DNA of 64,000 bases from Pseudomonas chlororaphis subsp. chlororaphis (GTDB lineage: Bacteria; Pseudomonadota; Gammaproteobacteria; Pseudomonadales; Pseudomonadaceae): positions 1,674,001 to 1,738,000 of the forward strand of contig NZ_CP027712.1 in NCBI RefSeq assembly GCF_003945765.1, read 5' to 3'. A program made the translations under genes and the position numbers. The notes beneath the pieces were generated by a model that worked only from the letters and a program-made list of their open reading frames with translations, made no database searches and had not been told where the DNA came from. Of the stretch, positions 1-64,000 are shown one piece after another. Each line of letters begins with the position of its first letter. Position 1 is the stretch's first letter.

Positions 1-3000
1 GTATTGGCGTCATGCTTGGACTTCAGGTGGTCGCTGTAGCCGGCGAAGTTCACCGAACGCTTGGCATCGATCCGGCTCCAGGTGTACGCCATGCCGCCGC
101 GCAGGTCGAAGCCGCTGACCTGTGTTCCGCCATAGACACCCAGGTGGATGTTGTCGTTGTCGCTCGAGGAGTCGCGTGACGAGCTCTTCAGTTCGGTGCG
201 GCTGTAGCCGGTTAGCACGCCGATGTGGCCGCTGTCGCCGACCGCGGTATCGACCCCGGTGAGCAAGCCCTTGGTGTCGCTGCGCAGGTTGGCGGTATTG
301 CTGTCGCCCTTGACTTCGCCCCAGTTGCCCAGCGTGGTGATCCACGGGGTCAGGCCGGAGTGAGTGTCGCTCGCGGTGTCACGGGCCTGGGCGGCGCTCG
401 CCGAGCGCAGGCGGGTGTTCGCCGCGTCGCGAACCAGGCGGCTGTCCTGGACCAGCGCCGAACGGGTGGAGTTGTGGAACTCGCCGGACAGTTGATCGAA
501 GGCATCCCGTGCCTGGTGGTCATCGGGCAGATAGGCGATGGCCTCGAACAGCTTGTTGTGCACCGGTGGCGTCAGCGCCGGCACGGCCGCGCCTTTCAGG
601 CTTTGTGCCGCAGTGGCCGTGGCCCGCTGGTTGGGGGTGAAGGCGGCTTCCTGGAACAGGCGCGTCTGTTGCACATCCAGGTAGGCGTTGTGGCTGTCGT
701 AGTTGTCCACCAGGTCATAGAAGGTCGAGACCCAGGTATCGCCCGTCAGCTTGTAGCGCCCGCTCAGGCCTTTCTCGGTCGCCAGCACCAGGTAGCGACG
801 GTCCAGCTCGTAGCGTTTGCTGTCGAGTTTGTCCGCCTTGATGATGCTGCCGTCCTCGAGCCGCGCCGCGCCGTTCACCAGCAGCCGGTCGTTGGCCCCG
901 GTACTCAGCAGTTCGGCGTGGAAGGTCGAACCGCTGTGCTGGTCGAGGTCGCCGGCCAGGGTCAGGGTGCCGATGGAGTTGCCGGGGGCGATGGTCGCGC
1001 CTTTGTGCAGGGTGACGTTGCCGACCTGGCCGTTGCCGGCCAGGGTTGCGCCGTCATACACGTCGGTCGAGCCGCCGAGCTTGCCGTTGACGGCGAGGAT
1101 GCCCGACTCGACGAGGCTGCGGCCGTGGAAGGCGGAACTGTCGCCGCTCAGCTCGGTGCGCCCGGCACCGCGCTTATAGAGCGTACCGGTGCCGGAGAGG
1201 GCGCCGCCGAAGGTGTAGCCGTTGGCACGGTTGAACACCAGGCTGCCGGGCGCGTCGATCTGCACGTCGCCAAGAATCGAGCCGCTGTTGCCGCCGTTCG
1301 CGCCGGCACCCAGTTGCAGGGTGCCGTTGCTGATCAGCGTGCCGCCCTTGTAGGTGTTTTCGCCGGTGAGCACGGTGGTCCCCGTGCCGCGCTGCTCGAC
1401 CGAGCCGCTGCCGTAGATGACGTGGTCGTACTGGTACTGGTTGTTGCGATCGAGCACCACCTGGCCATCGTTGCCGATATCGCTGAGCACTTCGCCTTGG
1501 CTGCCGTTGAAGGCACCGATGTGCAGGCTGGCGTTCTTGTCGACCTGTACTTGCCCGGCCATGACGTTGTTCAGCAGCAGTTCGCCGCCTTTGACATTCA
1601 ACTGGCCGGTGAAGCGGCTGGAGTCACCGTTGAACACGGTCTGCCCGGCGATGTGATTGATGCGGCCCTGACCTTCGAAGCCGGCGTCGAACCGATAGTC
1701 GCGGTCGTTGTGGTTGAACTGGACCAGGCCCTGGCCCTGGCCGAAGACCACGCGTTTGGCTTCCAGCTTGCCCGCGCCCTTGGCGTCGGCGGCTTTGTCG
1801 CTGGTCGCTCCCACATAAAGAGCGGCATTGGAGGTGCCGTCGGCGGCGATCCGCAGGGTGCCACTGCCGACTTTGGCCACGCCCTGGTTGGCGAGCACCA
1901 GGCTGGCGTTGCCGCCCTGGCCCACGGTCAGGTCGCCGAGGGTTTCCCAGAGGCTGCCCGCGCCGTCGATGCTGGCGCTGCCATTGGCGCCCTGGTTGGC
2001 ACCGATGATGCCGTCCTGGCTCGTTACATGACCGCCGTTCTTGATTTCCAGGGTGCCGTTGCCAGCACCACCGACCAGCAACGTCTTGTCGGTGGACAGC
2101 GTACTGTTGTCGACGCTGAGCGTACCGCTTGAGCCTTGGTGCGCGCCGAGGACGGTGTTGCCACCGTTCTGCACCTTGGCGCCGTTGGTGAGCAGCAGCG
2201 AGCCGTTGCCGGCCTGGCCGACGATCATGTCGCCGAGGGTCTTCCACAGGCTGTTGGCGCCATCGAGGCTGACGCTGCCATTGGAGCCCAGGTCGGCGGC
2301 GATGATGCTGTCCTGGCTCTCTACCTGGCCGCCGTTCTTGATTTGCAGGGTACCGTTGCCGGCGCCGCCGACGATCAGGGTCTTGTCGGTGGACAGCGTA
2401 CTGTTGTCGACGCTGAGCGTACCGCTTGAGCCTTGGTGCGCGCCGAGGACGGTGTTGCCACCGTTCTGCACCTTGGCGCCGTTGGTGAGCAGCAGCGAGC
2501 CGTTGCCGGCCTGGCCGACGATCATGTCGCCGAGGGTCTTCCACAGGCTGTTGGCGCCATCGAGGCTGACGCTGCCATTGGAGCCCAGGTCGGCGGCGAT
2601 GATGCTGTCCTGGCTCTCTACCTGGCCGCCGTTCTTGATTTCCAGGGTGCCGTTGCCGGCGCCGCCGACGATCAGGGTCTTGTCGGTGGACAGCGTGCCG
2701 TTGTCGACGCTGACCGTACCGCTACCGCCTCTGAGCGCACCGAGGACGGTGTTGCCACCGTTCTGCACCTTGGCGCCGTTGGTGAGCGACAGCGAGCCGT
2801 TGCCGGCCTGGCCGACGATCATGTCGCCGAGGGTCTTCCACAGGCTGTTGGCGCCATCGAGGCTGGCGCTGCCATTGGAGCCCAGGTCGGCGGCGATGAT
2901 GCTGTCCTGGCTCTCTACCTGGCCGCCGTTCTTGATTTGCAGGGTACCGTTGCCGGCGCCGCCGACGATCAGGGTCTTGTCGGTGGACAGCGTGCCGTTG

Positions 3001-3866
3001 TCGACGCTGACCGTACCGCTACCGCCTCTGAGCGCACCGAGGACGGTGTTGCCACCGTTCTGCACCTTGGCCCCGTTGGTGAGCGACAGCGAGCCGTTGC
3101 CGGCCTGGCCGACGATCATGTCGCCGAGGGTCTTCCACAGGCTGTTGGCGCCATCGAGGCTGGCGCTGCCATTGGAACCCAGGTCGGCGGCGATGATGCT
3201 GTCCTGGCTGGTGACCTGGCCGCCGTTCTTGATTTGCAGAGTGCCGTTGCCGGCGCCGCCGACTACCAGCCGCTTGTCGCTGGTCAGCGTCGAGCCGCTG
3301 TCGACGATAAGGGTGCCGGAGGCACCGCGGTCTGCGCCAATCAGGGTATCGCCCTGGGAGCGGGCCTTGGAGCCGTCTTTGAGGGTCAGGTCGGCCGATC
3401 CGCCTTTGCCGACGATCAGGTCGCCGCCGGTGTTCACTGTCGCGCCGTTGTTGAAGGTGGCCTTGCCCGTGGAGCCTTGGACGGTGCCCAGGGTGAAGCT
3501 GTCACCGATGTTCAGCTTACCGTTGGCGCCGACATTTAACTGGCCCAGGCCATTGTTGGCGGTGCCGACGTTCAGGCTGCCGACCGTTCGTGCACTGTCC
3601 AGTTGCGCGACTTGGTTGTTGCGCCCGGCGAGCGGCCGGTCGATGTTGACCGCCTCATTGCTGGCGGGAGCGCCGTTGCTCCAGTTGCCACTGTTTTCCC
3701 AGGCGTTGCTGTCGTTGACGCGATAGGGATTGCCGTCCTGGTCATAGGCAATGTGATGGGCGTCTCCGGTCCAGTTCGTCGTGGCGAGTACGGCCGGGGC
3801 GAAGGAGCTCAACGCCAGGGCGACGGCGAGCGCGGTGCTGGAGGGTCTGAAGCTGTGGGGTGTCAT
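1..3866 (-). CDS. Autotransporter (type Va secretion) with T5SS/PEP-CTERM-type repeats, 3' end outside window
   Basis: The start is ATG at 3866, with a signal peptide of about 29 residues (MTPHSFRPSSTALAVALALS then SSFAPAVLA). About 1288 residues are visible, and the reading frame is open to the left edge, so the C-terminus is missing. The passenger is glycine- and asparagine-rich beta-helix sequence. It holds five tandem 99-residue units (NGGQV, GSNGS, SLWKTLGDMIVGQAGNGSL, STDKTLIVGGAGNGTL) resembling the T5SS/PEP-CTERM-associated repeat. After that come PATR-like strands (GENTYKGGTLISNGTLQLG) and the beginning of the outer-membrane barrel (SGLTPWITTLGNWGEVKGDS; GVYGGTQVSGFDLRGGMAYT). About 120 residues of the usual 250-300-residue barrel are present. 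It is likely a surface-displayed or released adhesin-like protein. The ligand is unknown. Very long open frames on the + strand here are shadows. Confidence 0.93.
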   Translation of the reverse strand, partial: MTPHSFRPSSTALAVALALSSFAPAVLATTNWTGDAHHIAYDQDGNPYRVNDSNAWENSGNWSNGAPASNEAVNIDRPLAGRNNQVAQLDSARTVGSLNVGTANNGLGQLNVGANGKLNIGDSFTLGTVQGSTGKATFNNGATVNTGGDLIVGKGGSADLTLKDGSKARSQGDTLIGADRGASGTLIVDSGSTLTSDKRLVVGGAGNGTLQIKNGGQVTSQDSIIAADLGSNGSASLDGANSLWKTLGDMIVGQAGNGSLSLTNGAKVQNGGNTVLGALRGGSGTVSVDNGTLSTDKTLIVGGAGNGTLQIKNGGQVESQDSIIAADLGSNGSASLDGANSLWKTLGDMIVGQAGNGSLSLTNGAKVQNGGNTVLGALRGGSGTVSVDNGTLSTDKTLIVGGAGNGTLEIKNGGQVESQDSIIAADLGSNGSVSLDGANSLWKTLGDMIVGQAGNGSLLLTNGAKVQNGGNTVLGAHQGSSGTLSVDNSTLSTDKTLIVGGAGNGTLQIKNGGQVESQDSIIAADLGSNGSVSLDGANSLWKTLGDMIVGQAGNGSLLLTNGAKVQNGGNTVLGAHQGSSGTLSVDNSTLSTDKTLLVGGAGNGTLEIKNGGHVTSQDGIIGANQGANGSASIDGAGSLWETLGDLTVGQGGNASLVLANQGVAKVGSGTLRIAADGTSNAALYVGATSDKAADAKGAGKLEAKRVVFGQGQGLVQFNHNDRDYRFDAGFEGQGRINHIAGQTVFNGDSSRFTGQLNVKGGELLLNNVMAGQVQVDKNASLHIGAFNGSQGEVLSDIGNDGQVVLDRNNQYQYDHVIYGSGSVEQRGTGTTVLTGENTYKGGTLISNGTLQLGAGANGGNSGSILGDVQIDAPGSLVFNRANGYTFGGALSGTGTLYKRGAGRTELSGDSSAFHGRSLVESGILAVNGKLGGSTDVYDGATLAGNGQVGNVTLHKGATIAPGNSIGTLTLAGDLDQHSGSTFHAELLSTGANDRLLVNGAARLEDGSIIKADKLDSKRYELDRRYLVLATEKGLSGRYKLTGDTWVSTFYDLVDNYDSHNAYLDVQQTRLFQEAAFTPNQRATATAAQSLKGAAVPALTPPVHNKLFEAIAYLPDDHQARDAFDQLSGEFHNSTRSALVQDSRLVRDAANTRLRSASAAQARDTASDTHSGLTPWITTLGNWGEVKGDSNTANLRSDTKGLLTGVDTAVGDSGHIGVLTGYSRTELKSSSRDSSSDNDNIHLGVYGGTQVSGFDLRGGMAYTWSRIDAKRSVNFAGYSDHLKSKHDAN
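1839..3323 (-). repeat. Five tandem 297-bp coding repeats in the autotransporter passenger
   Basis: The sequence repeats every 297 bases (for example the block beginning gccgaggacggtgttgcc recurs near 2150, 2447, 2744 and 3041). Three central copies are nearly identical, the unit near 3323 is degenerate at one end, and the unit near 1839 is diverged in its first half. Each 99-residue unit is itself two half-repeats of about 50 residues, each ending in a VG(G/Q)AGNG motif. The period is a multiple of three, so the copy number can change without breaking the frame. Confidence 0.93.
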
Positions 3867-4578
3867 GGTTTTCTTTTCCAAGGCGGTGCCTGTGTTGGTC
3901 GGAGGGGTGGAAATGGCGTTGAGTGCGCTATGGATCAGAGGCGCGCGCCGGGGGGTGAAAGCGTTCGATGGCTGCACAGGGGCGCGAAGCGCTTCCTGGC
4001 CGGGAGAGGAGTTTTCTGGCTATGAAGTGCAATAGGACCGGTGCTGTAACAGTGCGGCCTGAGTGATCTGTTCATAAGCGTTGAATAACTGATCAAGTTG
4101 TCCGGGGAAGTTGTGAGCGGGCCGGTAACTTAATAAAGAAGAAGGCGGGAATATACGTGGGGAGAGAGGTTGGGAACTTTTTTTAAACTTTTCAGAAATA
4201 TCTTTATGGTGATCGAGAATAATCTTTGTTGGTAATGGTTAGTTTGTTGTTGTTATCAGTGGAACTGTCTGGCGCGGGCTTATTTTGCGAATTGTGTTCA
4301 AGTTTTATGGGGTTTGGACGAGGGGGTGAAAGAAGGGGGTAAAAATAAAGAAGGCGGGGTAATGATTTTTTTGCTTGAGGGGATGTTTTTGTTAAGGGAG
4401 CAGTATTTGTTTTTAGATGGCGATGATTTTTTATTGTTTTAAGTTCTTTTGCCGAAGGGCGGAAGTTACGGTGTCCGATATGCAGTTCGATTCCGCTCAA
4501 GCCTGATCGAGACTGTCATGCAAGTGGCGAGCGCGCCCATGTTTCAGGACCGCTCGCAATGCCGGGGACTCGACGCGA
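3867..4578. other. AT-rich spacer, no gene supported
   Basis: This 712-base stretch lies upstream of the autotransporter start and downstream of the EamA gene stop. From about 4080 to 4450 it is much richer in A and T than the flanks, with long T/G runs on the + strand. One minus-strand frame of 98 codons (4204-4500) has neither a ribosome binding site nor a plausible protein composition. The region probably holds the autotransporter promoter and its silencing or regulatory sites. I could not place a promoter confidently. Confidence 0.5.
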
Positions 4579-5493
4579 TCAGCGATCCGCCAGTTCCCGG
4601 GGCGAGGCGACCCGGGCTCCTGGCTTGAGGACCAGCCACAAGGCCGCGGCGATCAGCACGCCGCCATACAGGTGAGCCATGGACAGCGGCTCGTCCAGCA
4701 GCAACGCGCCCCACAGCACCCCGAACGGCGGGATCATGAAGGTCACGGTCATGGACTTGACCGGGCCGATCGAGCTCAGCAGGCGGAAATACAGGATGTA
4801 GGCAAAGGCGGTGCAGGCCAGGCCCAGGCCCAGCAACGACAGCCAGACGCTCCAGCCGCCCCAGCTGGCGGGCGGCTGGCTGATGGCGCTGTAGGCGAAG
4901 ACCGGCAGCAGGAACAGGCTGGCGCCGAGCATGCTGCCCAAGGCCGAGAGGCGACTGTCGAGGCCGCCGGCCTGGTCCAGCCAGCGTCGCGCGAGGAAGC
5001 CGGCGAAGCCGTAGCAGGTGGTGGCGAGCAGGCAGGCCAGCGCGCCCAGCAGCAGTTCCAGGTCGAATGCCATGGGGCCGGCGCGGGTCAGGATACCCAC
5101 GCCGAACAGGCCCAGGCTGACCCCGGCGATTTTTGGCGGGGTCAGTTTTTCATGGAAGAACAGCCCGCCGATCAGTACACCCATCAACGGCGTGGTGGCA
5201 TTGAAGATCGCCGAATAACCGGCCGGCAGCACCAGGGCCGCCACCGAATACATAGTGGCGGGGATGCCGGAGTTGATTACGCCGAGTAGCAGCACGGTCT
5301 TGAACTTGCCCTGGAAGTCCCAGCTGATGCGCATCAGCGCGAGGATCACCAGCAGGCCGGTGGCGGCGATGGAGACACGAAAGAATGCCGTGGGAATGCT
5401 GCCGATCACTGGAGCGATGATGCGCATGAACAGAAAACTCGCGCCCCAGATCGCGGCCAGGGACAACAAACGCAGGGTATCGACAAGTCTCAC
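4579..5493 (-). CDS. EamA/DMT-family transporter
   Basis: This 304-residue inner-membrane protein starts with GTG at 5493, preceded by AAAGGAG. It has ten hydrophobic segments in two EamA halves: the first runs from LLSLAAIWGASFLFMRIIAP, the second from about residue 150. The motif SSIGPVKSMTVTFMIPPFGV near residue 240 is typical of the drug/metabolite transporter superfamily. Such proteins usually export metabolites or amino acids, but the substrate cannot be read from sequence. It stands alone, divergent from aceK, with a hairpin-plus-T-run just before its ribosome binding site. Confidence 0.9.
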   Translation of the reverse strand: MRLVDTLRLLSLAAIWGASFLFMRIIAPVIGSIPTAFFRVSIAATGLLVILALMRISWDFQGKFKTVLLLGVINSGIPATMYSVAALVLPAGYSAIFNATTPLMGVLIGGLFFHEKLTPPKIAGVSLGLFGVGILTRAGPMAFDLELLLGALACLLATTCYGFAGFLARRWLDQAGGLDSRLSALGSMLGASLFLLPVFAYSAISQPPASWGGWSVWLSLLGLGLACTAFAYILYFRLLSSIGPVKSMTVTFMIPPFGVLWGALLLDEPLSMAHLYGGVLIAAALWLVLKPGARVASPRELADR

Positions 5494-5510
5494 GGCGCAA
5501 CTCCTTTAAT

Positions 5511-5533
5511 GGGCCGTTCAACGGCCCTTTTTT
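5511..5533 (+). terminator. Hairpin with T-run upstream of aceK
   Basis: GGGCCGT and ACGGCCC pair around a three-base loop and are followed by six T on the + strand. It would stop + strand (antisense to eamA) transcription before aceK. On the minus strand the same hairpin sits in the short leader of the EamA gene, next to its AAAGGAG. Confidence 0.6.
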
Positions 5534-5691
5534 CAGCAGGGCGAGAGTGTTGCCGAGAGACGGGGCGCGGGCAATCGCTATCTTGCGGTCGAATTGGTGG
5601 GATCCTTCTCTCTACGGAAAAATTGCACTTCTCCTGCACCCGGTTCACTGGCTAAGCTCAGGCCTTTCCGAATTCCCGCAGAGGTCTCACC

Positions 5692-7413
5692 ATGCCGCAG
5701 AAATGGCCCGCCGCCGATATCGCTCGAACGATCCTCGATGGCTTCGACGATTACCGCGAGCATTTTCGCCAGATCACCGACGGTGCCCGGGCGCGCTTCG
5801 AGCAGGCGCAGTGGCAGGAGGCACAGACCGCCTCGGCGGCACGGATCAACCTGTACGAGGAAAAGGTCAGCGAGACCGTGCAGCGGCTGCGTACGACCTT
5901 CGACCTGGAGACCCTGCTCGACGTCAATCAGTGGCCGCTGGTGAAAAGCGCCTATATCAGCCTGATCGACCTGCGCTTCGACGATGAGCTGTCCGAGACC
6001 TGGTACAACTCGGCCTTCTGCGGCCTGTTCAGCCATGACCTGATCAGCGACGGCTGCATGTTCATCCACACCACGCGGCCGAGCCTGCGCCGCGCCCGGG
6101 CCGCGCAGACCCGCACCTACCGGCCGCAAGGCCATCTGTCGACGATGCTCGAACAGATCTTCGTCGACTACAGCTTCAGCGAGGCCTACGCCGACCTGCC
6201 CGGCGACCTGCGGCGCCTGGAGTCGCAACTGCGGGAGAACCTGCCGGACTGGGTGTGCAAGGACCCGGAACTGGCGGTGGAGTTGTTTTCCTCGGTGCTG
6301 TACCGCAACAAGGGCGCCTACCTGGTGGGCCGCATCTACACCCACGACGAGCAGTGGCCGCTGGTGATTCCGCTGCTGCACCGCGAAGGGCGGGGGATCC
6401 AGATCGACGCGCTGATCACCGACGAAGCCGATGTGTCGATCATCTTTTCCTTCACCCGCTCCTATTTCATGGTCGACGTGCCGGTGCCGGCGGAGTTCAT
6501 CGGTTTCCTCAAGCGCATCCTGCCGGGCAAGCACATCGCCGAGCTGTACACCTCCATCGGTTTCTACAAGCACGGCAAGTCCGAGTTCTACCGGGCGCTG
6601 ATCAACCACCTGGCCAACACCGACGATCAGTTCATCATGGCCCCGGGCGTGCGCGGCATGGTCATGAGCGTGTTCACCCTGCCGGGCTTCAACACCGTGT
6701 TCAAGATCATCAAGGACCGTTTCTCGCCGTCGAAAAACGTCGACCGTGCCACGGTGATCGAGAAGTACCGCCTGGTGAAAAGCGTCGACCGGGTCGGGCG
6801 CATGGCCGATACCCAGGAGTTCGCCGATTTCCGCTTTCCCCTGGGCAAGTTCGACCCCGCGTGCCTGGAGGAACTGCTGGAAGTCGCACCGTCCACGGTG
6901 TCGGTGGAGGGCGATACGGTGCTGATCCGCCACTGCTGGACCGAGCGGCGCATGACCCCGCTCAACCTTTACCTGGACCACGCCAACCCGGCCCAGGTGC
7001 GCGAGGCGCTGGAGGACTACGGCCTGGCGATCAAGCAACTGGCCGCGGCCAACATCTTTCCCGGTGACATGCTGCTGAAGAACTTCGGCGTCACCCGCCA
7101 TGGCCGGGTGGTGTTCTACGACTACGACGAGATCTGCTTCCTTACCGAAGCCAACTTCCGCCACATCCCGGCGCCGCGTACCCCGGAGGACGAGATGGCC
7201 TCCGAGCCCTGGTATTCCATCGGCCCGCTGGACGTGTTCCCCGAGGAGTTCCCGCCGTTCCTGTTCGCCGACGCCGGGCAGCGCAAGCTGTTCGACCAGT
7301 TGCACGGCGAGTTGTACAACGCCGATTACTGGAAAGGCCTGCAGGAGGCCATTCGCGCCGGCAAGGTGATCGATGTGTTCCCGTACCGGCGCAAGGACCG
7401 GGATAACGAATAA
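5692..7413 (+). CDS. aceK: Isocitrate dehydrogenase kinase/phosphatase
   Basis: This 573-residue protein has the usual AceK length and architecture. AceK phosphorylates isocitrate dehydrogenase to divert carbon to the glyoxylate shunt during growth on acetate or fatty acids, and reverses this as a phosphatase in the same active site. The ATP-binding segment [20 protein letters not shown] lies near residue 317. The family blocks [20 protein letters not shown] and [20 protein letters not shown] are present. The ATG follows GAGGTCTC at suitable spacing. It is a single-gene unit; aceA and aceB are not in the window. Confidence 0.97.
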
Positions 7414-7431
7414 GCCTGCACCGCGCGCCTC

Positions 7432-7565
7432 TGTAGCCGCTGGCGAAGCCTGCGTCCGAGGACGAAGTCCTCGCAAAACCGCTGCTCGCGGTACATCAGT
7501 AATACTCGGGAAGCAGGTTTTACGACTGCTTCGCAGCCGAACGCAGGCTACGCCAGCGGCTACAA
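7432..7565. repeat. REP-type palindrome pair
   Basis: A 24-base arm beginning TGTAGCCGCTGGCG and its reverse complement at 7542-7565 differ at one position. They enclose about 85 bases between aceK and hrpA. The same core recurs at 11556, 13931 and 27688, so this is a dispersed REP/BIME-like element. Confidence 0.8.
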
Positions 7566-7636
7566 GGATCTCGTTCGCTCGTTAAATCTGCGACAATCCG
7601 CCCCCTGCATAAATTAAGACGACCCTTGCGTACCCG

Positions 7637-10600
7637 ATGACTTCCGAATCGCCTGCAATCGACCAACTGCTGAAAAACCTTGATCACGCCATGCTCGCCG
7701 ACCGCCACCGGTTGCGTCGGCAGCTGCTTGAGCTGCGCAAGAAGCCCGATGAGGCCAAGCTGGCGCAGTGGGTCGAGCGCATGCAGGCGTCCTGCGCCCA
7801 GGTACTGACGCGGCGCGCCAGCGTGCCGTCGATTCGCTACGACGACAGCCTGCCGATCGCCGCCAAGCGCGACGAGATCAAGGCGGCGCTGCAAAAGCAC
7901 CAGGTATTGATCATCGCTGGCGAAACCGGCTCGGGCAAAACCACCCAGCTGCCGAAGATCTGCCTGGAAATCGGTCGCGGCCAGCACGGCTTGATCGGCC
8001 ACACCCAGCCCCGGCGGATCGCCGCGCGCAGCGTCGCCAGCCGGGTCGCCGAAGAGCTGGCGACGCCGCTGGGTGCCCTGGTGGGGTATCAGGTGCGCTT
8101 CGAGGACCAGAGCGATTCCAACACCCTGATCAAACTGATGACCGACGGCATCCTGCTGGCGGAAACCCAGAACGACCGCTACCTGGAACGCTACGACACG
8201 ATCATCGTCGACGAAGCCCACGAACGCAGCCTGAACATCGACTTCCTGCTGGGCTACCTGAAGACCCTGCTGCCGCGGCGCCCGGACCTCAAGGTCATCA
8301 TCACCTCGGCGACCATCGACCTGGAGCGCTTCTCCAAGCACTTCGACAATGCGCCGATTGTCGAGGTCTCCGGCCGCACCTTCCCGGTGGAAACCTGGTA
8401 CCGCCCGCTGACCCTGGAGCAGGACGAAGAGGGCAACCGGGTCGAGGACGACCTGACGGTGGATCAGGCGATCCTTGCCACCCTCGATGAAATCGCCGCC
8501 CATGAGCGCAGCGAGCGCTGCAGCCCGGGTGACGTGCTGGTGTTCCTGCCGGGCGAGCGGGAGATTCGCGACGCCGCCGAAATGCTGCGCAAGGCCCAGC
8601 TCAAGCACACCGAGATCCTGCCGCTGTACGCGCGCCTGTCGCCGGCCGAGCAGCAGCGGATTTTCCAGTCGCACCCGGGCCGTAGGGTAGTGCTGGCGAC
8701 CAACGTCGCCGAGACCTCGCTGACCGTGCCGGGCATCCGCTACGTGATCGACAGCGGCACCGCGCGCATCAGCCGCTACAGCTACCGGGCCAAGGTCCAG
8801 CGCCTGCCCATCGAGGCGATTTCCCAGGCCAGCGCCAACCAGCGCAAAGGCCGCTGCGGCCGGGTCGAGCCGGGCATCTGCGTGCGCCTGTACAGCGAAG
8901 AGGATTTCAACGGCCGTCCGGAATTCACCGACCCGGAAATCCTGCGTACCAACCTGGCGGCGGTGATCCTGCAGATGCTCCATCTGCGCCTCGGTGAAAT
9001 CACCGCGTTCCCCTTTATCGAGCCGCCGGATGGCAAGGCCATCAGCGACGGTTTCAACCTGCTGCAAGAGCTCTCGGCGGTGGACCGCAACAGCCAGCTG
9101 ACGCCGCTGGGCCGCCAGCTGGCGCGCCTGCCAGTGGACCCGCGCATGGGCCGCATGCTGCTGGAAGCGGCGAAGCTGGGTAGCCTGCAGGAAGTGCTGA
9201 TCGTCGCCAGCGCCATGTCGATCCAGGACCCGCGCGAGCGGCCGCCGGAGCGCCAGCAGGCGGCCGACCAGGCCCACGCGCAATGGAAAGACGCCGACTC
9301 GGATTTCGCCGGGCTGGTCAATCTGTGGCGCGGCTTCGAAGAGCAGCGCCAGGCGCTGACCGCCAGCCCATTGCGTAACTGGTGCCGCAAGAACTTCCTC
9401 AACTACTTGCGCCTGCGCGAGTGGCGCGACTCCCATCGCCAGTTGAGCTTGATCTGCCGCGACCTGCAATTGAGCCTGAACAAGGAGCCGGCCGATTATC
9501 CGAAGCTGCATAAGGCGGTGCTGGTCGGGCTGCTGAGCCAGATCGGCCAGAAGACCGAGGAGGGCGACTACCTCGGCGCCCGCCAGCGGCGCTTCTGGAT
9601 TCACCCGTCGTCGGGGATCGGCAAGAAGCGCCCGCAATGGCTGATGACCGCCGAACTGGTGGAAACCACCAAGCTCTACGCGCGCATGGTGGCGAAGATC
9701 GACGCCGACTGGATCGAGCCGCTGGCCGGGCACCTGATCAAGAAAAACCACTTCGAACCCCATTGGGAGAAGAAGCGCGGGCAGGTGGTGGCCTACGAGC
9801 AGATCACCCTGTTCGGCCTGATCGTGGTCGGCCGCCGCCCGGTGCATTACGGCCCGGTGGACCCGGTGGTGTCGCGCGAGCTGTTTATCCGCGAGGGCCT
9901 GGTGCGTGGCGAGATCCAGTCGAAAGCCAAGTGCCTGAGCGCTAATACGCGGCTGCTCGAGCAGCTCGACGAACTGGAAGCCAAGGCCCGGCGCCGCGAC
10001 ATCCTCGCCGACGAGGAAACCCTGTTCGCCTTCTACGACGCGCGCCTGCCGGCGGAGATCCACCAGACCGCGACCTTCGACAGCTGGTACCGGGTGCATA
10101 GCCAGAAAGACCCGCAGTTGCTGATCATGCGCGAGGAAGACGTGCTGGCCCGCGAGGCCAGCGAAGTCACCGCCATGCAGTACCCGGACACCCTGCAGAT
10201 CGGCGATCTGGAACTGGCCCTGAGTTACCACTTCGAGCCCAACCATCCACGGGACGGCGTAACCCTGCGGGTGCCGGCGCCGCTGCTGCCGGCCTTGCCC
10301 GCCGAGCGCCTGGAATGGCTGGTGCCGGGGCTGGTGGAAGCCAAGTGCATCGCCCTGGTGCGCAACCTGCCCAAGGCGCTGCGCAAGAACTTCGTACCGG
10401 TGCCGGACTTCGTCAAGGCGGCCCTGGCGCGTATCGACTTCGCCCAGGGCTCGCTGCCCCAGGCCCTGGGCCGCGAACTGCTGCGCATGACCGGGGCGCG
10501 GGTCAGCGACGAGGCCTGGGCCGAGTCGGCGCAACAGGTGGAAAGCCACCTGCGGATGAACCTGGAAATCGTCGATGCCCAGGGCAAGTTTCTCGGCGAA

Positions 10601-11548
10601 GGCCGCGACCTGGCCGAGCTGACCGCGCGTTTCGCCGAGGCCAGCCAGGCCGCCCTGGCCGTGCCACAAACCGCGAAAAGCCAGCAGCCGGTGGAAGCCA
10701 AGATATTCGCCGCGGTGGCGGAGAAAACCCAGCAGAAGATCGCCGGGCTGTCGATGACGGTGTATCCGGCGCTGGTAGAAGAAGGCGGGACCGTCAAGGA
10801 AGGGCGCTTCTCGACCCCGGCCGAAGCCGAGTTCCAGCATCGCCGCGCCTTGCAGCGCCTGTTGCTGCAACAGCTGGCCGAGCCGGCCAAGTTCCTGCGC
10901 AACAAGCTGCCGGGGCTGACTGAGCTGGGCCTGCTGTATCGCGAACTGGGGCGCGTCGATGCCCTGGTGGAAGACATCCTGCTGGCCAGCCTCGACAGCT
11001 GCGTGCTGGAGGGCGAGGACAGCCTGCCGCGCGATGGCGCCGGCCTGGCCTCGCTGGCCGAGCGCAAGCGCGGCAGCTGGACCGAGCACGCCGAGCGCCT
11101 GGCGCGCCTGACCCTGGAGATCCTCAAGCTCTGGCATGGCCTGCAAAAGCGCTTCAAGGGCAAGATCGACCTGGCCCAGGCGGTGGCGCTGAACGACATC
11201 AAGTCGCAGCTAAGCCATCTGGTATACCCGGGTTTTGTCCGCGAGACCCCGGCGCAGTGGCTCAAGGAACTGCCGCGTTACCTCAAGGCCGTCGAGCTGC
11301 GCTTTGAGAAGCTCGGCAGCCAGGTGCAGAAGGACCGGGTCTGGAGTACCGAACTGGCCGGCCTGTGGAACCAGTACCAGGCGCGGGCGGGCAAACATGC
11401 CCAGGAAGGCAAGCGCGACCCGCAACTGGAATTGTACCGCTGGTGGCTGGAGGAATACCGGGTCTCGCTGTTCGCCCAGCAATTGGGCACCAAGGCGCCG
11501 ATTTCCGACAAGCGCCTGAACAAGCAGTGGAGCCAGGTGGAAGCCTGA
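7637..11548 (+). CDS. hrpA: ATP-dependent RNA helicase HrpA
   Basis: This 1303-residue DEAH-box helicase has full HrpA length. Walker A GETGSGKT is near residue 95, DEAH near 192 (IIVDEAHERS), and the SAT motif (IITSATIDLERFSKHF) near 220. Then come the helicase C domain (TNVAETSLTVPGIRYVIDSG, QRKGRCGRVEPGICVRLYSE), the HA2/OB-fold segment and the long C-terminal DUF3418-type region typical of HrpA. In enterobacteria HrpA acts on mRNA and stalled ribosomes; the same role is inferred here. The ATG at 7637 gives the conserved N-terminus. A large opposite-strand frame is a shadow. Confidence 0.97.
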   Translation: MTSESPAIDQLLKNLDHAMLADRHRLRRQLLELRKKPDEAKLAQWVERMQASCAQVLTRRASVPSIRYDDSLPIAAKRDEIKAALQKHQVLIIAGETGSGKTTQLPKICLEIGRGQHGLIGHTQPRRIAARSVASRVAEELATPLGALVGYQVRFEDQSDSNTLIKLMTDGILLAETQNDRYLERYDTIIVDEAHERSLNIDFLLGYLKTLLPRRPDLKVIITSATIDLERFSKHFDNAPIVEVSGRTFPVETWYRPLTLEQDEEGNRVEDDLTVDQAILATLDEIAAHERSERCSPGDVLVFLPGEREIRDAAEMLRKAQLKHTEILPLYARLSPAEQQRIFQSHPGRRVVLATNVAETSLTVPGIRYVIDSGTARISRYSYRAKVQRLPIEAISQASANQRKGRCGRVEPGICVRLYSEEDFNGRPEFTDPEILRTNLAAVILQMLHLRLGEITAFPFIEPPDGKAISDGFNLLQELSAVDRNSQLTPLGRQLARLPVDPRMGRMLLEAAKLGSLQEVLIVASAMSIQDPRERPPERQQAADQAHAQWKDADSDFAGLVNLWRGFEEQRQALTASPLRNWCRKNFLNYLRLREWRDSHRQLSLICRDLQLSLNKEPADYPKLHKAVLVGLLSQIGQKTEEGDYLGARQRRFWIHPSSGIGKKRPQWLMTAELVETTKLYARMVAKIDADWIEPLAGHLIKKNHFEPHWEKKRGQVVAYEQITLFGLIVVGRRPVHYGPVDPVVSRELFIREGLVRGEIQSKAKCLSANTRLLEQLDELEAKARRRDILADEETLFAFYDARLPAEIHQTATFDSWYRVHSQKDPQLLIMREEDVLAREASEVTAMQYPDTLQIGDLELALSYHFEPNHPRDGVTLRVPAPLLPALPAERLEWLVPGLVEAKCIALVRNLPKALRKNFVPVPDFVKAALARIDFAQGSLPQALGRELLRMTGARVSDEAWAESAQQVESHLRMNLEIVDAQGKFLGEGRDLAELTARFAEASQAALAVPQTAKSQQPVEAKIFAAVAEKTQQKIAGLSMTVYPALVEEGGTVKEGRFSTPAEAEFQHRRALQRLLLQQLAEPAKFLRNKLPGLTELGLLYRELGRVDALVEDILLASLDSCVLEGEDSLPRDGAGLASLAERKRGSWTEHAERLARLTLEILKLWHGLQKRFKGKIDLAQAVALNDIKSQLSHLVYPGFVRETPAQWLKELPRYLKAVELRFEKLGSQVQKDRVWSTELAGLWNQYQARAGKHAQEGKRDPQLELYRWWLEEYRVSLFAQQLGTKAPISDKRLNKQWSQVEA

Positions 11549-11555
11549 CGCGATC

Positions 11556-11657
11556 TATAGCCGCTGCCGCAGGCTGCGATAAGGTCCGCAGGACCTTCCC
11601 GCGATCTCAAGGGCACACCCTCTTCGAGGTCGATCGCAGCCTGCGGCAGCGGCTACA
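11556..11657. repeat. REP-type palindrome pair after hrpA
   Basis: The left arm at 11556-11580 (core AGCCGCTGCCGCAGGCTGCG) and its reverse complement at 11633-11657 enclose about 50 bases that contain a smaller hairpin (GGTCCGCAGGACC). The rest of the spacer to 11883 holds the leader of the FabH-like gene; no further gene is visible. Confidence 0.8.
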
Positions 11658-11883
11658 GGGATCGGCGATGTTGCGCCGACTACGCTTGCCGATGGGGCTA
11701 AACGCCGGCGTTTATGGCAAACTTCGCCGTTATAAATGCCGGCCCCGCGGTTTTGAGCGTTCGCCGCCCGGGCAAAGCGGAATAAAGCGATGTCAGGTCC
11801 TATTCCGCCAGTCGGGATAGACCATTTACGGTTTGGTACGACGGTGCCAATACCTTCTGCCTGAACAGAATAGAGGAACGACC

Positions 11884-13005
11884 GTGCATAACGTCGTCAT
11901 CAGCGGCACTGGCCTGTACACCCCGGCCAACAGCATCTCCAACGAAGAGCTGGTGGAGTCTTTCAACACCTACGTGCATCAGTTCAACGCCGATAACGCG
12001 CAAGCGATCGAGCGCGGCGAGGTTCAGGCCCTGACCGAATCCAGCGCGGCCTTCATCGAAAAAGCCTCTGGCATCAAAAGTCGCTTTGTCATGGACAAGG
12101 ACGGCATCCTCGACCCGCAACGCATGGCCCCGCGCCTGCCCGAGCGTTCCAACGACGAATGGTCGGTGCTCTGCCAGATGGCCATCGGCGCTGCCGAACA
12201 GGCCCTGCAACGCGCCGGCAAGACCGCCGCGGACATCGACGGGGTGATCGTCGCCTGCTCCAACCTGCAACGCGCCTACCCGGCCATCGCCATCGAAGTC
12301 CAGGAAGCCCTGGGTATCGAAGGTTTCGGTTTCGACATGAACGTGGCCTGCTCCTCGGCCACCTTCGGCATCCAGGCGGCCTGCAACAGCGTGCAACTGG
12401 GCCTGGCCCGGGCGATCCTGATGGTCAACCCGGAAGTCTGCACCGGCCATCTGAACTTCCGTGACCGCGACAGCCACTTCATCTTCGGCGACGCGGCCAC
12501 CGCGGTGATCATCGAACGGGCAGACCTGGCCACCTCGCCGTACCAGTTCGACATCATCAGCACCAAGCTGCTGACCAAGTTCTCCAACAACATCCGCAAC
12601 AACTTCGGCTTCCTCAACCGCGCCGCGGAAGAGGGTATCGGCGCGCCGGACAAACTCTTCGTGCAGGAAGGCCGCAAGGTGTTCCGCGACGTCTGCCCGA
12701 TGGTGGCGGAACTGATCGCCGAGCACCTGCAGGAAAACCAGCTGAACGTCAGCGACGTGAAGCGTTTCTGGCTGCACCAGGCCAACCTCAGCATGAACCA
12801 CCTGATCGTCAAGAAGCTGCTGGGCCGCGAGGCCACCGAAGAGGAAGCACCGGTGATTCTCGACACCTACGCCAACACCAGTTCGGCCGGTTCGGTGATC
12901 GCGTTCCACAAGAATCAGGACGACCTGAGCAGCGGCTCGCTGGCGGTGCTCAGCTCGTTCGGCGCCGGTTATTCGATTGGCAGTGTGCTTCTGCGCAAGC
13001 GTTGA
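11884..13005 (+). CDS. FabH-like beta-ketoacyl-ACP synthase III (PA3286-type)
   Basis: This 373-residue thiolase-fold condensing enzyme starts at GTG 11884 after AGAGGAACG; an upstream in-frame start at 11833 has no ribosome binding site. The catalytic triad is visible: Cys156 (NVACSSATFG), His298 (WLHQANLSMNHL) and Asn331 (YANTSSAGS). It is longer than housekeeping FabH (about 320 residues) and matches the type that P. aeruginosa carries as PA3286, reported to channel beta-oxidation acyl-CoA into fatty acid synthesis. That specific substrate is inference. An ECF sigma gene follows 65 bases downstream, an arrangement I recall from P. aeruginosa PA3286-PA3284. Confidence 0.9.
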   Translation: MHNVVISGTGLYTPANSISNEELVESFNTYVHQFNADNAQAIERGEVQALTESSAAFIEKASGIKSRFVMDKDGILDPQRMAPRLPERSNDEWSVLCQMAIGAAEQALQRAGKTAADIDGVIVACSNLQRAYPAIAIEVQEALGIEGFGFDMNVACSSATFGIQAACNSVQLGLARAILMVNPEVCTGHLNFRDRDSHFIFGDAATAVIIERADLATSPYQFDIISTKLLTKFSNNIRNNFGFLNRAAEEGIGAPDKLFVQEGRKVFRDVCPMVAELIAEHLQENQLNVSDVKRFWLHQANLSMNHLIVKKLLGREATEEEAPVILDTYANTSSAGSVIAFHKNQDDLSSGSLAVLSSFGAGYSIGSVLLRKR

Positions 13006-13070
13006 CAGTCTTATGGATCGCAGCCGCTGCTTCAGCGGTTGCGATCCTGGATTCCGATTACGAGGCATGA

Positions 13071-13685
13071 ATGTCCGCAGCTGACGACACGCAACTGCTT
13101 GAACGCCTGTTGGCCGGCGAGCAAAAGGCCTACAAGGAACTGGTCGGCACCTACCAGAGCGCCATGCGCGCCGTGGCCTACGCCATTGTCGGCCAGCGCC
13201 ACGCCGACGAAGTGGTGCAGGATGCCTGGCTGTCGGTGGTGCGCAACCTGGCCGGTTTCCAGGGGCGTTCCAGCCTCAAGACCTGGCTGTTGACCATCAC
13301 CGCCAACTCGGCAAAAAGCCGCTACAAACAGAACCGCCGCGAAGTCCTGCTGGATGACTTGCCGGCACCCCACGGCACCATCGGCGACGAGCGTTTTTCT
13401 TCCTCTGACGGGCACTGGCTGGTGGCGCCGTTCGCCTGGCACGCCGATACCCCGGAAGCCCTGCTTACCGAGGCCGAACTGCGCGAATGCCTGGAGCACA
13501 CTTTGCTGAGCCTGTCGGAACTGCAAGGCAGCGTGTTGACCCTGCGCGAGCGCCAGGGCCTGGAGCTGGAGGAGATCTGTAATCTTCTGGACATTTCCCT
13601 CTCCAATGTCCGGGTGCTGCTGCACCGGGCGCGGCTGAAGATTTTTGCTACGGTGGAGCACTTCGAGGAGACCGGCCAATGCTGA
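13071..13685 (+). CDS. ECF-family RNA polymerase sigma factor
   Basis: This 204-residue sigma-70-like protein has region 2 at about residues 20-90 (KAYKELVGTYQSAMRAVAYA; ADEVVQDAWLSVVRNLAGF) and region 4 at about 140-195 with a helix-turn-helix (ELEEICNLLDISLSNVRVLL). A roughly 40-residue linker separates them. Its stop codon overlaps the start of the zinc-finger gene downstream by seven bases, so the two are translationally coupled. It probably directs a small extracytoplasmic or membrane/lipid stress regulon; the target promoters are unknown. Confidence 0.93.
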   Translation: MSAADDTQLLERLLAGEQKAYKELVGTYQSAMRAVAYAIVGQRHADEVVQDAWLSVVRNLAGFQGRSSLKTWLLTITANSAKSRYKQNRREVLLDDLPAPHGTIGDERFSSSDGHWLVAPFAWHADTPEALLTEAELRECLEHTLLSLSELQGSVLTLRERQGLELEEICNLLDISLSNVRVLLHRARLKIFATVEHFEETGQC

Positions 13686-13912
13686 CCTGCAAGGAACAAG
13701 TGGCACGCTCCAGCGACTATCTCGATGGTCAGCTGAGCTTTCGCCAGCGCCTGATCCAGCGCCATCACCTGTTGTTCTGCCCCAATTGCCGGCGCTTCCT
13801 GCGGCAGATGCGCCTGATGCAGGCCACCTTGCGCAAGATGCCGGAAGGACCTGTCGCCGATATCGATGCGCTGGCCGACCGCCTGGCCGCCGAGCGCAAG
13901 CGCAACGCCTGA
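13679..13912 (+). CDS. Small zinc-finger anti-sigma factor (ZAS/zf-HC2-like)
   Basis: This 77-residue protein carries the exact H-x3-C-x2-C signature of zinc anti-sigma domains (His30, Cys34, Cys37), with Cys4 as a possible fourth ligand. No membrane segment follows, so it is a soluble single-domain ZAS. Overlap with the ECF sigma gene supports an anti-sigma role. Compared with typical anti-sigma proteins it lacks any sensor domain, which suggests redox or zinc sensing in the cytoplasm. Function is inferred from motif and context. Confidence 0.8.
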   Translation: MLTCKEQVARSSDYLDGQLSFRQRLIQRHHLLFCPNCRRFLRQMRLMQATLRKMPEGPVADIDALADRLAAERKRNA

Positions 13913-13930
13913 TTCACCCGACAATCCTCC

Positions 13931-14007
13931 CGTAACCGCTGAAGCCTCAAGGTCCTCAAGAGCGCGACCGCTTCGCGCTCGATCGCAGGCTTCGCCAGCG
14001 GCTACAG
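13931..14007. repeat. Degenerate REP-type palindrome
   Basis: The right arm CGATCGCAGGCTTCGCCAGC (continuing to 14006) is a good copy of the REP core. The left arm at 13931 has lost three bases (GTAACCGCTGAAGCCT). A small GAGCGCGACCGCTTCGCGCTC hairpin lies inside. It sits between the anti-sigma gene and the porin promoter. Confidence 0.65.
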
Positions 14008-14090
14008 GGTTTCGTTTTCCCCCTAATACCCCGCCGACCGCTCTAGTACAGGCTTTTTGCCTTATTTCGTTTGGAAGTAAAAAAGTTCCG

Positions 14091-14109
14091 CTGTCATCAA
14101 ATCTTTATC
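14091..14109 (+). promoter_or_regulatory. Possible Pho box upstream of the phosphate porin gene
   Basis: CTGTCAT at 14091-14097 is a perfect half-site of the PhoB box. The second half (around TCTTTAT) matches only weakly. It lies about 125 bases before the porin ATG, in AT-rich DNA. Known OprO/OprP genes belong to the Pho regulon, which favours the reading, but the site is imperfect. Confidence 0.4.
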
Positions 14110-14221
14110 TATCGGCAACTCCCCTGAAATAACCCGCCGCCAAGATTCCCTCCCAACACAAGCGGGCCTGACTCGCGTGTTTTTTCCAGCGCTACAGACC
14201 ACCAATTAGGGGAAATCTTCG

Positions 14222-15565
14222 ATGATCCGTAAGCACTTCGCCGGTTTTGCCGCCAGCGCCCTGGCCCTGGCAGTTACCGCCCAGGCTTTCGCTGGCACCG
14301 TCACCACCGATGGCGCCGATATCGTAGTCAAGACCAAGGGCGGCCTTGAGGTCGCCACCACGGACAAAGAGTTCAGCTTCAAGCTCGGTGGCCGCCTGCA
14401 AGCCGACTACAGCCGCTTCGACGGTGTCTACACCAAGAACGGTGACACCGCCGACGCCGCTTACTTCCGTCGCGCCTTCCTCGAACTGTCCGGCGTGCTG
14501 TACACCGACTGGGCCTACACCATCAACTACGACTTCTCCCACAACACCGGCGACTCCGAAAACGGTTACTTCGACGAAGCCTCGCTGGCCTACAACGGCT
14601 TCAAGCCGGTGTCGATCAAGGTCGGTCGTTTCGACCCGGACTTCGGCCTGGAAAAAGCCACCAGCTCCAAGTGGGTCACCGCGCCGGAACGTAACATCGC
14701 CTACGACATGATCGACTGGGCCAACACCCACCAGAACGGTATGGGCCTGCAGGCTTCCAGCACCTTCGCCGACTCCTTCTATGCCTCGGCCGGCGTGTTC
14801 AGCAAGGACACCGACGACACCGATGGCGACAGCGTCAAGCAGGTCAACGGTCGCTTCGTCTTCGCCCCGATGCACGATGCCGGCAACGTCCTGCACTTCG
14901 GTGTGAACGTGGCTTCGCGCGATGTCTCCGACACCGCGTTCGACTCCCGTTATCGCACCCGCATGGGCATGCGTGGCGTGGACACTCTCGGCGGTAACGA
15001 TGCCGGTGGTAATGGCAACCGTCCGGTGTTGGGCGGCAGCTCCTCTTCGCCGGCCGGTTCCTACGACCGCGACACCGCGCTGGGTCTGGAGGCCGCGTTC
15101 GCCATGGGCCCGGCCTCGATCCAGGGCGAATACATCACCCGCAAGACCAAGGCTGATTCCAGCGCTTACGAAGACATCAAGGGCCACGGTTTCTACGTGC
15201 AGGGCGCCTATACCCTGACCGGCGAATCCCGCGGCTACAAGGTGGGCAAGTTCGACGCCATCAAACCGGCCAACAAAGCCTTCGGCGCCTGGGAACTGTT
15301 CTATCGTTACGACAGCCTGACCGTGGAAGACGACAACATCACCACCGCCAGCCTGACCCGCGACGTCGGCGATGCCGAAGTCAAGGTGCACAACCTGGGT
15401 GTGAACTGGTACGCCAACGAAGCGGTGAAGATCTCCGCCACCTACGTCAAGGCCAAGACCGACAAGGTCACTAACGCCACAGTCCTCAGCGGTAGCACAC
15501 CGGCTGCCCGCACCGGCGACGACGACGGCGACGGCTTCATCATTCGCGCCCAGTACGTGTTCTGA
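14222..15565 (+). CDS. Phosphate/polyphosphate-selective porin (OprP/OprO family)
   Basis: This 447-residue outer-membrane protein has a signal peptide ending near AQAFA. The mature part begins with a short coiled region and runs through alternating beta strands to a C-terminal aromatic (RAQYVF), as expected for a 16-strand barrel. Family blocks include [38 protein letters not shown], and [20 protein letters not shown]. OprP and OprO form anion-selective trimers for phosphate or polyphosphate uptake under phosphate limitation. I cannot separate OprO from OprP by eye. The ATG follows GGGGAAATC, and a strong terminator follows the stop. Confidence 0.92.
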
Positions 15566-15623
15566 TATCGATGCACTGGCTGTAAAGAGCTCTTCCTCAT
15601 CCGTTAAAGCTCCCTTTCGTTTC

Positions 15624-15650
15624 AGCCCCGCTCCGGCGGGGCTTTTTTTT
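15624..15650. terminator. Rho-independent terminator between convergent units
   Basis: AGCCCCGC pairs with GCGGGGCT over a four-base loop and is followed by eight T on the + strand. It ends the porin transcript and lies just past the stop of the convergent permease gene, so it may also delimit the tryptophan operon. Confidence 0.9.
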
Positions 15651-15664
15651 GCCCGGCCATTCGA

Positions 15665-16942
15665 CTAACGCCAGACCGGCAGCAGGTCGAAGCTGAACAG
15701 CAGATGGGCCAGGGCGTTGGCCAGGCCGAACAGCAGCACCAGGACGATCATCGGCGTGCCGCCCCAGACCCGGTACAGCGGGCTGGCGAAGCGTTTGCGC
15801 GAGGCGTGGGCGAGCAGGGCCGGGGTGATCACCGCCCAGACGGTCGCCGCCAGGCCGGCAAAACCGATGGCGAGGATGAAGCCTTCCGGCCAGATCAGCG
15901 CGCAACCGATCGGCGGGGCGAAGGTGGCCAGCGCGCTTTTCAGGCGGCCTTGGGGGCTGTCGTCGAAGCCCAGGGAGTCGGCGATGTAGTCGAACAACCC
16001 CAGGGTGACGCCGAGGAACGAACAGGCCACGGCAAAGTTGGAGAACAGGGTCAGCAGCAGGTCCACCCGGGCGCTGTCGAGCATGCTGCCCAGGGCGCTG
16101 ATCAGCACATCGATGGTGCCGCCCTGGCGGGCGATGTCCTTGAACTGCTCGCGGGGCAGGGTGCCCATGGTGCAGAGCATCCACACCGTGTACAGCACCA
16201 GGGCGATCAGGGTGCCGATCAGCAGGCAGTTGCGGATGCGCTGCGGGTCCTTGCCGTAGTGCTTCATCAGGCTCGGCACGTTGCCGTGAAAGCCGAAGGA
16301 GGTCAGGCAGAACGGCAGGGTCATGAACAGATAGGGCAGGTAGTCCGGTTGCGGGTTGCCGCGATCGAGCAAAACCTCTGGCTGCACATGGCCGAGCAGG
16401 CCGCCGAAGGTCAGGAAGAAGGCGAGGATCTTGGCACCGAACACCAGGGTGGTGATGCGGCTGACCGCCGCGGTGCTGAGCCAGACCACCAGGGCCACCG
16501 CCAGGGCGAACAGCAGGCCGCCGTTGCGCGAGGAAATCTCCAGGCCCAGATTGTGGGCGGTGTGACGGATCACCGAGCCGCTGGCCGAGATGTAGGCATA
16601 GGTCAGGATGTACAGGACGAACACCAGGGTGGCGCCGTTGAACAGGCTCCAGCGCCGGCCGATCAGGTCGCGGGTGATGGTCGAGAAACTCGCCCCCGGC
16701 CGGTAGTTGAGGTTGGCTTCGAGGATCATCAGCCCCGAGTGCAGGGTGCAGAACCACGACAGTGCCAGCACCGCGAGGGAACCTTGGAACCACAGGCCCG
16801 ACATCATCACCGGCAGCGAGAACATGCCCGCTCCGACAATGGTGCCGCCGATGATCATGGCGCCGCCGATGACCGAAGGCCGGCGTTCGGCGACCGTGCA
16901 GTGGGAGGTTGAAGGGGATGAAGCGATGGACGTACCGCGCAT
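15665..16942 (-). CDS. Aromatic amino acid permease (HAAAP family, Mtr/TyrP-like)
   Basis: This 425-residue inner-membrane protein has eleven hydrophobic segments. The HAAAP signature is at the N-terminus ([20 protein letters not shown]), and [20 protein letters not shown] lies in the middle, as in E. coli Mtr and TyrP. It should import tryptophan or tyrosine by proton symport. It is the last gene of the iaaM/iaaH/Rieske unit, 98 bases after iaaH, with a GC-rich hairpin between them. Context makes tryptophan the likely substrate. Confidence 0.9.
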
Positions 16943-16997
16943 GGCAAGGCCTGCAATGAAATTGTTATTGGAGGTAGCGAGGGTGCACCTCGGGTGT

Positions 16998-17031
16998 GCG
17001 GAAAACCGGCAGGCCGGCTCCCGCGCACCCG
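16998..17031 (-). promoter_or_regulatory. Structured spacer element between iaaH and the permease gene
   Basis: On the minus strand GGGTGCGCGG and CCGCACACCC form a 10-bp stem with one mismatch, enclosing a second hairpin (CCGGC/GCCGG). The inner sequence GCGCGGGAG...CCTGCCGGTTTTCC closely resembles the leader of the DUF3077 gene at 56464-56501. It could act as an RNA processing or attenuation element that sets permease expression apart from iaaMH; this is inference. Confidence 0.5.
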
Positions 17032-17040
17032 GGCGACGAT

Positions 17041-18384
17041 TCAGCGCAGAGCCAGCAGGCGGCTCAGTTGCTGCGCCATCTGTAGCAGCCGGTGGTCCTG
17101 CCCGGGCAAGGCGTCGAACGACAGCCCGACCGGCAGGCTGCCCGGCTCGGCCACCGGCACGCTGACACTCGGCGCCGCCAGGTTGCTGGCCGGGTCGGTG
17201 TTGCGCACGAAACGCTCGAAATGCTCCTGGGCGCCGCTGTCGCTCAGCAGCGGCGCGGTGCAGCTGACGGTCGGGTAGGCGATCAGGTCCAGCCGGTGCT
17301 GCTGGAACAGCCCGGCGTATTCGCGATCCAGGCGGATCTTGCTCATCAAGGCCTGCACGTAGTCTTCGTAGGAAATGGCCGGGCTCTCCAACTGTGCCAT
17401 CAGGGTCTTCTTGATCTGCGGGTCGCGGATCTGCGCCAGGATCTCGAGGAACCGCTCGCCACAGCCGGCCTTGAGCAGGAAGCGCGGGAAGTCGATGAAG
17501 AACTCGAAGATCGGCAGCGGGAACTGGATGCTTTCGTTGATCTCGCCGATCAGGCGGTCGTCCACCGGCACCATTTCCACGCCCTGATCGGCCAGGCTAT
17601 CGATCGCCGCGCGGCAATCGCTGTGCACCTTGGTCTCCAGCTCGGACCAGAAGAACTGCTGGGGAATGCCGATGCGCAGGCGCTTGGGCTCGGTCGGCGC
17701 GGCGCAGGACGCACCGGTCAGATGCCGATGGACGAACAGCGCGTCTTCCAGGCTGCGGGTCAGCAGGCCTGGCGAGTCCTTGGTCTGGGACACCGGGACG
17801 ATGCCGTCGCCAGGGTAGACCCCGGTGCTCGGCCGGAAGCCCACCACGCCGCAGAAGGCCGCGGGAATCCGCACCGAGCCGCCGGTGTCGGTGCCCACCG
17901 CGCACGGCACCAGGCCGGCGGCCACGGCCGCGGCACAACCGCCGCTGCTGCCACCGGCGCTGTGTTGCAGGTGGCGCGGATTGACCACCGCGCCGTAGCT
18001 CAGGTTGGCCGAGGTCACGCCGAACGACAGCTCGTGCATGTTGTTCTTGCCGGCGACCCGCGCGCCCAGCGCCCTGAAGCGCTGGACGATGCCGGCGTCC
18101 GCGGCCGGGTGGTAGTCGGCCAGGCCGGGGGTGCCGGCGGTGGTCGCCAGGCCACTGACATTGATGTTGTCTTTGAACGAAACCGGGATGCCGTAGAGCG
18201 GTGCCTGGCGCTGCTCTGGCGTGCCGGTGTCGCCGCTGAACGCCTGCGCGGCGAAGCTGATGAAGCTGTTCAGGTGCCCGGCGTCGGCGTATTGCTCGAG
18301 CAGCGCGCGGTGCCAGGAATCCAGGCAGAGGCTGCCCTGGCGAAACCCGTCAACGAGCGCTTCGATCGAAAGCTGGCTGTACAT
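17041..18384 (-). CDS. iaaH: Indoleacetamide hydrolase (amidase signature family)
   Basis: This 447-residue enzyme hydrolyses indole-3-acetamide to indole-3-acetate and ammonia. The amidase-signature Ser-cisSer-Lys triad is complete: Lys71 (PVSFKDN), Ser146 ([10 protein letters not shown]) and Ser170 ([16 protein letters not shown]). Length and blocks match IaaH of P. savastanoi (about 455 residues). Its position 36 bases after the tryptophan 2-monooxygenase gene supports IaaH over a generic amidase. The ATG at 18384 gives the expected N-terminus. Confidence 0.93.
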
Positions 18385-18420
18385 GAAAAAGTCTCAACGA
18401 AAGTCGGTAGGGGCCTGGGC

Positions 18421-20130
18421 TCAGCAATAGCGGAAGTGCGATTGCAGATCGAACAGCGGGTTGCCTTCGAGCAGTTCGCCGCCGAGGCTGGCGATCACCG
18501 CGCAGGCACCGTTCAGGGCGGTCTGTACCGCGCCTTCGGCCCAGCCGCCGGTAAACGAGCTGCCGCAGCCGGCCAGGTACAGGCCGGTGTCCTGCTGCGG
18601 GTCGAGGGCGGTCTTGAACTGATAGAACAGGCGCTGGGAGTACAGGTCGTCGCCGGGGAAGTTCAGCTTGAAGGCGCCCAGGGCCTGCTTGTCGGTGAGC
18701 CAGTCGTATTCCAGTACGTAACGCTGGTAGTCGCCGTCCAGCGGCACCAGGTGGCTAGCGAACTGCGGCGCGCTCATCGCCAGTTCGTCCACCAGGCGCT
18801 TGCAGCGCTGGACCTTGTCGGTCATCGAAACCATTTTGTGCGAGTCGTCTTCCCAGGTGTAACTGATCAGCACCACGCCCCAGGAGTCCGGGTCCTGCGG
18901 GGCGTAGTCCAGGCAGTAGACGCCCTTGACCAGGGTATCGGTCTGGATGTTCTGCGCCAGGCCATGTTTGAGCCAGAACTTGTCGCGGGTCAGGATGAAC
19001 AGCTTGGACGAGCCGACCATATGGGTTTCGTTGATCGCCCGGGCCACGTCGCGATTGACGAACTGCTCGGCCTGGGTGAGGCGCATGTTGACTTGCAGGG
19101 CGCGGGTGGTGGCGGTGGTGATCACCCGGTCGCAGCCATAGGTTTCACCATTGCAGCCTTGCAGCAGGATCTGCCCGTCGGCGCCCTTGCTGATGGATTC
19201 GATGCGCGTGCGGCAGATCCGGTCGCGCAGGGCGATGCCGTGGAATTCCTCGTCGGCGATTCGCTCCCAGAGGGTGGAAATGCCGTTGGGCACCAGCCGC
19301 TGGTTGACTTCGAAGGCGTTGATCACCAGCCGCAGGATCTCGGTGAACGAGGCCCGGTACACCGACTGGAACCCACCCGAGCCGATGCCCAGGGAACCGA
19401 ACAGGTGGAAGTCTTCCGGCTTGCGCCAGCGCTTGCCGCCCGGCGGGTTGTTCGAGGTGAAGATTTGCACCATGGCCGAGTAGAAGGAGTGGTCGCCAAA
19501 GCAGTCCAGGTAGCGTTGCCACTCCGGCTGCACTTCGGCGTATTGCTGTTTTTCCAGCAGGTCGGTGAGCAGCAGCGGCGGCGCCAGGAAAGTGCCGTTG
19601 TCCAGATGCACGCCTTCCTTGAGAAAGGCGTTCCAGCCCTGGTGCACGGTGTTGAAGATCGGCGGTGGATTTTCCCCGGCCGGCCAGTGGTGGGTTTCGC
19701 CACGGTAGTGGATTTCGGTGTCGACCACCCCAGGGTCGGGAAAGGCCTCGGTGGTGCCGATGCCGAAACGATCCAGGTAATGGAACAGGCCGACTTCGCT
19801 CGGCGGGAAGCGCATGGCGCCCATCTCGGCGATGAACTGCGGTTGTGTTTCGTCGAAACACTGGGTCAGGAAACGCCCGCCAAGGTGGTCTTTCGAGGCT
19901 TCGAACAGGGTGATGCGGGTGGCGCCGGCGCGCAGCAGTTCATAGGCCGCGATCAGGCCGCTGAGGCCGGCGCCGACGATACCGACGTGCTTGTCGGCGA
20001 TCGCCGGCGGCAGGTGACCGATGGCCTGGGTGGCACGGCGCAGGAACTGCCCATAGTCGTACAACAGGTCGATGTTGGGGAACGAGCGGGTGCCTTGGGT
20101 TTCTTCGAAACCGGAGTGGGAGGAGTTCAC
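18421..20130 (-). CDS. iaaM: Tryptophan 2-monooxygenase
   Basis: This 569-residue FAD enzyme oxidatively decarboxylates L-tryptophan to indole-3-acetamide. The dinucleotide-binding motif GIVGAGLSGL is at residues 50-59, followed by Glu77 at the end of the second strand and GGRF near 84. The blocks FIAEMGAMRFPPSEVGLFHY and CGSSFTGGWAEGAVQTALNG near the C-terminus are characteristic of IaaM and L-amino-acid oxidases. Length is close to P. savastanoi IaaM (557). It lies 18 bases after the Rieske beta gene, so it is cotranscribed with a dioxygenase, unlike classical iaaM-iaaH pairs. Confidence 0.93.
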   Translation of the reverse strand: MNSSHSGFEETQGTRSFPNIDLLYDYGQFLRRATQAIGHLPPAIADKHVGIVGAGLSGLIAAYELLRAGATRITLFEASKDHLGGRFLTQCFDETQPQFIAEMGAMRFPPSEVGLFHYLDRFGIGTTEAFPDPGVVDTEIHYRGETHHWPAGENPPPIFNTVHQGWNAFLKEGVHLDNGTFLAPPLLLTDLLEKQQYAEVQPEWQRYLDCFGDHSFYSAMVQIFTSNNPPGGKRWRKPEDFHLFGSLGIGSGGFQSVYRASFTEILRLVINAFEVNQRLVPNGISTLWERIADEEFHGIALRDRICRTRIESISKGADGQILLQGCNGETYGCDRVITTATTRALQVNMRLTQAEQFVNRDVARAINETHMVGSSKLFILTRDKFWLKHGLAQNIQTDTLVKGVYCLDYAPQDPDSWGVVLISYTWEDDSHKMVSMTDKVQRCKRLVDELAMSAPQFASHLVPLDGDYQRYVLEYDWLTDKQALGAFKLNFPGDDLYSQRLFYQFKTALDPQQDTGLYLAGCGSSFTGGWAEGAVQTALNGACAVIASLGGELLEGNPLFDLQSHFRYC

Positions 20131-20148
20131 AGGTAAGGGTCTCGGAAA

Positions 20149-20619
20149 TCAGATGATGAGCTGCAGGCTTTCAAACGCGCGGGAAGGGTTGAGCAGGAGG
20201 ACTTTCTTGCGCTGGATCTTCCACTGGCCGGCGAGGCACAGCAGTTGGTGTTCCACGGTCACCGGGTAATGCCATTCGCTGTCGCCCCGGGCTTCGCAAT
20301 ACAGCATCGGGGTCCGGCAATGGGCACTCAGGGCATCCGCATCGAGGCTGATCGTTGGCCGCTGGGCAATGTGCAGGCCGCGGCTCTTGGGCTGCTGCGA
20401 GAAGTTGCGGGCACTGGCCAGGCGGTTGATGCGCAGGGTGGTGAGGAAGCGGTCCTCATACAGCAGCGAGGATTCGCGCAACGGGCAGGGTTGGTCGTGG
20501 CGCAGCGGAATCCAGTAGTGGAAGTCGTCGCACAGCAGTTGTTGCCAGGCGTCGAAATCCTGTTGGTCGAGAAGCGCGATCTCTTGGTAGATCAGCTGTT
20601 CGAGGGGCGAGTTATCCAT
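20149..20619 (-). CDS. Aromatic-ring-hydroxylating dioxygenase, beta subunit
   Basis: This 156-residue NTF2-fold protein has the size and blocks of the small subunit of Rieske non-haem iron dioxygenases (LLCDDFHYWIPLRHDQPCPL; SSLLYEDRFLTTLRINRLAS; STPR-type C-terminus). The subunit stabilises the alpha-beta hexamer and does not carry metal. Its start overlaps the end of the alpha-subunit gene by eight bases, so the two are coupled. Confidence 0.9.
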   Translation of the reverse strand: MDNSPLEQLIYQEIALLDQQDFDAWQQLLCDDFHYWIPLRHDQPCPLRESSLLYEDRFLTTLRINRLASARNFSQQPKSRGLHIAQRPTISLDADALSAHCRTPMLYCEARGDSEWHYPVTVEHQLLCLAGQWKIQRKKVLLLNPSRAFESLQLII

Positions 20620-21913
20620 GGGCGGTCGATCCGTCTGGGGCCTGCATCAGTTGCTGCCAGGTGTTGTAGAAGTTGCGCATGGCTCGTTCGCTGGTGCCGG
20701 ACACCACCTGGGTCTGCTCAAAGGCTTCGCCCGGTTCGAACAGGCGGGCGACATTCACCCAGTCGTTGGCCTGGCTGCGCAGCCCGTCCATGGCCCGCTC
20801 GTACATCTCCACGTCGTCGTGGGCGACCATCGAGCATGGCGAGTTGATCAGGTTGTTGTACTGCACGGTTCTTTCCAGCAACTGCACGGGCGCGCCCACC
20901 AGCTCGAAGATCCACGACTCGACCACGGTCTCGCTGGCCGAGATCGGGCGGATCACCCGCAGGGTCTGGATCGGTCCCTTGACCATCAGGTTGGGGAAAT
21001 ACACGGTGTTGTGCCGGGTGTCGTCGAGGATCGCCGCGGCCTGGGTTTCGCCGTAGCTCTCGACCATCAGCTCCCAGTAGCCGGGAATGCTCGAATAGGC
21101 CTTGTGGATCGAGTTACTGACGCCGGTGTGGCCATGGCCGTTGGGCCAGGTACGGATGCCCATGGCGCTGAAGAACTCGTAGGACGCCATGAACGGCGAG
21201 AACAATTCCACGGCCATCGGCGGCTGGCCGTCGTGCCCGGTTTCCTTCCACAGGCGAATAGCTTCGCCGGCCGAGGATTCGTGGGCGACCATCGGGTGGC
21301 AGGTGTCGGTCTGGTTGTCGACCACCATCTTCCAGTTGCAGCGATGGCGGTGCAGCAAGGGCTGGCCGATGGCGCGCAATTGCCCCTGGGGCGAGCGCAT
21401 GACCATGTTGTCCAGGGTCGACAGCGAGTCGCCGAAGAACTCGCTGAAGCCAACACCTTGCTCCTTGAGGCGCACGAACACGAAGCCCCGGTAGTTCTCC
21501 ACCGCGGCCACCGGCTGCATGCCCTTGTGGGCGGCGCAGCTGCTGAGGTCGCAGTCGTCGTATTCCTTTTTCACTGGGATGCTCAGCAGCTGGCCGTCGG
21601 TCTTGAAGGTCCAGGCGTGGTACGGGCAGCGGATGAACCGGCCGACATTGCCTTGCGGCTCGGCCAGCACTTTCACGCCCTTGTGCGGGCAGCGGTTGTG
21701 CAGCACGACGATCTCGCCGTTTTTCTGCCGGACCATGGCCAGCGGTTGTCCGGCGATGTCGCCGGTGAAGAAGTCGCCGGTTTCCGGCACCAGGCTTTCA
21801 TGGCCCAGGTAGCACCAGCTGGCGGCGAATACCTGTTGTTGTTCTCGCTCGAAGAGCGACGGATCAAGGAACAGCGTGCGATGCACTTCCTTGCCGTTGA
21901 AGTAGTTGTCCAA
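20612..21913 (-). CDS. Rieske non-haem iron dioxygenase, alpha subunit
   Basis: This 433-residue catalytic subunit has a Rieske [2Fe-2S] site CPH-x18-CPYH (Cys75, His77, Cys96, His99). The mononuclear-iron segment is DNQTDTCHPMVAH, with His206 and His211 as ligands and Asp203 as the inter-subunit electron bridge. It should dihydroxylate or monooxygenate an aromatic ring with electrons from the adjacent reductase. Placed with iaaM and iaaH, an indolic substrate such as indoleacetamide or indoleacetate is likely, but unproven. It recalls IacC of the indoleacetate-degradation pathway by type only; iacA, iacB and iacE are absent here. Confidence 0.93.
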   Translation of the reverse strand: MDNYFNGKEVHRTLFLDPSLFEREQQQVFAASWCYLGHESLVPETGDFFTGDIAGQPLAMVRQKNGEIVVLHNRCPHKGVKVLAEPQGNVGRFIRCPYHAWTFKTDGQLLSIPVKKEYDDCDLSSCAAHKGMQPVAAVENYRGFVFVRLKEQGVGFSEFFGDSLSTLDNMVMRSPQGQLRAIGQPLLHRHRCNWKMVVDNQTDTCHPMVAHESSAGEAIRLWKETGHDGQPPMAVELFSPFMASYEFFSAMGIRTWPNGHGHTGVSNSIHKAYSSIPGYWELMVESYGETQAAAILDDTRHNTVYFPNLMVKGPIQTLRVIRPISASETVVESWIFELVGAPVQLLERTVQYNNLINSPCSMVAHDDVEMYERAMDGLRSQANDWVNVARLFEPGEAFEQTQVVSGTSERAMRNFYNTWQQLMQAPDGSTAHG

Positions 21914-21926
21914 CGAGGTTCTCTCT

Positions 21927-22874
21927 TTAGATGACCAGTTTCAGGCTTGGGCTTTTGGCCCGGGATACGCAGGGGTAGATCTTGTTGCTGCAGGCGGCCT
22001 GCTGCGGACTCATGATGAAGTCGCGGTGATCGACTTCACCTTCCAGCACGTCCAGCTCGCACACCCCGCATTCACCGCGACGGCAGTCGTAGAGCGGCTC
22101 CAGGCCGGCCTCTTCGAGGGCGTCGAGCAGGGACTGGCCGGGCTGCACCCGCAGGTCGACGCCGGAGTCCGCGGCGTGCACGGCGAAGCCGGGGTCATCC
22201 TCGGCCAGGCAGGTGTTGAAGACTTCGAAGTGGATGCGCTCGCGGGGAAAGCCCAGGCTCTGGGCATGGCTGAACACGTCGTTGAGCATGGCTTGCGGGC
22301 CACAGACGTACAGGCGGTCCCGGGATTGCAACTGGCCCAGCACCGCGGCCACCGACGGGCGCCCTTCGGCCGAGTCGGAGCAGTGCAGGCTCAGGCTGTC
22401 CTGCAACAGCTCGCGCATCTGCGTGGCATAGGCGGCGTCGCCCGCGCTCTTGGCGAAATAGTGCAGCCGCGCCGGGCGCTGCCGGGCTCGCAGATGGCTG
22501 AGGATGCCGGTCAACGGGGTGATGCCGATGCCGCCAGCGAGGGCGATGTCGGCGCCATCGCTGTCGTCCAGCTGGTAGTCGAAGGCATTGAACGGGCCGT
22601 CGAGCCGTACCTGATCGCCAACGCTCAGTTGGCGGATATAAGCGCTGCTGGGCGAGTCGGGGTTCAGGCGGATGGCGAACACCAGGCTGCCCGGGGGCAG
22701 CTCATGTTCGGCCAGTTCGACCCGGGAGTAGTGACGCCATTGCTCGAGCGTGGGAATCCACCATTTGAAGTGGGCCCCGGCGGTGGTCTCGCAGGGGGCC
22801 GGCACAAGAGGCGCCAGAGTGATTTCCTTGATGCTTGGCGAGAGCATCAGGCACTGGGTGATCTGGTAATTCAT
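21927..22874 (-). CDS. Rieske oxygenase reductase (FNR domain plus C-terminal 2Fe-2S ferredoxin)
   Basis: This 315-residue flavoprotein is of the phthalate-dioxygenase-reductase/VanB type. It has an FMN-binding beta barrel first, an NAD domain (ALAGGIGITPLTGIL near residue 140; LYVCGPQAML near 205), then a plant-type ferredoxin with CRRGECGVC (C-x4-C-x2-C) and a fourth Cys in YPCVSRAKS. It passes electrons from NAD(P)H to the Rieske centre of the dioxygenase, so no separate ferredoxin is needed. It ends 13 bases before the alpha-subunit start. Confidence 0.92.
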   Translation of the reverse strand: MNYQITQCLMLSPSIKEITLAPLVPAPCETTAGAHFKWWIPTLEQWRHYSRVELAEHELPPGSLVFAIRLNPDSPSSAYIRQLSVGDQVRLDGPFNAFDYQLDDSDGADIALAGGIGITPLTGILSHLRARQRPARLHYFAKSAGDAAYATQMRELLQDSLSLHCSDSAEGRPSVAAVLGQLQSRDRLYVCGPQAMLNDVFSHAQSLGFPRERIHFEVFNTCLAEDDPGFAVHAADSGVDLRVQPGQSLLDALEEAGLEPLYDCRRGECGVCELDVLEGEVDHRDFIMSPQQAACSNKIYPCVSRAKSPSLKLVI

Positions 22875-22888
22875 GGGGTGACTCGCTG

Positions 22889-23290
22889 TCAGCTTAACGG
22901 TGTTTCATGCAGGTACAGCCACTGGGCCGAGTGCTCATGGATGCGGATCACCACCACCGAGAGGCGCGAGGTTTCCTTCTGCTCCAGGCGATGGGTTTCC
23001 TTGTAGCGGATCGCCGCGCTGTGGCCTTCGTGCCACACGGTGTGCAGGTCGCTGACGAGGATTTCCAGGCCGGGGCGGGCACCGACGGCTCCGCGGAACA
23101 TCTGTTCGACCTGCTCGCGGCTGACGATGGCGCCCGCGGTGGTGACCATGCTGAAGTGCTCGGCGAAGGCCGGCAGCAGGCGGTCGATGGCGGCGGCGCC
23201 GTTGCCGTCCTGGTCGGTGAAGACCGCGTGGATCAGGTCGTGGACCGCATGGATGCTGTGTTTGGCCTGTTCAACGATTGTGTTGTGCAT
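22889..23290 (-). CDS. NTF2-like (SnoaL/DUF4440-type) protein
   Basis: This 133-residue protein fits the NTF2-like fold: an N-terminal helix pair (AVFTDQDGNGAAAIDRLLPA), a loop at AEHFSMVTTAGAIV, and C-terminal strands (GHSAAIRYKETHRLEQKETS; AQWLYLHETPL). It overlaps the MFS gene by 20 bases and precedes the reductase gene by 14. It is a second NTF2-fold protein in the operon beside the Rieske beta subunit. It may be an isomerase, cyclase or accessory protein for the oxygenated product; no catalytic residues can be assigned. Confidence 0.8.
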   Translation of the reverse strand: MHNTIVEQAKHSIHAVHDLIHAVFTDQDGNGAAAIDRLLPAFAEHFSMVTTAGAIVSREQVEQMFRGAVGARPGLEILVSDLHTVWHEGHSAAIRYKETHRLEQKETSRLSVVVIRIHEHSAQWLYLHETPLS

Positions 23291-24638
23291 GACATTCCTT
23301 TTGCGTGGTCAGGTTGCTCATCTGCAACAGGGGTAACAGACCCATCACCGCCGCGATGACGAAGGTCAGGTGATAGGCCGGGGTAGACGCCAGGCGGGCG
23401 AGCAGCAGGTTGTAGATCATCAGGAACAGCGCGGCGCCGATGCTGAAGGACATCTGCCGGTTGATGTTCCAGATCACGCTGCCCTTGTGGGTATCGGCAC
23501 CTTCGAAATCCATCAGCGAAGTGGTTTGCGCGGTATTGGCGCCGATGCCGCCGCCGATGCCCATCAGGCAGTAGGCGATGACGATGATCGGCAGGTCGGC
23601 GGCGCTGTCGACCAGGTACAGGGTGGCGATGCCGGCGCTGTGCAGGAGCATGCCGAGGGTGAACAGGCGCCGGGCGCCGAAGCGGTTGTAGACCCGGCCG
23701 CAGACCAGCATGGCGATGAAGGCGCCGCTGGCGTAGAGGATCATGAACATGCCGGTCAGCTGGGCGCTGAAGTGCAGGCTGTTCTGCAGGAAGAAGATGC
23801 TCAGCAGGTTGACCCCGGTGAACACCCCGGGAATCGCGTAATAGATGAAGATCGAGGTACTGAGCTTCTTGCTCTTGAGCAGGCTCAACTCGACGATGGC
23901 GTTGTCGCAGCGGCGGTAGTGCAGGACATACAGCACCACGCAGGTGACCCCCAGCATCAGGCAGCTCAGGGCGGCCAGCGGCGGGTAGTCGCCGCCGTAC
24001 AGCGACATGCCCATCAGCAGGCTGCCCAGGGCCGCGCTGACCAGCAGCAGGCCCTTGATGTCCGGGCGCGCCAGGCTGGCGGGCCGGGCTTCCTTGATCC
24101 ACAGCCAGGACAGGGCGGCGGCGATCAGCGAGAACGGAATATTGCTGTGGAACACCCAGCGCCAGGAGCTGCTGTCGACGATCACGCCGCCGATGGTCGG
24201 CGAAATGGCCGGGGCGATCAGGGCGACGGCCATCACCAGGGTGGAGATCTTGGCCCGCTGCGGGCCCTGGAACAGGTTGAAGGTCAGGGCCTGGCCCACC
24301 GGGATCAGCAGGCCGCCGCCGATGCCCTGGACGAAACGCCAGATCACCAGTTCATGGAAGCTGCCGGCCATCCCGCACATCCACACGGCGGTGCTGAACA
24401 CCAGCATCGAGGCGGTGAGGGTTTCGCGGCTGCCAAAACGTCCGGCCAGCCAGGTGCTCACCGGAATGATCAGGGTCAGGCCGAGAATATAGGCATTGGC
24501 CACCCAGGCCACGGATGAAGTCGAGACGTGCATCTCATGGGCAATACTCGGTAAAGCCACGGCCGACATGAATATGTTTATACAGTCGATAAAGAACCCG
24601 ATGAGGAATATAAGAGCCACTTTGTAGCGATAAGTCAT
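23271..24638 (-). CDS. MFS exporter (DHA2/EmrB-like)
   Basis: This 455-residue inner-membrane protein starts at ATG 24638 after AAAGGGAGATC; an in-frame start at 24665 is less likely. It has many transmembrane helices, the DHA motif LAGRFGSRETLT in the loop after helix 2, RFVQGIGGGLLIPVGQAL, and motif C-like sequence in helix 5 (APAISPTIGGVIVDSSSWRW). This subfamily exports drugs and hydrophobic metabolites. As first gene of the operon, divergent from a LysR regulator, it probably exports the pathway product or a toxic indole. Confidence 0.88.
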   Translation of the reverse strand: MTYRYKVALIFLIGFFIDCINIFMSAVALPSIAHEMHVSTSSVAWVANAYILGLTLIIPVSTWLAGRFGSRETLTASMLVFSTAVWMCGMAGSFHELVIWRFVQGIGGGLLIPVGQALTFNLFQGPQRAKISTLVMAVALIAPAISPTIGGVIVDSSSWRWVFHSNIPFSLIAAALSWLWIKEARPASLARPDIKGLLLVSAALGSLLMGMSLYGGDYPPLAALSCLMLGVTCVVLYVLHYRRCDNAIVELSLLKSKKLSTSIFIYYAIPGVFTGVNLLSIFFLQNSLHFSAQLTGMFMILYASGAFIAMLVCGRVYNRFGARRLFTLGMLLHSAGIATLYLVDSAADLPIIVIAYCLMGIGGGIGANTAQTTSLMDFEGADTHKGSVIWNINRQMSFSIGAALFLMIYNLLLARLASTPAYHLTFVIAAVMGLLPLLQMSNLTTQKECHAQHNR

Positions 24639-24756
24639 ATGATCTCCCTTTTGCGGCGGGATCATAGGAGCGATAGACCGAGGGTGTCGATACGCCTATA
24701 CTTGAAACATTGTTTGGTGGGATTTGACAATGATTTACAACACGGTGAGCTATAAC

Positions 24757-25644
24757 ATGCACACGCATCTAAATCGCGTCCAGACATTCCTGGCGGTTGT
24801 CGATTTCGGTTCCTATACCAAGGCGGCCAACTACCTGTGCATCAGCAAAGCCATGGCCAGCCTGCATGTCAAGGCGCTCGAGGAAGTTTTGTCGGCGACC
24901 CTGTTAATCCGCAATACCCGCAATATATCCCTGACAGAAATAGGCCAGGACTTTTATAACGAGTTCAAGGGCATTGTCGCGGATATCGACAATGCCTTCG
25001 AGAATGTCCTGCATGGGCATAATCGTATTTCTGGAAAGTTGCGTTTCAGTTCAACTAGTGAGTATGGCGAGCGCTATATACTGCCGATCATTTCCAAGTT
25101 CACCGAGCGTTATCCGGAGATCCGTCTTTGTTATAACTTCAACTCTTCGTTGAATGATCTGGTGGCGGAAAAACTCGACCTGGTGATCCGCCTGGGCAAC
25201 CTCGCCGACTCGGCTTTCAAGAGCCGCAAGCTGGCCGACTACGACATCGTCCTGGTGGCCAGCCCGGACTTTCTGGCGCGCCATCCGGTGGTCGAGCCCC
25301 TGGACCTGAACAGCGTGCCGTGGATCGCCAACAGCAACCTGCAAGGGCCGACCAACTGGACCCTGAGCCACCCGCAACGGGGCCAGGTCGAAGTCAGCGG
25401 GCCCAATCATTTCGAATCCAATTCCTCCACCGCCATTCGCGCCATGACCCTGTCGTCCCTGGGGGTGTCGGTACTGCCCGGCTGGGTGGTCGAGGACGAC
25501 CTGGCCAGCGGCCGGCTGGTGCGCCTGCTGCCCGACTACGCCTTGCCTTCGCAGTCGGTGAACGTGGTGTTTCCCAACAGTTCGCACCTGCCGCACAAGT
25601 CGCGGGCGTTCATCGATTTCCTGTTGCTGCACCTGGGGCAGTGA
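24757..25644 (+). CDS. LysR-family transcriptional regulator
   Basis: This 295-residue regulator has an N-terminal winged helix (HLNRVQTFLAVVDFGSYTKA; ISKAMASLHVKALEEVLSAT) and a LysR substrate-binding domain from about residue 90. I chose ATG 24757 because GGTGAG lies nine bases before it and the family N-terminus begins there; TTG 24724 and ATG 24730 are in-frame alternatives. It is divergent from the MFS-Rieske-iaaMH operon, so it is the likely activator or repressor, responding to tryptophan or an indole. The 24639-24756 spacer should contain its operator; no clear site was resolved. Confidence 0.9.
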   Translation: MHTHLNRVQTFLAVVDFGSYTKAANYLCISKAMASLHVKALEEVLSATLLIRNTRNISLTEIGQDFYNEFKGIVADIDNAFENVLHGHNRISGKLRFSSTSEYGERYILPIISKFTERYPEIRLCYNFNSSLNDLVAEKLDLVIRLGNLADSAFKSRKLADYDIVLVASPDFLARHPVVEPLDLNSVPWIANSNLQGPTNWTLSHPQRGQVEVSGPNHFESNSSTAIRAMTLSSLGVSVLPGWVVEDDLASGRLVRLLPDYALPSQSVNVVFPNSSHLPHKSRAFIDFLLLHLGQ

Positions 25645-25690
25645 TCGGCGATACTCGGCGCGTTCGTGGACCACACTCGCGGGGAACCCA

Positions 25691-26815
25691 ATGCCGTTGC
25701 AATCCTTGACCAGCCTGGCCGCCGTCGATCCGCAGCAATGGGACGGTTTGCTCAGTGACGGCCAGCCGTTTCTGCGCCACGCCTTTCTCAGCGCGCTGGA
25801 AGACAGCGGCAGCCTCGGCCCGAATTCTGGCTGGCAGGCCGAGCATCTGCTGCATGTGCAAGACGGACGCCTGATCGCGGCGCTGCCCAGCTACCGCAAG
25901 TGGCATTCCTACGGCGAGTACGTGTTCGACCATGGCTGGGCCGACGCCTGCGCCCGGGCCGGCATCGAGTATTACCCCAAGCTGCTGAGCGCCGTGCCCT
26001 TCAGCCCGGTCAGCGGCGCGCGGCTGCTGGCGGCAAGCCTGGAAGACGGCCTTGAACTGCTGCAAAGCCTGCCCGGTTACCTGGAGATCGAAGGGCTTTC
26101 CAGCGCCCATATCAACTTCACCGACGCCTTTACCGATGCCGCCCTGGCTGGGCAAGCCGGTTGGTTGCAGCGCCTGGGTTGCCAGTTCCATTGGCAGAAC
26201 CGCGGCTATCGGGACTTCCAGGACTTTCTCGATACCCTCAGTTCGCGCAAGCGCAAACAGATGCGCAAGGAGCGCGAACAGGTGGCGGGGCAGGGCATCG
26301 AATTCGAGTGGCTCGAAGGCCGGCAACTCAGCGAAGCGCAGTGGGATTTTGTCTACGCCTGTTATGCCAATACCTATGCGGTGCGGCGCCAGTCCCCCTA
26401 CCTGACCCGGGCCTTTTTCAGCCTGCTGGCCGAGCGCATGCCCGAGGCCATTCGCGTGGTGCTGGCCAAGCAGAACGCCAGGCCGGTGGCCATGGCCTTC
26501 AGCCTGATCGGTGGCGACAGTTTCTACGGGCGTTACTGGGGCTGCCTGGCGGAATTCGATCGCCTGCATTTCGAAACCTGTTTCTACCAGGGCATGGATT
26601 ACGCCATCGCCCAGGGGGTGCAGCGTTTCGACGCTGGGGCCCAGGGCGAGCACAAGTTGATTCGGGGGTTCGAGCCGGTGATTACCCGGTCCTGGCACTA
26701 CCTGCGACACCCCGGCTTGAAAGCGGCGGTGAAGGATTTTCTCCAGCAGGAGCGGGTGGGCGTGCTGGCTTACGCCGAAGAGGCGAGGGCCGCGCTGCCG
26801 TATCGGCAGGCGTGA
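25691..26815 (+). CDS. GNAT/FemAB-like N-acetyltransferase (DUF482, COG3146 type)
   Basis: This 374-residue cytoplasmic protein matches the peptidoglycan biosynthesis/recognition acyltransferase-like family. It has FLRHAFLSALEDSGSLGPNS near the start, SSRKRKQMRKEREQVAGQGI near residue 190, and the GNAT acyl-CoA region with GDSFYGRYWGCLAEFDRLHF near 275. Family members are poorly characterised; an aminoacyl- or acyl-transfer role is inferred. It follows the LysR gene by 46 bases on the same strand and may be cotranscribed by readthrough. Confidence 0.87.
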   Translation: MPLQSLTSLAAVDPQQWDGLLSDGQPFLRHAFLSALEDSGSLGPNSGWQAEHLLHVQDGRLIAALPSYRKWHSYGEYVFDHGWADACARAGIEYYPKLLSAVPFSPVSGARLLAASLEDGLELLQSLPGYLEIEGLSSAHINFTDAFTDAALAGQAGWLQRLGCQFHWQNRGYRDFQDFLDTLSSRKRKQMRKEREQVAGQGIEFEWLEGRQLSEAQWDFVYACYANTYAVRRQSPYLTRAFFSLLAERMPEAIRVVLAKQNARPVAMAFSLIGGDSFYGRYWGCLAEFDRLHFETCFYQGMDYAIAQGVQRFDAGAQGEHKLIRGFEPVITRSWHYLRHPGLKAAVKDFLQQERVGVLAYAEEARAALPYRQA

Positions 26816-26830
26816 CCCTCGGGGTTGCTG

Positions 26831-27529
26831 TCAGCTGTCTTCCTTGCCCAGCCAGCGATAGAGGCCACCGCCGACCACCGCGCCGAGAATCGGCGCCAGC
26901 CAGAACAGCCACAGTTGCTGGATCGCCCAGCCGCCGACGATCAAGGCCGGCCCGGTGCTGCGCGCCGGGTTGACCGAGGTGTTGGTCACCGGAATCGAGA
27001 TCAGGTGGATCAGCGTCAGCGCCAGGCCGATGGCGATCGGCGCGAAGCCCACCGGCGCACGTTTATCGGTGGCGCCGAGGATGATCACCACGAACATCCC
27101 GGTCATCACCAGCTCGCTGACAAAGCCCGCCGCCAGTGAATAGCCCCCCGGCGAGTGTTCGCCATAGCCGTTGGAGGCCAGGCCGCTGGCCAGCTCGAAG
27201 CCGGGCTTGCCGCTGGCGATGAAGTACAGCAGCGCCGCGGCGATCACCCCGCCTATCACTTGCGCGATGACATAGGCGGGCAGTTCCTTGAGCGGAAAAC
27301 GCCCGCCGACCACCAGGCCGACGGACACCGCGGGGTTGAGATGGCAGCCGGAGATATGGCCGATGGCGAAGGCCATCGTCAGCACGGTAAGACCGAAGGC
27401 CAGCGCCACGCCGAGCAGGCCGATGCCGACATCCGGAAACGCGGCCGCCAGTACGGCGCTGCCGCAACCACCCAATACCAGCCAGAAGGTGCCTAACAAC
27501 TCAGTGACTGAACGTTTGAACAGCGACAT
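26831..27529 (-). CDS. aqpZ: Aquaporin Z
   Basis: This 232-residue channel has six membrane helices and two NPA loops (HLNPAVSVG, Asn65; [11 protein letters not shown], Asn187). The selectivity-filter residues His175 and Arg190 mark a water-selective aquaporin and exclude a glycerol facilitator. Its ATG follows AAGGAATA. A short dyad TTATCG-ATC-CGATAA overlaps the region just upstream (27542-27556) and could influence expression. It converges with the GNAT-like gene, leaving a 15-base spacer. Confidence 0.96.
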
Positions 27530-27644
27530 AGAAGTTATTCCTTATCGATCCGATAAAGCCGTTATGCAGCCGTGCAGCCTGGCTACAGGCCCTGCTCCAG
27601 AACCTAGGCTCAGTACAGCAGGCTTTTTTTACAAATCCAGTGCG

Positions 27645-27686
27645 AAAAAAAACGCCAGGGCCCTGTTCACGGGGCTCTGGCGTTTT
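27645..27686. terminator. Bidirectional terminator, copy 1
   Basis: AACGCCAG and CTGGCGTT form the outer stem around an inner GGCCC/GGGGCT stem, with A-run before and T-run after. Its left half (A-run plus AACGCCAGGGCCC) is repeated in the terminator at 27842. It lies about 115 bases upstream of the aqpZ start and would insulate aqpZ from leftward transcription. Confidence 0.8.
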
Positions 27687-27687
27687 C

Positions 27688-27826
27688 TGTAGCCGCTGCC
27701 GAAGGCTGCGATCGAGCGCGCAGCGCTCGCAAAGCCTGTAACCCTGATCTGCCTGAAAGAGCGCATTCACCGGTTTGCGACGGCTGCGCCGCCGATCGCA
27801 GCCTCGCGGGCTCGGCAGCGGCTACG
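27688..27826. repeat. REP-type palindrome pair between two terminators
   Basis: The arm GTAGCCGCTGCCGAAGGCTG (27689 on) pairs with its counterpart ending at 27825, around about 75 bases containing GAGCGCGCAGCGCTC and CGGCTGCGCCGCCG hairpins. Same family as the elements at 7432, 11556 and 13931. Confidence 0.75.
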
Positions 27827-27841
27827 GGTGAAGGGTGGCGC

Positions 27842-27881
27842 AAAAAAAACGCCAGGGCCCCGAAGGGTGCTGGCGTTTTTT
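27842..27881. terminator. Bidirectional terminator, copy 2
   Basis: AACGCCAG/CTGGCGTT stem with eight A before and six T after; on the minus strand it ends the ABC transporter transcript 14 bases past its stop. It shares the A-run and AACGCCAGGGCCC with the terminator at 27645, suggesting duplication with the REP element between. Confidence 0.88.
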
Positions 27882-27894
27882 GGGGCGGGGCGGA

Positions 27895-29727
<1,833 letters not shown>

Positions 29728-29815
29728 GGGATCTGACGCCCGCGTGGCGGGCTCTCCTTATCAGTAAGCAGGCGCAGCACTGTGTCAGCGCCGCGCCGGG
29801 ACTCCCGGTGACACA

Positions 29816-30379
29816 TTAGTCGATGCGCTTGGCCGACTTGATCAGCACGGGGTCGATCGGCACGTTCTGCATGCCTTGTTTGGTGGTGGTCTGCGAGTTG
29901 ACGATCTGGTCGACCACGTCCATGCCACTCACCACTTTGGCGAACACCGCGTAACCGGCATCGCGACCCGGATCGAGGAAGGCATTGTCGGCGACGTTGA
30001 TGAAGAACTGGCTGGTGGCCGAGTTCGGGTTCGAGGTGCGGGCCATGGACAGGGTGCCGCGTACGTTATGCAGGCCGTTGCTGGCTTCGTTCTTGATCGG
30101 GTCGCGGGTTTCCTTCTGCACCATCTGCGGAGTGAAGCCGCCGCCCTGGACCATGAAGCCCGGGATCACCCGGTGAAAGATGGTGTTGGTGTAGAAACCA
30201 CTGTCGACGTAGTCGAGGAAGTTCTTGCTGGAGATCGGGGCCTTGACCGGGTCCAGTTCGACTTCGATCTTGCCGAAGCTGGTGTCCAGCAGGACGTGAG
30301 GCGCCTTGGCCGGTTGGGCGGCCATCAGGTTGGCAGCAAACAGAACGGAGCCGGCGACGAGGGCGATTTTTTTCAGCAT
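29816..30379 (-). CDS. Periplasmic cyclophilin-type peptidyl-prolyl isomerase
   Basis: This 187-residue protein has a signal peptide ([20 protein letters not shown]) followed by a cyclophilin domain. The active-site blocks [15 protein letters not shown] (with the catalytic Arg) and [14 protein letters not shown] are present. It resembles PpiA of enterobacteria and speeds proline isomerisation in the periplasm. Its ATG lies three bases after the stop of the upstream hydrolase gene, so the two are likely cotranscribed. Confidence 0.94.
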
Positions 30380-30382
30380 GGG

Positions 30383-31186
30383 TCAGTGATCCTGGGTGGT
30401 GGTGTCGACTGCGGTTAAAAACTCGAGCAGGGTTTGGTTGAAGCGTTGCGGCTGGTCCAGCGGCGTGGCGTGACGCGAATCGGCGATCACCACCAGGCGC
30501 CCGTCGGGCAGCAGTTTCACATAACTTTCTTTCAGTGCGACCGGGGTGTAGTCACGGTCGGCGCTGATGACCAGGGTTGGACAGGCGACTTGCGAAAGTC
30601 GTTCCTGGACCCCCCAGCCAACGATGGCATCGAAGCTTGCGAGATAAGCACGTTTGTCGTTTTTTGCCCAGCGCTCGGCCATCTTTTGCCGCAGCTCGGC
30701 CTGCGCAGGTAGGGGGAACAATTTGCCGGCCAGGGCAATGCCGATGGTTTCCAGGCTGAGCAGGCGCATCAGGCTCCAGCGCTTGAACCATTGCCAGGCA
30801 TCGTTGGCGCTGCGGATCTTGACCTCGGGCGCGCTGTTGACGATGCACAGGCTTTTCAGCAGCCCGGGCTGATCCACCGCGACCTGGAAGGCGATCATGC
30901 CGCCCATGGACAGGCCTACCAAGTGCACCCGCGACAGGTTCAGGTGCTCCAGCAGGGCGATGAGGTCGGCGCTGAACCCGGCGATGCTGTAGGGCTCGCG
31001 GGGTTTGTCGGAGCGGCCATGGCCGCGCACGTCGGGCAGGATCAGGCGGTAATGGGCGGACAGCTCGGCGATCTGCTTTTCCCAGTCACGGGTGCTGGAG
31101 CCGAGCCCGTGGACCAGCACCAGCGGTTCGCCATGGCCGTATTCCTCATAGTGCAGGGTGCATCCTTCGTGTTCGAAATAGGCCAT
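30383..31186 (-). CDS. Alpha/beta-fold hydrolase
   Basis: This 267-residue cytoplasmic hydrolase has an oxyanion-hole motif LVHGLGSS, nucleophile elbow GLSMGG (Ser93), Asp near 212 (ISADRDYTPV) and His near 240 (DSRHATPLDQP). It resembles 3-oxoadipate enol-lactonase and related esterases, but it is outside any catabolic cluster and the substrate cannot be assigned. It is 43 bases after a LysR gene on the same strand and three bases before the cyclophilin gene. Confidence 0.9.
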   Translation of the reverse strand: MAYFEHEGCTLHYEEYGHGEPLVLVHGLGSSTRDWEKQIAELSAHYRLILPDVRGHGRSDKPREPYSIAGFSADLIALLEHLNLSRVHLVGLSMGGMIAFQVAVDQPGLLKSLCIVNSAPEVKIRSANDAWQWFKRWSLMRLLSLETIGIALAGKLFPLPAQAELRQKMAERWAKNDKRAYLASFDAIVGWGVQERLSQVACPTLVISADRDYTPVALKESYVKLLPDGRLVVIADSRHATPLDQPQRFNQTLLEFLTAVDTTTQDH

Positions 31187-31229
31187 GGCTGAATTCCTGT
31201 TCAGGCGCGTGGAGGGTTCAAGTACGGGG

Positions 31230-32153
31230 TCAGGCTTGTTCCGGGGCGGCGAACGGCGCGTCCAGCGGCGCGGTGTCGAAGGTGCGCAGCAGCTCGACGA
31301 GGATCTGCGTGGCCGGGCCCAGGGGTTTGTCCTTGTTCGAGTACAGGTAGAAGGTCGGGTGGCGGCTGCCGCCCTGGTCCAACGGTAGCACCTTGAGCAG
31401 GCCCTCCCGGAGTTCGCGCTCGATTATATGCCGCGGCAGCCAGGCAAAGCCCAGGCCGCTGCCGACGAAGGTGGCGGCGGTGGCCAGGCTGCCGACGGTC
31501 CAGCGCTGTTCGGCGCCGAGCCAGCCGACGTCCCGCGGCTGTTGGCGGCCGGAGTCGCGGATCACCACCTGCAGCTGGCTTTCCAGGTCCTGGAAATTCA
31601 GCTCGCGGTTCAGGCGGTGCAGGGCGTGTTCCGGGTGGGCCACGGCGACGAACTCCACCGAGCTCATTTCCGTGCCCAGGTAGCCGGAGATATTGAAGCC
31701 ACTGATGGCCAGGTCGGCCACGCCTTCGAGCAGCACCTCTTCGACCCCGGACAACACTTCTTCGCGCAGGCGCACCCGGCAGCCACGGCTTTGCGGCATG
31801 AAGGCGGTCAGCGCGCGGACCAGGCGCGCGCTGGGGTAGGCGGCGTCCACCACCAGGCGCACTTCGGCTTCCCAGCCCTGTTCCATGTGGTGGGCCAGGT
31901 CTTCCAGCTGGCTGGCCTGTTTCACCAGTTGCCGCGAGCGCCGCAGCAACACGCCGCCGGCTTCGGTGAGCACGGCCTTGCGCCCATCGATACGCAGCAG
32001 CGGCACGCCCAGTTGGTCCTGCATGCGCGCCACGGTGTAACTGACAGAGGATTGCGAACGGTGCAGCGCTTCGGCCGCCTGGGCGAAGCCGCCGTGGTCG
32101 ACCACGGCCTGCAGCGTTCGCCATTGATCGAGGGTAACGCGGGGCGCTTTCAT
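31230..32153 (-). CDS. LysR-family transcriptional regulator
   Basis: This 307-residue regulator has the winged helix at residues 7-65 (TLDQWRTLQAVVDHGGFAQA; SQSSVSYTVARMQDQLGVPL) and a substrate-binding domain from about 90 to 295. It is divergent from a small secreted-protein gene with a 49-base spacer and lies upstream of the hydrolase and cyclophilin genes. It could control either neighbour or the azoreductase gene 0.5 kb away; this cannot be decided from sequence. Confidence 0.92.
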   Translation of the reverse strand: MKAPRVTLDQWRTLQAVVDHGGFAQAAEALHRSQSSVSYTVARMQDQLGVPLLRIDGRKAVLTEAGGVLLRRSRQLVKQASQLEDLAHHMEQGWEAEVRLVVDAAYPSARLVRALTAFMPQSRGCRVRLREEVLSGVEEVLLEGVADLAISGFNISGYLGTEMSSVEFVAVAHPEHALHRLNRELNFQDLESQLQVVIRDSGRQQPRDVGWLGAEQRWTVGSLATAATFVGSGLGFAWLPRHIIERELREGLLKVLPLDQGGSRHPTFYLYSNKDKPLGPATQILVELLRTFDTAPLDAPFAAPEQA

Positions 32154-32202
32154 GAGGAGCTCCTCTTGTCCTAAGCTGGCGCTCCTTATTGGAGACTGCC
32201 GA

Positions 32203-32517
32203 ATGAGAAAATTCTGTTGTGTGTTGCTGGCCCTGCTGCCGCTCAGTGCGTTCGCCTATCCCATCGACGTGAAGAAACACCTCGAAGGCGTGAGCATCGA
32301 CTACACCGCCTACGACACCGATGCCGACATCGGTTCGATCCAGGTGAACAACTACGGCACCACCGACGCCGCCTGCACGGTGGTCTTTCGCAACGGCCCC
32401 GAAGCCCCGCGTACGCGCAAGGTGGAAGTGGCGGCCGGCAAGTTCAAGAACGCCACGGCCAAGTTCAACCGCAGCATCATCAAGCTGCGCATCGACCTGA
32501 CCTGTACCGCCAAATAA
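32203..32517 (+). CDS. Small secreted protein, conserved in Pseudomonas
   Basis: This 104-residue protein has a signal peptide (MRKFCCVLLALLPLSAFA) and a mature domain of about 86 residues rich in beta strand, with one cysteine pair (Cys near DAACTVVF and DLTCTAK) likely forming a disulphide. Start ATG 32203 follows GGAGA; the upstream in-frame start at 32152 would destroy the signal peptide. Such proteins are sometimes labelled 3-phosphoglycerate kinase in databases, which the sequence does not support. Function unknown; periplasmic location inferred. Confidence 0.83.
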   Translation: MRKFCCVLLALLPLSAFAYPIDVKKHLEGVSIDYTAYDTDADIGSIQVNNYGTTDAACTVVFRNGPEAPRTRKVEVAAGKFKNATAKFNRSIIKLRIDLTCTAK

Positions 32518-32522
32518 GCGCA

Positions 32523-32554
32523 AAGCGGAGCAGGGTGCGCGACCTGCTCCGCTT
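32523..32554. terminator. Perfect 12-bp hairpin after the small secreted-protein gene
   Basis: AAGCGGAGCAGG and CCTGCTCCGCTT pair around an eight-base loop, six bases past the stop codon. A proper T-run is lacking, so it may be a terminator or an mRNA 3'-end stabiliser. Confidence 0.65.
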
Positions 32555-32666
32555 ATAAACGAATTTATTGATTGGTTATAGCAGTTATTTGCGCTTTTTC
32601 ATCGATATGACTCTGTTTAATCTGCGCTCCATCGACCTACAGCATTCCCGATGGAGGCTACATCCC

Positions 32667-33266
32667 ATGTCCCGCGTTCTGATCATCGAAAGCAGTGCCC
32701 GTCAGCAGGATTCCGTTTCCCGTCAGCTGACCCAGACCTTCATCAAGCAATGGCAAGCGGCCCACCCGGGCGACCAGATCACCGTGCGTGACCTGGCGGT
32801 AACCCCGGTGCCGCACCTGGACAGCAACCTGCTGGGCGGCTGGATGAAACCCGCCGGGCAGCGCAACGAGATCGAAGAGGCCTCGCTGCAACGCTCCAAC
32901 GAACTGACCGACGAACTGCTGGCCGCCGACGTGCTGGTGATGGCCGCGCCGATGTACAACTTCGCCATCCCGAGCACCCTCAAGGCCTGGCTGGACCACG
33001 TGCTGCGTGCCGGTGTGACCTTCAAGTACACCGCAACCGGTCCCCAGGGCCTGCTCAACGGCAAGCGTGCCTACGTGCTGACCGCCCGTGGCGGCATCTA
33101 CGCCGGCAGCACCGCGGACCACCAGGAACCTTACCTGCGGCAGGTCATGGGTTTCATCGGGATCCACGACGTCGAGTTCATTCACGCCGAAGGCATGAAC
33201 CTGGGCGGCGACTTCCAGGAGAAGGGCCTGAACCAGGCCAACGCCAAACTGGCCCAGGTCGCCTGA
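32667..33266 (+). CDS. azoR: FMN-dependent NADH-azoreductase
   Basis: This 199-residue flavodoxin-fold enzyme starts at ATG 32667 after ATGGAGG; a longer frame from 32568 has no support. N-terminal SRVLIIESSARQQDSVSRQL forms the FMN phosphate loop, MAAPMYNFAIPSTLKAWLDH is the typical AzoR block, and LTARGGIYAG completes the flavin site. AzoR reduces quinones and azo compounds with NADH, probably as protection against electrophilic or thiol stress. Confidence 0.93.
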   Translation: MSRVLIIESSARQQDSVSRQLTQTFIKQWQAAHPGDQITVRDLAVTPVPHLDSNLLGGWMKPAGQRNEIEEASLQRSNELTDELLAADVLVMAAPMYNFAIPSTLKAWLDHVLRAGVTFKYTATGPQGLLNGKRAYVLTARGGIYAGSTADHQEPYLRQVMGFIGIHDVEFIHAEGMNLGGDFQEKGLNQANAKLAQVA

Positions 33267-33375
33267 TCCGTTAATCGCCAGATAATCGCGCAGTGGTCTA
33301 GTAGGCCCTGCGCTCCCCTTCAAGTTTGTTTGCGCATCGAACCTCCCTTTGCACTTGTTGCTCCTGAGTGCTCCC

Positions 33376-33412
33376 GCCCGATTGAACGCTTTGCGAGATC
33401 GGGCTTTTTTTT
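33376..33412 (+). terminator. Rho-independent terminator after azoR
   Basis: GCCCGAT and ATCGGGC pair around a 15-base loop that itself contains a small stem, followed by eight T. It lies 110 bases after the azoreductase stop. Confidence 0.85.
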
Positions 33413-33434
33413 GCCCGCGATTTATCAACCCCCC

Positions 33435-33522
33435 GTAGGAGCGAGGCTTGCCCGCGATAGCGATCCGACAGGCACCGCGAAATCAGGCCGCTGCGCGGAT
33501 CGCGGGCAAGCCTCGCTCCTAC
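33435..33522. repeat. REP-type perfect palindrome upstream of the EamA gene
   Basis: A 24-base arm starting GTAGGAGCGAGGCTTGCCCG is perfectly complementary to the arm at 33499-33522, with 40 bases between. A second copy in the same orientation begins at 34456, directly after the neighbouring gene. This is a different REP family from the GTAGCCGCTG elements. Confidence 0.85.
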
Positions 33523-33586
33523 GGAAGGTGTTTTATTGTGCGCGGCAAAACCGCTATCGTCGCCGCCTCTTCAAGACGAGGCGAGC

Positions 33587-34459
33587 ATGGGCTATCTACT
33601 TTTTGTCACGCTGATCCAGGCGTTTTCCTTCAGCCTGATCGGCGAATACCTGGCCGGGCATGTCGACAGTTACTTCGCGGTGCTGGTCCGGGTACTGCTG
33701 GCCGGGCTGGTGTTCATCCCGCTGACCCGCTGGCGCCAGGTGGAGCCGGCGTTCATGCGCGGCATGCTGCTGATCGGCGCCTTGCAGTTCGGCGTGACCT
33801 ACGTCTGCCTGTACCTGAGTTTCCGCGTGCTGACGGTGCCGGAGGTGCTGCTGTTCACCATCCTCACGCCGCTGCACGTGACCCTGATCGAGGACGCGCT
33901 CAACCGCCGCTTCAACCCCTGGGGCCTGCTGGCGGCGCTGGTGGCGGTGGCCGGGGCGGCGGTGATCCGCTACGACCGCATCAGCCCGGATTTCTTCATG
34001 GGCTTCTTGCTGCTGCAACTGGCCAACTTCACCTACGCCGCCGGGCAGGTGCTGTACAAGCACCTGGTGGCGCGCCATCCGAGCGACCTGCCGCATTACC
34101 GGCGTTTCGGCTACTTCTACCTGGGGGCGCTGGCGGTGGTGTTGCCGGCTTTCCTGTTGTTCGGCAAGCCGGACTTCCTGCCCGAAGCGCCGTTGCAATG
34201 GGCGGTGCTGCTGTTTCTCGGGCTGGTGTCCACCGCACTGGGGCTGTACTGGTGGAACAAAGGTGCCTGCCTGGTCACTGGCGCGACCCTGGCGGTGATG
34301 AACAACCTGCATGTGCCGGTGGGGCTGCTGATCAACCTGTTGATCTGGAACCAGCACGAAGAACTGGGGCGCCTGTTCCTCGGGGCGTTGGTGATTCTGG
34401 CGGCGGTGTGGATCAGCCGTCGCGGCGTAAAAAACGCGACTACCGCTACTGCCTTGTAG
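33587..34459 (+). CDS. EamA-family transporter
   Basis: This 290-residue protein has ten hydrophobic segments and two EamA repeats (GEYLAGHVDSYFAVLVRVLL in the first; LLFLGLVSTALGLYWWNKGA in the second). It resembles the carboxylate/amino acid/amine exporter group; no substrate can be named. Start ATG 33587 follows GACGAGGCGAGC and removes a 17-residue extension of the longer frame. Its stop codon TAG lies inside the first bases of the downstream REP element. It is flanked on both sides by that repeat. Confidence 0.9.
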   Translation: MGYLLFVTLIQAFSFSLIGEYLAGHVDSYFAVLVRVLLAGLVFIPLTRWRQVEPAFMRGMLLIGALQFGVTYVCLYLSFRVLTVPEVLLFTILTPLHVTLIEDALNRRFNPWGLLAALVAVAGAAVIRYDRISPDFFMGFLLLQLANFTYAAGQVLYKHLVARHPSDLPHYRRFGYFYLGALAVVLPAFLLFGKPDFLPEAPLQWAVLLFLGLVSTALGLYWWNKGACLVTGATLAVMNNLHVPVGLLINLLIWNQHEELGRLFLGALVILAAVWISRRGVKNATTATAL

Positions 34460-34554
34460 GAGCGAGGCTTGCCCGCGATAGCGATCTGGTAGACACCGCG
34501 GGGTCAGGCCGCTGTGCGGATCGCGAGCAATCGAGCGTCGACCGGCCGCTCCTA
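34456..34554. repeat. REP-type palindrome overlapping the EamA stop codon
   Basis: The left arm begins GTAGGAGCGAGGCTTGCCCG as at 33435; the right arm is diverged except for the terminal CGCTCCTAC. The internal segment GTCAGGCCGCTG-GCGGATCGCG is shared with the other copy. The TAG of GTAGGAG is the stop codon of the transporter gene. Confidence 0.8.
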
Positions 34555-34608
34555 CAGATTGAGCAGATAGAGGGGGATCGCCCCGGGGACGGGGCGATCA
34601 GGCGGGAA

Positions 34609-35907
34609 TTACAGCGCGCGTTTTTCCACTTCGGGGATATGGCTGGCGCCCAGCACCGCCGGCAGCAGGCCAGCGCGCAGGTCGTTGCCGCTCGGCTGTT
34701 GATACAGGCTCAGGCCGAATTCCGGCATCACCGCCAGCAGGTAATCGAAGATATCGCCCTGGATACGCTCGTAGTCGGTCCACGCCGTGGTGCGGGTGAA
34801 GCAGTAGATTTCCAGCGGAATGCCCTGGGCGGTGGTCTGCATCTGGCGGACCATGCAGGTCATGTTCGGCTGGATGTCCGGATGACTCTTCAGGTACGCC
34901 AGGGCATAGGCGCGGAAGGTCCCCAGGTTGGTCATGCGGCGGCGGTTGGCCGACATGGCGGCGACATTGCCCTGGGCTTCGTTCCAGCTCTTGAGCTCGG
35001 CCTGCTTGCGACTGATGTAGTCGGTGAGCAGGTGGACCTTGCCCAGGCGCGCTTCTTCCTCATCGTTGATGAAACGCACGCCGCTGGCGTCGATGTACAG
35101 GCTGCGCTTGATCCGCCGGCCGCCGGACTGCTGCATGCCGCGCCAGTTCTTGAACGACTCGGACATCAGGCGCCAGGTGGGGATCGAGACGATGGTCTTG
35201 TCGAAGTTCTGCACCTTGACCGTGTGCAGGGTGATATCCACCACATCGCCGTCGGCGCCGACCTGGGGCATTTCGATCCAGTCGCCGACCCGCAGCATAT
35301 CGTTGCTGGTCAGCTGCACGCTGGCGACGAACGACAGCAGGGTGTCCTTGTAGACCAACAGGATCACCGCCGACATGGCGCCCAGGCCGGACAACAGCAG
35401 CAGCGGAGAGCGGTCGATCAGGGTGGCGACGATGATGATCGCGCCGAACACGAACAGCACCATCTTCGCCAGTTGCACATAACCCTTGATCGAACGGGTA
35501 CGCGCATGTTCGGTGCGGGCGTAGATGTCCAGCAGGGCGTTGAGCAGGGCGCTGATGGCCAGTACCTGGAACAGGATGGTGAAGGCCAGGGCCAGGTTGC
35601 CGAGGAACACCAGGCTGGTCTTGCTCAGCTCCGGCACCAGGTGCAGGCCGAACTGGACCACCAGCGACGGGGTCATCTGCGCCAGGCGATGGAACACCTT
35701 GTTCTGGCGCAGATCGTTGAGCCAGTGCAGGGACGGCTGGCGGCCGAGCAGCTTGACCGCGTGCAGGATCAGGTAGCGCGCCACTCGTCCGACGAGCAGC
35801 GCCACCACCAGCAGGATGACCAGGGCCAGGCTGGAATGCAGGAGCGGGTGCTCATCGAGCGCCCCCCAGAGGTCTTGAACGTTGAGCCAGAGCTGTTTGA
35901 AATCCAT
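34609..35907 (-). CDS. MscS-family mechanosensitive channel (YbdG-like)
   Basis: This 432-residue inner-membrane protein starts at ATG 35907 after GAGGAAG; an upstream extension to 36003 is unlikely. About five membrane helices precede the MscS pore and beta domain (LLLLSGLGAMSAVILLVYKD; MLRVGDWIEMPQVGADGDVV; FDKTIVSIPTWRLMSESFKN). An insertion and C-terminal domain match the longer YbdG/MscM-type members. It should release solutes on hypo-osmotic shock. It is divergent from the DEAD-box helicase gene. Confidence 0.92.
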   Translation of the reverse strand: MDFKQLWLNVQDLWGALDEHPLLHSSLALVILLVVALLVGRVARYLILHAVKLLGRQPSLHWLNDLRQNKVFHRLAQMTPSLVVQFGLHLVPELSKTSLVFLGNLALAFTILFQVLAISALLNALLDIYARTEHARTRSIKGYVQLAKMVLFVFGAIIIVATLIDRSPLLLLSGLGAMSAVILLVYKDTLLSFVASVQLTSNDMLRVGDWIEMPQVGADGDVVDITLHTVKVQNFDKTIVSIPTWRLMSESFKNWRGMQQSGGRRIKRSLYIDASGVRFINDEEEARLGKVHLLTDYISRKQAELKSWNEAQGNVAAMSANRRRMTNLGTFRAYALAYLKSHPDIQPNMTCMVRQMQTTAQGIPLEIYCFTRTTAWTDYERIQGDIFDYLLAVMPEFGLSLYQQPSGNDLRAGLLPAVLGASHIPEVEKRAL

Positions 35908-36099
35908 GGGGTCAGAAGCTTCCTCTATGAGACGAGACGGATCGATTAGAACATTTAAGCCGTCGAAAGTTACCGTTAAGGACAAATCGCTGACAAAAAC
36001 CAATTGTTTACCGTGGTTTGCGTGAAAGAAACTCGGCCTTCGCGCCCGAAACCGTTACCCTATGCAGCTGTTTTTTTGCATATCTTCGAGGTAGCACCC

Positions 36100-37437
36100 G
36101 TGTTTTCCCAATTCGCCCTGCACGAACGCCTGCTCAAAGCCGTGGCCGAGCTTAAATTTGTCGAGCCAACGCCTGTGCAGGCAGCGGCCATTCCGCTCGC
36201 GCTCCAGGGGCGTGACCTGCGGGTGACGGCACAGACCGGCAGCGGCAAGACCGCCGCGTTCGTCCTGCCGATTCTCAATCGCCTGATCGGTCCGGCGAAG
36301 ATCCGCGTCAGCATCAAGACCCTGATCCTGCTGCCGACCCGCGAACTGGCGCAGCAGACCCTGAAGGAAGTCGAACGCTTCTCGCAGTTCACCTTTATCA
36401 AGGCCGGCCTGATCACCGGTGGCGAAGACTTCAAGGTCCAGGCCGCCATGCTGCGCAAGGTGCCGGACATCCTGATCGGCACCCCGGGCCGCCTGATCGA
36501 GCAACTGAACGCCGGCAACCTCGATTTGAAAGAAGTGGAAGTGCTGGTCCTCGACGAAGCCGACCGCATGCTCGACATGGGCTTTGCCGACGACGTGCAG
36601 CGCCTGGTGGACGAGTGCCCGAACCGGCAGCAGACCATGCTGTTCTCCGCCACCACCGGCGGCTCGGGCCTGCGCGAGATGGTCGCCAAGGTCCTGAACA
36701 ACCCTGAGCACCTGCAGCTCAACGCGGTCAGCCAGCTGAACGACACCACCCGTCAGCAGATCATCACCGCCGACCACAACCAGCACAAAGAGCAGATCGT
36801 CAACTGGCTGTTGGCCAACGAGACCTACCAGAAGGCCATCGTCTTCACCAACACCCGCGCCATGGCCGACCGCATCTACGGCCGCCTGGTGGCCCAGGAG
36901 TACAAGGCGTTCGTCCTGCACGGTGAGAAGGACCAGAAGGACCGCAAGCTGGCCATCGACCGCCTGAAGCAGGGTGGGGTGAAAATCCTCGTCGCCACCG
37001 ACGTCGCCGCCCGCGGCCTGGACGTCGACGGCCTGGACCTGGTGATCAACTTCGACATGCCGCGCAGCGGCGACGAGTATGTGCACCGCATCGGTCGTAC
37101 CGGGCGTGCCGGCAACGACGGCCTGGCCATCTCGCTGATCTGCCATGGCGACTGGAACCTGATGTCGAGCATCGAGCGCTACCTCAAGCAGAACTTCGAG
37201 CGCCGCACTATCAAGGAAGTCAAAGGCACCTACGGCGGGCCGAAGAAGGTCAAGGCCTCCGGTAAGGCCGCGGGCGTGAAGAAGAAAAAGACCGACGCCA
37301 AGGGCGACAAGAAAAAAACCGCGGCCAAGGCCCCGACCAAGCGCAAGACCGCCAACCGGCCGAAAAGCGATGCCCTGGTCAGCCAGGACGGCATGGCGCC
37401 GCTCAAGCGCCGCAAGCCAGCACCGGCTGCCGAATAA
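36100..37437 (+). CDS. DEAD-box ATP-dependent RNA helicase
   Basis: This 445-residue helicase starts at GTG 36100 after GAGGTAGC (a frame from 36004 lacks a site). Motifs in order: Q motif (FVEPTPVQAAAIP), AQTGSGKTAAF, PTRELAQQ, TPGRLIEQ, VLDEADRMLDMGF, FSATTGG, ATDVAARGLDV and HRIGRTGRAG. A lysine-rich tail from about residue 400 (KKVKASGKAAGVKKKKTDAK) should bind RNA. It resembles SrmB/RhlE-type helicases in ribosome assembly or mRNA turnover. Confidence 0.94.
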   Translation: MFSQFALHERLLKAVAELKFVEPTPVQAAAIPLALQGRDLRVTAQTGSGKTAAFVLPILNRLIGPAKIRVSIKTLILLPTRELAQQTLKEVERFSQFTFIKAGLITGGEDFKVQAAMLRKVPDILIGTPGRLIEQLNAGNLDLKEVEVLVLDEADRMLDMGFADDVQRLVDECPNRQQTMLFSATTGGSGLREMVAKVLNNPEHLQLNAVSQLNDTTRQQIITADHNQHKEQIVNWLLANETYQKAIVFTNTRAMADRIYGRLVAQEYKAFVLHGEKDQKDRKLAIDRLKQGGVKILVATDVAARGLDVDGLDLVINFDMPRSGDEYVHRIGRTGRAGNDGLAISLICHGDWNLMSSIERYLKQNFERRTIKEVKGTYGGPKKVKASGKAAGVKKKKTDAKGDKKKTAAKAPTKRKTANRPKSDALVSQDGMAPLKRRKPAPAAE

Positions 37438-37452
37438 GCCGTAGCGCAACAG

Positions 37453-37482
37453 AAAAAGCCCGGACCCTGTCCGGGCTTTTTA
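37453..37482. terminator. Bidirectional terminator between helicase gene and small periplasmic-protein gene
   Basis: AAAAAGCCCGGAC pairs with GTCCGGGCTTTTT around a three-base loop, giving a T-run on both strands between convergent genes. Confidence 0.92.
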
Positions 37483-37493
37483 TTGGCCGGCGA

Positions 37494-37769
37494 TCAGCTG
37501 TCGGCCTTCTTCTCGGCCGCGCCCAACTCCTTCAGGCGCTGGTCGATCAACTGGCACTTGTCCGGCAGATCCTTGCTGGCCGTGCTCAGGTCCATCTTCT
37601 GCAACTCGTCGTTGATTTCCTTGGCCTTGGCCGGGTTCTGCTCGGTGAGCCTGGTCACTTCCTGGGCCAGTTGTTCACGCTTGGCGGTGGCCTCGTCGAG
37701 GGTGCAGGCCCAGGCGGGCAGGGCGCAGAGCAGGGTGGTGGCGATGCTGAGGGAGAGGAGCGCTTTCAT
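37494..37769 (-). CDS. Small periplasmic helical protein
   Basis: This 91-residue protein has a signal peptide (MKALLSLSIATTLLCALPAW, cleavage near AWA) followed by about 70 residues of charged helical, possibly coiled-coil sequence (DEATAKREQLAQEVTRLTEQ). Two cysteines (near residues 22 and 72) could form a disulphide. ATG 37769 is preceded by GAGGCC. No family function is recognised. Confidence 0.8.
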   Translation of the reverse strand: MKALLSLSIATTLLCALPAWACTLDEATAKREQLAQEVTRLTEQNPAKAKEINDELQKMDLSTASKDLPDKCQLIDQRLKELGAAEKKADS

Positions 37770-37987
37770 GGGGTGGCCTCTTGATCGGGGCGACAGGGTT
37801 ATGCGGTTGAGGGCCAGGAACTTGGAAAAGTTCAGCGGTTGATCAGGTGAGGGCGATCTTGAGTTCAGGGCGGAAGCAGGCTTGGCTGGGCCTTATCGGG
37901 GCAGCCCCTTCGACGACTTAAGTTCTTCGCTGGAACCCCCGTTGCAGAGCCTCTCTCCGGCATCAGCCGGCAGGATGAATGATTGAC

Positions 37988-38028
37988 GTCAAAATGATGG
38001 CCAATTAACATGTTGATATCATTTTGAC
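37988..38028. promoter_or_regulatory. Long dyad operator candidate upstream of tpsB
   Basis: GTCAAAATGAT (37988-37998) and ATCATTTTGAC (38018-38028) are perfect 11-base inverted repeats separated by 19 bases. Between them lies a nearly perfect second palindrome, ATTAACATGTTGAT (38004-38017). The block ends 26 bases before the tpsB ATG in AT-rich DNA, where a dimeric or tetrameric repressor could occlude the promoter. The binding protein is not identified. Confidence 0.6.
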
Positions 38029-38053
38029 ACTAATGCGTCTCGAGGGACCGAAC

Positions 38054-39760
38054 ATGTACTCACCCGCCCTCGCGGGGAGGTTGTGCCTGGCTTTGCTGTG
38101 CTTGACTCCGCTACACCTCGTTCATGCAGCTCCCACCCCCGGTGATACCGATCTGATCCGCGAACGCCAGGACCGCCTGCTCGAAGAGCAGCGCCGGCGC
38201 CTGGAAGAACTCAAGGACCTGCCCGGTAAAGAGGCCGCCCCCACGGCGCCGACCGCACCTGCCGACACCCGCTGTTTCCCGATCAAGGACATCGAGCTCA
38301 AGGGCGCCGACAGCCTGTCCGCCGCCGAGCAGGCGCGCCTGCTCAAGCCCTATATCGGCCAGTGCCTGGGTGTCAGCCAGCTCAACGAGCTGCTCAAGGT
38401 CATCACCGATCACTACCTCGAGAAGGGCCTGGTGACCAGCCGTGCCTACCTGCCGCAGCAGGACCTGTCCGGCGGCCACTTGAAGGTGCTGGTGGTCGAG
38501 GGCCGGCTCGAAGGCTTGAAGGGCGCGGCCGACAGCCAGCTGTCCGAGCGCGAGCTGGCCATGGCCTTTCCCGGCCAGGTCGGCGAGCGGGTCAACCTGC
38601 GGGAAATCGAACAGCTGGTGGACCAGCTCAACCGCCTGCCGTCGAACCAGGCGCAAATGGAGCTGGCGCCCGGCAAGGAGGTCGGTGGCAGCGAAGTGCT
38701 GGTCAAGAACACCGCGCAAAAGCCTTGGCGCGCCGGGCTGTCGCGCAGCAACGACGGCCAGCGCAGCACCGGCGAGCAGCAGTGGGGCACCACCTTCGAT
38801 TGGGACAGCCCGCTGGGGCTGGCCGACCAACTGATGTTGCGCGGTGGCCACGATGCCATGAGCGATCACCAGCACAGCTCCAACAACGCCATGCTCTATT
38901 ACAACCTGCCCTGGGGCTGGTGGAACTTCAGTTACACCTACAGCCAGAGCGAGTACCGCTCCCAGGCCCAGGCCAATGGTTTCAGCTTCAAGCAGACCGG
39001 CGACAGCCAGAACCACCAGTTGCGCGCCGAGCGGGTGATCCTGCGTGATGCGGTGAGCAAGACTTCGCTGAATGCCGGCCTGGCCTACCTGCGCACCAAT
39101 AACTTCATCGAAGACAGCAAGCTGGCCTTGAGCAGCAACCGCCTCAGCGAAGCCCAGTTCGGCATCAACCATGGCCGGCGCATCGGCGGTGCCTTCGTCA
39201 ACCTCGACCTGGGTATGCAGCACGGCATTGGCGCTTTCGACGCCCAGGACAATGGCCACCCGGGACCCGGCGAACCGAATGCGCGCTACCGCAAATACAC
39301 CGCCACCCTCAGTTACCTGCAGCCGTTCAAGCTGTGGGGCGAGTCGTTCAGCTTCAGCAGCCTGATGACCGGCCAGCGCAGCGAAGACGTGCTGTTCAGC
39401 CCGCAGCGCACCAGCCTGGGCGGGCAGTCGTCGATTCGCGGGTACAAGGACCAGTCGCTGTCCGGCGACAGCGGCGGTTACTGGCGCAACGACCTGCGCT
39501 GGAGCCGTCCGGTGACCTGGGCCTGGCTACAGCCTCTGTTCACTGAGTACGGCAGCAGCCTGGGCTACGACCAGGGCGTCATCCGGGGCGATCGCTACAA
39601 CGGCGAGCAGCACGGGCGCCTGTCGAGCAACTCCCTGGAGCTGTTCGCCCGCGGCCGGCACCTGGCGACCAGCGTGACCTTCGCCCATTCCCTTGAACGC
39701 CCGGATGTCCTGAGCGAGCGCGAAGCGCCGATCTACTTCCGCCTGGACTTCTTCCTCTGA
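38054..39760 (+). CDS. Two-partner secretion outer-membrane transporter (TpsB; FhaC/ShlB/CdiB family)
   Basis: This 568-residue protein starts at ATG 38054 after GAGGGACC, with a signal peptide ending near LVHAAP. A short coiled segment (RERQDRLLEEQRRRLEEL) resembles the plug helix, then two POTRA domains at about 75-225 (CFPIKDIELKGADSLSAAEQ; LKVLVVEGRLEG), and a 16-strand barrel with the conserved loop-6 motif SIRGYKDQSLSGDSGGYWRN. It exports the TpsA protein encoded 25 bases downstream. By itself it does not distinguish adhesin from CDI systems. Confidence 0.95.
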   Translation: MYSPALAGRLCLALLCLTPLHLVHAAPTPGDTDLIRERQDRLLEEQRRRLEELKDLPGKEAAPTAPTAPADTRCFPIKDIELKGADSLSAAEQARLLKPYIGQCLGVSQLNELLKVITDHYLEKGLVTSRAYLPQQDLSGGHLKVLVVEGRLEGLKGAADSQLSERELAMAFPGQVGERVNLREIEQLVDQLNRLPSNQAQMELAPGKEVGGSEVLVKNTAQKPWRAGLSRSNDGQRSTGEQQWGTTFDWDSPLGLADQLMLRGGHDAMSDHQHSSNNAMLYYNLPWGWWNFSYTYSQSEYRSQAQANGFSFKQTGDSQNHQLRAERVILRDAVSKTSLNAGLAYLRTNNFIEDSKLALSSNRLSEAQFGINHGRRIGGAFVNLDLGMQHGIGAFDAQDNGHPGPGEPNARYRKYTATLSYLQPFKLWGESFSFSSLMTGQRSEDVLFSPQRTSLGGQSSIRGYKDQSLSGDSGGYWRNDLRWSRPVTWAWLQPLFTEYGSSLGYDQGVIRGDRYNGEQHGRLSSNSLELFARGRHLATSVTFAHSLERPDVLSEREAPIYFRLDFFL

Positions 39761-39785
39761 TTCGCGTTTTTCCGAGACCTTCGAC

Positions 39786-42700
39786 ATGGATGTTCGCCAA
39801 TTCGCTTTCCTGGCCCGCCAGCCTTCTGCCGCCCTGAAAACCCGCGAGCACTTCTGCGGCCTACCCAAGCGCGGCCTGGCGTTCATCCTGGCCAACGCCA
39901 TGTTCTGGCAACCGCTGTGGGCCCAGGCGGAAGGCATCGTGGTCAGCGCGCCGGGCACCAGCCTGGGGCAGGCGGGCAACGGCGTACCCATCGTCAATAT
40001 CGCCACGCCCAATGGCAGCGGCCTGTCGCATAACCAGTTCCACGACTACAACGTCGGCCAGCAGGGCGTGATCCTCAACAACGCCACCGACCGCACGCAG
40101 AGCACCCAACTGGGCGGGATCATCGTCGGCAACCCGAACCTCAAGGGCGTCGCGGCGCAAACCATCCTCAACGAAGTCAACGGCGGCAGCCCCAGCCAGC
40201 TGCGCGGCTACACCGAAGTGGCAGGGCAGTCGGCCCATGTGATCGTCGCCAACCCCTATGGCATCAGTTGCAACGGCTGCGGCTTCATCAACACCCCGAA
40301 AGCCACCCTGACCACCGGCAAGCCGGTGATCGAAAACGGCCAGCTCACGCGCTATCAGGTCGATCAGGGGCAAGTGACCATCGACGGCGCCCAGCTCAAC
40401 GCCAGCAACGTCGACCGCTTCGAAATCATCACCCGCAGCGCCAGGATCAACGCCGAGATCCAGGCGAACAACCTGACCATCGTCACCGGCCGCAACGACG
40501 TCGACGCCCGCACCCTGAACGCCACGGCGCGCGCCGACGACGGCAGCACCAAGCCGGAATTGGCCATCGACTCCTCGGCCCTGGGCGGGATGTACGCCGG
40601 GGCGATCAGGCTGGTGGGCACCGAGGCCGGGGTCGGGGTAAAACTCGACGGCAAACTGATCGCCAGCGGCGGCGATATCCAGCTCGATGCCAACGGCCAA
40701 CTGCGCATGGTCGACGCCTCGGCGGCCAATGGCGCGGTCAAGGTCAAGGCAGCGAGTCTGGATGCCCAAGGATCGGTCCATGCCGGCAGCGCACTCACAG
40801 TGCAAACCCAGGGCGACCTGAATAACCGGCAAAACCTGACCGCGCGCGACAGCATCACCCTCAGCGCCGGTGGGCAACTGAGCAACAACGGCATCATCGA
40901 AGCCGGGGTCAATGCCGATAACAGCCGCAATGCCAATGGCGATGTCAGCCTGAGCGCGCAGAGCCTCAATAACAGCGGCAAGAGCGTGATCGCCAGTCGT
41001 AATTTGACGGTCAATGCGGTGCAGAGTCTGAACAACCAAGGCGGCACCTTGAGCGCCGGGCAGAGCGCCAACGTCAGCGCCGCGACCCTGGATAACCAGA
41101 ACAAGGGGCGGGTGCTGAGCAGCGGCAGTCTCGAACTCACGGCCGGTCAGGTGCTCAACGGCCGGGGCCTGATCAGCGGCGACGGCAACCTCAGCGCCAC
41201 ATTGGGCCATCTGAATAACCACGATGGCGAAGTCTCCAGCGCCGGTATCACCACCCTGACGGCCAACAGCCTGTACAACAGCGGCGGTCAGGTCACCGGT
41301 GACGTGGCGTTGAACATCGGCTTGATCGGCGCCCTGAACAACCAGGGCGGTGTCCTGGGTTCCGCCAAGCGTGTGAGCATCAGCGCCGCCAGCCTGGATA
41401 ACAGCCATGCAGGCAGCCTGGCCAGCGATGGCAGCCTGACCACGCGGATCGTGGGCCTGTTCGATAACCAGAGCGCAGGAGACCTGGGTGCCAAGGGGGT
41501 GGTGGACCTGCAGGCTGGTAGTCTCGACAACCGTGGCGGCAGCCTGACCGGCAAGGATCGCCTGAGCCTGGACACGGCTTTGCTGGACAACCGCGCAGGC
41601 AAGGTACGCACCGACAAACACCTGCAACTCGATGTGCGCCAGCTCGACAATCGCGACAAAGGCGTGATCACCAGTCAGGCTGGGATCGGCCTGACCGGTA
41701 CCCGCCTGGACAACCGCGGCGGCTTGCTCAGCGCCGTCGGCCCAGTGACGCTCAAGGCTCAGAACGTGCAAAACGCCCTGGGGCGGATCGCCAGCCAAGG
41801 CGATGTACATGCGACCGTCGACACCTTCCAACAACAGGGCGGCACCCTGGTGGCGCAAGGCAACCTGACGCTGATCGGCAGTGTTCTCGACAACCGTGAC
41901 AACAGTCTGGTCGCGGCAACAAAAGCGCTGAAACTCGAGGTTCAGGGCATCGACAACCGCGCCGGAAAACTGTCCAGCGGAATCACCACTGAAGTTGACG
42001 GCCAGCAGCTCGACAACAGTGACGGTGGCAGAGTCCTGGCCGGTAGCGATCTGGAGCTGAAGGTTGGCCGTCTTATCAATCAGAGCAAGGGGCTGATCCA
42101 GGGCAAGGGCACCACGACGCTGAACAGCCAGAGCCTGGATAACACCGATGGCGAGATCGACAGCCACAACGGGCTGGAGATCACTCTGGCCGGTGGGCTC
42201 GACAACACCCGCGGGCTGGTCCGCAGCGACCGCCCCCTGACCCTGGGCACCAGCAAACTGACGAACACCGCCGGCCGTATCGAGAGCGTGGAAGACCTGT
42301 CGATCACCAGCCGTGGCGAACTGCTCAATCAGGGTGGCTCCATCAAGTCCGAGAAGGGCCTGACTGTCGCCAGCGGCCCTCTCGATAACAGCCAGAAGGG
42401 CCTGCTGTCCGGCAAGCACGCCACGCAAATCACCGCGACGACCTTCAACAACAGCCAGGGTGGAAGCCTGCGCAGTGAAAGCAGCCTTGGCCTGATCGCC
42501 ACCCAGGTCAATAACGCCGGTGGCAGCATCAGCAGCGCACAGGACCTCACGGCCAGCGTGACCGGGCTCGATCAGCAACACGGGGAGCTGTTCAGCGAAG
42601 CCGCCCTGAGCCTGGACCTGAACAACGGACAGCTCAATAACCAGGGCGGCTACATCCATGCGCCGGGAGTCCTGCTGCTCAAGAACCTGAAGGGCGTCGA

Positions 42701-45700
42701 CAACCGAAAGGGTGAGATTTCCAGCGCCCGGGCTTTCAGCCTGGAAGCGCAAAGCCTGGACAACAACGGCGCCAAGCTGATCAGTGACCAGGGGCTGACA
42801 CTGCGTATCGCCGAGGCCCTGAACAACGTGAAGGGCCTGGTCAGCGCCAGTTCCCTCGACAGCCACAGCGCCAGCCTGGACAACACTGATGGCGTGCTCG
42901 GCACGACCGGCGACCTGGACCTGAAGGTCGATACGGTTTTCGCTAACCAGCGGGGCACCGTTGTCGCCGACGGCGCGTTGCTGCTCACCGCCGCCAGCCT
43001 GGACAACCGCGCTGCCGATATCTCCGGCAAACAGGATGTGACCGCTCGGATCGGCACCCTGGACAATCAGGGCGGCAAGTTGATCGCCACTGGTGTGCTG
43101 GACCTGACGGGGGCGAGCCTGGATAACCGCCAAGGCGGTCTGGTAGGGGCTACAAAAGCGCTGAAACTCAAGGTCGATACGCTCGATAACCGAAGCGGCG
43201 AGCTTTCTACCCAGGCCGGCCTGAGCCTGACCGGCAAGCACCTGGATAACAGCGACCAGGGTCTGGTCGAGGCCCATGACACGCTGACCCTCAAGGTCGA
43301 TGAGGTGATCAACCAGGCTGTCGGCTTGATCAATGCGCTGGCCGACCTGACGATCACGGGCGGGCGTATCGATAACCGCAGTGGGAAAATCAAAAGCCAG
43401 CAAGGCCTGGACCTCACACTCAAGGGCAATCTGCAAAACAACCAAGGGCTGATCGATAGCCAAAGCACCCTTGATGTGGCCGCGGCAGCCCTGGACAACA
43501 GCGACGGTCGTCTCATGAGCGCTGCTGCGCTGGACCTCGGCGCTCGTGGCGCCTTGACCAACGTGGGCGGCAAGCTGGTGAGCGAGGGTGGCGTGCAGTT
43601 ACGCAGCGCCAGCCTGGACAACAGCCACAAAGGCGTGATCAGCGGCAAGGGCGCGGTACAGGTCACCACTGGCGACTTCGATAACAGCCAGGCCGGCAGC
43701 CTCGACAGTGGCGACACCCTGGACCTGACGGCGGCAAAACTGACCAACGCGGCCGGGCGCATCGGCAGTGACAAGGCACTCACCGCGAAGGTCAGCAGCC
43801 TTGAACAGCAGGGCGGCAGTCTGTTCAGCAACACCAGCCTGAGCCTGGACCTGAACCATGGCCGGCTGAACAACCGGGACGGTTTCATTCACGCGCCGGG
43901 TGCGCTGCTGCTGAAAAACCTCAGTGACCTCGACAATCGCAACGGCGAAATCTCCAGCGACGCGGCCTACGAACTCAACGCCAAGAGCCTGAACAACGAT
44001 GGCGGCCAACTGCTCGGTAACCAGGCGTTGACCCTGCGTATCGAACAGGCGCTCAGCTCCATCAAGGGCAAGATCGGTGCCGCGGCGCTGGAGGTAGAGG
44101 CCGCCAGCCTGGACAACAGCGCCGGTGCGTTGACCAGCCGCTCGGGGCTGAAACTGACGGTACAGGGGCCACTGACCAACCAGGACCAGGGGCTGATCAA
44201 TGCCATTAACGGCTTGAGTATCGCCAGCGGTGACTTGAACAACCGCCACGGTTCCGTGCTGGCGGGTGACTGGCTGAACCTGTCGGCCAAGGCGCTGAAC
44301 AACACAGACAGCGGGCTGATCAACAGTAAAGGCGCATTGGAGCTGACCGCGCATCAGTTGGACTCAAGCGATGCCGGCGAGGTGTCGGCCAAGGCCGACA
44401 TGAACCTCAAGGTCATGGGGCTGACGCAGCGCGGCGGTCGCCTGTTGGGCGACGGCGCGGTGACCCTGGACCTGGCCAATGGCGATCTCGACAACAGCCT
44501 CGGCCGACTGAATGCCAAAGGCTTGTTGAGCATCAAGCAACTGCAGGACCTGAAGAACCAGCAGGGGACATTGTCCAGTCGCCAAGGCTTCACGCTGACG
44601 GGCCGCACCCTGGATAACAGCCAAGGCAAGTTGATCAGTGAGGCGGCGCTGGGTGTCGTGTCCGGCCAGTTGCTGAATGCCAATGGCCTGGTGTCGGGGA
44701 TCAAGGGCCTGACCGTCGAGGCAGGGAGCCTGGACAACCGCAACCACGGGACGCTCTCCAGCAAGGAGGGCAACCTGGCCGTTGACGTCAGCGGCGCCCT
44801 GCTGAACAGCGGCGCCGGCGCCCTGGCCAGCAATGGCACGCTCAAGCTGAGCGCCGCGAGCCTGGACAACAGCGGCGAAGGGGTGGTCTCCAGTGTCGGC
44901 GGCCAGACGCTCACGGTCGCCGGCCTGCTGAATAACGCGGGCGGCGGTCTGCTCGACAGCGGTGCCACCCTTGATCTCAAGGCGGCAACCTTGAATAACC
45001 AGGCCGGCAACCTCAGTGCGTTGCAATCGGTCGATCTGCGCGCCGGCAGCCTGGACAACAGTGGCGGCAGCCTGGCGACCAAAGGTGCCCTGACCCTGGA
45101 CGTGGCGGGTCACCTGGACAACGTCCTGGGTACCCTCAGCAGTGACGGGGCCTTGCTGCTCAAGCGCGCGACTCACGTTGATAACCGCGGCGGCAAACTG
45201 ATCGGCCAGGATCTGTTGACCTTCAACGCCGACAGCCTGGACAACCGAGACCACGGCACCGTGGCGGCCAACCGGCAAGCCATCCTGACTGTCGCGGGAG
45301 CTGTCCAGAATGCCCAGGGCGGTTTGATTTACAGCCGTGATGCCGGCCTTGAGCTGAAGGCTGCCAGCCTCGACAACAGCAAGGCCGCGGTGCAAAGCCA
45401 GAACGGCCTGACGCTGAATATCAGCGGCGACTTCAACAACCAGGGCGGCAAGGTCATCGGTCAGGACGGCGCGGTCAGCATTACCGCGGCCAACCTCGAC
45501 AACCGTGGCGGGGTGCTATCGAGCCTCAAGGGCGCGCTTGAAACCCATATCAGTGGCGTGCTGCTCAACGGTTATGACCTGAATGACCAGCGCCAGCGTG
45601 GCGTGATCGAAGCCCAGCGCTTGAACCTGCGTGCCTTGGCCGGGTTGAACAACAACGGGGGGCGCATTGCCGCGCGCCAGGGCGATGTCATCGTCAACAC

Positions 45701-48700
45701 CGCCGGCTTCGACAACCGCAATGGCGGGCTTTATGCCAGCGGCCAGCTTGGCGTCACCGCGACTACGTTCGACAACGGCGGCGACAAGGGCGGGCAGGTT
45801 GCCGGTCAAGGCATCGATCTCGGCTTGAGCGGTGCATTGAACAACCGCCTGGGGGTTATCGAGAGCGACACCTCGCTGCTCATCCGAGCGGCCAGTATCG
45901 ACAACGCTCAGGGTCAGCTACGGGCCGCCGGGAGCGGCGGTAAGAGCCTGTTCCAGATCAGCGGTTTGCTGGACAACCGTAACGGCCGCATCGAAGTGGC
46001 CAGTACCGACCTGGGCCTCGGCGCGACGAGCTTGCAGAATGCCGGCGGCACCCTGCTGCACTCCGGCAAGGGGCAATTCGATATCTCGATGGCCAACGTC
46101 AGTGGGGCGGGCGGCACCCTGGTCACCCAAGGGGGGCTGACCCTCAATGCCGACTCGTGGAGCAACACCAGCGTGATCCAGGCTGGACGCCTGAAGGTCA
46201 ACGTCAACAACTTCTACCAGAGTGCCGGCGGCCAGTTGCTGGCCTCCAACAGCTTTGACGGTGGTGGCGGCAACTGGAACAACGATGGCCTGATCGCCAG
46301 TGACGGCAGCCTGAGCCTGCAACTGTCCGGCGCCTACGGTGGCAATGGGCGACTGACCAGCCTGGGCGACATGAGCTTCGGCGCCGCCCAGCTCGACCTG
46401 CCAGGCGCCGCGACTATCACCGGGGGCGGCAACACGCGGATCAATGTCGGCGGAGTGCTCACCAATCGCGGACGCTTGAGCTCCGCCCAGGGGCTGACGG
46501 TCAATGCCGGGACTATCAATAACTATGGTTCGCTCGGCAGCGCCGGGGCGCTGACCCTCAATGCCGGGACGCTGCTCAATTCCGGTGTCAGCGATGCCGA
46601 GCACAGCTCGATCTTCAGCGGCGGCGACATGCAGTTGCTGGGCAACACCTTCAGCAATCGCTATGCCGACGTTTTCAGCATGGGCAGCCTGCTGGTGGCC
46701 GCCAATGCCGGGCAGGCCCAGTCGAGCCTGCTGGAAAACCGCTCCGGCACGATCGAAAGCCTGGGCGACATGACCATTCGCGCCATGACGGTGAAGAACG
46801 TCATGGACATCCTCACCTACTCGGAACACGAGAAGTACTACGCCGCAATCACTGAGTTGCCGTGCGGCCCCTTTGGGGTATGCCATGTCAAGAAGCATGG
46901 CAATCGGCGTAATGCGGTCTGGCAGCTCACCGAGCGTGATCGCCTGCAGGTGACCGCCAGTACGGCGGCCTCCAGTATCTCCAGCGGTGGGCAGCTGGAC
47001 ATCGGTGCCCAGGAGCTGAGCAACGAAAGCAGTTTTATCGCCTCCTCCGGCAACCTGGCGATCAACGCCGTCAGCATCAAGAACCAGGGTGTGGTGCCCC
47101 AGGACATTGAAACCACCACCATCAAATACAACCATGTGGATGAGTACCAAGGTGCGGTCGCTGCGGTGGCTGCCTTCAATGCCAGAAATGGCACCAAGCC
47201 GTCTGCTACTTTCGAAGCCGACCTGGCGCGGTTCAATGCCCTGATGACCGGTACTCGAAAACTGGCGGGTGGTGGTACCAAGGCTCTGGCAAGCAGCGAC
47301 GGCAAGCGCTTCGACGCCATCATCCAGTCCGGCGCCAGCGTCCAGCTCAACGCTTCGGAGAAGATCGACAACGGCGTGGTGCGTGGTTACTACGCCTATG
47401 TCGGCGGCGGCAAGAAGACCGGCGACACTTCGACGGGCAGTCAGTATTCGACGCCGATCTATATCAACTCGCAATTGCCGCCGGATCTGGCCAAGCAGCA
47501 GGTCAACCCCTTGGCCCTGCCAGGCTTCACGTTGCCGGTCGGGCAACACGGCCTGTTCCGCCTGAGCAGCGAAGGGGCCGGCGACACCGCGGCGACCCAG
47601 CGCAACCCGGCACCGATGGACTGGAGCATGGGCAGCATCAGCCTGAGATTCGCCGAGCGCGAGCAGAACCTGGCCCAGAGTCAGGCGCGGGCGCTCCAGG
47701 TCGATGCGCTGGTTCCGGTGGCCGCGACTGAGCGCAAGCTGGCGCAGGTTGGCGCGGTGCAGCCTGGTGTCGATGCCAGTCTGCCGATGATTAGCGTCAC
47801 GACCCCGACGGACAGTGGAACGGCTACTCAAGGGCCGGTATACAGCCGTACCCCGGCGCAACAGGTGCAAGGCAGCATTGTGCGGGTCCAGGGCATCCCG
47901 ACGCTCGACAATCCCCCTCAAGCGCACAAATACCTGGTTGAAACCAACCCGGTGCTGACCAACCAGAAACAGTTCATGAGCTCGGACTACCTGCTGTCGA
48001 ACCTGGGTTACAACCCCGACAACAGCTGGAAACGCCTGGGCGACGGTTTCTACGAACAACGGCTGATCCAGCAGGCGGTGGTCGCCCGTACCGGCCAACG
48101 TTTCATCGATGGCCAGGACTCCGACGAGAAGCTGTTCAAGTACCTGATGGATAACGCGCTGCAGAGCAAGCAGCAGCTCAACCTGGCGATCGGCACCTCA
48201 CTGACCTCCGAGCAGGTCGCGGCCCTGACCCACGACATCGTCTGGCTCGAATCGCACCCGGTAAATGGCGAGAACGTGCTGGTGCCGGTGCTGTACATGG
48301 CCCACGCCAACAACCGCCTGGCCGCCAACGGCGCGCTGATCGCCGGGCAGGACATCAGCCTGATCGCCGGCAAGGACCTGCTCAACGCCGGCACCCTGCG
48401 CGCCACCAACAACCTCTCGGCCAAGGCGGGCAACGACCTGGTCAACAGCGGGCTGATCGAAGCCGGCAATCGCCTGGACCTGCTGGCGGGCAACAACTTG
48501 GTGAACAAGGCGGGCGGCATCATCGCCGGTCGCGATGTGAACCTGAGCGCGCTCAACGGCGACCTGATCAACGAACGCACGGTCACCCGCCACCAGAACA
48601 GCGGCGGCGATCTGCAACAACGGCGTGACTTCCTCGACAGCGCCGCGCGTATCGAAGCCGCCAATGACCTGACGCTCAAGGCCGGTCGCGATTTCAATAA

Positions 48701-51700
48701 TGCCGGTGGCGTGCTGCAAGCCGCGCGTGACACCACCATCAACGCCGGCCGGGACGCCAACCTCACCGCTGTCGAACAGCAGGACAACGAGACGCGGACC
48801 AACTCCCTGCACACCAGCACCAGCCAGCACGGCTCGGTGCTCACCAGCGGCCGCGACCTGACGATCAACAGCGGCCGCGACCTGTCGGCCATCGCCAGCC
48901 AGATCGACGCCAAACGCAACCTCGCCCTGGCCGCCACCGGCAACCTGACCCTGGCCTCGGCGGCGGACGAACAGCACTCGTACTCCAGCTCGAAGAAGTA
49001 CAAGGGGCAGTCGGACAAGGTCAGTCAGGTGGCCACGGCGGTGACCGCAGGTGGCAGTGTGGCCCTCAGTGCCGGCAAGGATCTGGAACTGATTGCCAGT
49101 CGGGTGAGTGCCGGAGACGAGGCGTATCTGGTGGCCGGTGGCAACCTGGCGCTGGAGTCCGCGGAGGACAGCAACTACAGCTTCTACAGCAAGACCAAGA
49201 AGAGCTCGTCGGGCAAGAAGAGTCGGCTTGATGAGGTGGCTAGCACCACCAACATCGCCAGTTCTGTTACCTCGGGAACCGACAGTGTACTGGTCGCAGG
49301 GAATGACTTGCTGATCAAGGGTAGTGATGTCACCGCGGAAAAAGGTGCCGCGAAGTTGATGGCGGGTAATGACGTTCAAATCCTGGCTGTTAGCGACTCA
49401 AATAGTGCCCGTCACGAAAGCAGTAAAAGCAAAAGCAGCTGGGGTGGTCTGAAGTCGAGCAAGGTCAAGGATCAGGTAGCCGAGACCCAAACCACGGCAG
49501 TCGGCAGCGTCATCTCCGGCAACACCGTGGAAGTGGCGGCCAAGCGCGACGCGACCGTAACAGGCTCGGCATTGGTCAGTACTCAGGACCTGGCAGTTCA
49601 GGCCGGGCGCGACCTGACCATCGATGCGGCCGAAAACACCTTCACCCGTAGTGAGTTGCATAAGCAGAAGAACCGTGACCTGACGGGAGTTCTCACGGCC
49701 AACAATCTGGGCGTGGACGACATCACGGGCAACCAGCATCTGTCGATCAGGAGCGGGAACCACACCGGTAAGGCGGCGCAAACCACCTTGACGGGCAGTA
49801 CCGTGGGATCGAGTGAAGGTAGTGTGAGACTTGAGGCTGGGCGCGAACTGAAGGTGGTGGCCAGTGATTTGGTCAGCACCAAGGAGATGAATCTTACCGG
49901 TTCCAATGTGACCATCGCCGCGGGTGCGGAAACTGCCACGCAAAGCAGCACTGACAGCTCGAAGAGTCTTGCAGTGGGCCGGGTAGTCGGTGGCATGGTG
50001 GTCGATACGTACAAGAGCATTCGCAATGATGTACGTGCGGCCAGGGATGCAGATGATAGTCGTTTGAAAGCGGTCAAGGGGGCGCAGGCATTGCTCTCTG
50101 CCTACAACGCGGCCGACAGCTTCAGCGCCGATGCGGCGAATCAATCCCAAGGTAAGCCAGCCAACAGCAGTGGTTCGCTTATCAAGATTGGGACCGAGTT
50201 GGGTTCGACCCGGAGTAAAAGTACCAGCGAGTATCGCAGTGAAACGGCCAAGCAATCGAGCTTGACCAGTGGTGCGGGTCTGGTCATTTCGGCGGTAGGG
50301 GATGCGGCGGGTACCCAGGGCGATATTCATGTCGTGGGTAGTAGCCTCAAGGCAAAAGATACGCTGTTGATGGCGAAAAACGACATCACTCTGGAAAGCG
50401 CGCAGGACCGTGCGCAATGGGATAACCAGAGCCGCAACAGCAAGACCAGTATCGGCGCCAGCTTCAATATTGGTGATCAGAACGGCTTCACTCTGGATCT
50501 CGGCGCACAGATGGCCAAAGGCATGGGTAAGGGGCACTCGGTTACCCAGGTCAACAGCACCGTGGATACCGGCTTGCTCATGCTGAAAAGTGGTCAGGAC
50601 ACCACCTTGGCCGGCGCCCAGGTACGGGCCGATACCATCAAGGCGGATGTGGGAGGCAATCTCAATATCGTCTCCCGGCAGGACGAAGCTGATCAGAAAA
50701 ACCGACAGACGAGTGGAGGTTTCGGCGCCAGCATCTGTGTACCGCCGTTCTGCTACGGCTCCATAGTGACCGCCAGCGGCAATATTGCTGGCAGCAAGAT
50801 GAACAGCGATTACCAGGCGGTGACTGACCAGACCGGACTCTATGCAGGTAAAGGGGGATACGACATTTATGTTGGGGCCAACACCCAACTGCAAGGCGGA
50901 GTGATTGCCAGTGAAGCCAGTGCCGACAAGAACCATCTCGATACCGGCCGCCTGATCGTCAGCGACATCAAGAACAGCAGTGAAATAAAGAGCCAGTCGG
51001 CCAGCCTGAGCGCTTCCTACACCAGCACCAAATGGGACAAGCCGGGCGGACCGCAGACGCCTGACAGTGAAAGGAAATGGGCACACTCGGAAACCGGTGG
51101 CACCCTGCCGCTGGCGCTCAAGGAGTCTGATCACAGCAGCACTCGCAGTGCCATCAGCGAGGGCACCATCACGGTTCGTGATCCAGCGGGCGCCCAGGAT
51201 CTGGTGGGGCTGAATCGCGATACCAGCAATGCGAATCAGCATCTTGACCGGCCGGACGAGAAGAAAATGCAGGAGCGCATGGACCTGATCCAGAGTTCTG
51301 CGCAGCTAGCGAGTACCACCATCAATCTGATAGCTAAAGCCAAGGCGGATTCTGCTAAAGAGCTGCTAAGCAAAGCCAAAACTTCTGAAGAGAAGGAGAA
51401 GGCCAACACGGCCCTTGCGGATGCTGCTAGCTGGAGCGTCGGTGGTGACAAACGCATCATGGCTGACATTGCCTCGGGCCTGATTGCGGCGGGCCTCGGA
51501 GGTGTTGGTGGCACGACTGCAGTTGGCATCGTTGCCAATACCACGGCCAATGACACCTTCAAAAAGATTGGTGATTACGCCGATGCACAGAAGCGCAATG
51601 CTACCGAAGACATCAGCCGAGCGGCATGGGCTGAAGGTGGCGCTGCCCGGGTATTGCTTCACGCCTTGGCCGGTGCTGCGATGGGGCTGTCGAGCGGCTC

Positions 51701-53102
51701 TGTACAGAGCGGTGCGTTGGGAGCGGGAGCGTCGGCGGCGCTGATGCCTGCGATTGCAGAGGCCTTGGGCAAAAGTGGTATTGAACAGAGCAATCAGGAA
51801 GCTATTGCAACACTCATCGCCACGGGGCTTGGAGCATCGGCCGGATCGCTGGGAGGTACTGCCGGAGCAATCGCAGGTGGCGGTAGCGGGGCAGGGGTCG
51901 AGGTTAATAATCGCCAGCATCATCGTGATCAAGAACTTCCGCTGCTGAAGAAAAAAGCCGAGGAGCTGGAGCAGACACTGGGCAAACCGAAGTCTGACGC
52001 CCTTTGGGAGGATCTGCTCCTCCTCGCCAGTGGTGAAAAAATTGACGCAGTTGAAAAAGCGCGCTTGGAAGCCTTGGTTGAGAAGTGGGGGAGTGACCCG
52101 ACCACGGATTGGTTCAAGCGCGATCTGGATGTTGCAAAAAACGCCGTAAAACAGTTGGTGGATCAAAAAATCCCGCTGACTTGGGCAGATGGCAAGCCGA
52201 TCATTGCCTATGGTAACCCTGTCTATGCGTTCGCCTCGACGCCAGAGCAGTTTAATGACTCAGGTTTGTTCAACGGCCTTGGAAAGGGTTATTACGGCGA
52301 ACTGACGGCGGCCGAAAAATGGAAGCAGTATGGGAAAGCTCAGGCTGAGGCATACAGCAAGGAAATCCTGGATTTCTCGAGTAACAACCTAGCCTCGAAA
52401 AATGCCACTGATCGGATATTGACGCTGGCGGTGAAGAATACGGAGTCGGTGAGTATTATCGACGATGTCATCCTGTCGCTGGGTGGAGTGGTCGGAGGTA
52501 AGGCTACTCTCAAAACGATATTGGAAGCTGTAGCGGAAAGGCGGGCGGCGAAGAAGGTTGCGGCGGCGGAAGCTGAGAGCCTTGGTGCCAAAGGTACTGG
52601 AGGGGTAATAAGTGAGCTTGAAAGAGAAATACCTGCAACCTCAGCTATTGCTCGTGAGGGATTGCGTAATAATCTTGCTGCGCAAGTCGGTATACCTCGC
52701 AATATTGCCGAGGCTCCTACAAGTGTTTGGGGTAAGTCGATAGATGATCTTAAACAGTCATTTCTCCTAGACCGTTTTATTGTGACGTCTTCAACTAAAA
52801 GCGGTACCTCTGGTAATGCCCAGGTATTTAAAGTTAGCTCTAGTGATGGTGGGGTTTCTAAAATTGTAGAAGTGCAATATAGTCCGTCAACTGCTGGCGC
52901 TGTTAAACAGTCAACGCATATAGGTGAATATTATAAGTTGACCTATGCGGATGGTAGTAAAATCAAGATTGTTGAGCCTGCCACATATCGGCCAACTTTT
53001 GAGAGGGGACAGCCTGTTTATGATAAAAATACGGTTTACCTGAACCCGCAGGGGCAGAATGTTAAATTTGACGCTTCGCAAAATTTATGGACGCCTCAAT
53101 GA
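39786..53102 (+). CDS. Giant filamentous haemagglutinin/CdiA-like exoprotein (TpsA) with C-terminal toxin-type tail
   Basis: This 4438-residue protein has a long signal region (residues 1-48, cleavage near WAQA) and a TPS/haemagglutination domain (about 50-320, with [38 protein letters not shown]). Next comes a long FHA-type beta-helix of roughly 20-residue LDNRGG-like repeats to about 2300, a middle linker with a Cys pair ([11 protein letters not shown]), and haemagglutinin repeats (about 2830-3300). A pre-toxin region with Ala/Gly-rich helices ends in VEVNN (4038-4042), the counterpart of the VENN border. From about residue 4280 the DNA turns AT-rich, and the last 140 residues ([39 protein letters not shown]) look like an exchangeable toxin domain. 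Its activity is not recognised. The stop overlaps the next ATG, as in CdiA/CdiI pairs. Confidence 0.93.
   Translation: [4438 protein letters not shown]
41821..44290 (+). repeat. Higher-order tandem duplication of 411 residues in TpsA (approximate limits)
   Basis: The block AAAAGCGCTGAAACTC occurs at 41921 and again at 43154, exactly 1233 bases (411 codons) apart. Matching segments continue on both sides, for example [20 protein letters not shown] near 42655 and [20 protein letters not shown] near 43888. The limits are approximate. Confidence 0.8.
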
Positions 53103-53701
53103 CAAGCACTAACTGTTTTATTATCTCGTGGTCGGCTCCGGTCGTTCCATCTCATTCACTTGCAGGAATCCCGTTGGGTGCGCATGTGGAAGACTTTGAG
53201 AGAAGTCTTAGTAAGTATGTTATTGATGAGGTGGAAGGTTTATATCGGTTTGTTGGTTCTCCAGTTTTGAGGATGGAGAAGAGATTTGATTCAAGTGGGG
53301 ATGGTGGATATGGATTTTATGTCGTTGATTTAGAGCTGACGAATTGGCGTCTGTACTATGATAGCAAAAGTCATCCTGGTGTTGAAACGCGAGCGCTTCA
53401 CGTACTTACTAGTGGATGGAAAATCCATGCTATTAAAGCGTGGATGTTTGAGTGTCTTAATGTGGGTGATAAGCCTGTCAATTCATATCAAGGGGAGTTG
53501 TCAGGAGGCATTGGGCTTGGGAGTTATGTGCGGGAATTATTGCCATATACAGGGTTGGAGTTTGATGGTGCTGAAGAGTGGTTTTACACTGATAAAAATT
53601 ATGGTGGCTTAGAGGTTAGTGGCTGTGGGGGAGATCTGAATGATGCACCAGATCAGGTTATTATGTCTTTGGCAGTAATTAAAGAGTCCCCTTTTTCTTA
53701 G
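53099..53701 (+). CDS. Probable immunity protein for the TpsA C-terminal toxin (CdiI position)
   Basis: This 200-residue soluble protein starts at ATG 53099, overlapping the tpsA stop in ATGA. It contains no signal peptide or membrane segment. Sequence such as SHSLAGIPLGAHVEDFERSL near the N-terminus and IMSLAVIKESPFS at the end matches no family I recognise. Position, coupling and low GC equal to the toxin-end DNA make it the expected cognate immunity protein that neutralises the toxin in the producing cell. That function is inferred from context. Confidence 0.78.
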   Translation: MTSTNCFIISWSAPVVPSHSLAGIPLGAHVEDFERSLSKYVIDEVEGLYRFVGSPVLRMEKRFDSSGDGGYGFYVVDLELTNWRLYYDSKSHPGVETRALHVLTSGWKIHAIKAWMFECLNVGDKPVNSYQGELSGGIGLGSYVRELLPYTGLEFDGAEEWFYTDKNYGGLEVSGCGGDLNDAPDQVIMSLAVIKESPFS

Positions 53702-53737
53702 GGGAGCTCCGTTTTGCCGTAATCGACAAGCAGTCTT

Positions 53738-53857
53738 ATGTCCTCCATCGCTGCTTGTATGTTGGGAAAAACTAACGCTCAGAATATAAAGACTATATTC
53801 TTCCAAGGTTCTGATGGGGTAGTTGTCCGATTTTACCGGCCTTCTGGAGGGGACTAG
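53738..53857 (+). pseudogene. Possible orphan toxin C-terminal remnant 1
   Basis: A frame open from 53723 reads, from the in-frame ATG at 53738, MSSIAACMLGKTNAQNIKTI followed by FFQGSDGVVVRFYRPSGGD and stops at TAG 53855-53857. The next gene starts two bases later. The frame has no upstream coding partner and no ribosome binding site, so I read it as the tail of a displaced toxin-end. It is short and could be chance. Confidence 0.4.
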
Positions 53858-53859
53858 CT

Positions 53860-54084
53860 GTGCCAAAGTATTCTTGTGTATGCGGTTACGTTATGAACCT
53901 TTCCCAAGAGTGGTCAGACTACGAGCTGACTTTAATTTCTGAGTCGACGATAGAGAGAATGGGGGAAAGATTGGATAATGGAGGTGAGCTCTCTTCTGAT
54001 CAGCGATATGAGGCTCTTGATGAAAGAGCTATTACGGTATATCGATGTCCAAACTGTAGAAGATTGCACTTAGAAGAGGGGTAA
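53860..54084 (+). CDS. Small zinc-ribbon-like protein, possible orphan immunity protein
   Basis: This 74-residue protein starts with GTG 53860 preceded by GGAGGGG. Two cysteine pairs (CVCGY at residues 6-8 and CPNC near 63-66) suggest a zinc ribbon around a helical middle (ESTIERMGERLDNGGELSSD). It follows the remnant toxin frame by two bases. No family is recognised. The setting between toxin-like remnants makes an orphan immunity role likely, but unproven. Confidence 0.7.
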   Translation: MPKYSCVCGYVMNLSQEWSDYELTLISESTIERMGERLDNGGELSSDQRYEALDERAITVYRCPNCRRLHLEEG

Positions 54085-54113
54085 ATAAATTCACTACATA
54101 TGTAGTTGAGTAA

Positions 54114-54422
54114 GTGCTCTCTAAAGAAATCGGCATCTGTTGGGGGGGTTATTTCACTTACTTAACTAATAAGCGTCCAGATGGTTCTGTAGTTGTATTT
54201 GATGTGGATGCTAATCTCCATAAGGAAATTATGGCTAATGCGATACCCCAACGACCGATCCCAGGTATTCCACGAGATCCATCAGCACCTAAAATCGTAG
54301 ATCCCACTAAGCCAGGTACTGCCCTGGAACTCCCTAAAATATGGGAGTCGTTACTTGAAAAGAATTCGAGTAATGCACGTGTTTACTCTCAAGAGGCGTT
54401 TTTAAAGGAGTTTGGGAATTGA
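54114..54422 (+). pseudogene. Orphan toxin C-terminal fragment 2
   Basis: A 102-codon frame begins right after a TAA (54111) at GTG 54114, without a ribosome binding site. It contains DGSVVVFDVDANLHKEIMAN, PRDPSAPKIVDPTKPGTALE and ends RVYSQEAFLKEFGN. The pattern of a compact C-terminal domain with a proline-rich loop resembles toxin ends of Pseudomonas exoproteins. The stop TGA overlaps the TTG start of the following gene, the same coupling as in the main toxin/immunity pair. Unlikely to be expressed on its own. Confidence 0.55.
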
Positions 54423-55027
54423 ATTTTGATCAGGCGTTACTTGATGATATGTGGAACGGGGAAAAAAGCATCTGCTTTTTTGTCAACAAAGGAAAGTGTT
54501 ATTGGGTTTTGGATTATAAATATAATTTTTCGCTAGATGCGGAGAGAGACTATCGTGGGTATTTGAGTAAAGGTTATATAACGCAAGATCAATATGTGCA
54601 GGCGTGTAAGGGGTTTAGGGGAGGGGTTTTAAAGCTGACGTCCGATAATTTTCTGCAGTATATAAGTGGCATAAGGGAATGTGTGTTTGTTAGTGAGGAT
54701 TTTAAGGGGATCTTTGATGTAGATGGAAAATGCAACGCTGGAAAATTGTTGAGGCGAGTTGAAGAATATTATTTGTCGGGGGTGGAGTTGGATGCAGATG
54801 AGTTCAGTTTTGCTGGGCGGCTCGCATCTAGATTGCCGATGTTCTATATAAATTTTGACAGAAAGATATATATGCATATGGATTTTGGTCGGTTCCATGA
54901 AGATCTTGCGTATCCGGATTGGCTTTCCAAATGTTCAGATTTCAGCTTCTTGATACCCGATATAGAGCGATATTGGGTTCAGGGTGGTGATTATTGGAAG
55001 TTAAGGTTTGTTCAAGCACCTTGTTAA
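54419..55027 (+). CDS. Probable orphan immunity protein 2
   Basis: This 202-residue soluble protein starts at TTG 54419, with AAGGAG eight bases upstream, and its start overlaps the stop of the preceding toxin-like fragment. It is rich in aromatic and acidic residues (KCYWVLDYKYNFSLDAERDY; YWVQGGDYWKLRFVQAPC), with no signal peptide. The family is not recognised. DNA is distinctly AT-rich compared with the core genome. A role in immunity to toxins of sibling strains is inferred from organisation. Confidence 0.72.
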   Translation: MNFDQALLDDMWNGEKSICFFVNKGKCYWVLDYKYNFSLDAERDYRGYLSKGYITQDQYVQACKGFRGGVLKLTSDNFLQYISGIRECVFVSEDFKGIFDVDGKCNAGKLLRRVEEYYLSGVELDADEFSFAGRLASRLPMFYINFDRKIYMHMDFGRFHEDLAYPDWLSKCSDFSFLIPDIERYWVQGGDYWKLRFVQAPC

Positions 55028-55207
55028 ATTGGTGCAAAAGGCAGAATGCGTGTTCCCATAGCCAATCCGACACCAGCGCAGGTGGCCACTGCTAAGAAGT
55101 TGGACGTTGATCCTAGGTGGGTGAAATCTGATGGAAGTCCCGATTGGCCAACGAAAGCAAATAATGGTTTCAGTTTTTATTTCACACCTTCACGGAAACT
55201 CTCCTAA
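55028..55207 (+). pseudogene. Orphan toxin C-terminal fragment 3
   Basis: The frame directly following the previous stop reads GAKGRMRVPIANPTPAQVAT, then KKLDVDPRWVKSDGSPDWPT and NNGFSFYFTPSRKLS, ending at TAA 55205-55207. It lacks a start with ribosome binding site. The sequence type (DPRWV-x-DGS-x-DWP) looks like a piece of an exoprotein toxin domain, apparently truncated. Its stop overlaps the ATG of the lipoprotein gene (TAATG). Confidence 0.5.
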
Positions 55208-55797
55208 TGAAAATAGCCAAAATTTTAGCCTTGATGTTGGTCCTGACAGGCTGTCATTCCAATGTCAGAGATTCTTCGCCAAGCCTGCTCAAGGATGGTA
55301 TCCAGCTGCAGCAAAAGAAGGTTGTGGCCGATGCCGGCCATGCGAAGGTCATCATGAAATCGACTGGATTCACCTACCCGGTACAGTTCTCCGTGCGGCG
55401 CGGTTCTGACCCGGATCAGCGTCCGGAGATATTGGGCACCGTAGTAGACTCCGGTCGTGGTCAGGTATTTGGCTGGATCGCCAAGCTTAACGAAGTAGCC
55501 AACAGCGCAGCCGTTAAGCGTTTCCCACAGTTGGAGTTGCAGGCTGATTCTGGGCAGTCGATTGAAGTGATTGGCGAGTCGCGGGTTTACGATAACAACT
55601 ACTATCGTATTGCTGAAAGGTTGGTTTATGCCTGTGGCCCTATGCGCTCGAGCTTCAAACCCGAGAAGGAAAAAGTTTACCTGGTAGAGTTCTTGATCAT
55701 CGGTAAAGGTTGTGAACAGCATGTCTATGATGTCACTAAACCTAAAGAACGCATCCCTGTTATTACAGAGAAGTATGATGCGAGTAATCCTGTCTGA
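55207..55797 (+). CDS. Lipoprotein, possible orphan immunity lipoprotein
   Basis: This 196-residue protein has a lipoprotein signal peptide (MKIAKILALMLVLTGCHSN, lipobox LTGC, acylated Cys16). The mature part is beta-rich (STGFTYPVQFSVRRGSDPDQ; KVYLVEFLIIGKGCEQHVYD) with two cysteines. There is no good ribosome binding site; the ATG overlaps the stop of the toxin-like fragment, implying coupled translation. Its GC content is higher than that of the two immunity-like genes before it. It could instead be an unrelated envelope lipoprotein bordering the array. Confidence 0.72.
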   Translation: MKIAKILALMLVLTGCHSNVRDSSPSLLKDGIQLQQKKVVADAGHAKVIMKSTGFTYPVQFSVRRGSDPDQRPEILGTVVDSGRGQVFGWIAKLNEVANSAAVKRFPQLELQADSGQSIEVIGESRVYDNNYYRIAERLVYACGPMRSSFKPEKEKVYLVEFLIIGKGCEQHVYDVTKPKERIPVITEKYDASNPV

Positions 55798-56099
55798 TCG
55801 CAGGGAAATCGAGTCGGGTCACTTTTATTATTGGATGGCTTTTAAGGTTTACGAGGCTCTGCTTGTTGAATGAGTTGGCTTTTTTGTGAGTTGTCCTGTT
55901 GTTTTTTTTGTAGTCTATAAAGATTAATGCTAAATGCTAGGTTTTGTGTTTCTGTTTTTTAAGGTGGTGGGACAAATGGGGCTAGCTGCTTAAGCGACTC
56001 GTTAATCAATGATGTGGGTTGTTTAATGGTTCTAGTAGTCGTCTGTTGCATGTCTTTAAGTAATTGACGAATGGGCGGCTCAACGCCGCCCATTACTAT
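55798..56099. other. AT-rich spacer closing the TpsA/toxin locus
   Basis: About 300 bases of low GC with T-runs and no credible gene. It marks the right border of the horizontally variable DNA; the sequence returns to normal composition past 56060. The only clear structure is the hairpin at 56070-56094. Confidence 0.55.
56070..56094 (-). terminator. Hairpin after the DUF3077 gene
   Basis: AATGGGCGGC and GCCGCCCATT form a perfect 10-bp stem with a five-base loop, six bases beyond the stop of the minus-strand gene. The T-run is weak. Confidence 0.6.
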
Positions 56100-56372
56100 T
56101 TATGTTGAAAGTTGCTCTTGCAGTCGTCGCCCCGCCACATCCATCAAATCACACCCGTCACGCAGCACGATGCTACAGACCAGTGTCAGTTCCTGAAGAA
56201 GAACAGGTTCATGACGAGGGGCATCAGCTACTGAAAAGCTTTCCAGCAACTGGGTCACCGCGCGAATGCGATAAGCAGCGGCCTCGTGCAGTATGTCAAT
56301 AGGTGCCTGGGTATCGATAAGCAGGTAGGGAATATTGCAGTCGTGGCCGGTAATGGGCATGTAGCGATTCAT
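56100..56372 (-). CDS. DUF3077-family protein
   Basis: This 90-residue protein starts at ATG 56372 (MNRYMPITGHDCNIPYLLID); an apparent extension to 56588 is the translation of its structured leader. It is of the small Pseudomonas DUF3077 type, with a helical C-terminal part (AAAYRIRAVTQLLESFSVAD; GCDLMDVAGRRLQEQLST). Function is unknown. Many copies of this family occur in Pseudomonas genomes, commonly with a similar leader, as I recall. Confidence 0.75.
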   Translation of the reverse strand: MNRYMPITGHDCNIPYLLIDTQAPIDILHEAAAYRIRAVTQLLESFSVADAPRHEPVLLQELTLVCSIVLRDGCDLMDVAGRRLQEQLST

Positions 56373-56412
56373 AGGTGTAACTCCATTCAGTTGAAAAGAG
56401 CTATCACTCAAA

Positions 56413-56520
56413 CGTCGCCAAACGAAAGGTGGCAGCTGTACGCGGGTTGGCGAGCCGGGAATGGAAAACCGACAGGCCCGAAGGCCTCCCGCGCACAACT
56501 GCCATAAGGCAGCTTTGCAT
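56413..56520 (-). ncRNA. Structured leader upstream of the DUF3077 gene
   Basis: On the minus strand the sequence runs GGCAGTTGTGCGCGGGAGGC, CTTCGGGCC, TGTCGGTTTTCC, then CCCGGCTCGCCAACCCGCGT and ACAGCTGCC. GGCAG.TGT.CGCGGG pairs with CCCGCGTACAGCTGCC as a long outer stem around two inner hairpins (GGCCTTCGGGCC is one). The closing half also appears in the spacer at 16998-17031. I read it as a cis-acting RNA or small-RNA precursor; this is inference. The region from 56521 to 56795 has further GTCGCC-containing inverted repeats and no supported gene. Confidence 0.5.
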
Positions 56521-56795
56521 GCGCAAAAGCTTCTGTAATCAGAAATCTTTTGCACACCATTCACCAGGTCGCCAAACCCGGTCGCCATCTGGGCGACCCA
56601 TCGACTGTAAATCGCACTGTGGTTGGCAGGAATAAGGTGAGTGCACTGTAGGCTGTAGGGCTTTTCTGATTAGCGCAGAAGGAAGCTGTCGGCTTGGCGG
56701 GCAGCTCCAATACCCAATAAAACGCCCCGTGCGTTTCCCAAATACGGCTTCCTGCAAAAGACTGTGGGTAATAGCCTCTAGAGCATGCTTGAGGA

Positions 56796-56828
56796 ACAAA
56801 AAGACGGGGCAGCACAGGCCGCCCCGTA
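56796..56828 (-). terminator. Terminator after the AraC-family gene
   Basis: On the minus strand ACGGGGC and GCCCCGT pair around a ten-base loop and are followed by CTTTTTG. It lies about 26 bases after the regulator stop. Confidence 0.8.
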
Positions 56829-56853
56829 TCGTTTCGCTCAAGCCCGGCGCGGC

Positions 56854-57801
56854 TTACAACGCCTTCACCGGAATACAGATCTCACACTCCAGTTCCCCCG
56901 TCTTCATGTCGTATTTCGCGTCCACCGGATAACGCTCGAACGCTGGTCGGGCGTCGAATTGCATGCCGCTCTTGGGCAGCCAGTCGCGGCACAGTTCGGT
57001 CCAGGCGTCGGCGATGTCGGGGCCTTTGCCCTGGTAGTGGGCGATGGCGTAGAGGCCGCCGAGCAGGGTGGTGACGACGGCGGGGGCGCTGGCCTTGAAG
57101 TCGTCGGGGACTTCGACGCAGGCGTCGTAGCGGCATTTTTCGGGTGGGGTGACGTAGGGATCGTCGTGGCCGATGCCGTAACGCACGCGGCCCAACAGGC
57201 CGTTTTCGACCATCCAGGGGGCGACGGTGTCGCGCCAGAAGGTGCCGATGCCCGACCCGTAGGGGCCGATATAACGCAGGTAGGCGACGCGGACCGGTGG
57301 CAGTTCCTTGAGGGTGACGTTCATCAAAGGCTCCTTCAGGTGAATGAAGGCGTCAGGATCGTCGAAGGCCGGGATGTGCGTCTGATCAGGATTGCTCAAT
57401 TCCCGCAGGCGCCGTTCGCGGACGTCGCTGAGGCGGCGGTGCCAGCGTTTGGGTTCGATGCTGCGCCAGGTGCTCGGGGTGACCGAGAAATGCTGCTTGA
57501 ACGCCCGGGAGAACGCTTCGCCGGAGCTGAAGCCGACTTCCAGGGCCACGTCGAGAATGCTCATTTCTGGATGGCTGGCCAGCTGATAGGCAGCACAGGC
57601 CAGGCGGCGTCGGCGCAGGTAGTCGCCCAGGGTTTCGCCGACCCAGGCGGTGAACAGGCGATGAAAGTGAAAGGGCGAAAAATGCGCGACCTGCGCGAGT
57701 TCCGCCAGCTCCAGCGGCTGGTCCAGGTGTTGGTCGATATACTCCAGCACCCGGTTCATGCGTTGGGTGTATTCGTGGAGGCTGTGATAGGCGGGGCTCA
57801 T
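56854..57801 (-). CDS. AraC-family regulator with GyrI-like effector domain
   Basis: This 315-residue protein has two helix-turn-helix units at residues about 12-105 (LDQPLELAELAQVAHFSPFH; LDVALEVGFSSGEAFSRAFK), followed by a GyrI/AraC effector-binding domain from about 145 to 310 (VTLKELPPVRVAYLRYIGPY; KCRYDACVEVPDDFKASAP). This architecture is the Rob/SoxS-like multidrug-sensing type. ATG 57801 gives the compact N-terminus; an ATG at 57831 is an alternative. It could regulate the divergently placed or neighbouring stress genes; targets unknown. Confidence 0.9.
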   Translation of the reverse strand: MSPAYHSLHEYTQRMNRVLEYIDQHLDQPLELAELAQVAHFSPFHFHRLFTAWVGETLGDYLRRRRLACAAYQLASHPEMSILDVALEVGFSSGEAFSRAFKQHFSVTPSTWRSIEPKRWHRRLSDVRERRLRELSNPDQTHIPAFDDPDAFIHLKEPLMNVTLKELPPVRVAYLRYIGPYGSGIGTFWRDTVAPWMVENGLLGRVRYGIGHDDPYVTPPEKCRYDACVEVPDDFKASAPAVVTTLLGGLYAIAHYQGKGPDIADAWTELCRDWLPKSGMQFDARPAFERYPVDAKYDMKTGELECEICIPVKAL

Positions 57802-57918
57802 GGAGCCAAGTTTAGCCGGGGGCCAGGCCACGGGTTTGTGCCGGGCGGGTTTTTTCCGTCGGCCGGACGAACGTGATCGCGAGCCAGCTCCTGCAGGCCC
57901 GCGATCGCCGTCCGGCGC

Positions 57919-58656
57919 TCAGGAGCCGCCATGGCAGCAACTGGCGGCCGGTTTGTCGTCATAACGATCATGGTGCCTGACCCAGTCCATGATCTGTTCT
58001 TCGTTGCGCCCCTTGGGCGTCAGGTCCAGGTAGTTGTAGGCCCCCACCAGCAGGTCCAGGCCACGGGCGTAGGTGGAGTAGGTGTGGAAGATCTCACCGG
58101 CTTCATTGCGATAGAACACGCTGAGGCCAGGCAGCTCTTCTTCGGCGCCGTCGGTTTTCTCGTAGTTGTACGTGGCGGTGCCGGCGGCGACCTCGTCGGC
58201 CCGGGCGCAGACCCCGAAGTCGTAGTTGAAATCACAGCCGGCGGACGAAACCCAGTCGAACTTCCAGCCCATGCGCCGCTTGAACGCCTGGAACTCGGCG
58301 AAGGGCGCGTGGGACACCGCCACCAGTGCGATGTCGTGGTGGGCCAGGTGCTGGTTGGCGCCGTCGATGTGATCGGAGAGGAAGGAGCAGCCCGGGCAAC
58401 CTTCGTCCCAGCCATCGGCGAACATGAAGTGGTAGACCACCAGCTGGCTGCGATCGCCGAACAGGTCGGCCAGGCTCAGTTCGCCGTGGGGGCCCTGGAA
58501 GCGGTAGGGCTTGTCGATTTTCACCCAGGGCAGGGCACGCCGCTCGGCGCTGAGCTGGTCGCGTTGGCGGGTGAACGCCTTTTCGTGAATCAGGTGCTGC
58601 TTGCGGGCCTGTATCCATTGTTCCCGGGATACGACCGGATGATCGTTGAGGTGCAT
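57919..58656 (-). CDS. DUF899-family thioredoxin-like protein
   Basis: This 245-residue protein belongs to the DUF899/thioredoxin-like family. It has an N-terminal REQWIQARKQHLIHEKAFTR helix, the strand-turn SQLVVYHFMFADGWDEGCPG with a CPGC motif near residue 90, and a C-terminal NYLDLTPKGRNE block. The tail CCHGGS is rich in cysteine. Family members are of unknown biochemical role; a redox function is suggested by CPGC. It is in the same orientation as the AraC regulator, 117 bases upstream of it. Confidence 0.88.
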   Translation of the reverse strand: MHLNDHPVVSREQWIQARKQHLIHEKAFTRQRDQLSAERRALPWVKIDKPYRFQGPHGELSLADLFGDRSQLVVYHFMFADGWDEGCPGCSFLSDHIDGANQHLAHHDIALVAVSHAPFAEFQAFKRRMGWKFDWVSSAGCDFNYDFGVCARADEVAAGTATYNYEKTDGAEEELPGLSVFYRNEAGEIFHTYSTYARGLDLLVGAYNYLDLTPKGRNEEQIMDWVRHHDRYDDKPAASCCHGGS

Positions 58657-58854
58657 GACGTCTTCTCCTGCGGCAAAGGTGCGCGGCGACAGTGCCTACA
58701 CAGGCTAGTCGTTTCGCCCGCGGGCAAATCGACAGCCGCCGGACGGTTCCGCCCAACGGTCGCCCGCCTGCTCGATGCTGCTGAACGGCTATAGGTGGCG
58801 CCTGTCACAACCTGGGTACAGGCATCTCTCTTTCATGAATGGAGGCAGAACAGG

Positions 58855-59247
58855 ATGGCGACTTATAACTGGGATCTGATCGAACGATTGCTGCATGAGG
58901 TGCAGAACGGCGCGGGCCACAGCTTCACGCCGCGACCCTATGCCGAGCAGCATGCCGCGGCCAAGGCGGCCGAGGGTGAATCCATGGGCAATCTGGATGA
59001 GCTGAAAAGCACCGCCGCCGAGTATGAAAAACTGTTGCTGGACCGGGGTTTCATCGAGCCGCGTCCCGAGGAGGAAGGCGGCAATGGCGAGAACTTCATG
59101 TTGACGCCGCGCGGTTCCAGCCTGCTGTGCATGATCGACAGCTGCATTCCGGGCAACGATCACCCGCGCCAGGTGCTGGACGAACAGGCCGATGCGCTGG
59201 AACCGGCGGTTTTCGATGAGTTGGCCAGCAAGGCGCAGATTGCCTGA
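58855..59247 (+). CDS. Small winged-helix-like (DUF2513-type) protein
   Basis: This 130-residue protein starts at ATG 58855 after GGAGGCAG; a longer frame from 58795 is not supported. The pattern MATYNWDLIERLLHEVQNG, then AAEYEKLLLDRGFIEPR and MLTPRGSSLLCMID resembles the winged helix of DUF2513-like proteins: helix, helix, then a beta wing. It may bind DNA, but no target is known. It is divergent from the DUF899 gene. Confidence 0.78.
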   Translation: MATYNWDLIERLLHEVQNGAGHSFTPRPYAEQHAAAKAAEGESMGNLDELKSTAAEYEKLLLDRGFIEPRPEEEGGNGENFMLTPRGSSLLCMIDSCIPGNDHPRQVLDEQADALEPAVFDELASKAQIA

Positions 59248-59271
59248 GGGGTATCTAGAACATCGCGAGCA

Positions 59272-59305
59272 AGTTCGCTGCTGCGGGGAATATGCCTTGC
59301 AGCAG
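59272..59305. terminator. Hairpin between convergent genes
   Basis: CGCTGCTGC and GCAGCAGCG pair around a 14-base loop in the 87-base spacer between the winged-helix gene and the DUF6279 gene. There is no T-run, so the function is uncertain. Confidence 0.45.
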
Positions 59306-59334
59306 CGAGCGCGTTGGCGCAAGACGCGCCAGTG

Positions 59335-60204
59335 TTACTCCTGGCGTACCGTCTTCATGCATTTCAACGCTTCGAATTCATTGCGCACGTTCTGCAGCTT
59401 GTTGCGCAGATGCTCGCGCTGGGCTGGCGTGCTTTTGGCCATCACGTCCACCAGCAGGTTGCGCGCCGCCTGTTCGCTGTTGGCATAGGCCTGGCGATAA
59501 GCCGGTGTCCAGAAGCTTTCACGATCCACCAGCAGGCGCTCGATGCGTCTGTCGAAGTCGCTGTTCTGGCGTTGCTCCAGCGCGGCGCTGAACTGTGCCT
59601 GCCAGTTGGCCCGATTGGCGAGCCAGAGCTGGTTCTGTTCGCCGAGGGACGTTGACCAGTCCGCCACCCGCTGGGTCTGCTCGGGAGTGAGGGGGCCGAG
59701 CCAGGTATTCAGGCGCTTGTCCATGCGTTCGGCACGCAGCCTGATCTGTTGCTCCAGTGGTGGCTTGAGGTTTTTGCTGCGACGTTGGCGCATGTCTTTG
59801 GCGAAGGCCGCCTTCATTTCCGCGACCTGTCGGTCGTCCAGGCCCCGCAGCAACTCGATGGCCGAAGGCGCGATCGCGCGGGCGGTCTGGGCAATGGCCT
59901 GCTTGGCTCCGCGGGTGAACTCTTGCAGCTCGGCATCGTTGACCTGATTGCGTTCGACCATCTGCTGCAGACGGTCCAGGTAGTCCAGGTAGCCGGGCAA
60001 CTGCGTGCTGCAGTGCCAGCTCAGGTGTTCCTTGAGGCGCTGGTTGAACCAGATTTTCTGCTCGCGATTCATTTCCAGGTAGTCATTGAGCGTCCAGGGA
60101 ATGATCACATCGAGGTTGCGGTAAGCCAGGCCGACACGATTGCAGGAGGTCAGCACCAGGCTCAACAGCAGTAGCAGGGTGAGGTGTTGCAGCCGGCGCG
60201 ACAT
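59335..60204 (-). CDS. DUF6279-family lipoprotein
   Basis: This 289-residue protein has a lipoprotein signal (MSRRLQHLTLLLLLSLVLTS then Cys21). The mature part is mostly alpha-helical and charged (YLEMNREQKIWFNQRLKEHL; ERMDKRLNTWLGPLTPEQTQ), as in DUF6279 proteins common in Pseudomonas and related gammaproteobacteria. It is probably anchored in the outer membrane. Function unknown. It lies 79 bases after the TorF-like gene on the same strand. Confidence 0.86.
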   Translation of the reverse strand: MSRRLQHLTLLLLLSLVLTSCNRVGLAYRNLDVIIPWTLNDYLEMNREQKIWFNQRLKEHLSWHCSTQLPGYLDYLDRLQQMVERNQVNDAELQEFTRGAKQAIAQTARAIAPSAIELLRGLDDRQVAEMKAAFAKDMRQRRSKNLKPPLEQQIRLRAERMDKRLNTWLGPLTPEQTQRVADWSTSLGEQNQLWLANRANWQAQFSAALEQRQNSDFDRRIERLLVDRESFWTPAYRQAYANSEQAARNLLVDVMAKSTPAQREHLRNKLQNVRNEFEALKCMKTVRQE

Positions 60205-60283
60205 GGCAAGTCCTTGCGAAGGCCTGGGTTTGTAAGCATGGGTTTCTTATCTGAACCGGGAAAGCTTCCGGCAGTTCAGCCGC

Positions 60284-60997
60284 TCAATAGAACGAATGCT
60301 CGGCCTTGAAGGTGAGCAGACCGTCGCATTGTGCGTTATGTCCAGAATAGGCCGAACAATCGCTGCCGTTGAGGTTGGAGTCGCTGTAGATCAGTTTCAG
60401 GTCGATGCCCATCCAGGGGCGGGAGAACTTGATCGACCAGTCGTTGAAGCTGCTGACGTAGCCGCTGCTCACCGAAACCGGGTTGCCCAGCTGATGAGTG
60501 GTGTACTTGATGCTGACGCCAATGCCGAAGGGCTGGTTGCCGCCCAGGTCGGCGAACAGGGTGCTGTTGCGCTTGTCCGGTTCCTGGCTGAACGCGGCGC
60601 CGAAGCGGCTGCCCAGCAGCGTCAGGCCGCCATAGAACTCCTGGCTGTCCTGCGGGGCCAGTTGCGGGTAGTTGTACTGGATCATCCCCACCTCATAACC
60701 CAGGGTCTGATCGAAGGGGCGCTTGAATCCCAGGTAGGAGTCCACTTCCAGGTCGCTCTCGCCCAGGCCCATGCTCGGCGACCACTGGCCGATGTACCAG
60801 CCGCTGTCATGGGTCAGGTCCAGGCCGCCATGGAACGAGCCGGTGGCCGAGGGTTTGACCAGGCCCTGGGCCATGCTGCGGCTCGGGGTGCTGCTGAGCT
60901 TGAGGTCGAAGTCCCCCAGTTCGCGCTGGAAGATCTGCCCGTGGGCCAAGGGGCTGGCGAGAAGGCTGGCAAGCAGCACATGGGAGGGTTTGAGCAT
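60284..60997 (-). CDS. TorF-family putative outer-membrane protein
   Basis: This 237-residue protein has a signal peptide (MLKPSHVLLASLLASPLAHG) and about ten amphipathic strands ending in an aromatic residue (FKAEHSFY). Blocks such as SRGQ-like SMAQGLVKPSATGSFHGGLD, GWYIGQWSP and LEVDSYLGFKRPFD match the TIGR02001/TorF putative porin family. The transported substrate is unknown. ATG 60997 is followed directly by a good signal sequence. Confidence 0.85.
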   Translation of the reverse strand: MLKPSHVLLASLLASPLAHGQIFQRELGDFDLKLSSTPSRSMAQGLVKPSATGSFHGGLDLTHDSGWYIGQWSPSMGLGESDLEVDSYLGFKRPFDQTLGYEVGMIQYNYPQLAPQDSQEFYGGLTLLGSRFGAAFSQEPDKRNSTLFADLGGNQPFGIGVSIKYTTHQLGNPVSVSSGYVSSFNDWSIKFSRPWMGIDLKLIYSDSNLNGSDCSAYSGHNAQCDGLLTFKAEHSFY

Positions 60998-61194
60998 GCT
61001 TCACTCCATGAAACGCGAGGAGCAGGAACCGCGGAGCCTACTGGAATGCCCGATCTAGACGTGTGCAAGGATACCGGCGAAACCTCGGGGATGAGGGCCG
61101 TTCGTCGATTTTTATGGGAGGGGAGGAGTCAGAACTCTAGTCCTAGCGCTTTGAGGTTCAAAGCGCATAGGGACCAGGAGGTGTGGCGGGGGGA

Positions 61195-61383
61195 TTACTT
61201 CTTGCCCAGGCTGATCTGCTTGGACGGGCCGAAAGTCTGGCCGCTGACGCCTTTGGCAATTTGCTGGATCTCGCCGCCGGACTTCAGGAAAGCAGCAATC
61301 TGATCGTTGATCGATTCGCTGGTTTCAACGGCTGGAGCTGGCTTTGCTTTGCTGTTGGATGCTTTTACACGCATGGCGGCCAT
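61195..61383 (-). CDS. Small conserved Pseudomonas protein, SutA-like C-terminus
   Basis: This 62-residue basic protein reads MAAMRVKASNSKAKPAPAVE at the start and has the segment AAFLKSGGEIQQIAKGVSGQ. That segment resembles the FL-x2-GG-x-VQ motif near the end of SutA, the RNA-polymerase-binding regulator of slow-growing Pseudomonas. It lacks the acidic N-terminus of SutA. Homology is therefore tentative. It stands alone, divergent from the CvfB-type gene. Confidence 0.7.
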   Translation of the reverse strand: MAAMRVKASNSKAKPAPAVETSESINDQIAAFLKSGGEIQQIAKGVSGQTFGPSKQISLGKK

Positions 61384-61734
61384 TAACCTTCAGAAAATTA
61401 ATTTGGCCAGCCATCATACATGAAATGCTTGACAATTGCTTGGTAAATATCCTCCTGGAATAACGGTGGAAAACTCCCGAATAATCCTAAGTTGATCTCG
61501 GGAATATCCCCATAAGCTGCTGTTTTAAATAAAGACAATGGCACAAAGAGCGGCTTGTTCGGCGGCGCTGAGGCAAAAGTCGCTGCCGGCTGGCCTGACG
61601 GGCGGAACCGGTTGCTGGCGCAAAGCCATAAAAATCAAGGCATTCAGGAAAATCTCCGCTGCTATCCGGCGACGCGGGCCAACCAGGAGCGGAAAACCGG
61701 GTAGAATGCCGCCCACGCAATGAGGGTATTGGAA
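61384..61734. other. Divergent promoter spacer
   Basis: About 350 bases between the 62-residue protein gene and the S1-domain gene. The left half is AT-rich (promoter-like) and holds a TCCCGA/TCGGGA inverted repeat at 61475-61503. No gene is supported; several short frames have no ribosome binding site. Confidence 0.5.
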
Positions 61735-62571
61735 ATGGCTTTAGTCGGGCGCTACAACAGTTTGCAAGTGGTTAAACACACTAACTTCGGTTTATATCTG
61801 GACGGCGGGGCGGATGGCGAAATACTGCTGCCCAATCGTTATATTCCCAAGGATATTCCCAGTGAAGATGAAGACTGGTTGAATGTTTTCGTTTATCTGG
61901 ATAGCGCCGACAAGTTAATTGCAACTACCGAAAAACCAAAAGTTCAAGTCGGTGAGTTCGCCAGTCTTAAAGTCGTGGAAGTTAACAGTATCGGTGTGTT
62001 CCTCGACTGGGGCCTGCCCAAGGACCTGCTGCTGCCGTACTCCGAGGAAAAGCGCCAGCTGACCGCCGGTGAGTATTGCGTGGTGCACGTCTACCTCGAC
62101 AAGCACACTCGTCGCATCACTGCCACAGCCCGTCTGGACCGCTACCTGGACAAGGCTCCGGTGACCTACAAGGTCGGCCAGGAAGTCGATCTGCTGGTGG
62201 CCGAGAGCACCGACATGGGCTTCAAGGCGATCATCAACAACAAGCACTGGGGCCTGATCCACAAGAACGAAGTGTTCAAGTTCCTGCGTCCGGGCAAACA
62301 GGAAAAGGGTTTCATCAAAGAGATCCGCGCCGACGGCAAGATCAGCCTCAGCCTGCAACCGGTGGGCGAAGAACTGGCCAGCAGCCTGAACGCGAAGATC
62401 CTCGCCAAGTTGCGGGAAAACAATGGCACCCTGCCGGTCAGCGACAAGAGCGATCCGACGGTGATCAGTGGTCTGTTCGGCGTCAGCAAGGGCAACTTCA
62501 AGAAGGCCATCGGTGCCTTGTACAAGAATGGCCAGATCATTATTCATGCCGACCGCATTGAACTGACCTGA
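61735..62571 (+). CDS. S1-domain RNA-binding protein, CvfB/YitL family
   Basis: This 278-residue protein starts at ATG 61735, eight bases after GAGGG; an ATG at 61720 is less well placed. It has tandem S1-type beta barrels (about 5-60, 70-135, 145-205: VVKHTNFGLYLDGG; VVEVNSIGVFLDWGLPKDLL; LIHKNEVFKFLRPGKQEKGF) and a C-terminal winged helix (ISGLFGVSKGNFKKAIGALY). CvfB binds RNA and affects virulence gene expression in Staphylococcus; the role in Pseudomonas is unknown. A terminator follows. Confidence 0.93.
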   Translation: MALVGRYNSLQVVKHTNFGLYLDGGADGEILLPNRYIPKDIPSEDEDWLNVFVYLDSADKLIATTEKPKVQVGEFASLKVVEVNSIGVFLDWGLPKDLLLPYSEEKRQLTAGEYCVVHVYLDKHTRRITATARLDRYLDKAPVTYKVGQEVDLLVAESTDMGFKAIINNKHWGLIHKNEVFKFLRPGKQEKGFIKEIRADGKISLSLQPVGEELASSLNAKILAKLRENNGTLPVSDKSDPTVISGLFGVSKGNFKKAIGALYKNGQIIIHADRIELT

Positions 62572-62641
62572 TTCGTTCCTCCCTGGCGTAGTTGCGGTCG
62601 AAGAACCTTCGGCGGCGCTAACGACCCACGGGGCTGTCCGA

Positions 62642-62674
62642 AAAACCGCTGCCGGAACCGGCAGCGGTTTTTTA
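62642..62674 (+). terminator. Rho-independent terminator after cvfB-type gene
   Basis: AAAACCGCTGCCGG and CCGGCAGCGGTTTT form a 14-bp stem with a two-base loop, followed by more T. It can act on both strands. Confidence 0.92.
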
Positions 62675-63015
62675 TTGCCTTTTTTCCTGGCTGCGTTGAA
62701 GGACGTCAGAGTCGGCGTCTTCGATCGTTGTCATGGCCGATGTATACAGTTTCAAGCCATTCCTGATGCACTGATATCAGGCAGTCGTGCACAGCCAGTG
62801 GGCATGTCTGCCGCTGATCCCGGCTGCTGATCATCGTTATGTAGTCAAGGCCCAGCCCTTGATGGACAAGCGATCCACGCCGTTCGCCTACAGGTTTTTC
62901 CGGTATGGCACGCATTCTGCGTAGCGCTTCGTATACAACTCATGCCGGCTCCCGTACGCAGTGTGGTCGCAAGGTCAATCGCGGGGGCAGGGCCTGTCCA
63001 ATAAGGAGCCTTGCA
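62675..63015. other. Spacer before the NCS1 symporter gene, no gene supported
   Basis: About 340 bases. A 69-codon minus-strand frame (62706-62915) has no ribosome binding site, matches no family and is not called. AAGGAG at 63003-63008 serves the downstream gene. No hairpin with a T-run or operator-like dyad was recognised. Confidence 0.5.
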
Positions 63016-64000
63016 ATGACCGAGCAACTACCCAAGGGCTACAGCCCGCGCTTGTACAACCAGGACCTGGGGCCGCTGCCGCAGAAGTGGAACTGGTACA
63101 ACATCTTCGCCTTCTGGATGAGCGACGTGCACAGCGTCGGCGGTTATGTGTTCGCCGCCAGCCTGTTCGCCCTCGGGCTGGCCAGCTGGCAAGTGCTGGT
63201 GGCCCTGCTGGCGGGGATCTGCATCGTGCAACTGATCGCCAACCTGGTGGCCAGGCCCAGCCAGCAGGCGGCGGTGCCATACCCGGTGATCTGCCGGCTG
63301 GCGTTCGGTGTATTCGGGGCGAATATCCCGGCGGTGATTCGCGGCCTGATCGCGGTGGCCTGGTATGGGATCCAGACCTACCTGGCGTCCAGCGCCCTGA
63401 TCATTGTGGTGCTGCGCTTTTTCCCGGCCATGGCGGCCTATGCCGAGCCGCATTTTGCCGGGCTGTCCTACCTGGGCTGGTTCGGTTTCCTGGCGCTGTG
63501 GCTGGTCCAGGCCCTGGTGTTCTGGGCCGGCATGGAGTCGATCCGGCGCTTTATCGACTGGGCGGGGCCGGTGGTCTACGCGGTGATGTTCCTCCTCGCC
63601 GGCTGGATCGTCTGGAAGGCCGGCTGGAGCAACATCAGCTTCACCCTGGGGGAGAAGTCGCTGTCGGGCTGGCAGGCATTCGGCCAGGTGATCGTCGCCA
63701 CGGCGCTGGTGGTGTCCTACTTCTCCGGGCCGACCCTGAACTTCGGTGACTTCAGCCGCTACTGCCGCAGCATGCAGGATGTACGACGCGGCAACTTCTG
63801 GGGGCTGCCGGTGAACTTCCTGGCGTTCTCCCTGGTGACCGTGGTCATTGTCTCCGGCACTCTGCCGGTGTTCGGTGAAATGCTCCATGACCCGATCGCC
63901 ACGGTGGCGCGGATCGACAACGACGTTGCGGTGCTGCTCGGCGCCTTCGCTTTTGTCACCGCTACCGTCGGCATCAACATCGTCGCCAACTTCGTCTCGC
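63016..64000 (+). CDS. NCS1-family nucleobase:cation symporter, 3' end outside window
   Basis: ATG 63016 follows AAGGAG by seven bases; 328 residues are visible, and the family is usually about 480-500. Family blocks: SPRLYNQDLGPLPQKWNWYN at the start, FAFWMSDVHSVGGYVFAASL in helix 1, PVICRLAFGVFGANIPAVIR, GLIAVAWYGIQTYLASSALI and SGPTLNFGDFSRYCRSMQDV. Members import uracil, cytosine, allantoin or hydantoins with sodium or protons. The substrate cannot be set without the C-terminal half and neighbours. Confidence 0.93.
   Translation, partial: MTEQLPKGYSPRLYNQDLGPLPQKWNWYNIFAFWMSDVHSVGGYVFAASLFALGLASWQVLVALLAGICIVQLIANLVARPSQQAAVPYPVICRLAFGVFGANIPAVIRGLIAVAWYGIQTYLASSALIIVVLRFFPAMAAYAEPHFAGLSYLGWFGFLALWLVQALVFWAGMESIRRFIDWAGPVVYAVMFLLAGWIVWKAGWSNISFTLGEKSLSGWQAFGQVIVATALVVSYFSGPTLNFGDFSRYCRSMQDVRRGNFWGLPVNFLAFSLVTVVIVSGTLPVFGEMLHDPIATVARIDNDVAVLLGAFAFVTATVGINIVANFVS

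Follow-up and report, generated by a model that had tools for sequence, protein, structure and literature searches.

A rare Pseudomonas operon joining tryptophan-to-auxin genes to an IadD-type oxygenase may make and export an oxidised auxin

Introduction

In Variovorax, the IadCDE oxygenase is reported to carry out the first step of auxin degradation. Its product is given as C10H9NO3 (a proposed epoxide, not oxIAA) together with a hydrate, and IadJ then yields dioxindole-acetate (PMC10374108, PMC12633357 and PMC9613470). After treatment with IadCDE, indole-3-acetic acid (IAA) loses its Salkowski colour (PMC10374108), and recent work argues that the Variovorax enzyme acts as a monooxygenase (PMC12633357, a preprint).

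Comparative papers on pseudomonads treat iaaM and iaaH as genes for auxin synthesis (PMC3390384, PMC3644233, PMC4767706, PMC8719888). Pseudomonas chlororaphis 30-84 was reported to carry iaaMH, with auxin undetected by the Salkowski reagent, and IAA was reported from strains O6 (PMC3390384) and GP72 (PMC3644233). Strains 30-84 and O6 enter the present comparison through these published reports, the operon itself being seen in strain PCL1601 (locus L010).

Gene organization of the locus

The window is the whole stretch of P. chlororaphis subsp. chlororaphis DNA that was analysed (64,000 nucleotides of contig NZ_CP027712.1). Its ORF list places eight genes on the minus strand between 15665 and 24638, with a divergent LysR gene (Table 1). 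This arrangement had been proposed from the letters of the DNA (hereafter the sequence-only reading), and every ORF was recovered in place with a matching family. The MFS and NTF2 genes overlap by 20 bp; gaps of 14 and 13 bp and an 8-bp overlap of alpha and beta follow, then gaps of 18, 36 and 98 bp downstream of beta. The iaaM and iaaH genes adjoin each other as in the classical iaaMH auxin operon, but they do not form a stand-alone pair, as the Rieske genes lie directly upstream, 18 bp from iaaM. A terminator scan of the locus gave four terminator-like sites, none between metabolic genes; the sole minus-strand one (24628–24616) is weak and falls where the MFS gene begins. A consensus scan gave four promoter-like sites on both strands together against 1.1 expected, two of them on the minus strand (24690–24661, ahead of the MFS start, and 23611–23584, within the MFS gene).

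Table 1. Features of the locus, in positions of the window
Feature	Position	Strand	Remarks
LysR-type regulator	24730..25644	+	Divergent; ORF listed from TTG 24724, ATG at 24730; present in 17/17 close operon loci
Sigma-70-like promoter candidate	24661..24690	-	TCGACA-18-TATGAT; consensus match alone
MFS exporter, DHA2-like (predicted)	23271..24638	-	ATG start 24638, AGGGAG just 5'
NTF2/SnoaL-like protein	22889..23290	-	Nearest solved structure PA1314 (1tp6)
Rieske-system reductase, IadC-like	21927..22874	-	FAD/NAD domains, C-terminal 2Fe-2S (Fer2)
Rieske oxygenase alpha, IadD family (predicted)	20612..21913	-	TTG start
Rieske oxygenase beta	20149..20619	-	Ring-hydroxylating beta family
IaaM, tryptophan 2-monooxygenase	18421..20130	-	GTG start
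IaaH-like amidase, indoleacetamide hydrolase	17041..18384	-	Family model, below cut-off
Tryptophan permease, Trp/Tyr permease family, Mtr-type	15665..16942	-	Family model
Six-gene metabolic cassette	15654..22901	-	No counterpart at same site in locus L139
Terminator-like stem just past permease	15624..15643		T-run found for + strand

The best solved match of IaaM is the tryptophan 2-monooxygenase 4iv9 (733 bits), and the permease exceeds the cut-off of profile NF007789 (679.6 vs 515). The amidase finds its best model in indoleacetamide hydrolase, under the cut-off (441.6 vs 532 bits), and the NTF2-like protein has a weak SnoaL/NTF2-like match, also below cut-off. Export by the MFS protein is predicted from a TIGR00711 match that stays under the curated cut-off (209.4 vs 230.2 bits); the protein passes the Pfam MFS_1 threshold and its best solved relative is EmrB.

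The oxygenase and its relatives

The alpha subunit is predicted to be an IadD-family Rieske oxygenase. It matches the Variovorax IadD structures 9o71 and 7yls (the latter presumed to be this protein in a second strain) with 498 and 494 bits, the next best match reaching 132. It keeps the Rieske ligands C75, H77, C96 and H99 (CxH...CxxH) and the 2-His-1-Asp iron site (H206, H211, D367). Eight of the nine IAA-pocket residues published for Variovorax (PMC10374108), two of which are iron ligands, are identical. The one change, shared by all operon alphas, is Gln201 in place of Leu211, and relatives in catabolic iad loci have Gln there too. The operon alphas form a single clade (100/100) nested among the alphas of catabolic iad loci. 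The operon beta is 35–41% identical to the beta genes of ten closer iad loci, and the Pseudomonas operon reductases are 33–38% identical to iadC of locus L089. The sequence-only reading had set the locus against iac and iaaMH and had missed IadD as its closest enzyme; given the family, iad is the more proper comparison than iac.

The genes that accompany iadCDE in degraders are missing: iadF-J stand beside it in none of 19 operon loci. In 13 loci whose IadD relatives are more distant (including L089, the query source), iadJ is found in all and iadF in nine, and none carries lysR, mfs, ntf2, iaaM, iaaH or the permease at E 1e-15. In the operon's own genome, 11 IadF-like matches reach only 27–34% identity, and no IadI-like match was found at E 1e-5, in a search without a positive-control genome that is weak alone.

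Distribution and modularity

Seventeen close loci, defined by an alpha of at least 66% identity, all carry lysR-mfs-ntf2-reductase-alpha-beta; iaaM is present in 16 of them, iaaH in 15 and the permease in 14. This synteny excludes a chance grouping. The eight-gene order is found in Pseudomonas relatives and also in Photorhabdus and Pantoea, so that the synteny check suggested by the sequence-only reading bore out its gene set in Pseudomonas and beyond. Both Xenorhabdus loci are abridged forms of the operon that have gained an O-methyltransferase gene. The operon is rare, occurring in 11 of 398 sampled Pseudomonas genomes; 13 of these 398 have an iaaM match, and in 11 of the 13 the operon with iaaM also includes an IadD-type oxygenase. 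Among 149 genomes of the family to which the Photorhabdus locus belongs, the only one with the operon is that of the locus itself, and a class-wide search at E 1e-100 gave 4 of 369 genomes, the own one included. Plasmid records with an alpha match number 72, two of them above 60% and both from Pantoea; those with IaaM number 157, mostly from Agrobacterium. The operon IaaM forms its own clade (100/100) apart from six other IaaMs, and the principal split is shared by the trees of alpha, IaaM and MFS. Gene content and its conservation, these phylogenies, the pocket residues and the presence or absence of the cassette are what was observed.

The eight genes are nevertheless divisible, contrary to the single set that had been proposed: their order recurs, but LysR-MFS-NTF2 is a separable module, frequently present where the six metabolic genes are missing (15 of 21 modules in 149 genomes) and in places at the identical position, which a single sequence could not have revealed. 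In the relative locus L139, the corresponding site has no cassette, with a clean gap. In two loci (L134 and L135, in genomes G135 and G046), 26 of 31 bases, lying where ntf2 ends or directly beyond it, match the reductase start of L019 (score 37, against a highest score of 30 and 23 in 500 shuffles). Some of the matching bases belong to the ntf2 end itself. Their match to the end of the permease gene did not exceed the shuffles, and L136, L137, L138 and L140 had no match that did; L133 was without the marker used. A deletion scar, in two of seven loci only, is thus suggestive. About 100 bases from either end of the cassette share no exact direct repeats of at least 7 bases. Recent import was also considered from base composition, and the cassette (GC 0.647) shows no contrast with its flanks (0.635 and 0.640); MFS-NTF2 has 0.629 and lysR 0.568.

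Proposed pathway and alternatives

We lean, with moderate confidence, towards an operon that makes an oxidised auxin and exports it; we infer every reaction, the direction of transport and the product from the genes. The permease would bring in tryptophan, which IaaM would convert to indole-3-acetamide and IaaH to IAA. The reductase, alpha and beta (IadCDE-type) would then add one oxygen to the indole at its C2-C3 bond. Because IadJ is absent, the product is expected to stay at the C10H9NO3 stage as hydrate, isomer or a lactone closed by the side-chain carboxylate. The exporter would secrete it, the NTF2-like protein beside it perhaps aiding export or handling a reactive product, and LysR would switch the operon. 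The exporter and the tryptophan permease fit synthesis followed by secretion. The pathway is also favoured by the O-methyltransferase gene of the Xenorhabdus loci and by the lack of Salkowski-detected auxin in 30-84, given that IadCDE abolishes the colour of IAA. As IAA is reported from O6 and GP72, we infer that the IAA made is not always fully oxidised. The rarity of the operon, the changed pocket residue and the variant loci of Xenorhabdus stockiae and Marinomonas described below also weigh against the pathway. The sequence-only reading had already proposed tryptophan import, indole conversion, ring oxidation and export, and gene families, pocket and synteny keep this as the best reading, with an oxygenase that is of the IadD family and no orphan. 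That reading knew of no published description, and none was found in the open-access full text covered, among the matches listed.

If so, having iaaMH would not equal making auxin, the product would be invisible to Salkowski tests, and biosynthesis would have taken over an enzyme family known for degrading auxin. Since the exporter module stays constant while the cassette is cleanly present or absent, ready matched strains exist for studying what the product does.

Limonene epoxide hydrolase has an NTF2-like fold, and the NTF2 protein was considered as a similar enzyme dedicated to the oxygenase product; this is weakened because it goes with the exporter in loci without the oxygenase. The exporter module may also protect the cell. 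More tentatively, and with perhaps one chance in four, the cassette would make a secreted, growth-inhibiting oxidised auxin, to which LysR-MFS-NTF2 would be the resistance module. Strains that retained the module in place after losing the cassette would then be resistant non-producers, as are familiar from antibiotic and bacteriocin polymorphisms, and in P. chlororaphis and related species the indoleacetamide 'auxin' genes would form part of an antibiotic-like pathway.

The oxygenase might instead act on indole-3-acetamide, with IaaH acting later or in a branch off the main route; the exported compound would be an oxidised acetamide that may have undergone ring closure. This is unlikely, though it has a foothold in Xenorhabdus stockiae, whose genome encodes IaaM and the oxygenase yet yields no IaaH match at E 1e-40, and whose alpha has a second pocket change (Leu at the Phe251 position) where all operon alphas share one. 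In X. stockiae, the substrate may be other than IAA because of these two features. Against the acetamide elsewhere, iaaH is kept in most close loci, Lys312 and Arg319 (Lys322 and Arg329 of the pocket) are retained, and the shared Gln also occurs in the catabolic iad relatives, for which IAA is the expected substrate. A little less probable still is an auxin valve, the operon making IAA and destroying the excess and so setting auxin release. The reports on 30-84 and O6 would fit it, but synthesis and destruction in one transcript would be wasteful, the tight junctions without internal terminator-like sites give no sign of separate control, and the exporter and the Xenorhabdus O-methyltransferase fit a product rather than a sink.

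It is improbable that plain auxin synthesis merely shares a transcript with an oxygenase for another aromatic. The exporter, NTF2 and oxygenase genes are kept in Marinomonas, whose genome gives no IaaM match at E 1e-20 (its closest amidase being only 34% identical), so that the oxygenase works without IaaM somewhere; Marinomonas could, however, oxidise external IAA, and the conserved IAA pocket and the like splits of the three trees argue against separate functions. Finally, a catabolic route, which the sequence-only reading had allowed, from tryptophan via IAA toward anthranilate or catechol is very improbable although IadD relatives do begin IAA catabolism, and is rejected chiefly because iadF-J are absent from the 19 operon loci, the operon having an exporter in place of MarR or IAA uptake genes.

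Comparison with known systems

The iac locus of P. putida 1290 has an amidase gene, as the operon does, and, to our knowledge, no iaaM. It also resembles the operon in its adjacent Rieske-type alpha and beta genes but is described as degrading IAA to catechol under a MarR regulator (PMC9613470); the nine genes of our locus include neither a MarR gene nor any additional catabolic one.

The iaaM-iaaH auxin loci without oxygenase, from the gall-forming Pantoea pPATH, a Ti-named Rhizobium plasmid, a Paraburkholderia symbiosis plasmid and two Pseudomonas, likewise have iaaM adjoining iaaH, with IaaM proteins 56–58% identical, whereas the operon IaaM is a separate clade. Five such loci (L085, L086, L096, L098 and L099) showed no oxygenase, NTF2 or tryptophan permease match in the stretches compared, and L097 has iaaM alone.

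The LysR-MFS-NTF2 trio of Pseudomonas, whose NTF2 relative was solved as PA1314, has the same genes in the same order but stands alone, without metabolic genes, in 15 close and 3 distant loci.

The iad locus of Variovorax shares the reductase, alpha and beta families and all but one of the IAA-pocket residues, and the order reductase-alpha-beta is the same in three plasmid iad loci. The operon differs in its alpha, which is a clade of its own inside the iad radiation, and in lacking iadF-J, MarR and IAA uptake genes; it has instead iaaM, iaaH, a tryptophan permease, a LysR regulator and an MFS exporter.

Architecture and gene families of the operon

An ORF check of the window found all eight minus-strand genes of the sequence-only reading (mfs exporter, ntf2, reductase, alpha, beta, iaaM, iaaH and tryptophan permease) and the divergent lysR. 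The tight spacing that it had claimed was also borne out, as the genes overlap or are separated by gaps of at most 36 bp, with the sole exception of 98 bp before the permease gene. The window covers positions 1674001–1738000 of contig C1 in a 6.8-Mb genome (G000). In a family search, the tryptophan permease model scored well over its curated cut-off; the IaaH and EmrB-type models came top for their genes, yet under theirs. The closest solved structure to NTF2 is PA1314 (E 2e-21). Read off an alignment, the window IaaM is identical to 4iv9 at Arg98, Lys365 and Trp466, three important residues of this tryptophan 2-monooxygenase.

Features located in the window and in related loci
Feature	Position	Strand	Remark
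Promoter-like site	window 24690-24661	-	upstream of exporter start
Second promoter-like site	within exporter gene	-	same site scan
KAS III-like, sigma-factor-like and porin-like flanking ORFs	window 11833-15565	+	named by eye
O-methyltransferase gene (PF00891), Xenorhabdus	L023:7825-8796; L024:7895-8869		between ntf2 and reductase
lysR and iaaM, Pantoea wallisii	L022:126-1012; L022:5516-7250		each broken in two; decay or assembly errors
alpha, Photorhabdus noenieputensis	L030:10001-11300		two pieces; decay or assembly errors
Transposase-like ORF, P. frederiksbergensis AS1	L019:16865-18343		by eye; downstream of operon

The oxygenase and its predicted indoleacetate pocket

The best solved relatives of the alpha subunit are 9o71 (498 bits) and 7yls (494 bits), the third being a biphenyl dioxygenase (132 bits). 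We presume 7yls to be the IadD described in PMC10374108; this code is absent from the main text of that paper. PMC12633357 identifies the other, 9o71, as Variovorax paradoxus CL014 IadDE. The metal ligands and nine indoleacetate (IAA)-pocket residues, two of which are iron ligands, are listed in PMC10374108. Aligned to the solved IadD relatives without gaps (offset 10), the window alpha keeps all metal ligands and eight of the nine pocket residues, the exception being Gln201 at the position of Leu211. As relatives of 51–57% from catabolic loci also carry Gln there, Gln201 alone is no mark of a new substrate. The alpha of X. stockiae (L024) has, in addition, Leu at the Phe251 position, and distant Pseudomonas alphas (36–38%; L044–L062) are changed at Phe251 and Lys322.

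Operon loci and catabolic iad loci

Among 24 loci with an alpha match, 17 have an alpha of at least 66% (L009–L024 and L030). Every one of them has lysR, mfs, ntf2 and the reductase, alpha and beta genes; iaaM is found in 16 (missing from Marinomonas L021), iaaH in 15 (missing from L021 and L024) and the permease gene in 14 (missing from L021, L023 and L024), the broken genes of L022 and L030 being counted as present. The complete eight-gene set is also found on two Pantoea plasmids (L083, L084), the exporter lacking annotation in one. Using Sulfitobacter iad proteins as tblastn queries, iadF–iadJ were found in none of these 19 operon loci. The comparison set consisted of 13 loci with alphas of 38–59% (seven of the same 24, three from plasmids and three from a class search); here tblastn found iadJ in all 13, including the query source L089, and iadF in nine (one at merely 34%), and none of lysR, mfs, ntf2, iaaM, iaaH and permease was detected at E 1e-15. 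Marine Sulfitobacter, Roseibium/Labrenzia and Ruegeria have plasmid-borne iad-like alphas of 55–58%, and the two plasmid loci opened from those matches (L088, L089) both contain iadC–J.

An alpha match was obtained in 34 of 398 Pseudomonas genomes at E 1e-60, 11 at 83–100% and 23 at 36–38%; the window alpha shares 97% identity with its counterpart in Pseudomonas sp. NFIX28 and 95% with the one in P. chlororaphis PCL1601. All 11 loci of 83–100% have iaaM, the beta and reductase genes, ntf2 and part of mfs. IaaM was found in 13 of the 398 genomes at E 1e-100, a threshold that more distant IaaMs would escape: these 11 and two others (G384, G094), whose 19-kb stretches with iaaM–iaaH contain no oxygenase genes. 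The oxygenase is also absent from the gall and symbiosis plasmid iaaM loci opened.

Operon alphas (18 of 35 tree rows) form a single clade (support 100/100) within the iad radiation, and operon IaaMs form a 100/100 clade separate from six other IaaMs; the label count of three changes on the IaaM tree arises because the second copies L079 and L080 are labelled 'other'. The alpha, IaaM and MFS trees share a split between Pseudomonas and a Photorhabdus-Pantoea-Xenorhabdus group (97/87 on the MFS tree), with which Marinomonas groups in the alpha and MFS trees. On these trees, the parts of the operon have travelled together.

Exporter module with and without the metabolic cassette

Searched with a profile built from 12 NTF2 proteins of the operon, 149 Pseudomonas genomes gave a match in 72 (E 1e-5). 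A close set of 22 genomes (E 1.6e-34 or better, a cut set by us) includes six alpha carriers (G000, G019, G047, G049, G055 and G097), in five of which the stretch examined takes in only part of mfs and no lysR. The other 16 loci, all fetched, comprise 15 lysR-mfs-ntf2 modules without alpha or iaaM (L133–L147) and one ntf2 alone (G086); thus, 15 of 21 modules lack the metabolic genes.

At one site, DNA of the source strain aligns with L139 up to window position 22902 and again from 15653, with 34 bp between in L139; the KAS III-like (96%), porin-like (93%) and GNAT-like (89%) neighbours, labelled by eye, are common to both, the first two being ORFs of window 11833-15565 that flank the cassette-less module of L139 as well. 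The match with L141 likewise ends at 22902, with the KAS III-like and GNAT-like neighbours shared and the stretch beyond altered. At a second site, adjoining glpD-like and ABC-transporter genes (by eye), five pairs between L012–L014 and L134, L135, L137 and L138 align through ntf2 to its end, with alignment resuming directly past the permease gene. The label for the six-gene cassette (reductase to permease) needs five changes of state on the MFS tree, at least four being forced by well-supported branches, and cassette-bearing L019 is placed among four cassette-less loci. The operon of L019 lies away from the glpD-like site.

The oxygenase part is present in Photorhabdus, Pantoea, Xenorhabdus and Marinomonas alike, which makes repeated loss of the cassette the simpler account. 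Sequence suggestive of a loss scar occurs at two of seven loci. Still more distant modules (L150–L152) lack the oxygenase part, however, and independent gain is a less simple alternative. Of four weaker NTF2 loci fetched, L150–L152 adjoin MFS and LysR genes at 35–42%, and L149 does not.

Expected product and comparison with known systems

The simplest account of these comparisons is that tryptophan-derived auxin would be made, oxidised and exported. A kept exporter module is as expected if the product is worth protection from; alternatively, the module may be an efflux pump of older origin that the cassette later adopted. Against the made-oxidised-exported account, IAA accumulates in some strains, X. 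stockiae has no IaaH match and Marinomonas no IaaM match. Marinomonas spartinae (L021) retains LysR-MFS-NTF2-reductase-alpha-beta, its genome gave no IaaM match and a best amidase of just 34%, and its oxygenase substrate could be IAA from outside. An RND-type efflux set (by eye) lies downstream of its operon genes. The ntf2 and reductase genes are separated by the O-methyltransferase gene in both Xenorhabdus loci and adjacent in the remaining operon loci; PF00891 O-methyltransferases are common in secondary-metabolite tailoring.

The IadCDE product is given as oxIAA in PMC10374108. From deuterium and 18-O labelling, the preprint PMC12633357 argues that IadCDE is a monooxygenase whose product is C10H9NO3, not oxIAA and probably a 2,3-epoxide, the C10H11NO4 hydrate being converted to dioxindole-acetate through oxidation by IadJ. 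As the operon has no IadJ, its product should halt at an earlier stage; we infer that closure with the side-chain acid would make a lactone a possible form.

PMC4767706 reports IaaMH from every P. chlororaphis-group strain in its study, as well as from two strains of the P. koreensis group, and interprets it as auxin synthesis. According to PMC4727817, iaaH of strain 30-84 is reduced in phenazine producers, and a phenazine-minus mutant has more IAA (cited there as unpublished). Among the matches listed in the open-licence full-text literature, none described iaaMH together with a Rieske oxygenase. Loci with adjacent iacC/iacD homologues in ~180,000 genomes were sorted into two types, iac-like and iad-like, in PMC9613470, whose main text has no occurrence of iaaM. 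The component families of the operon are known; what goes clearly beyond the ordinary is that they are combined, that the set occurs in several genera and that the cassette is polymorphic.
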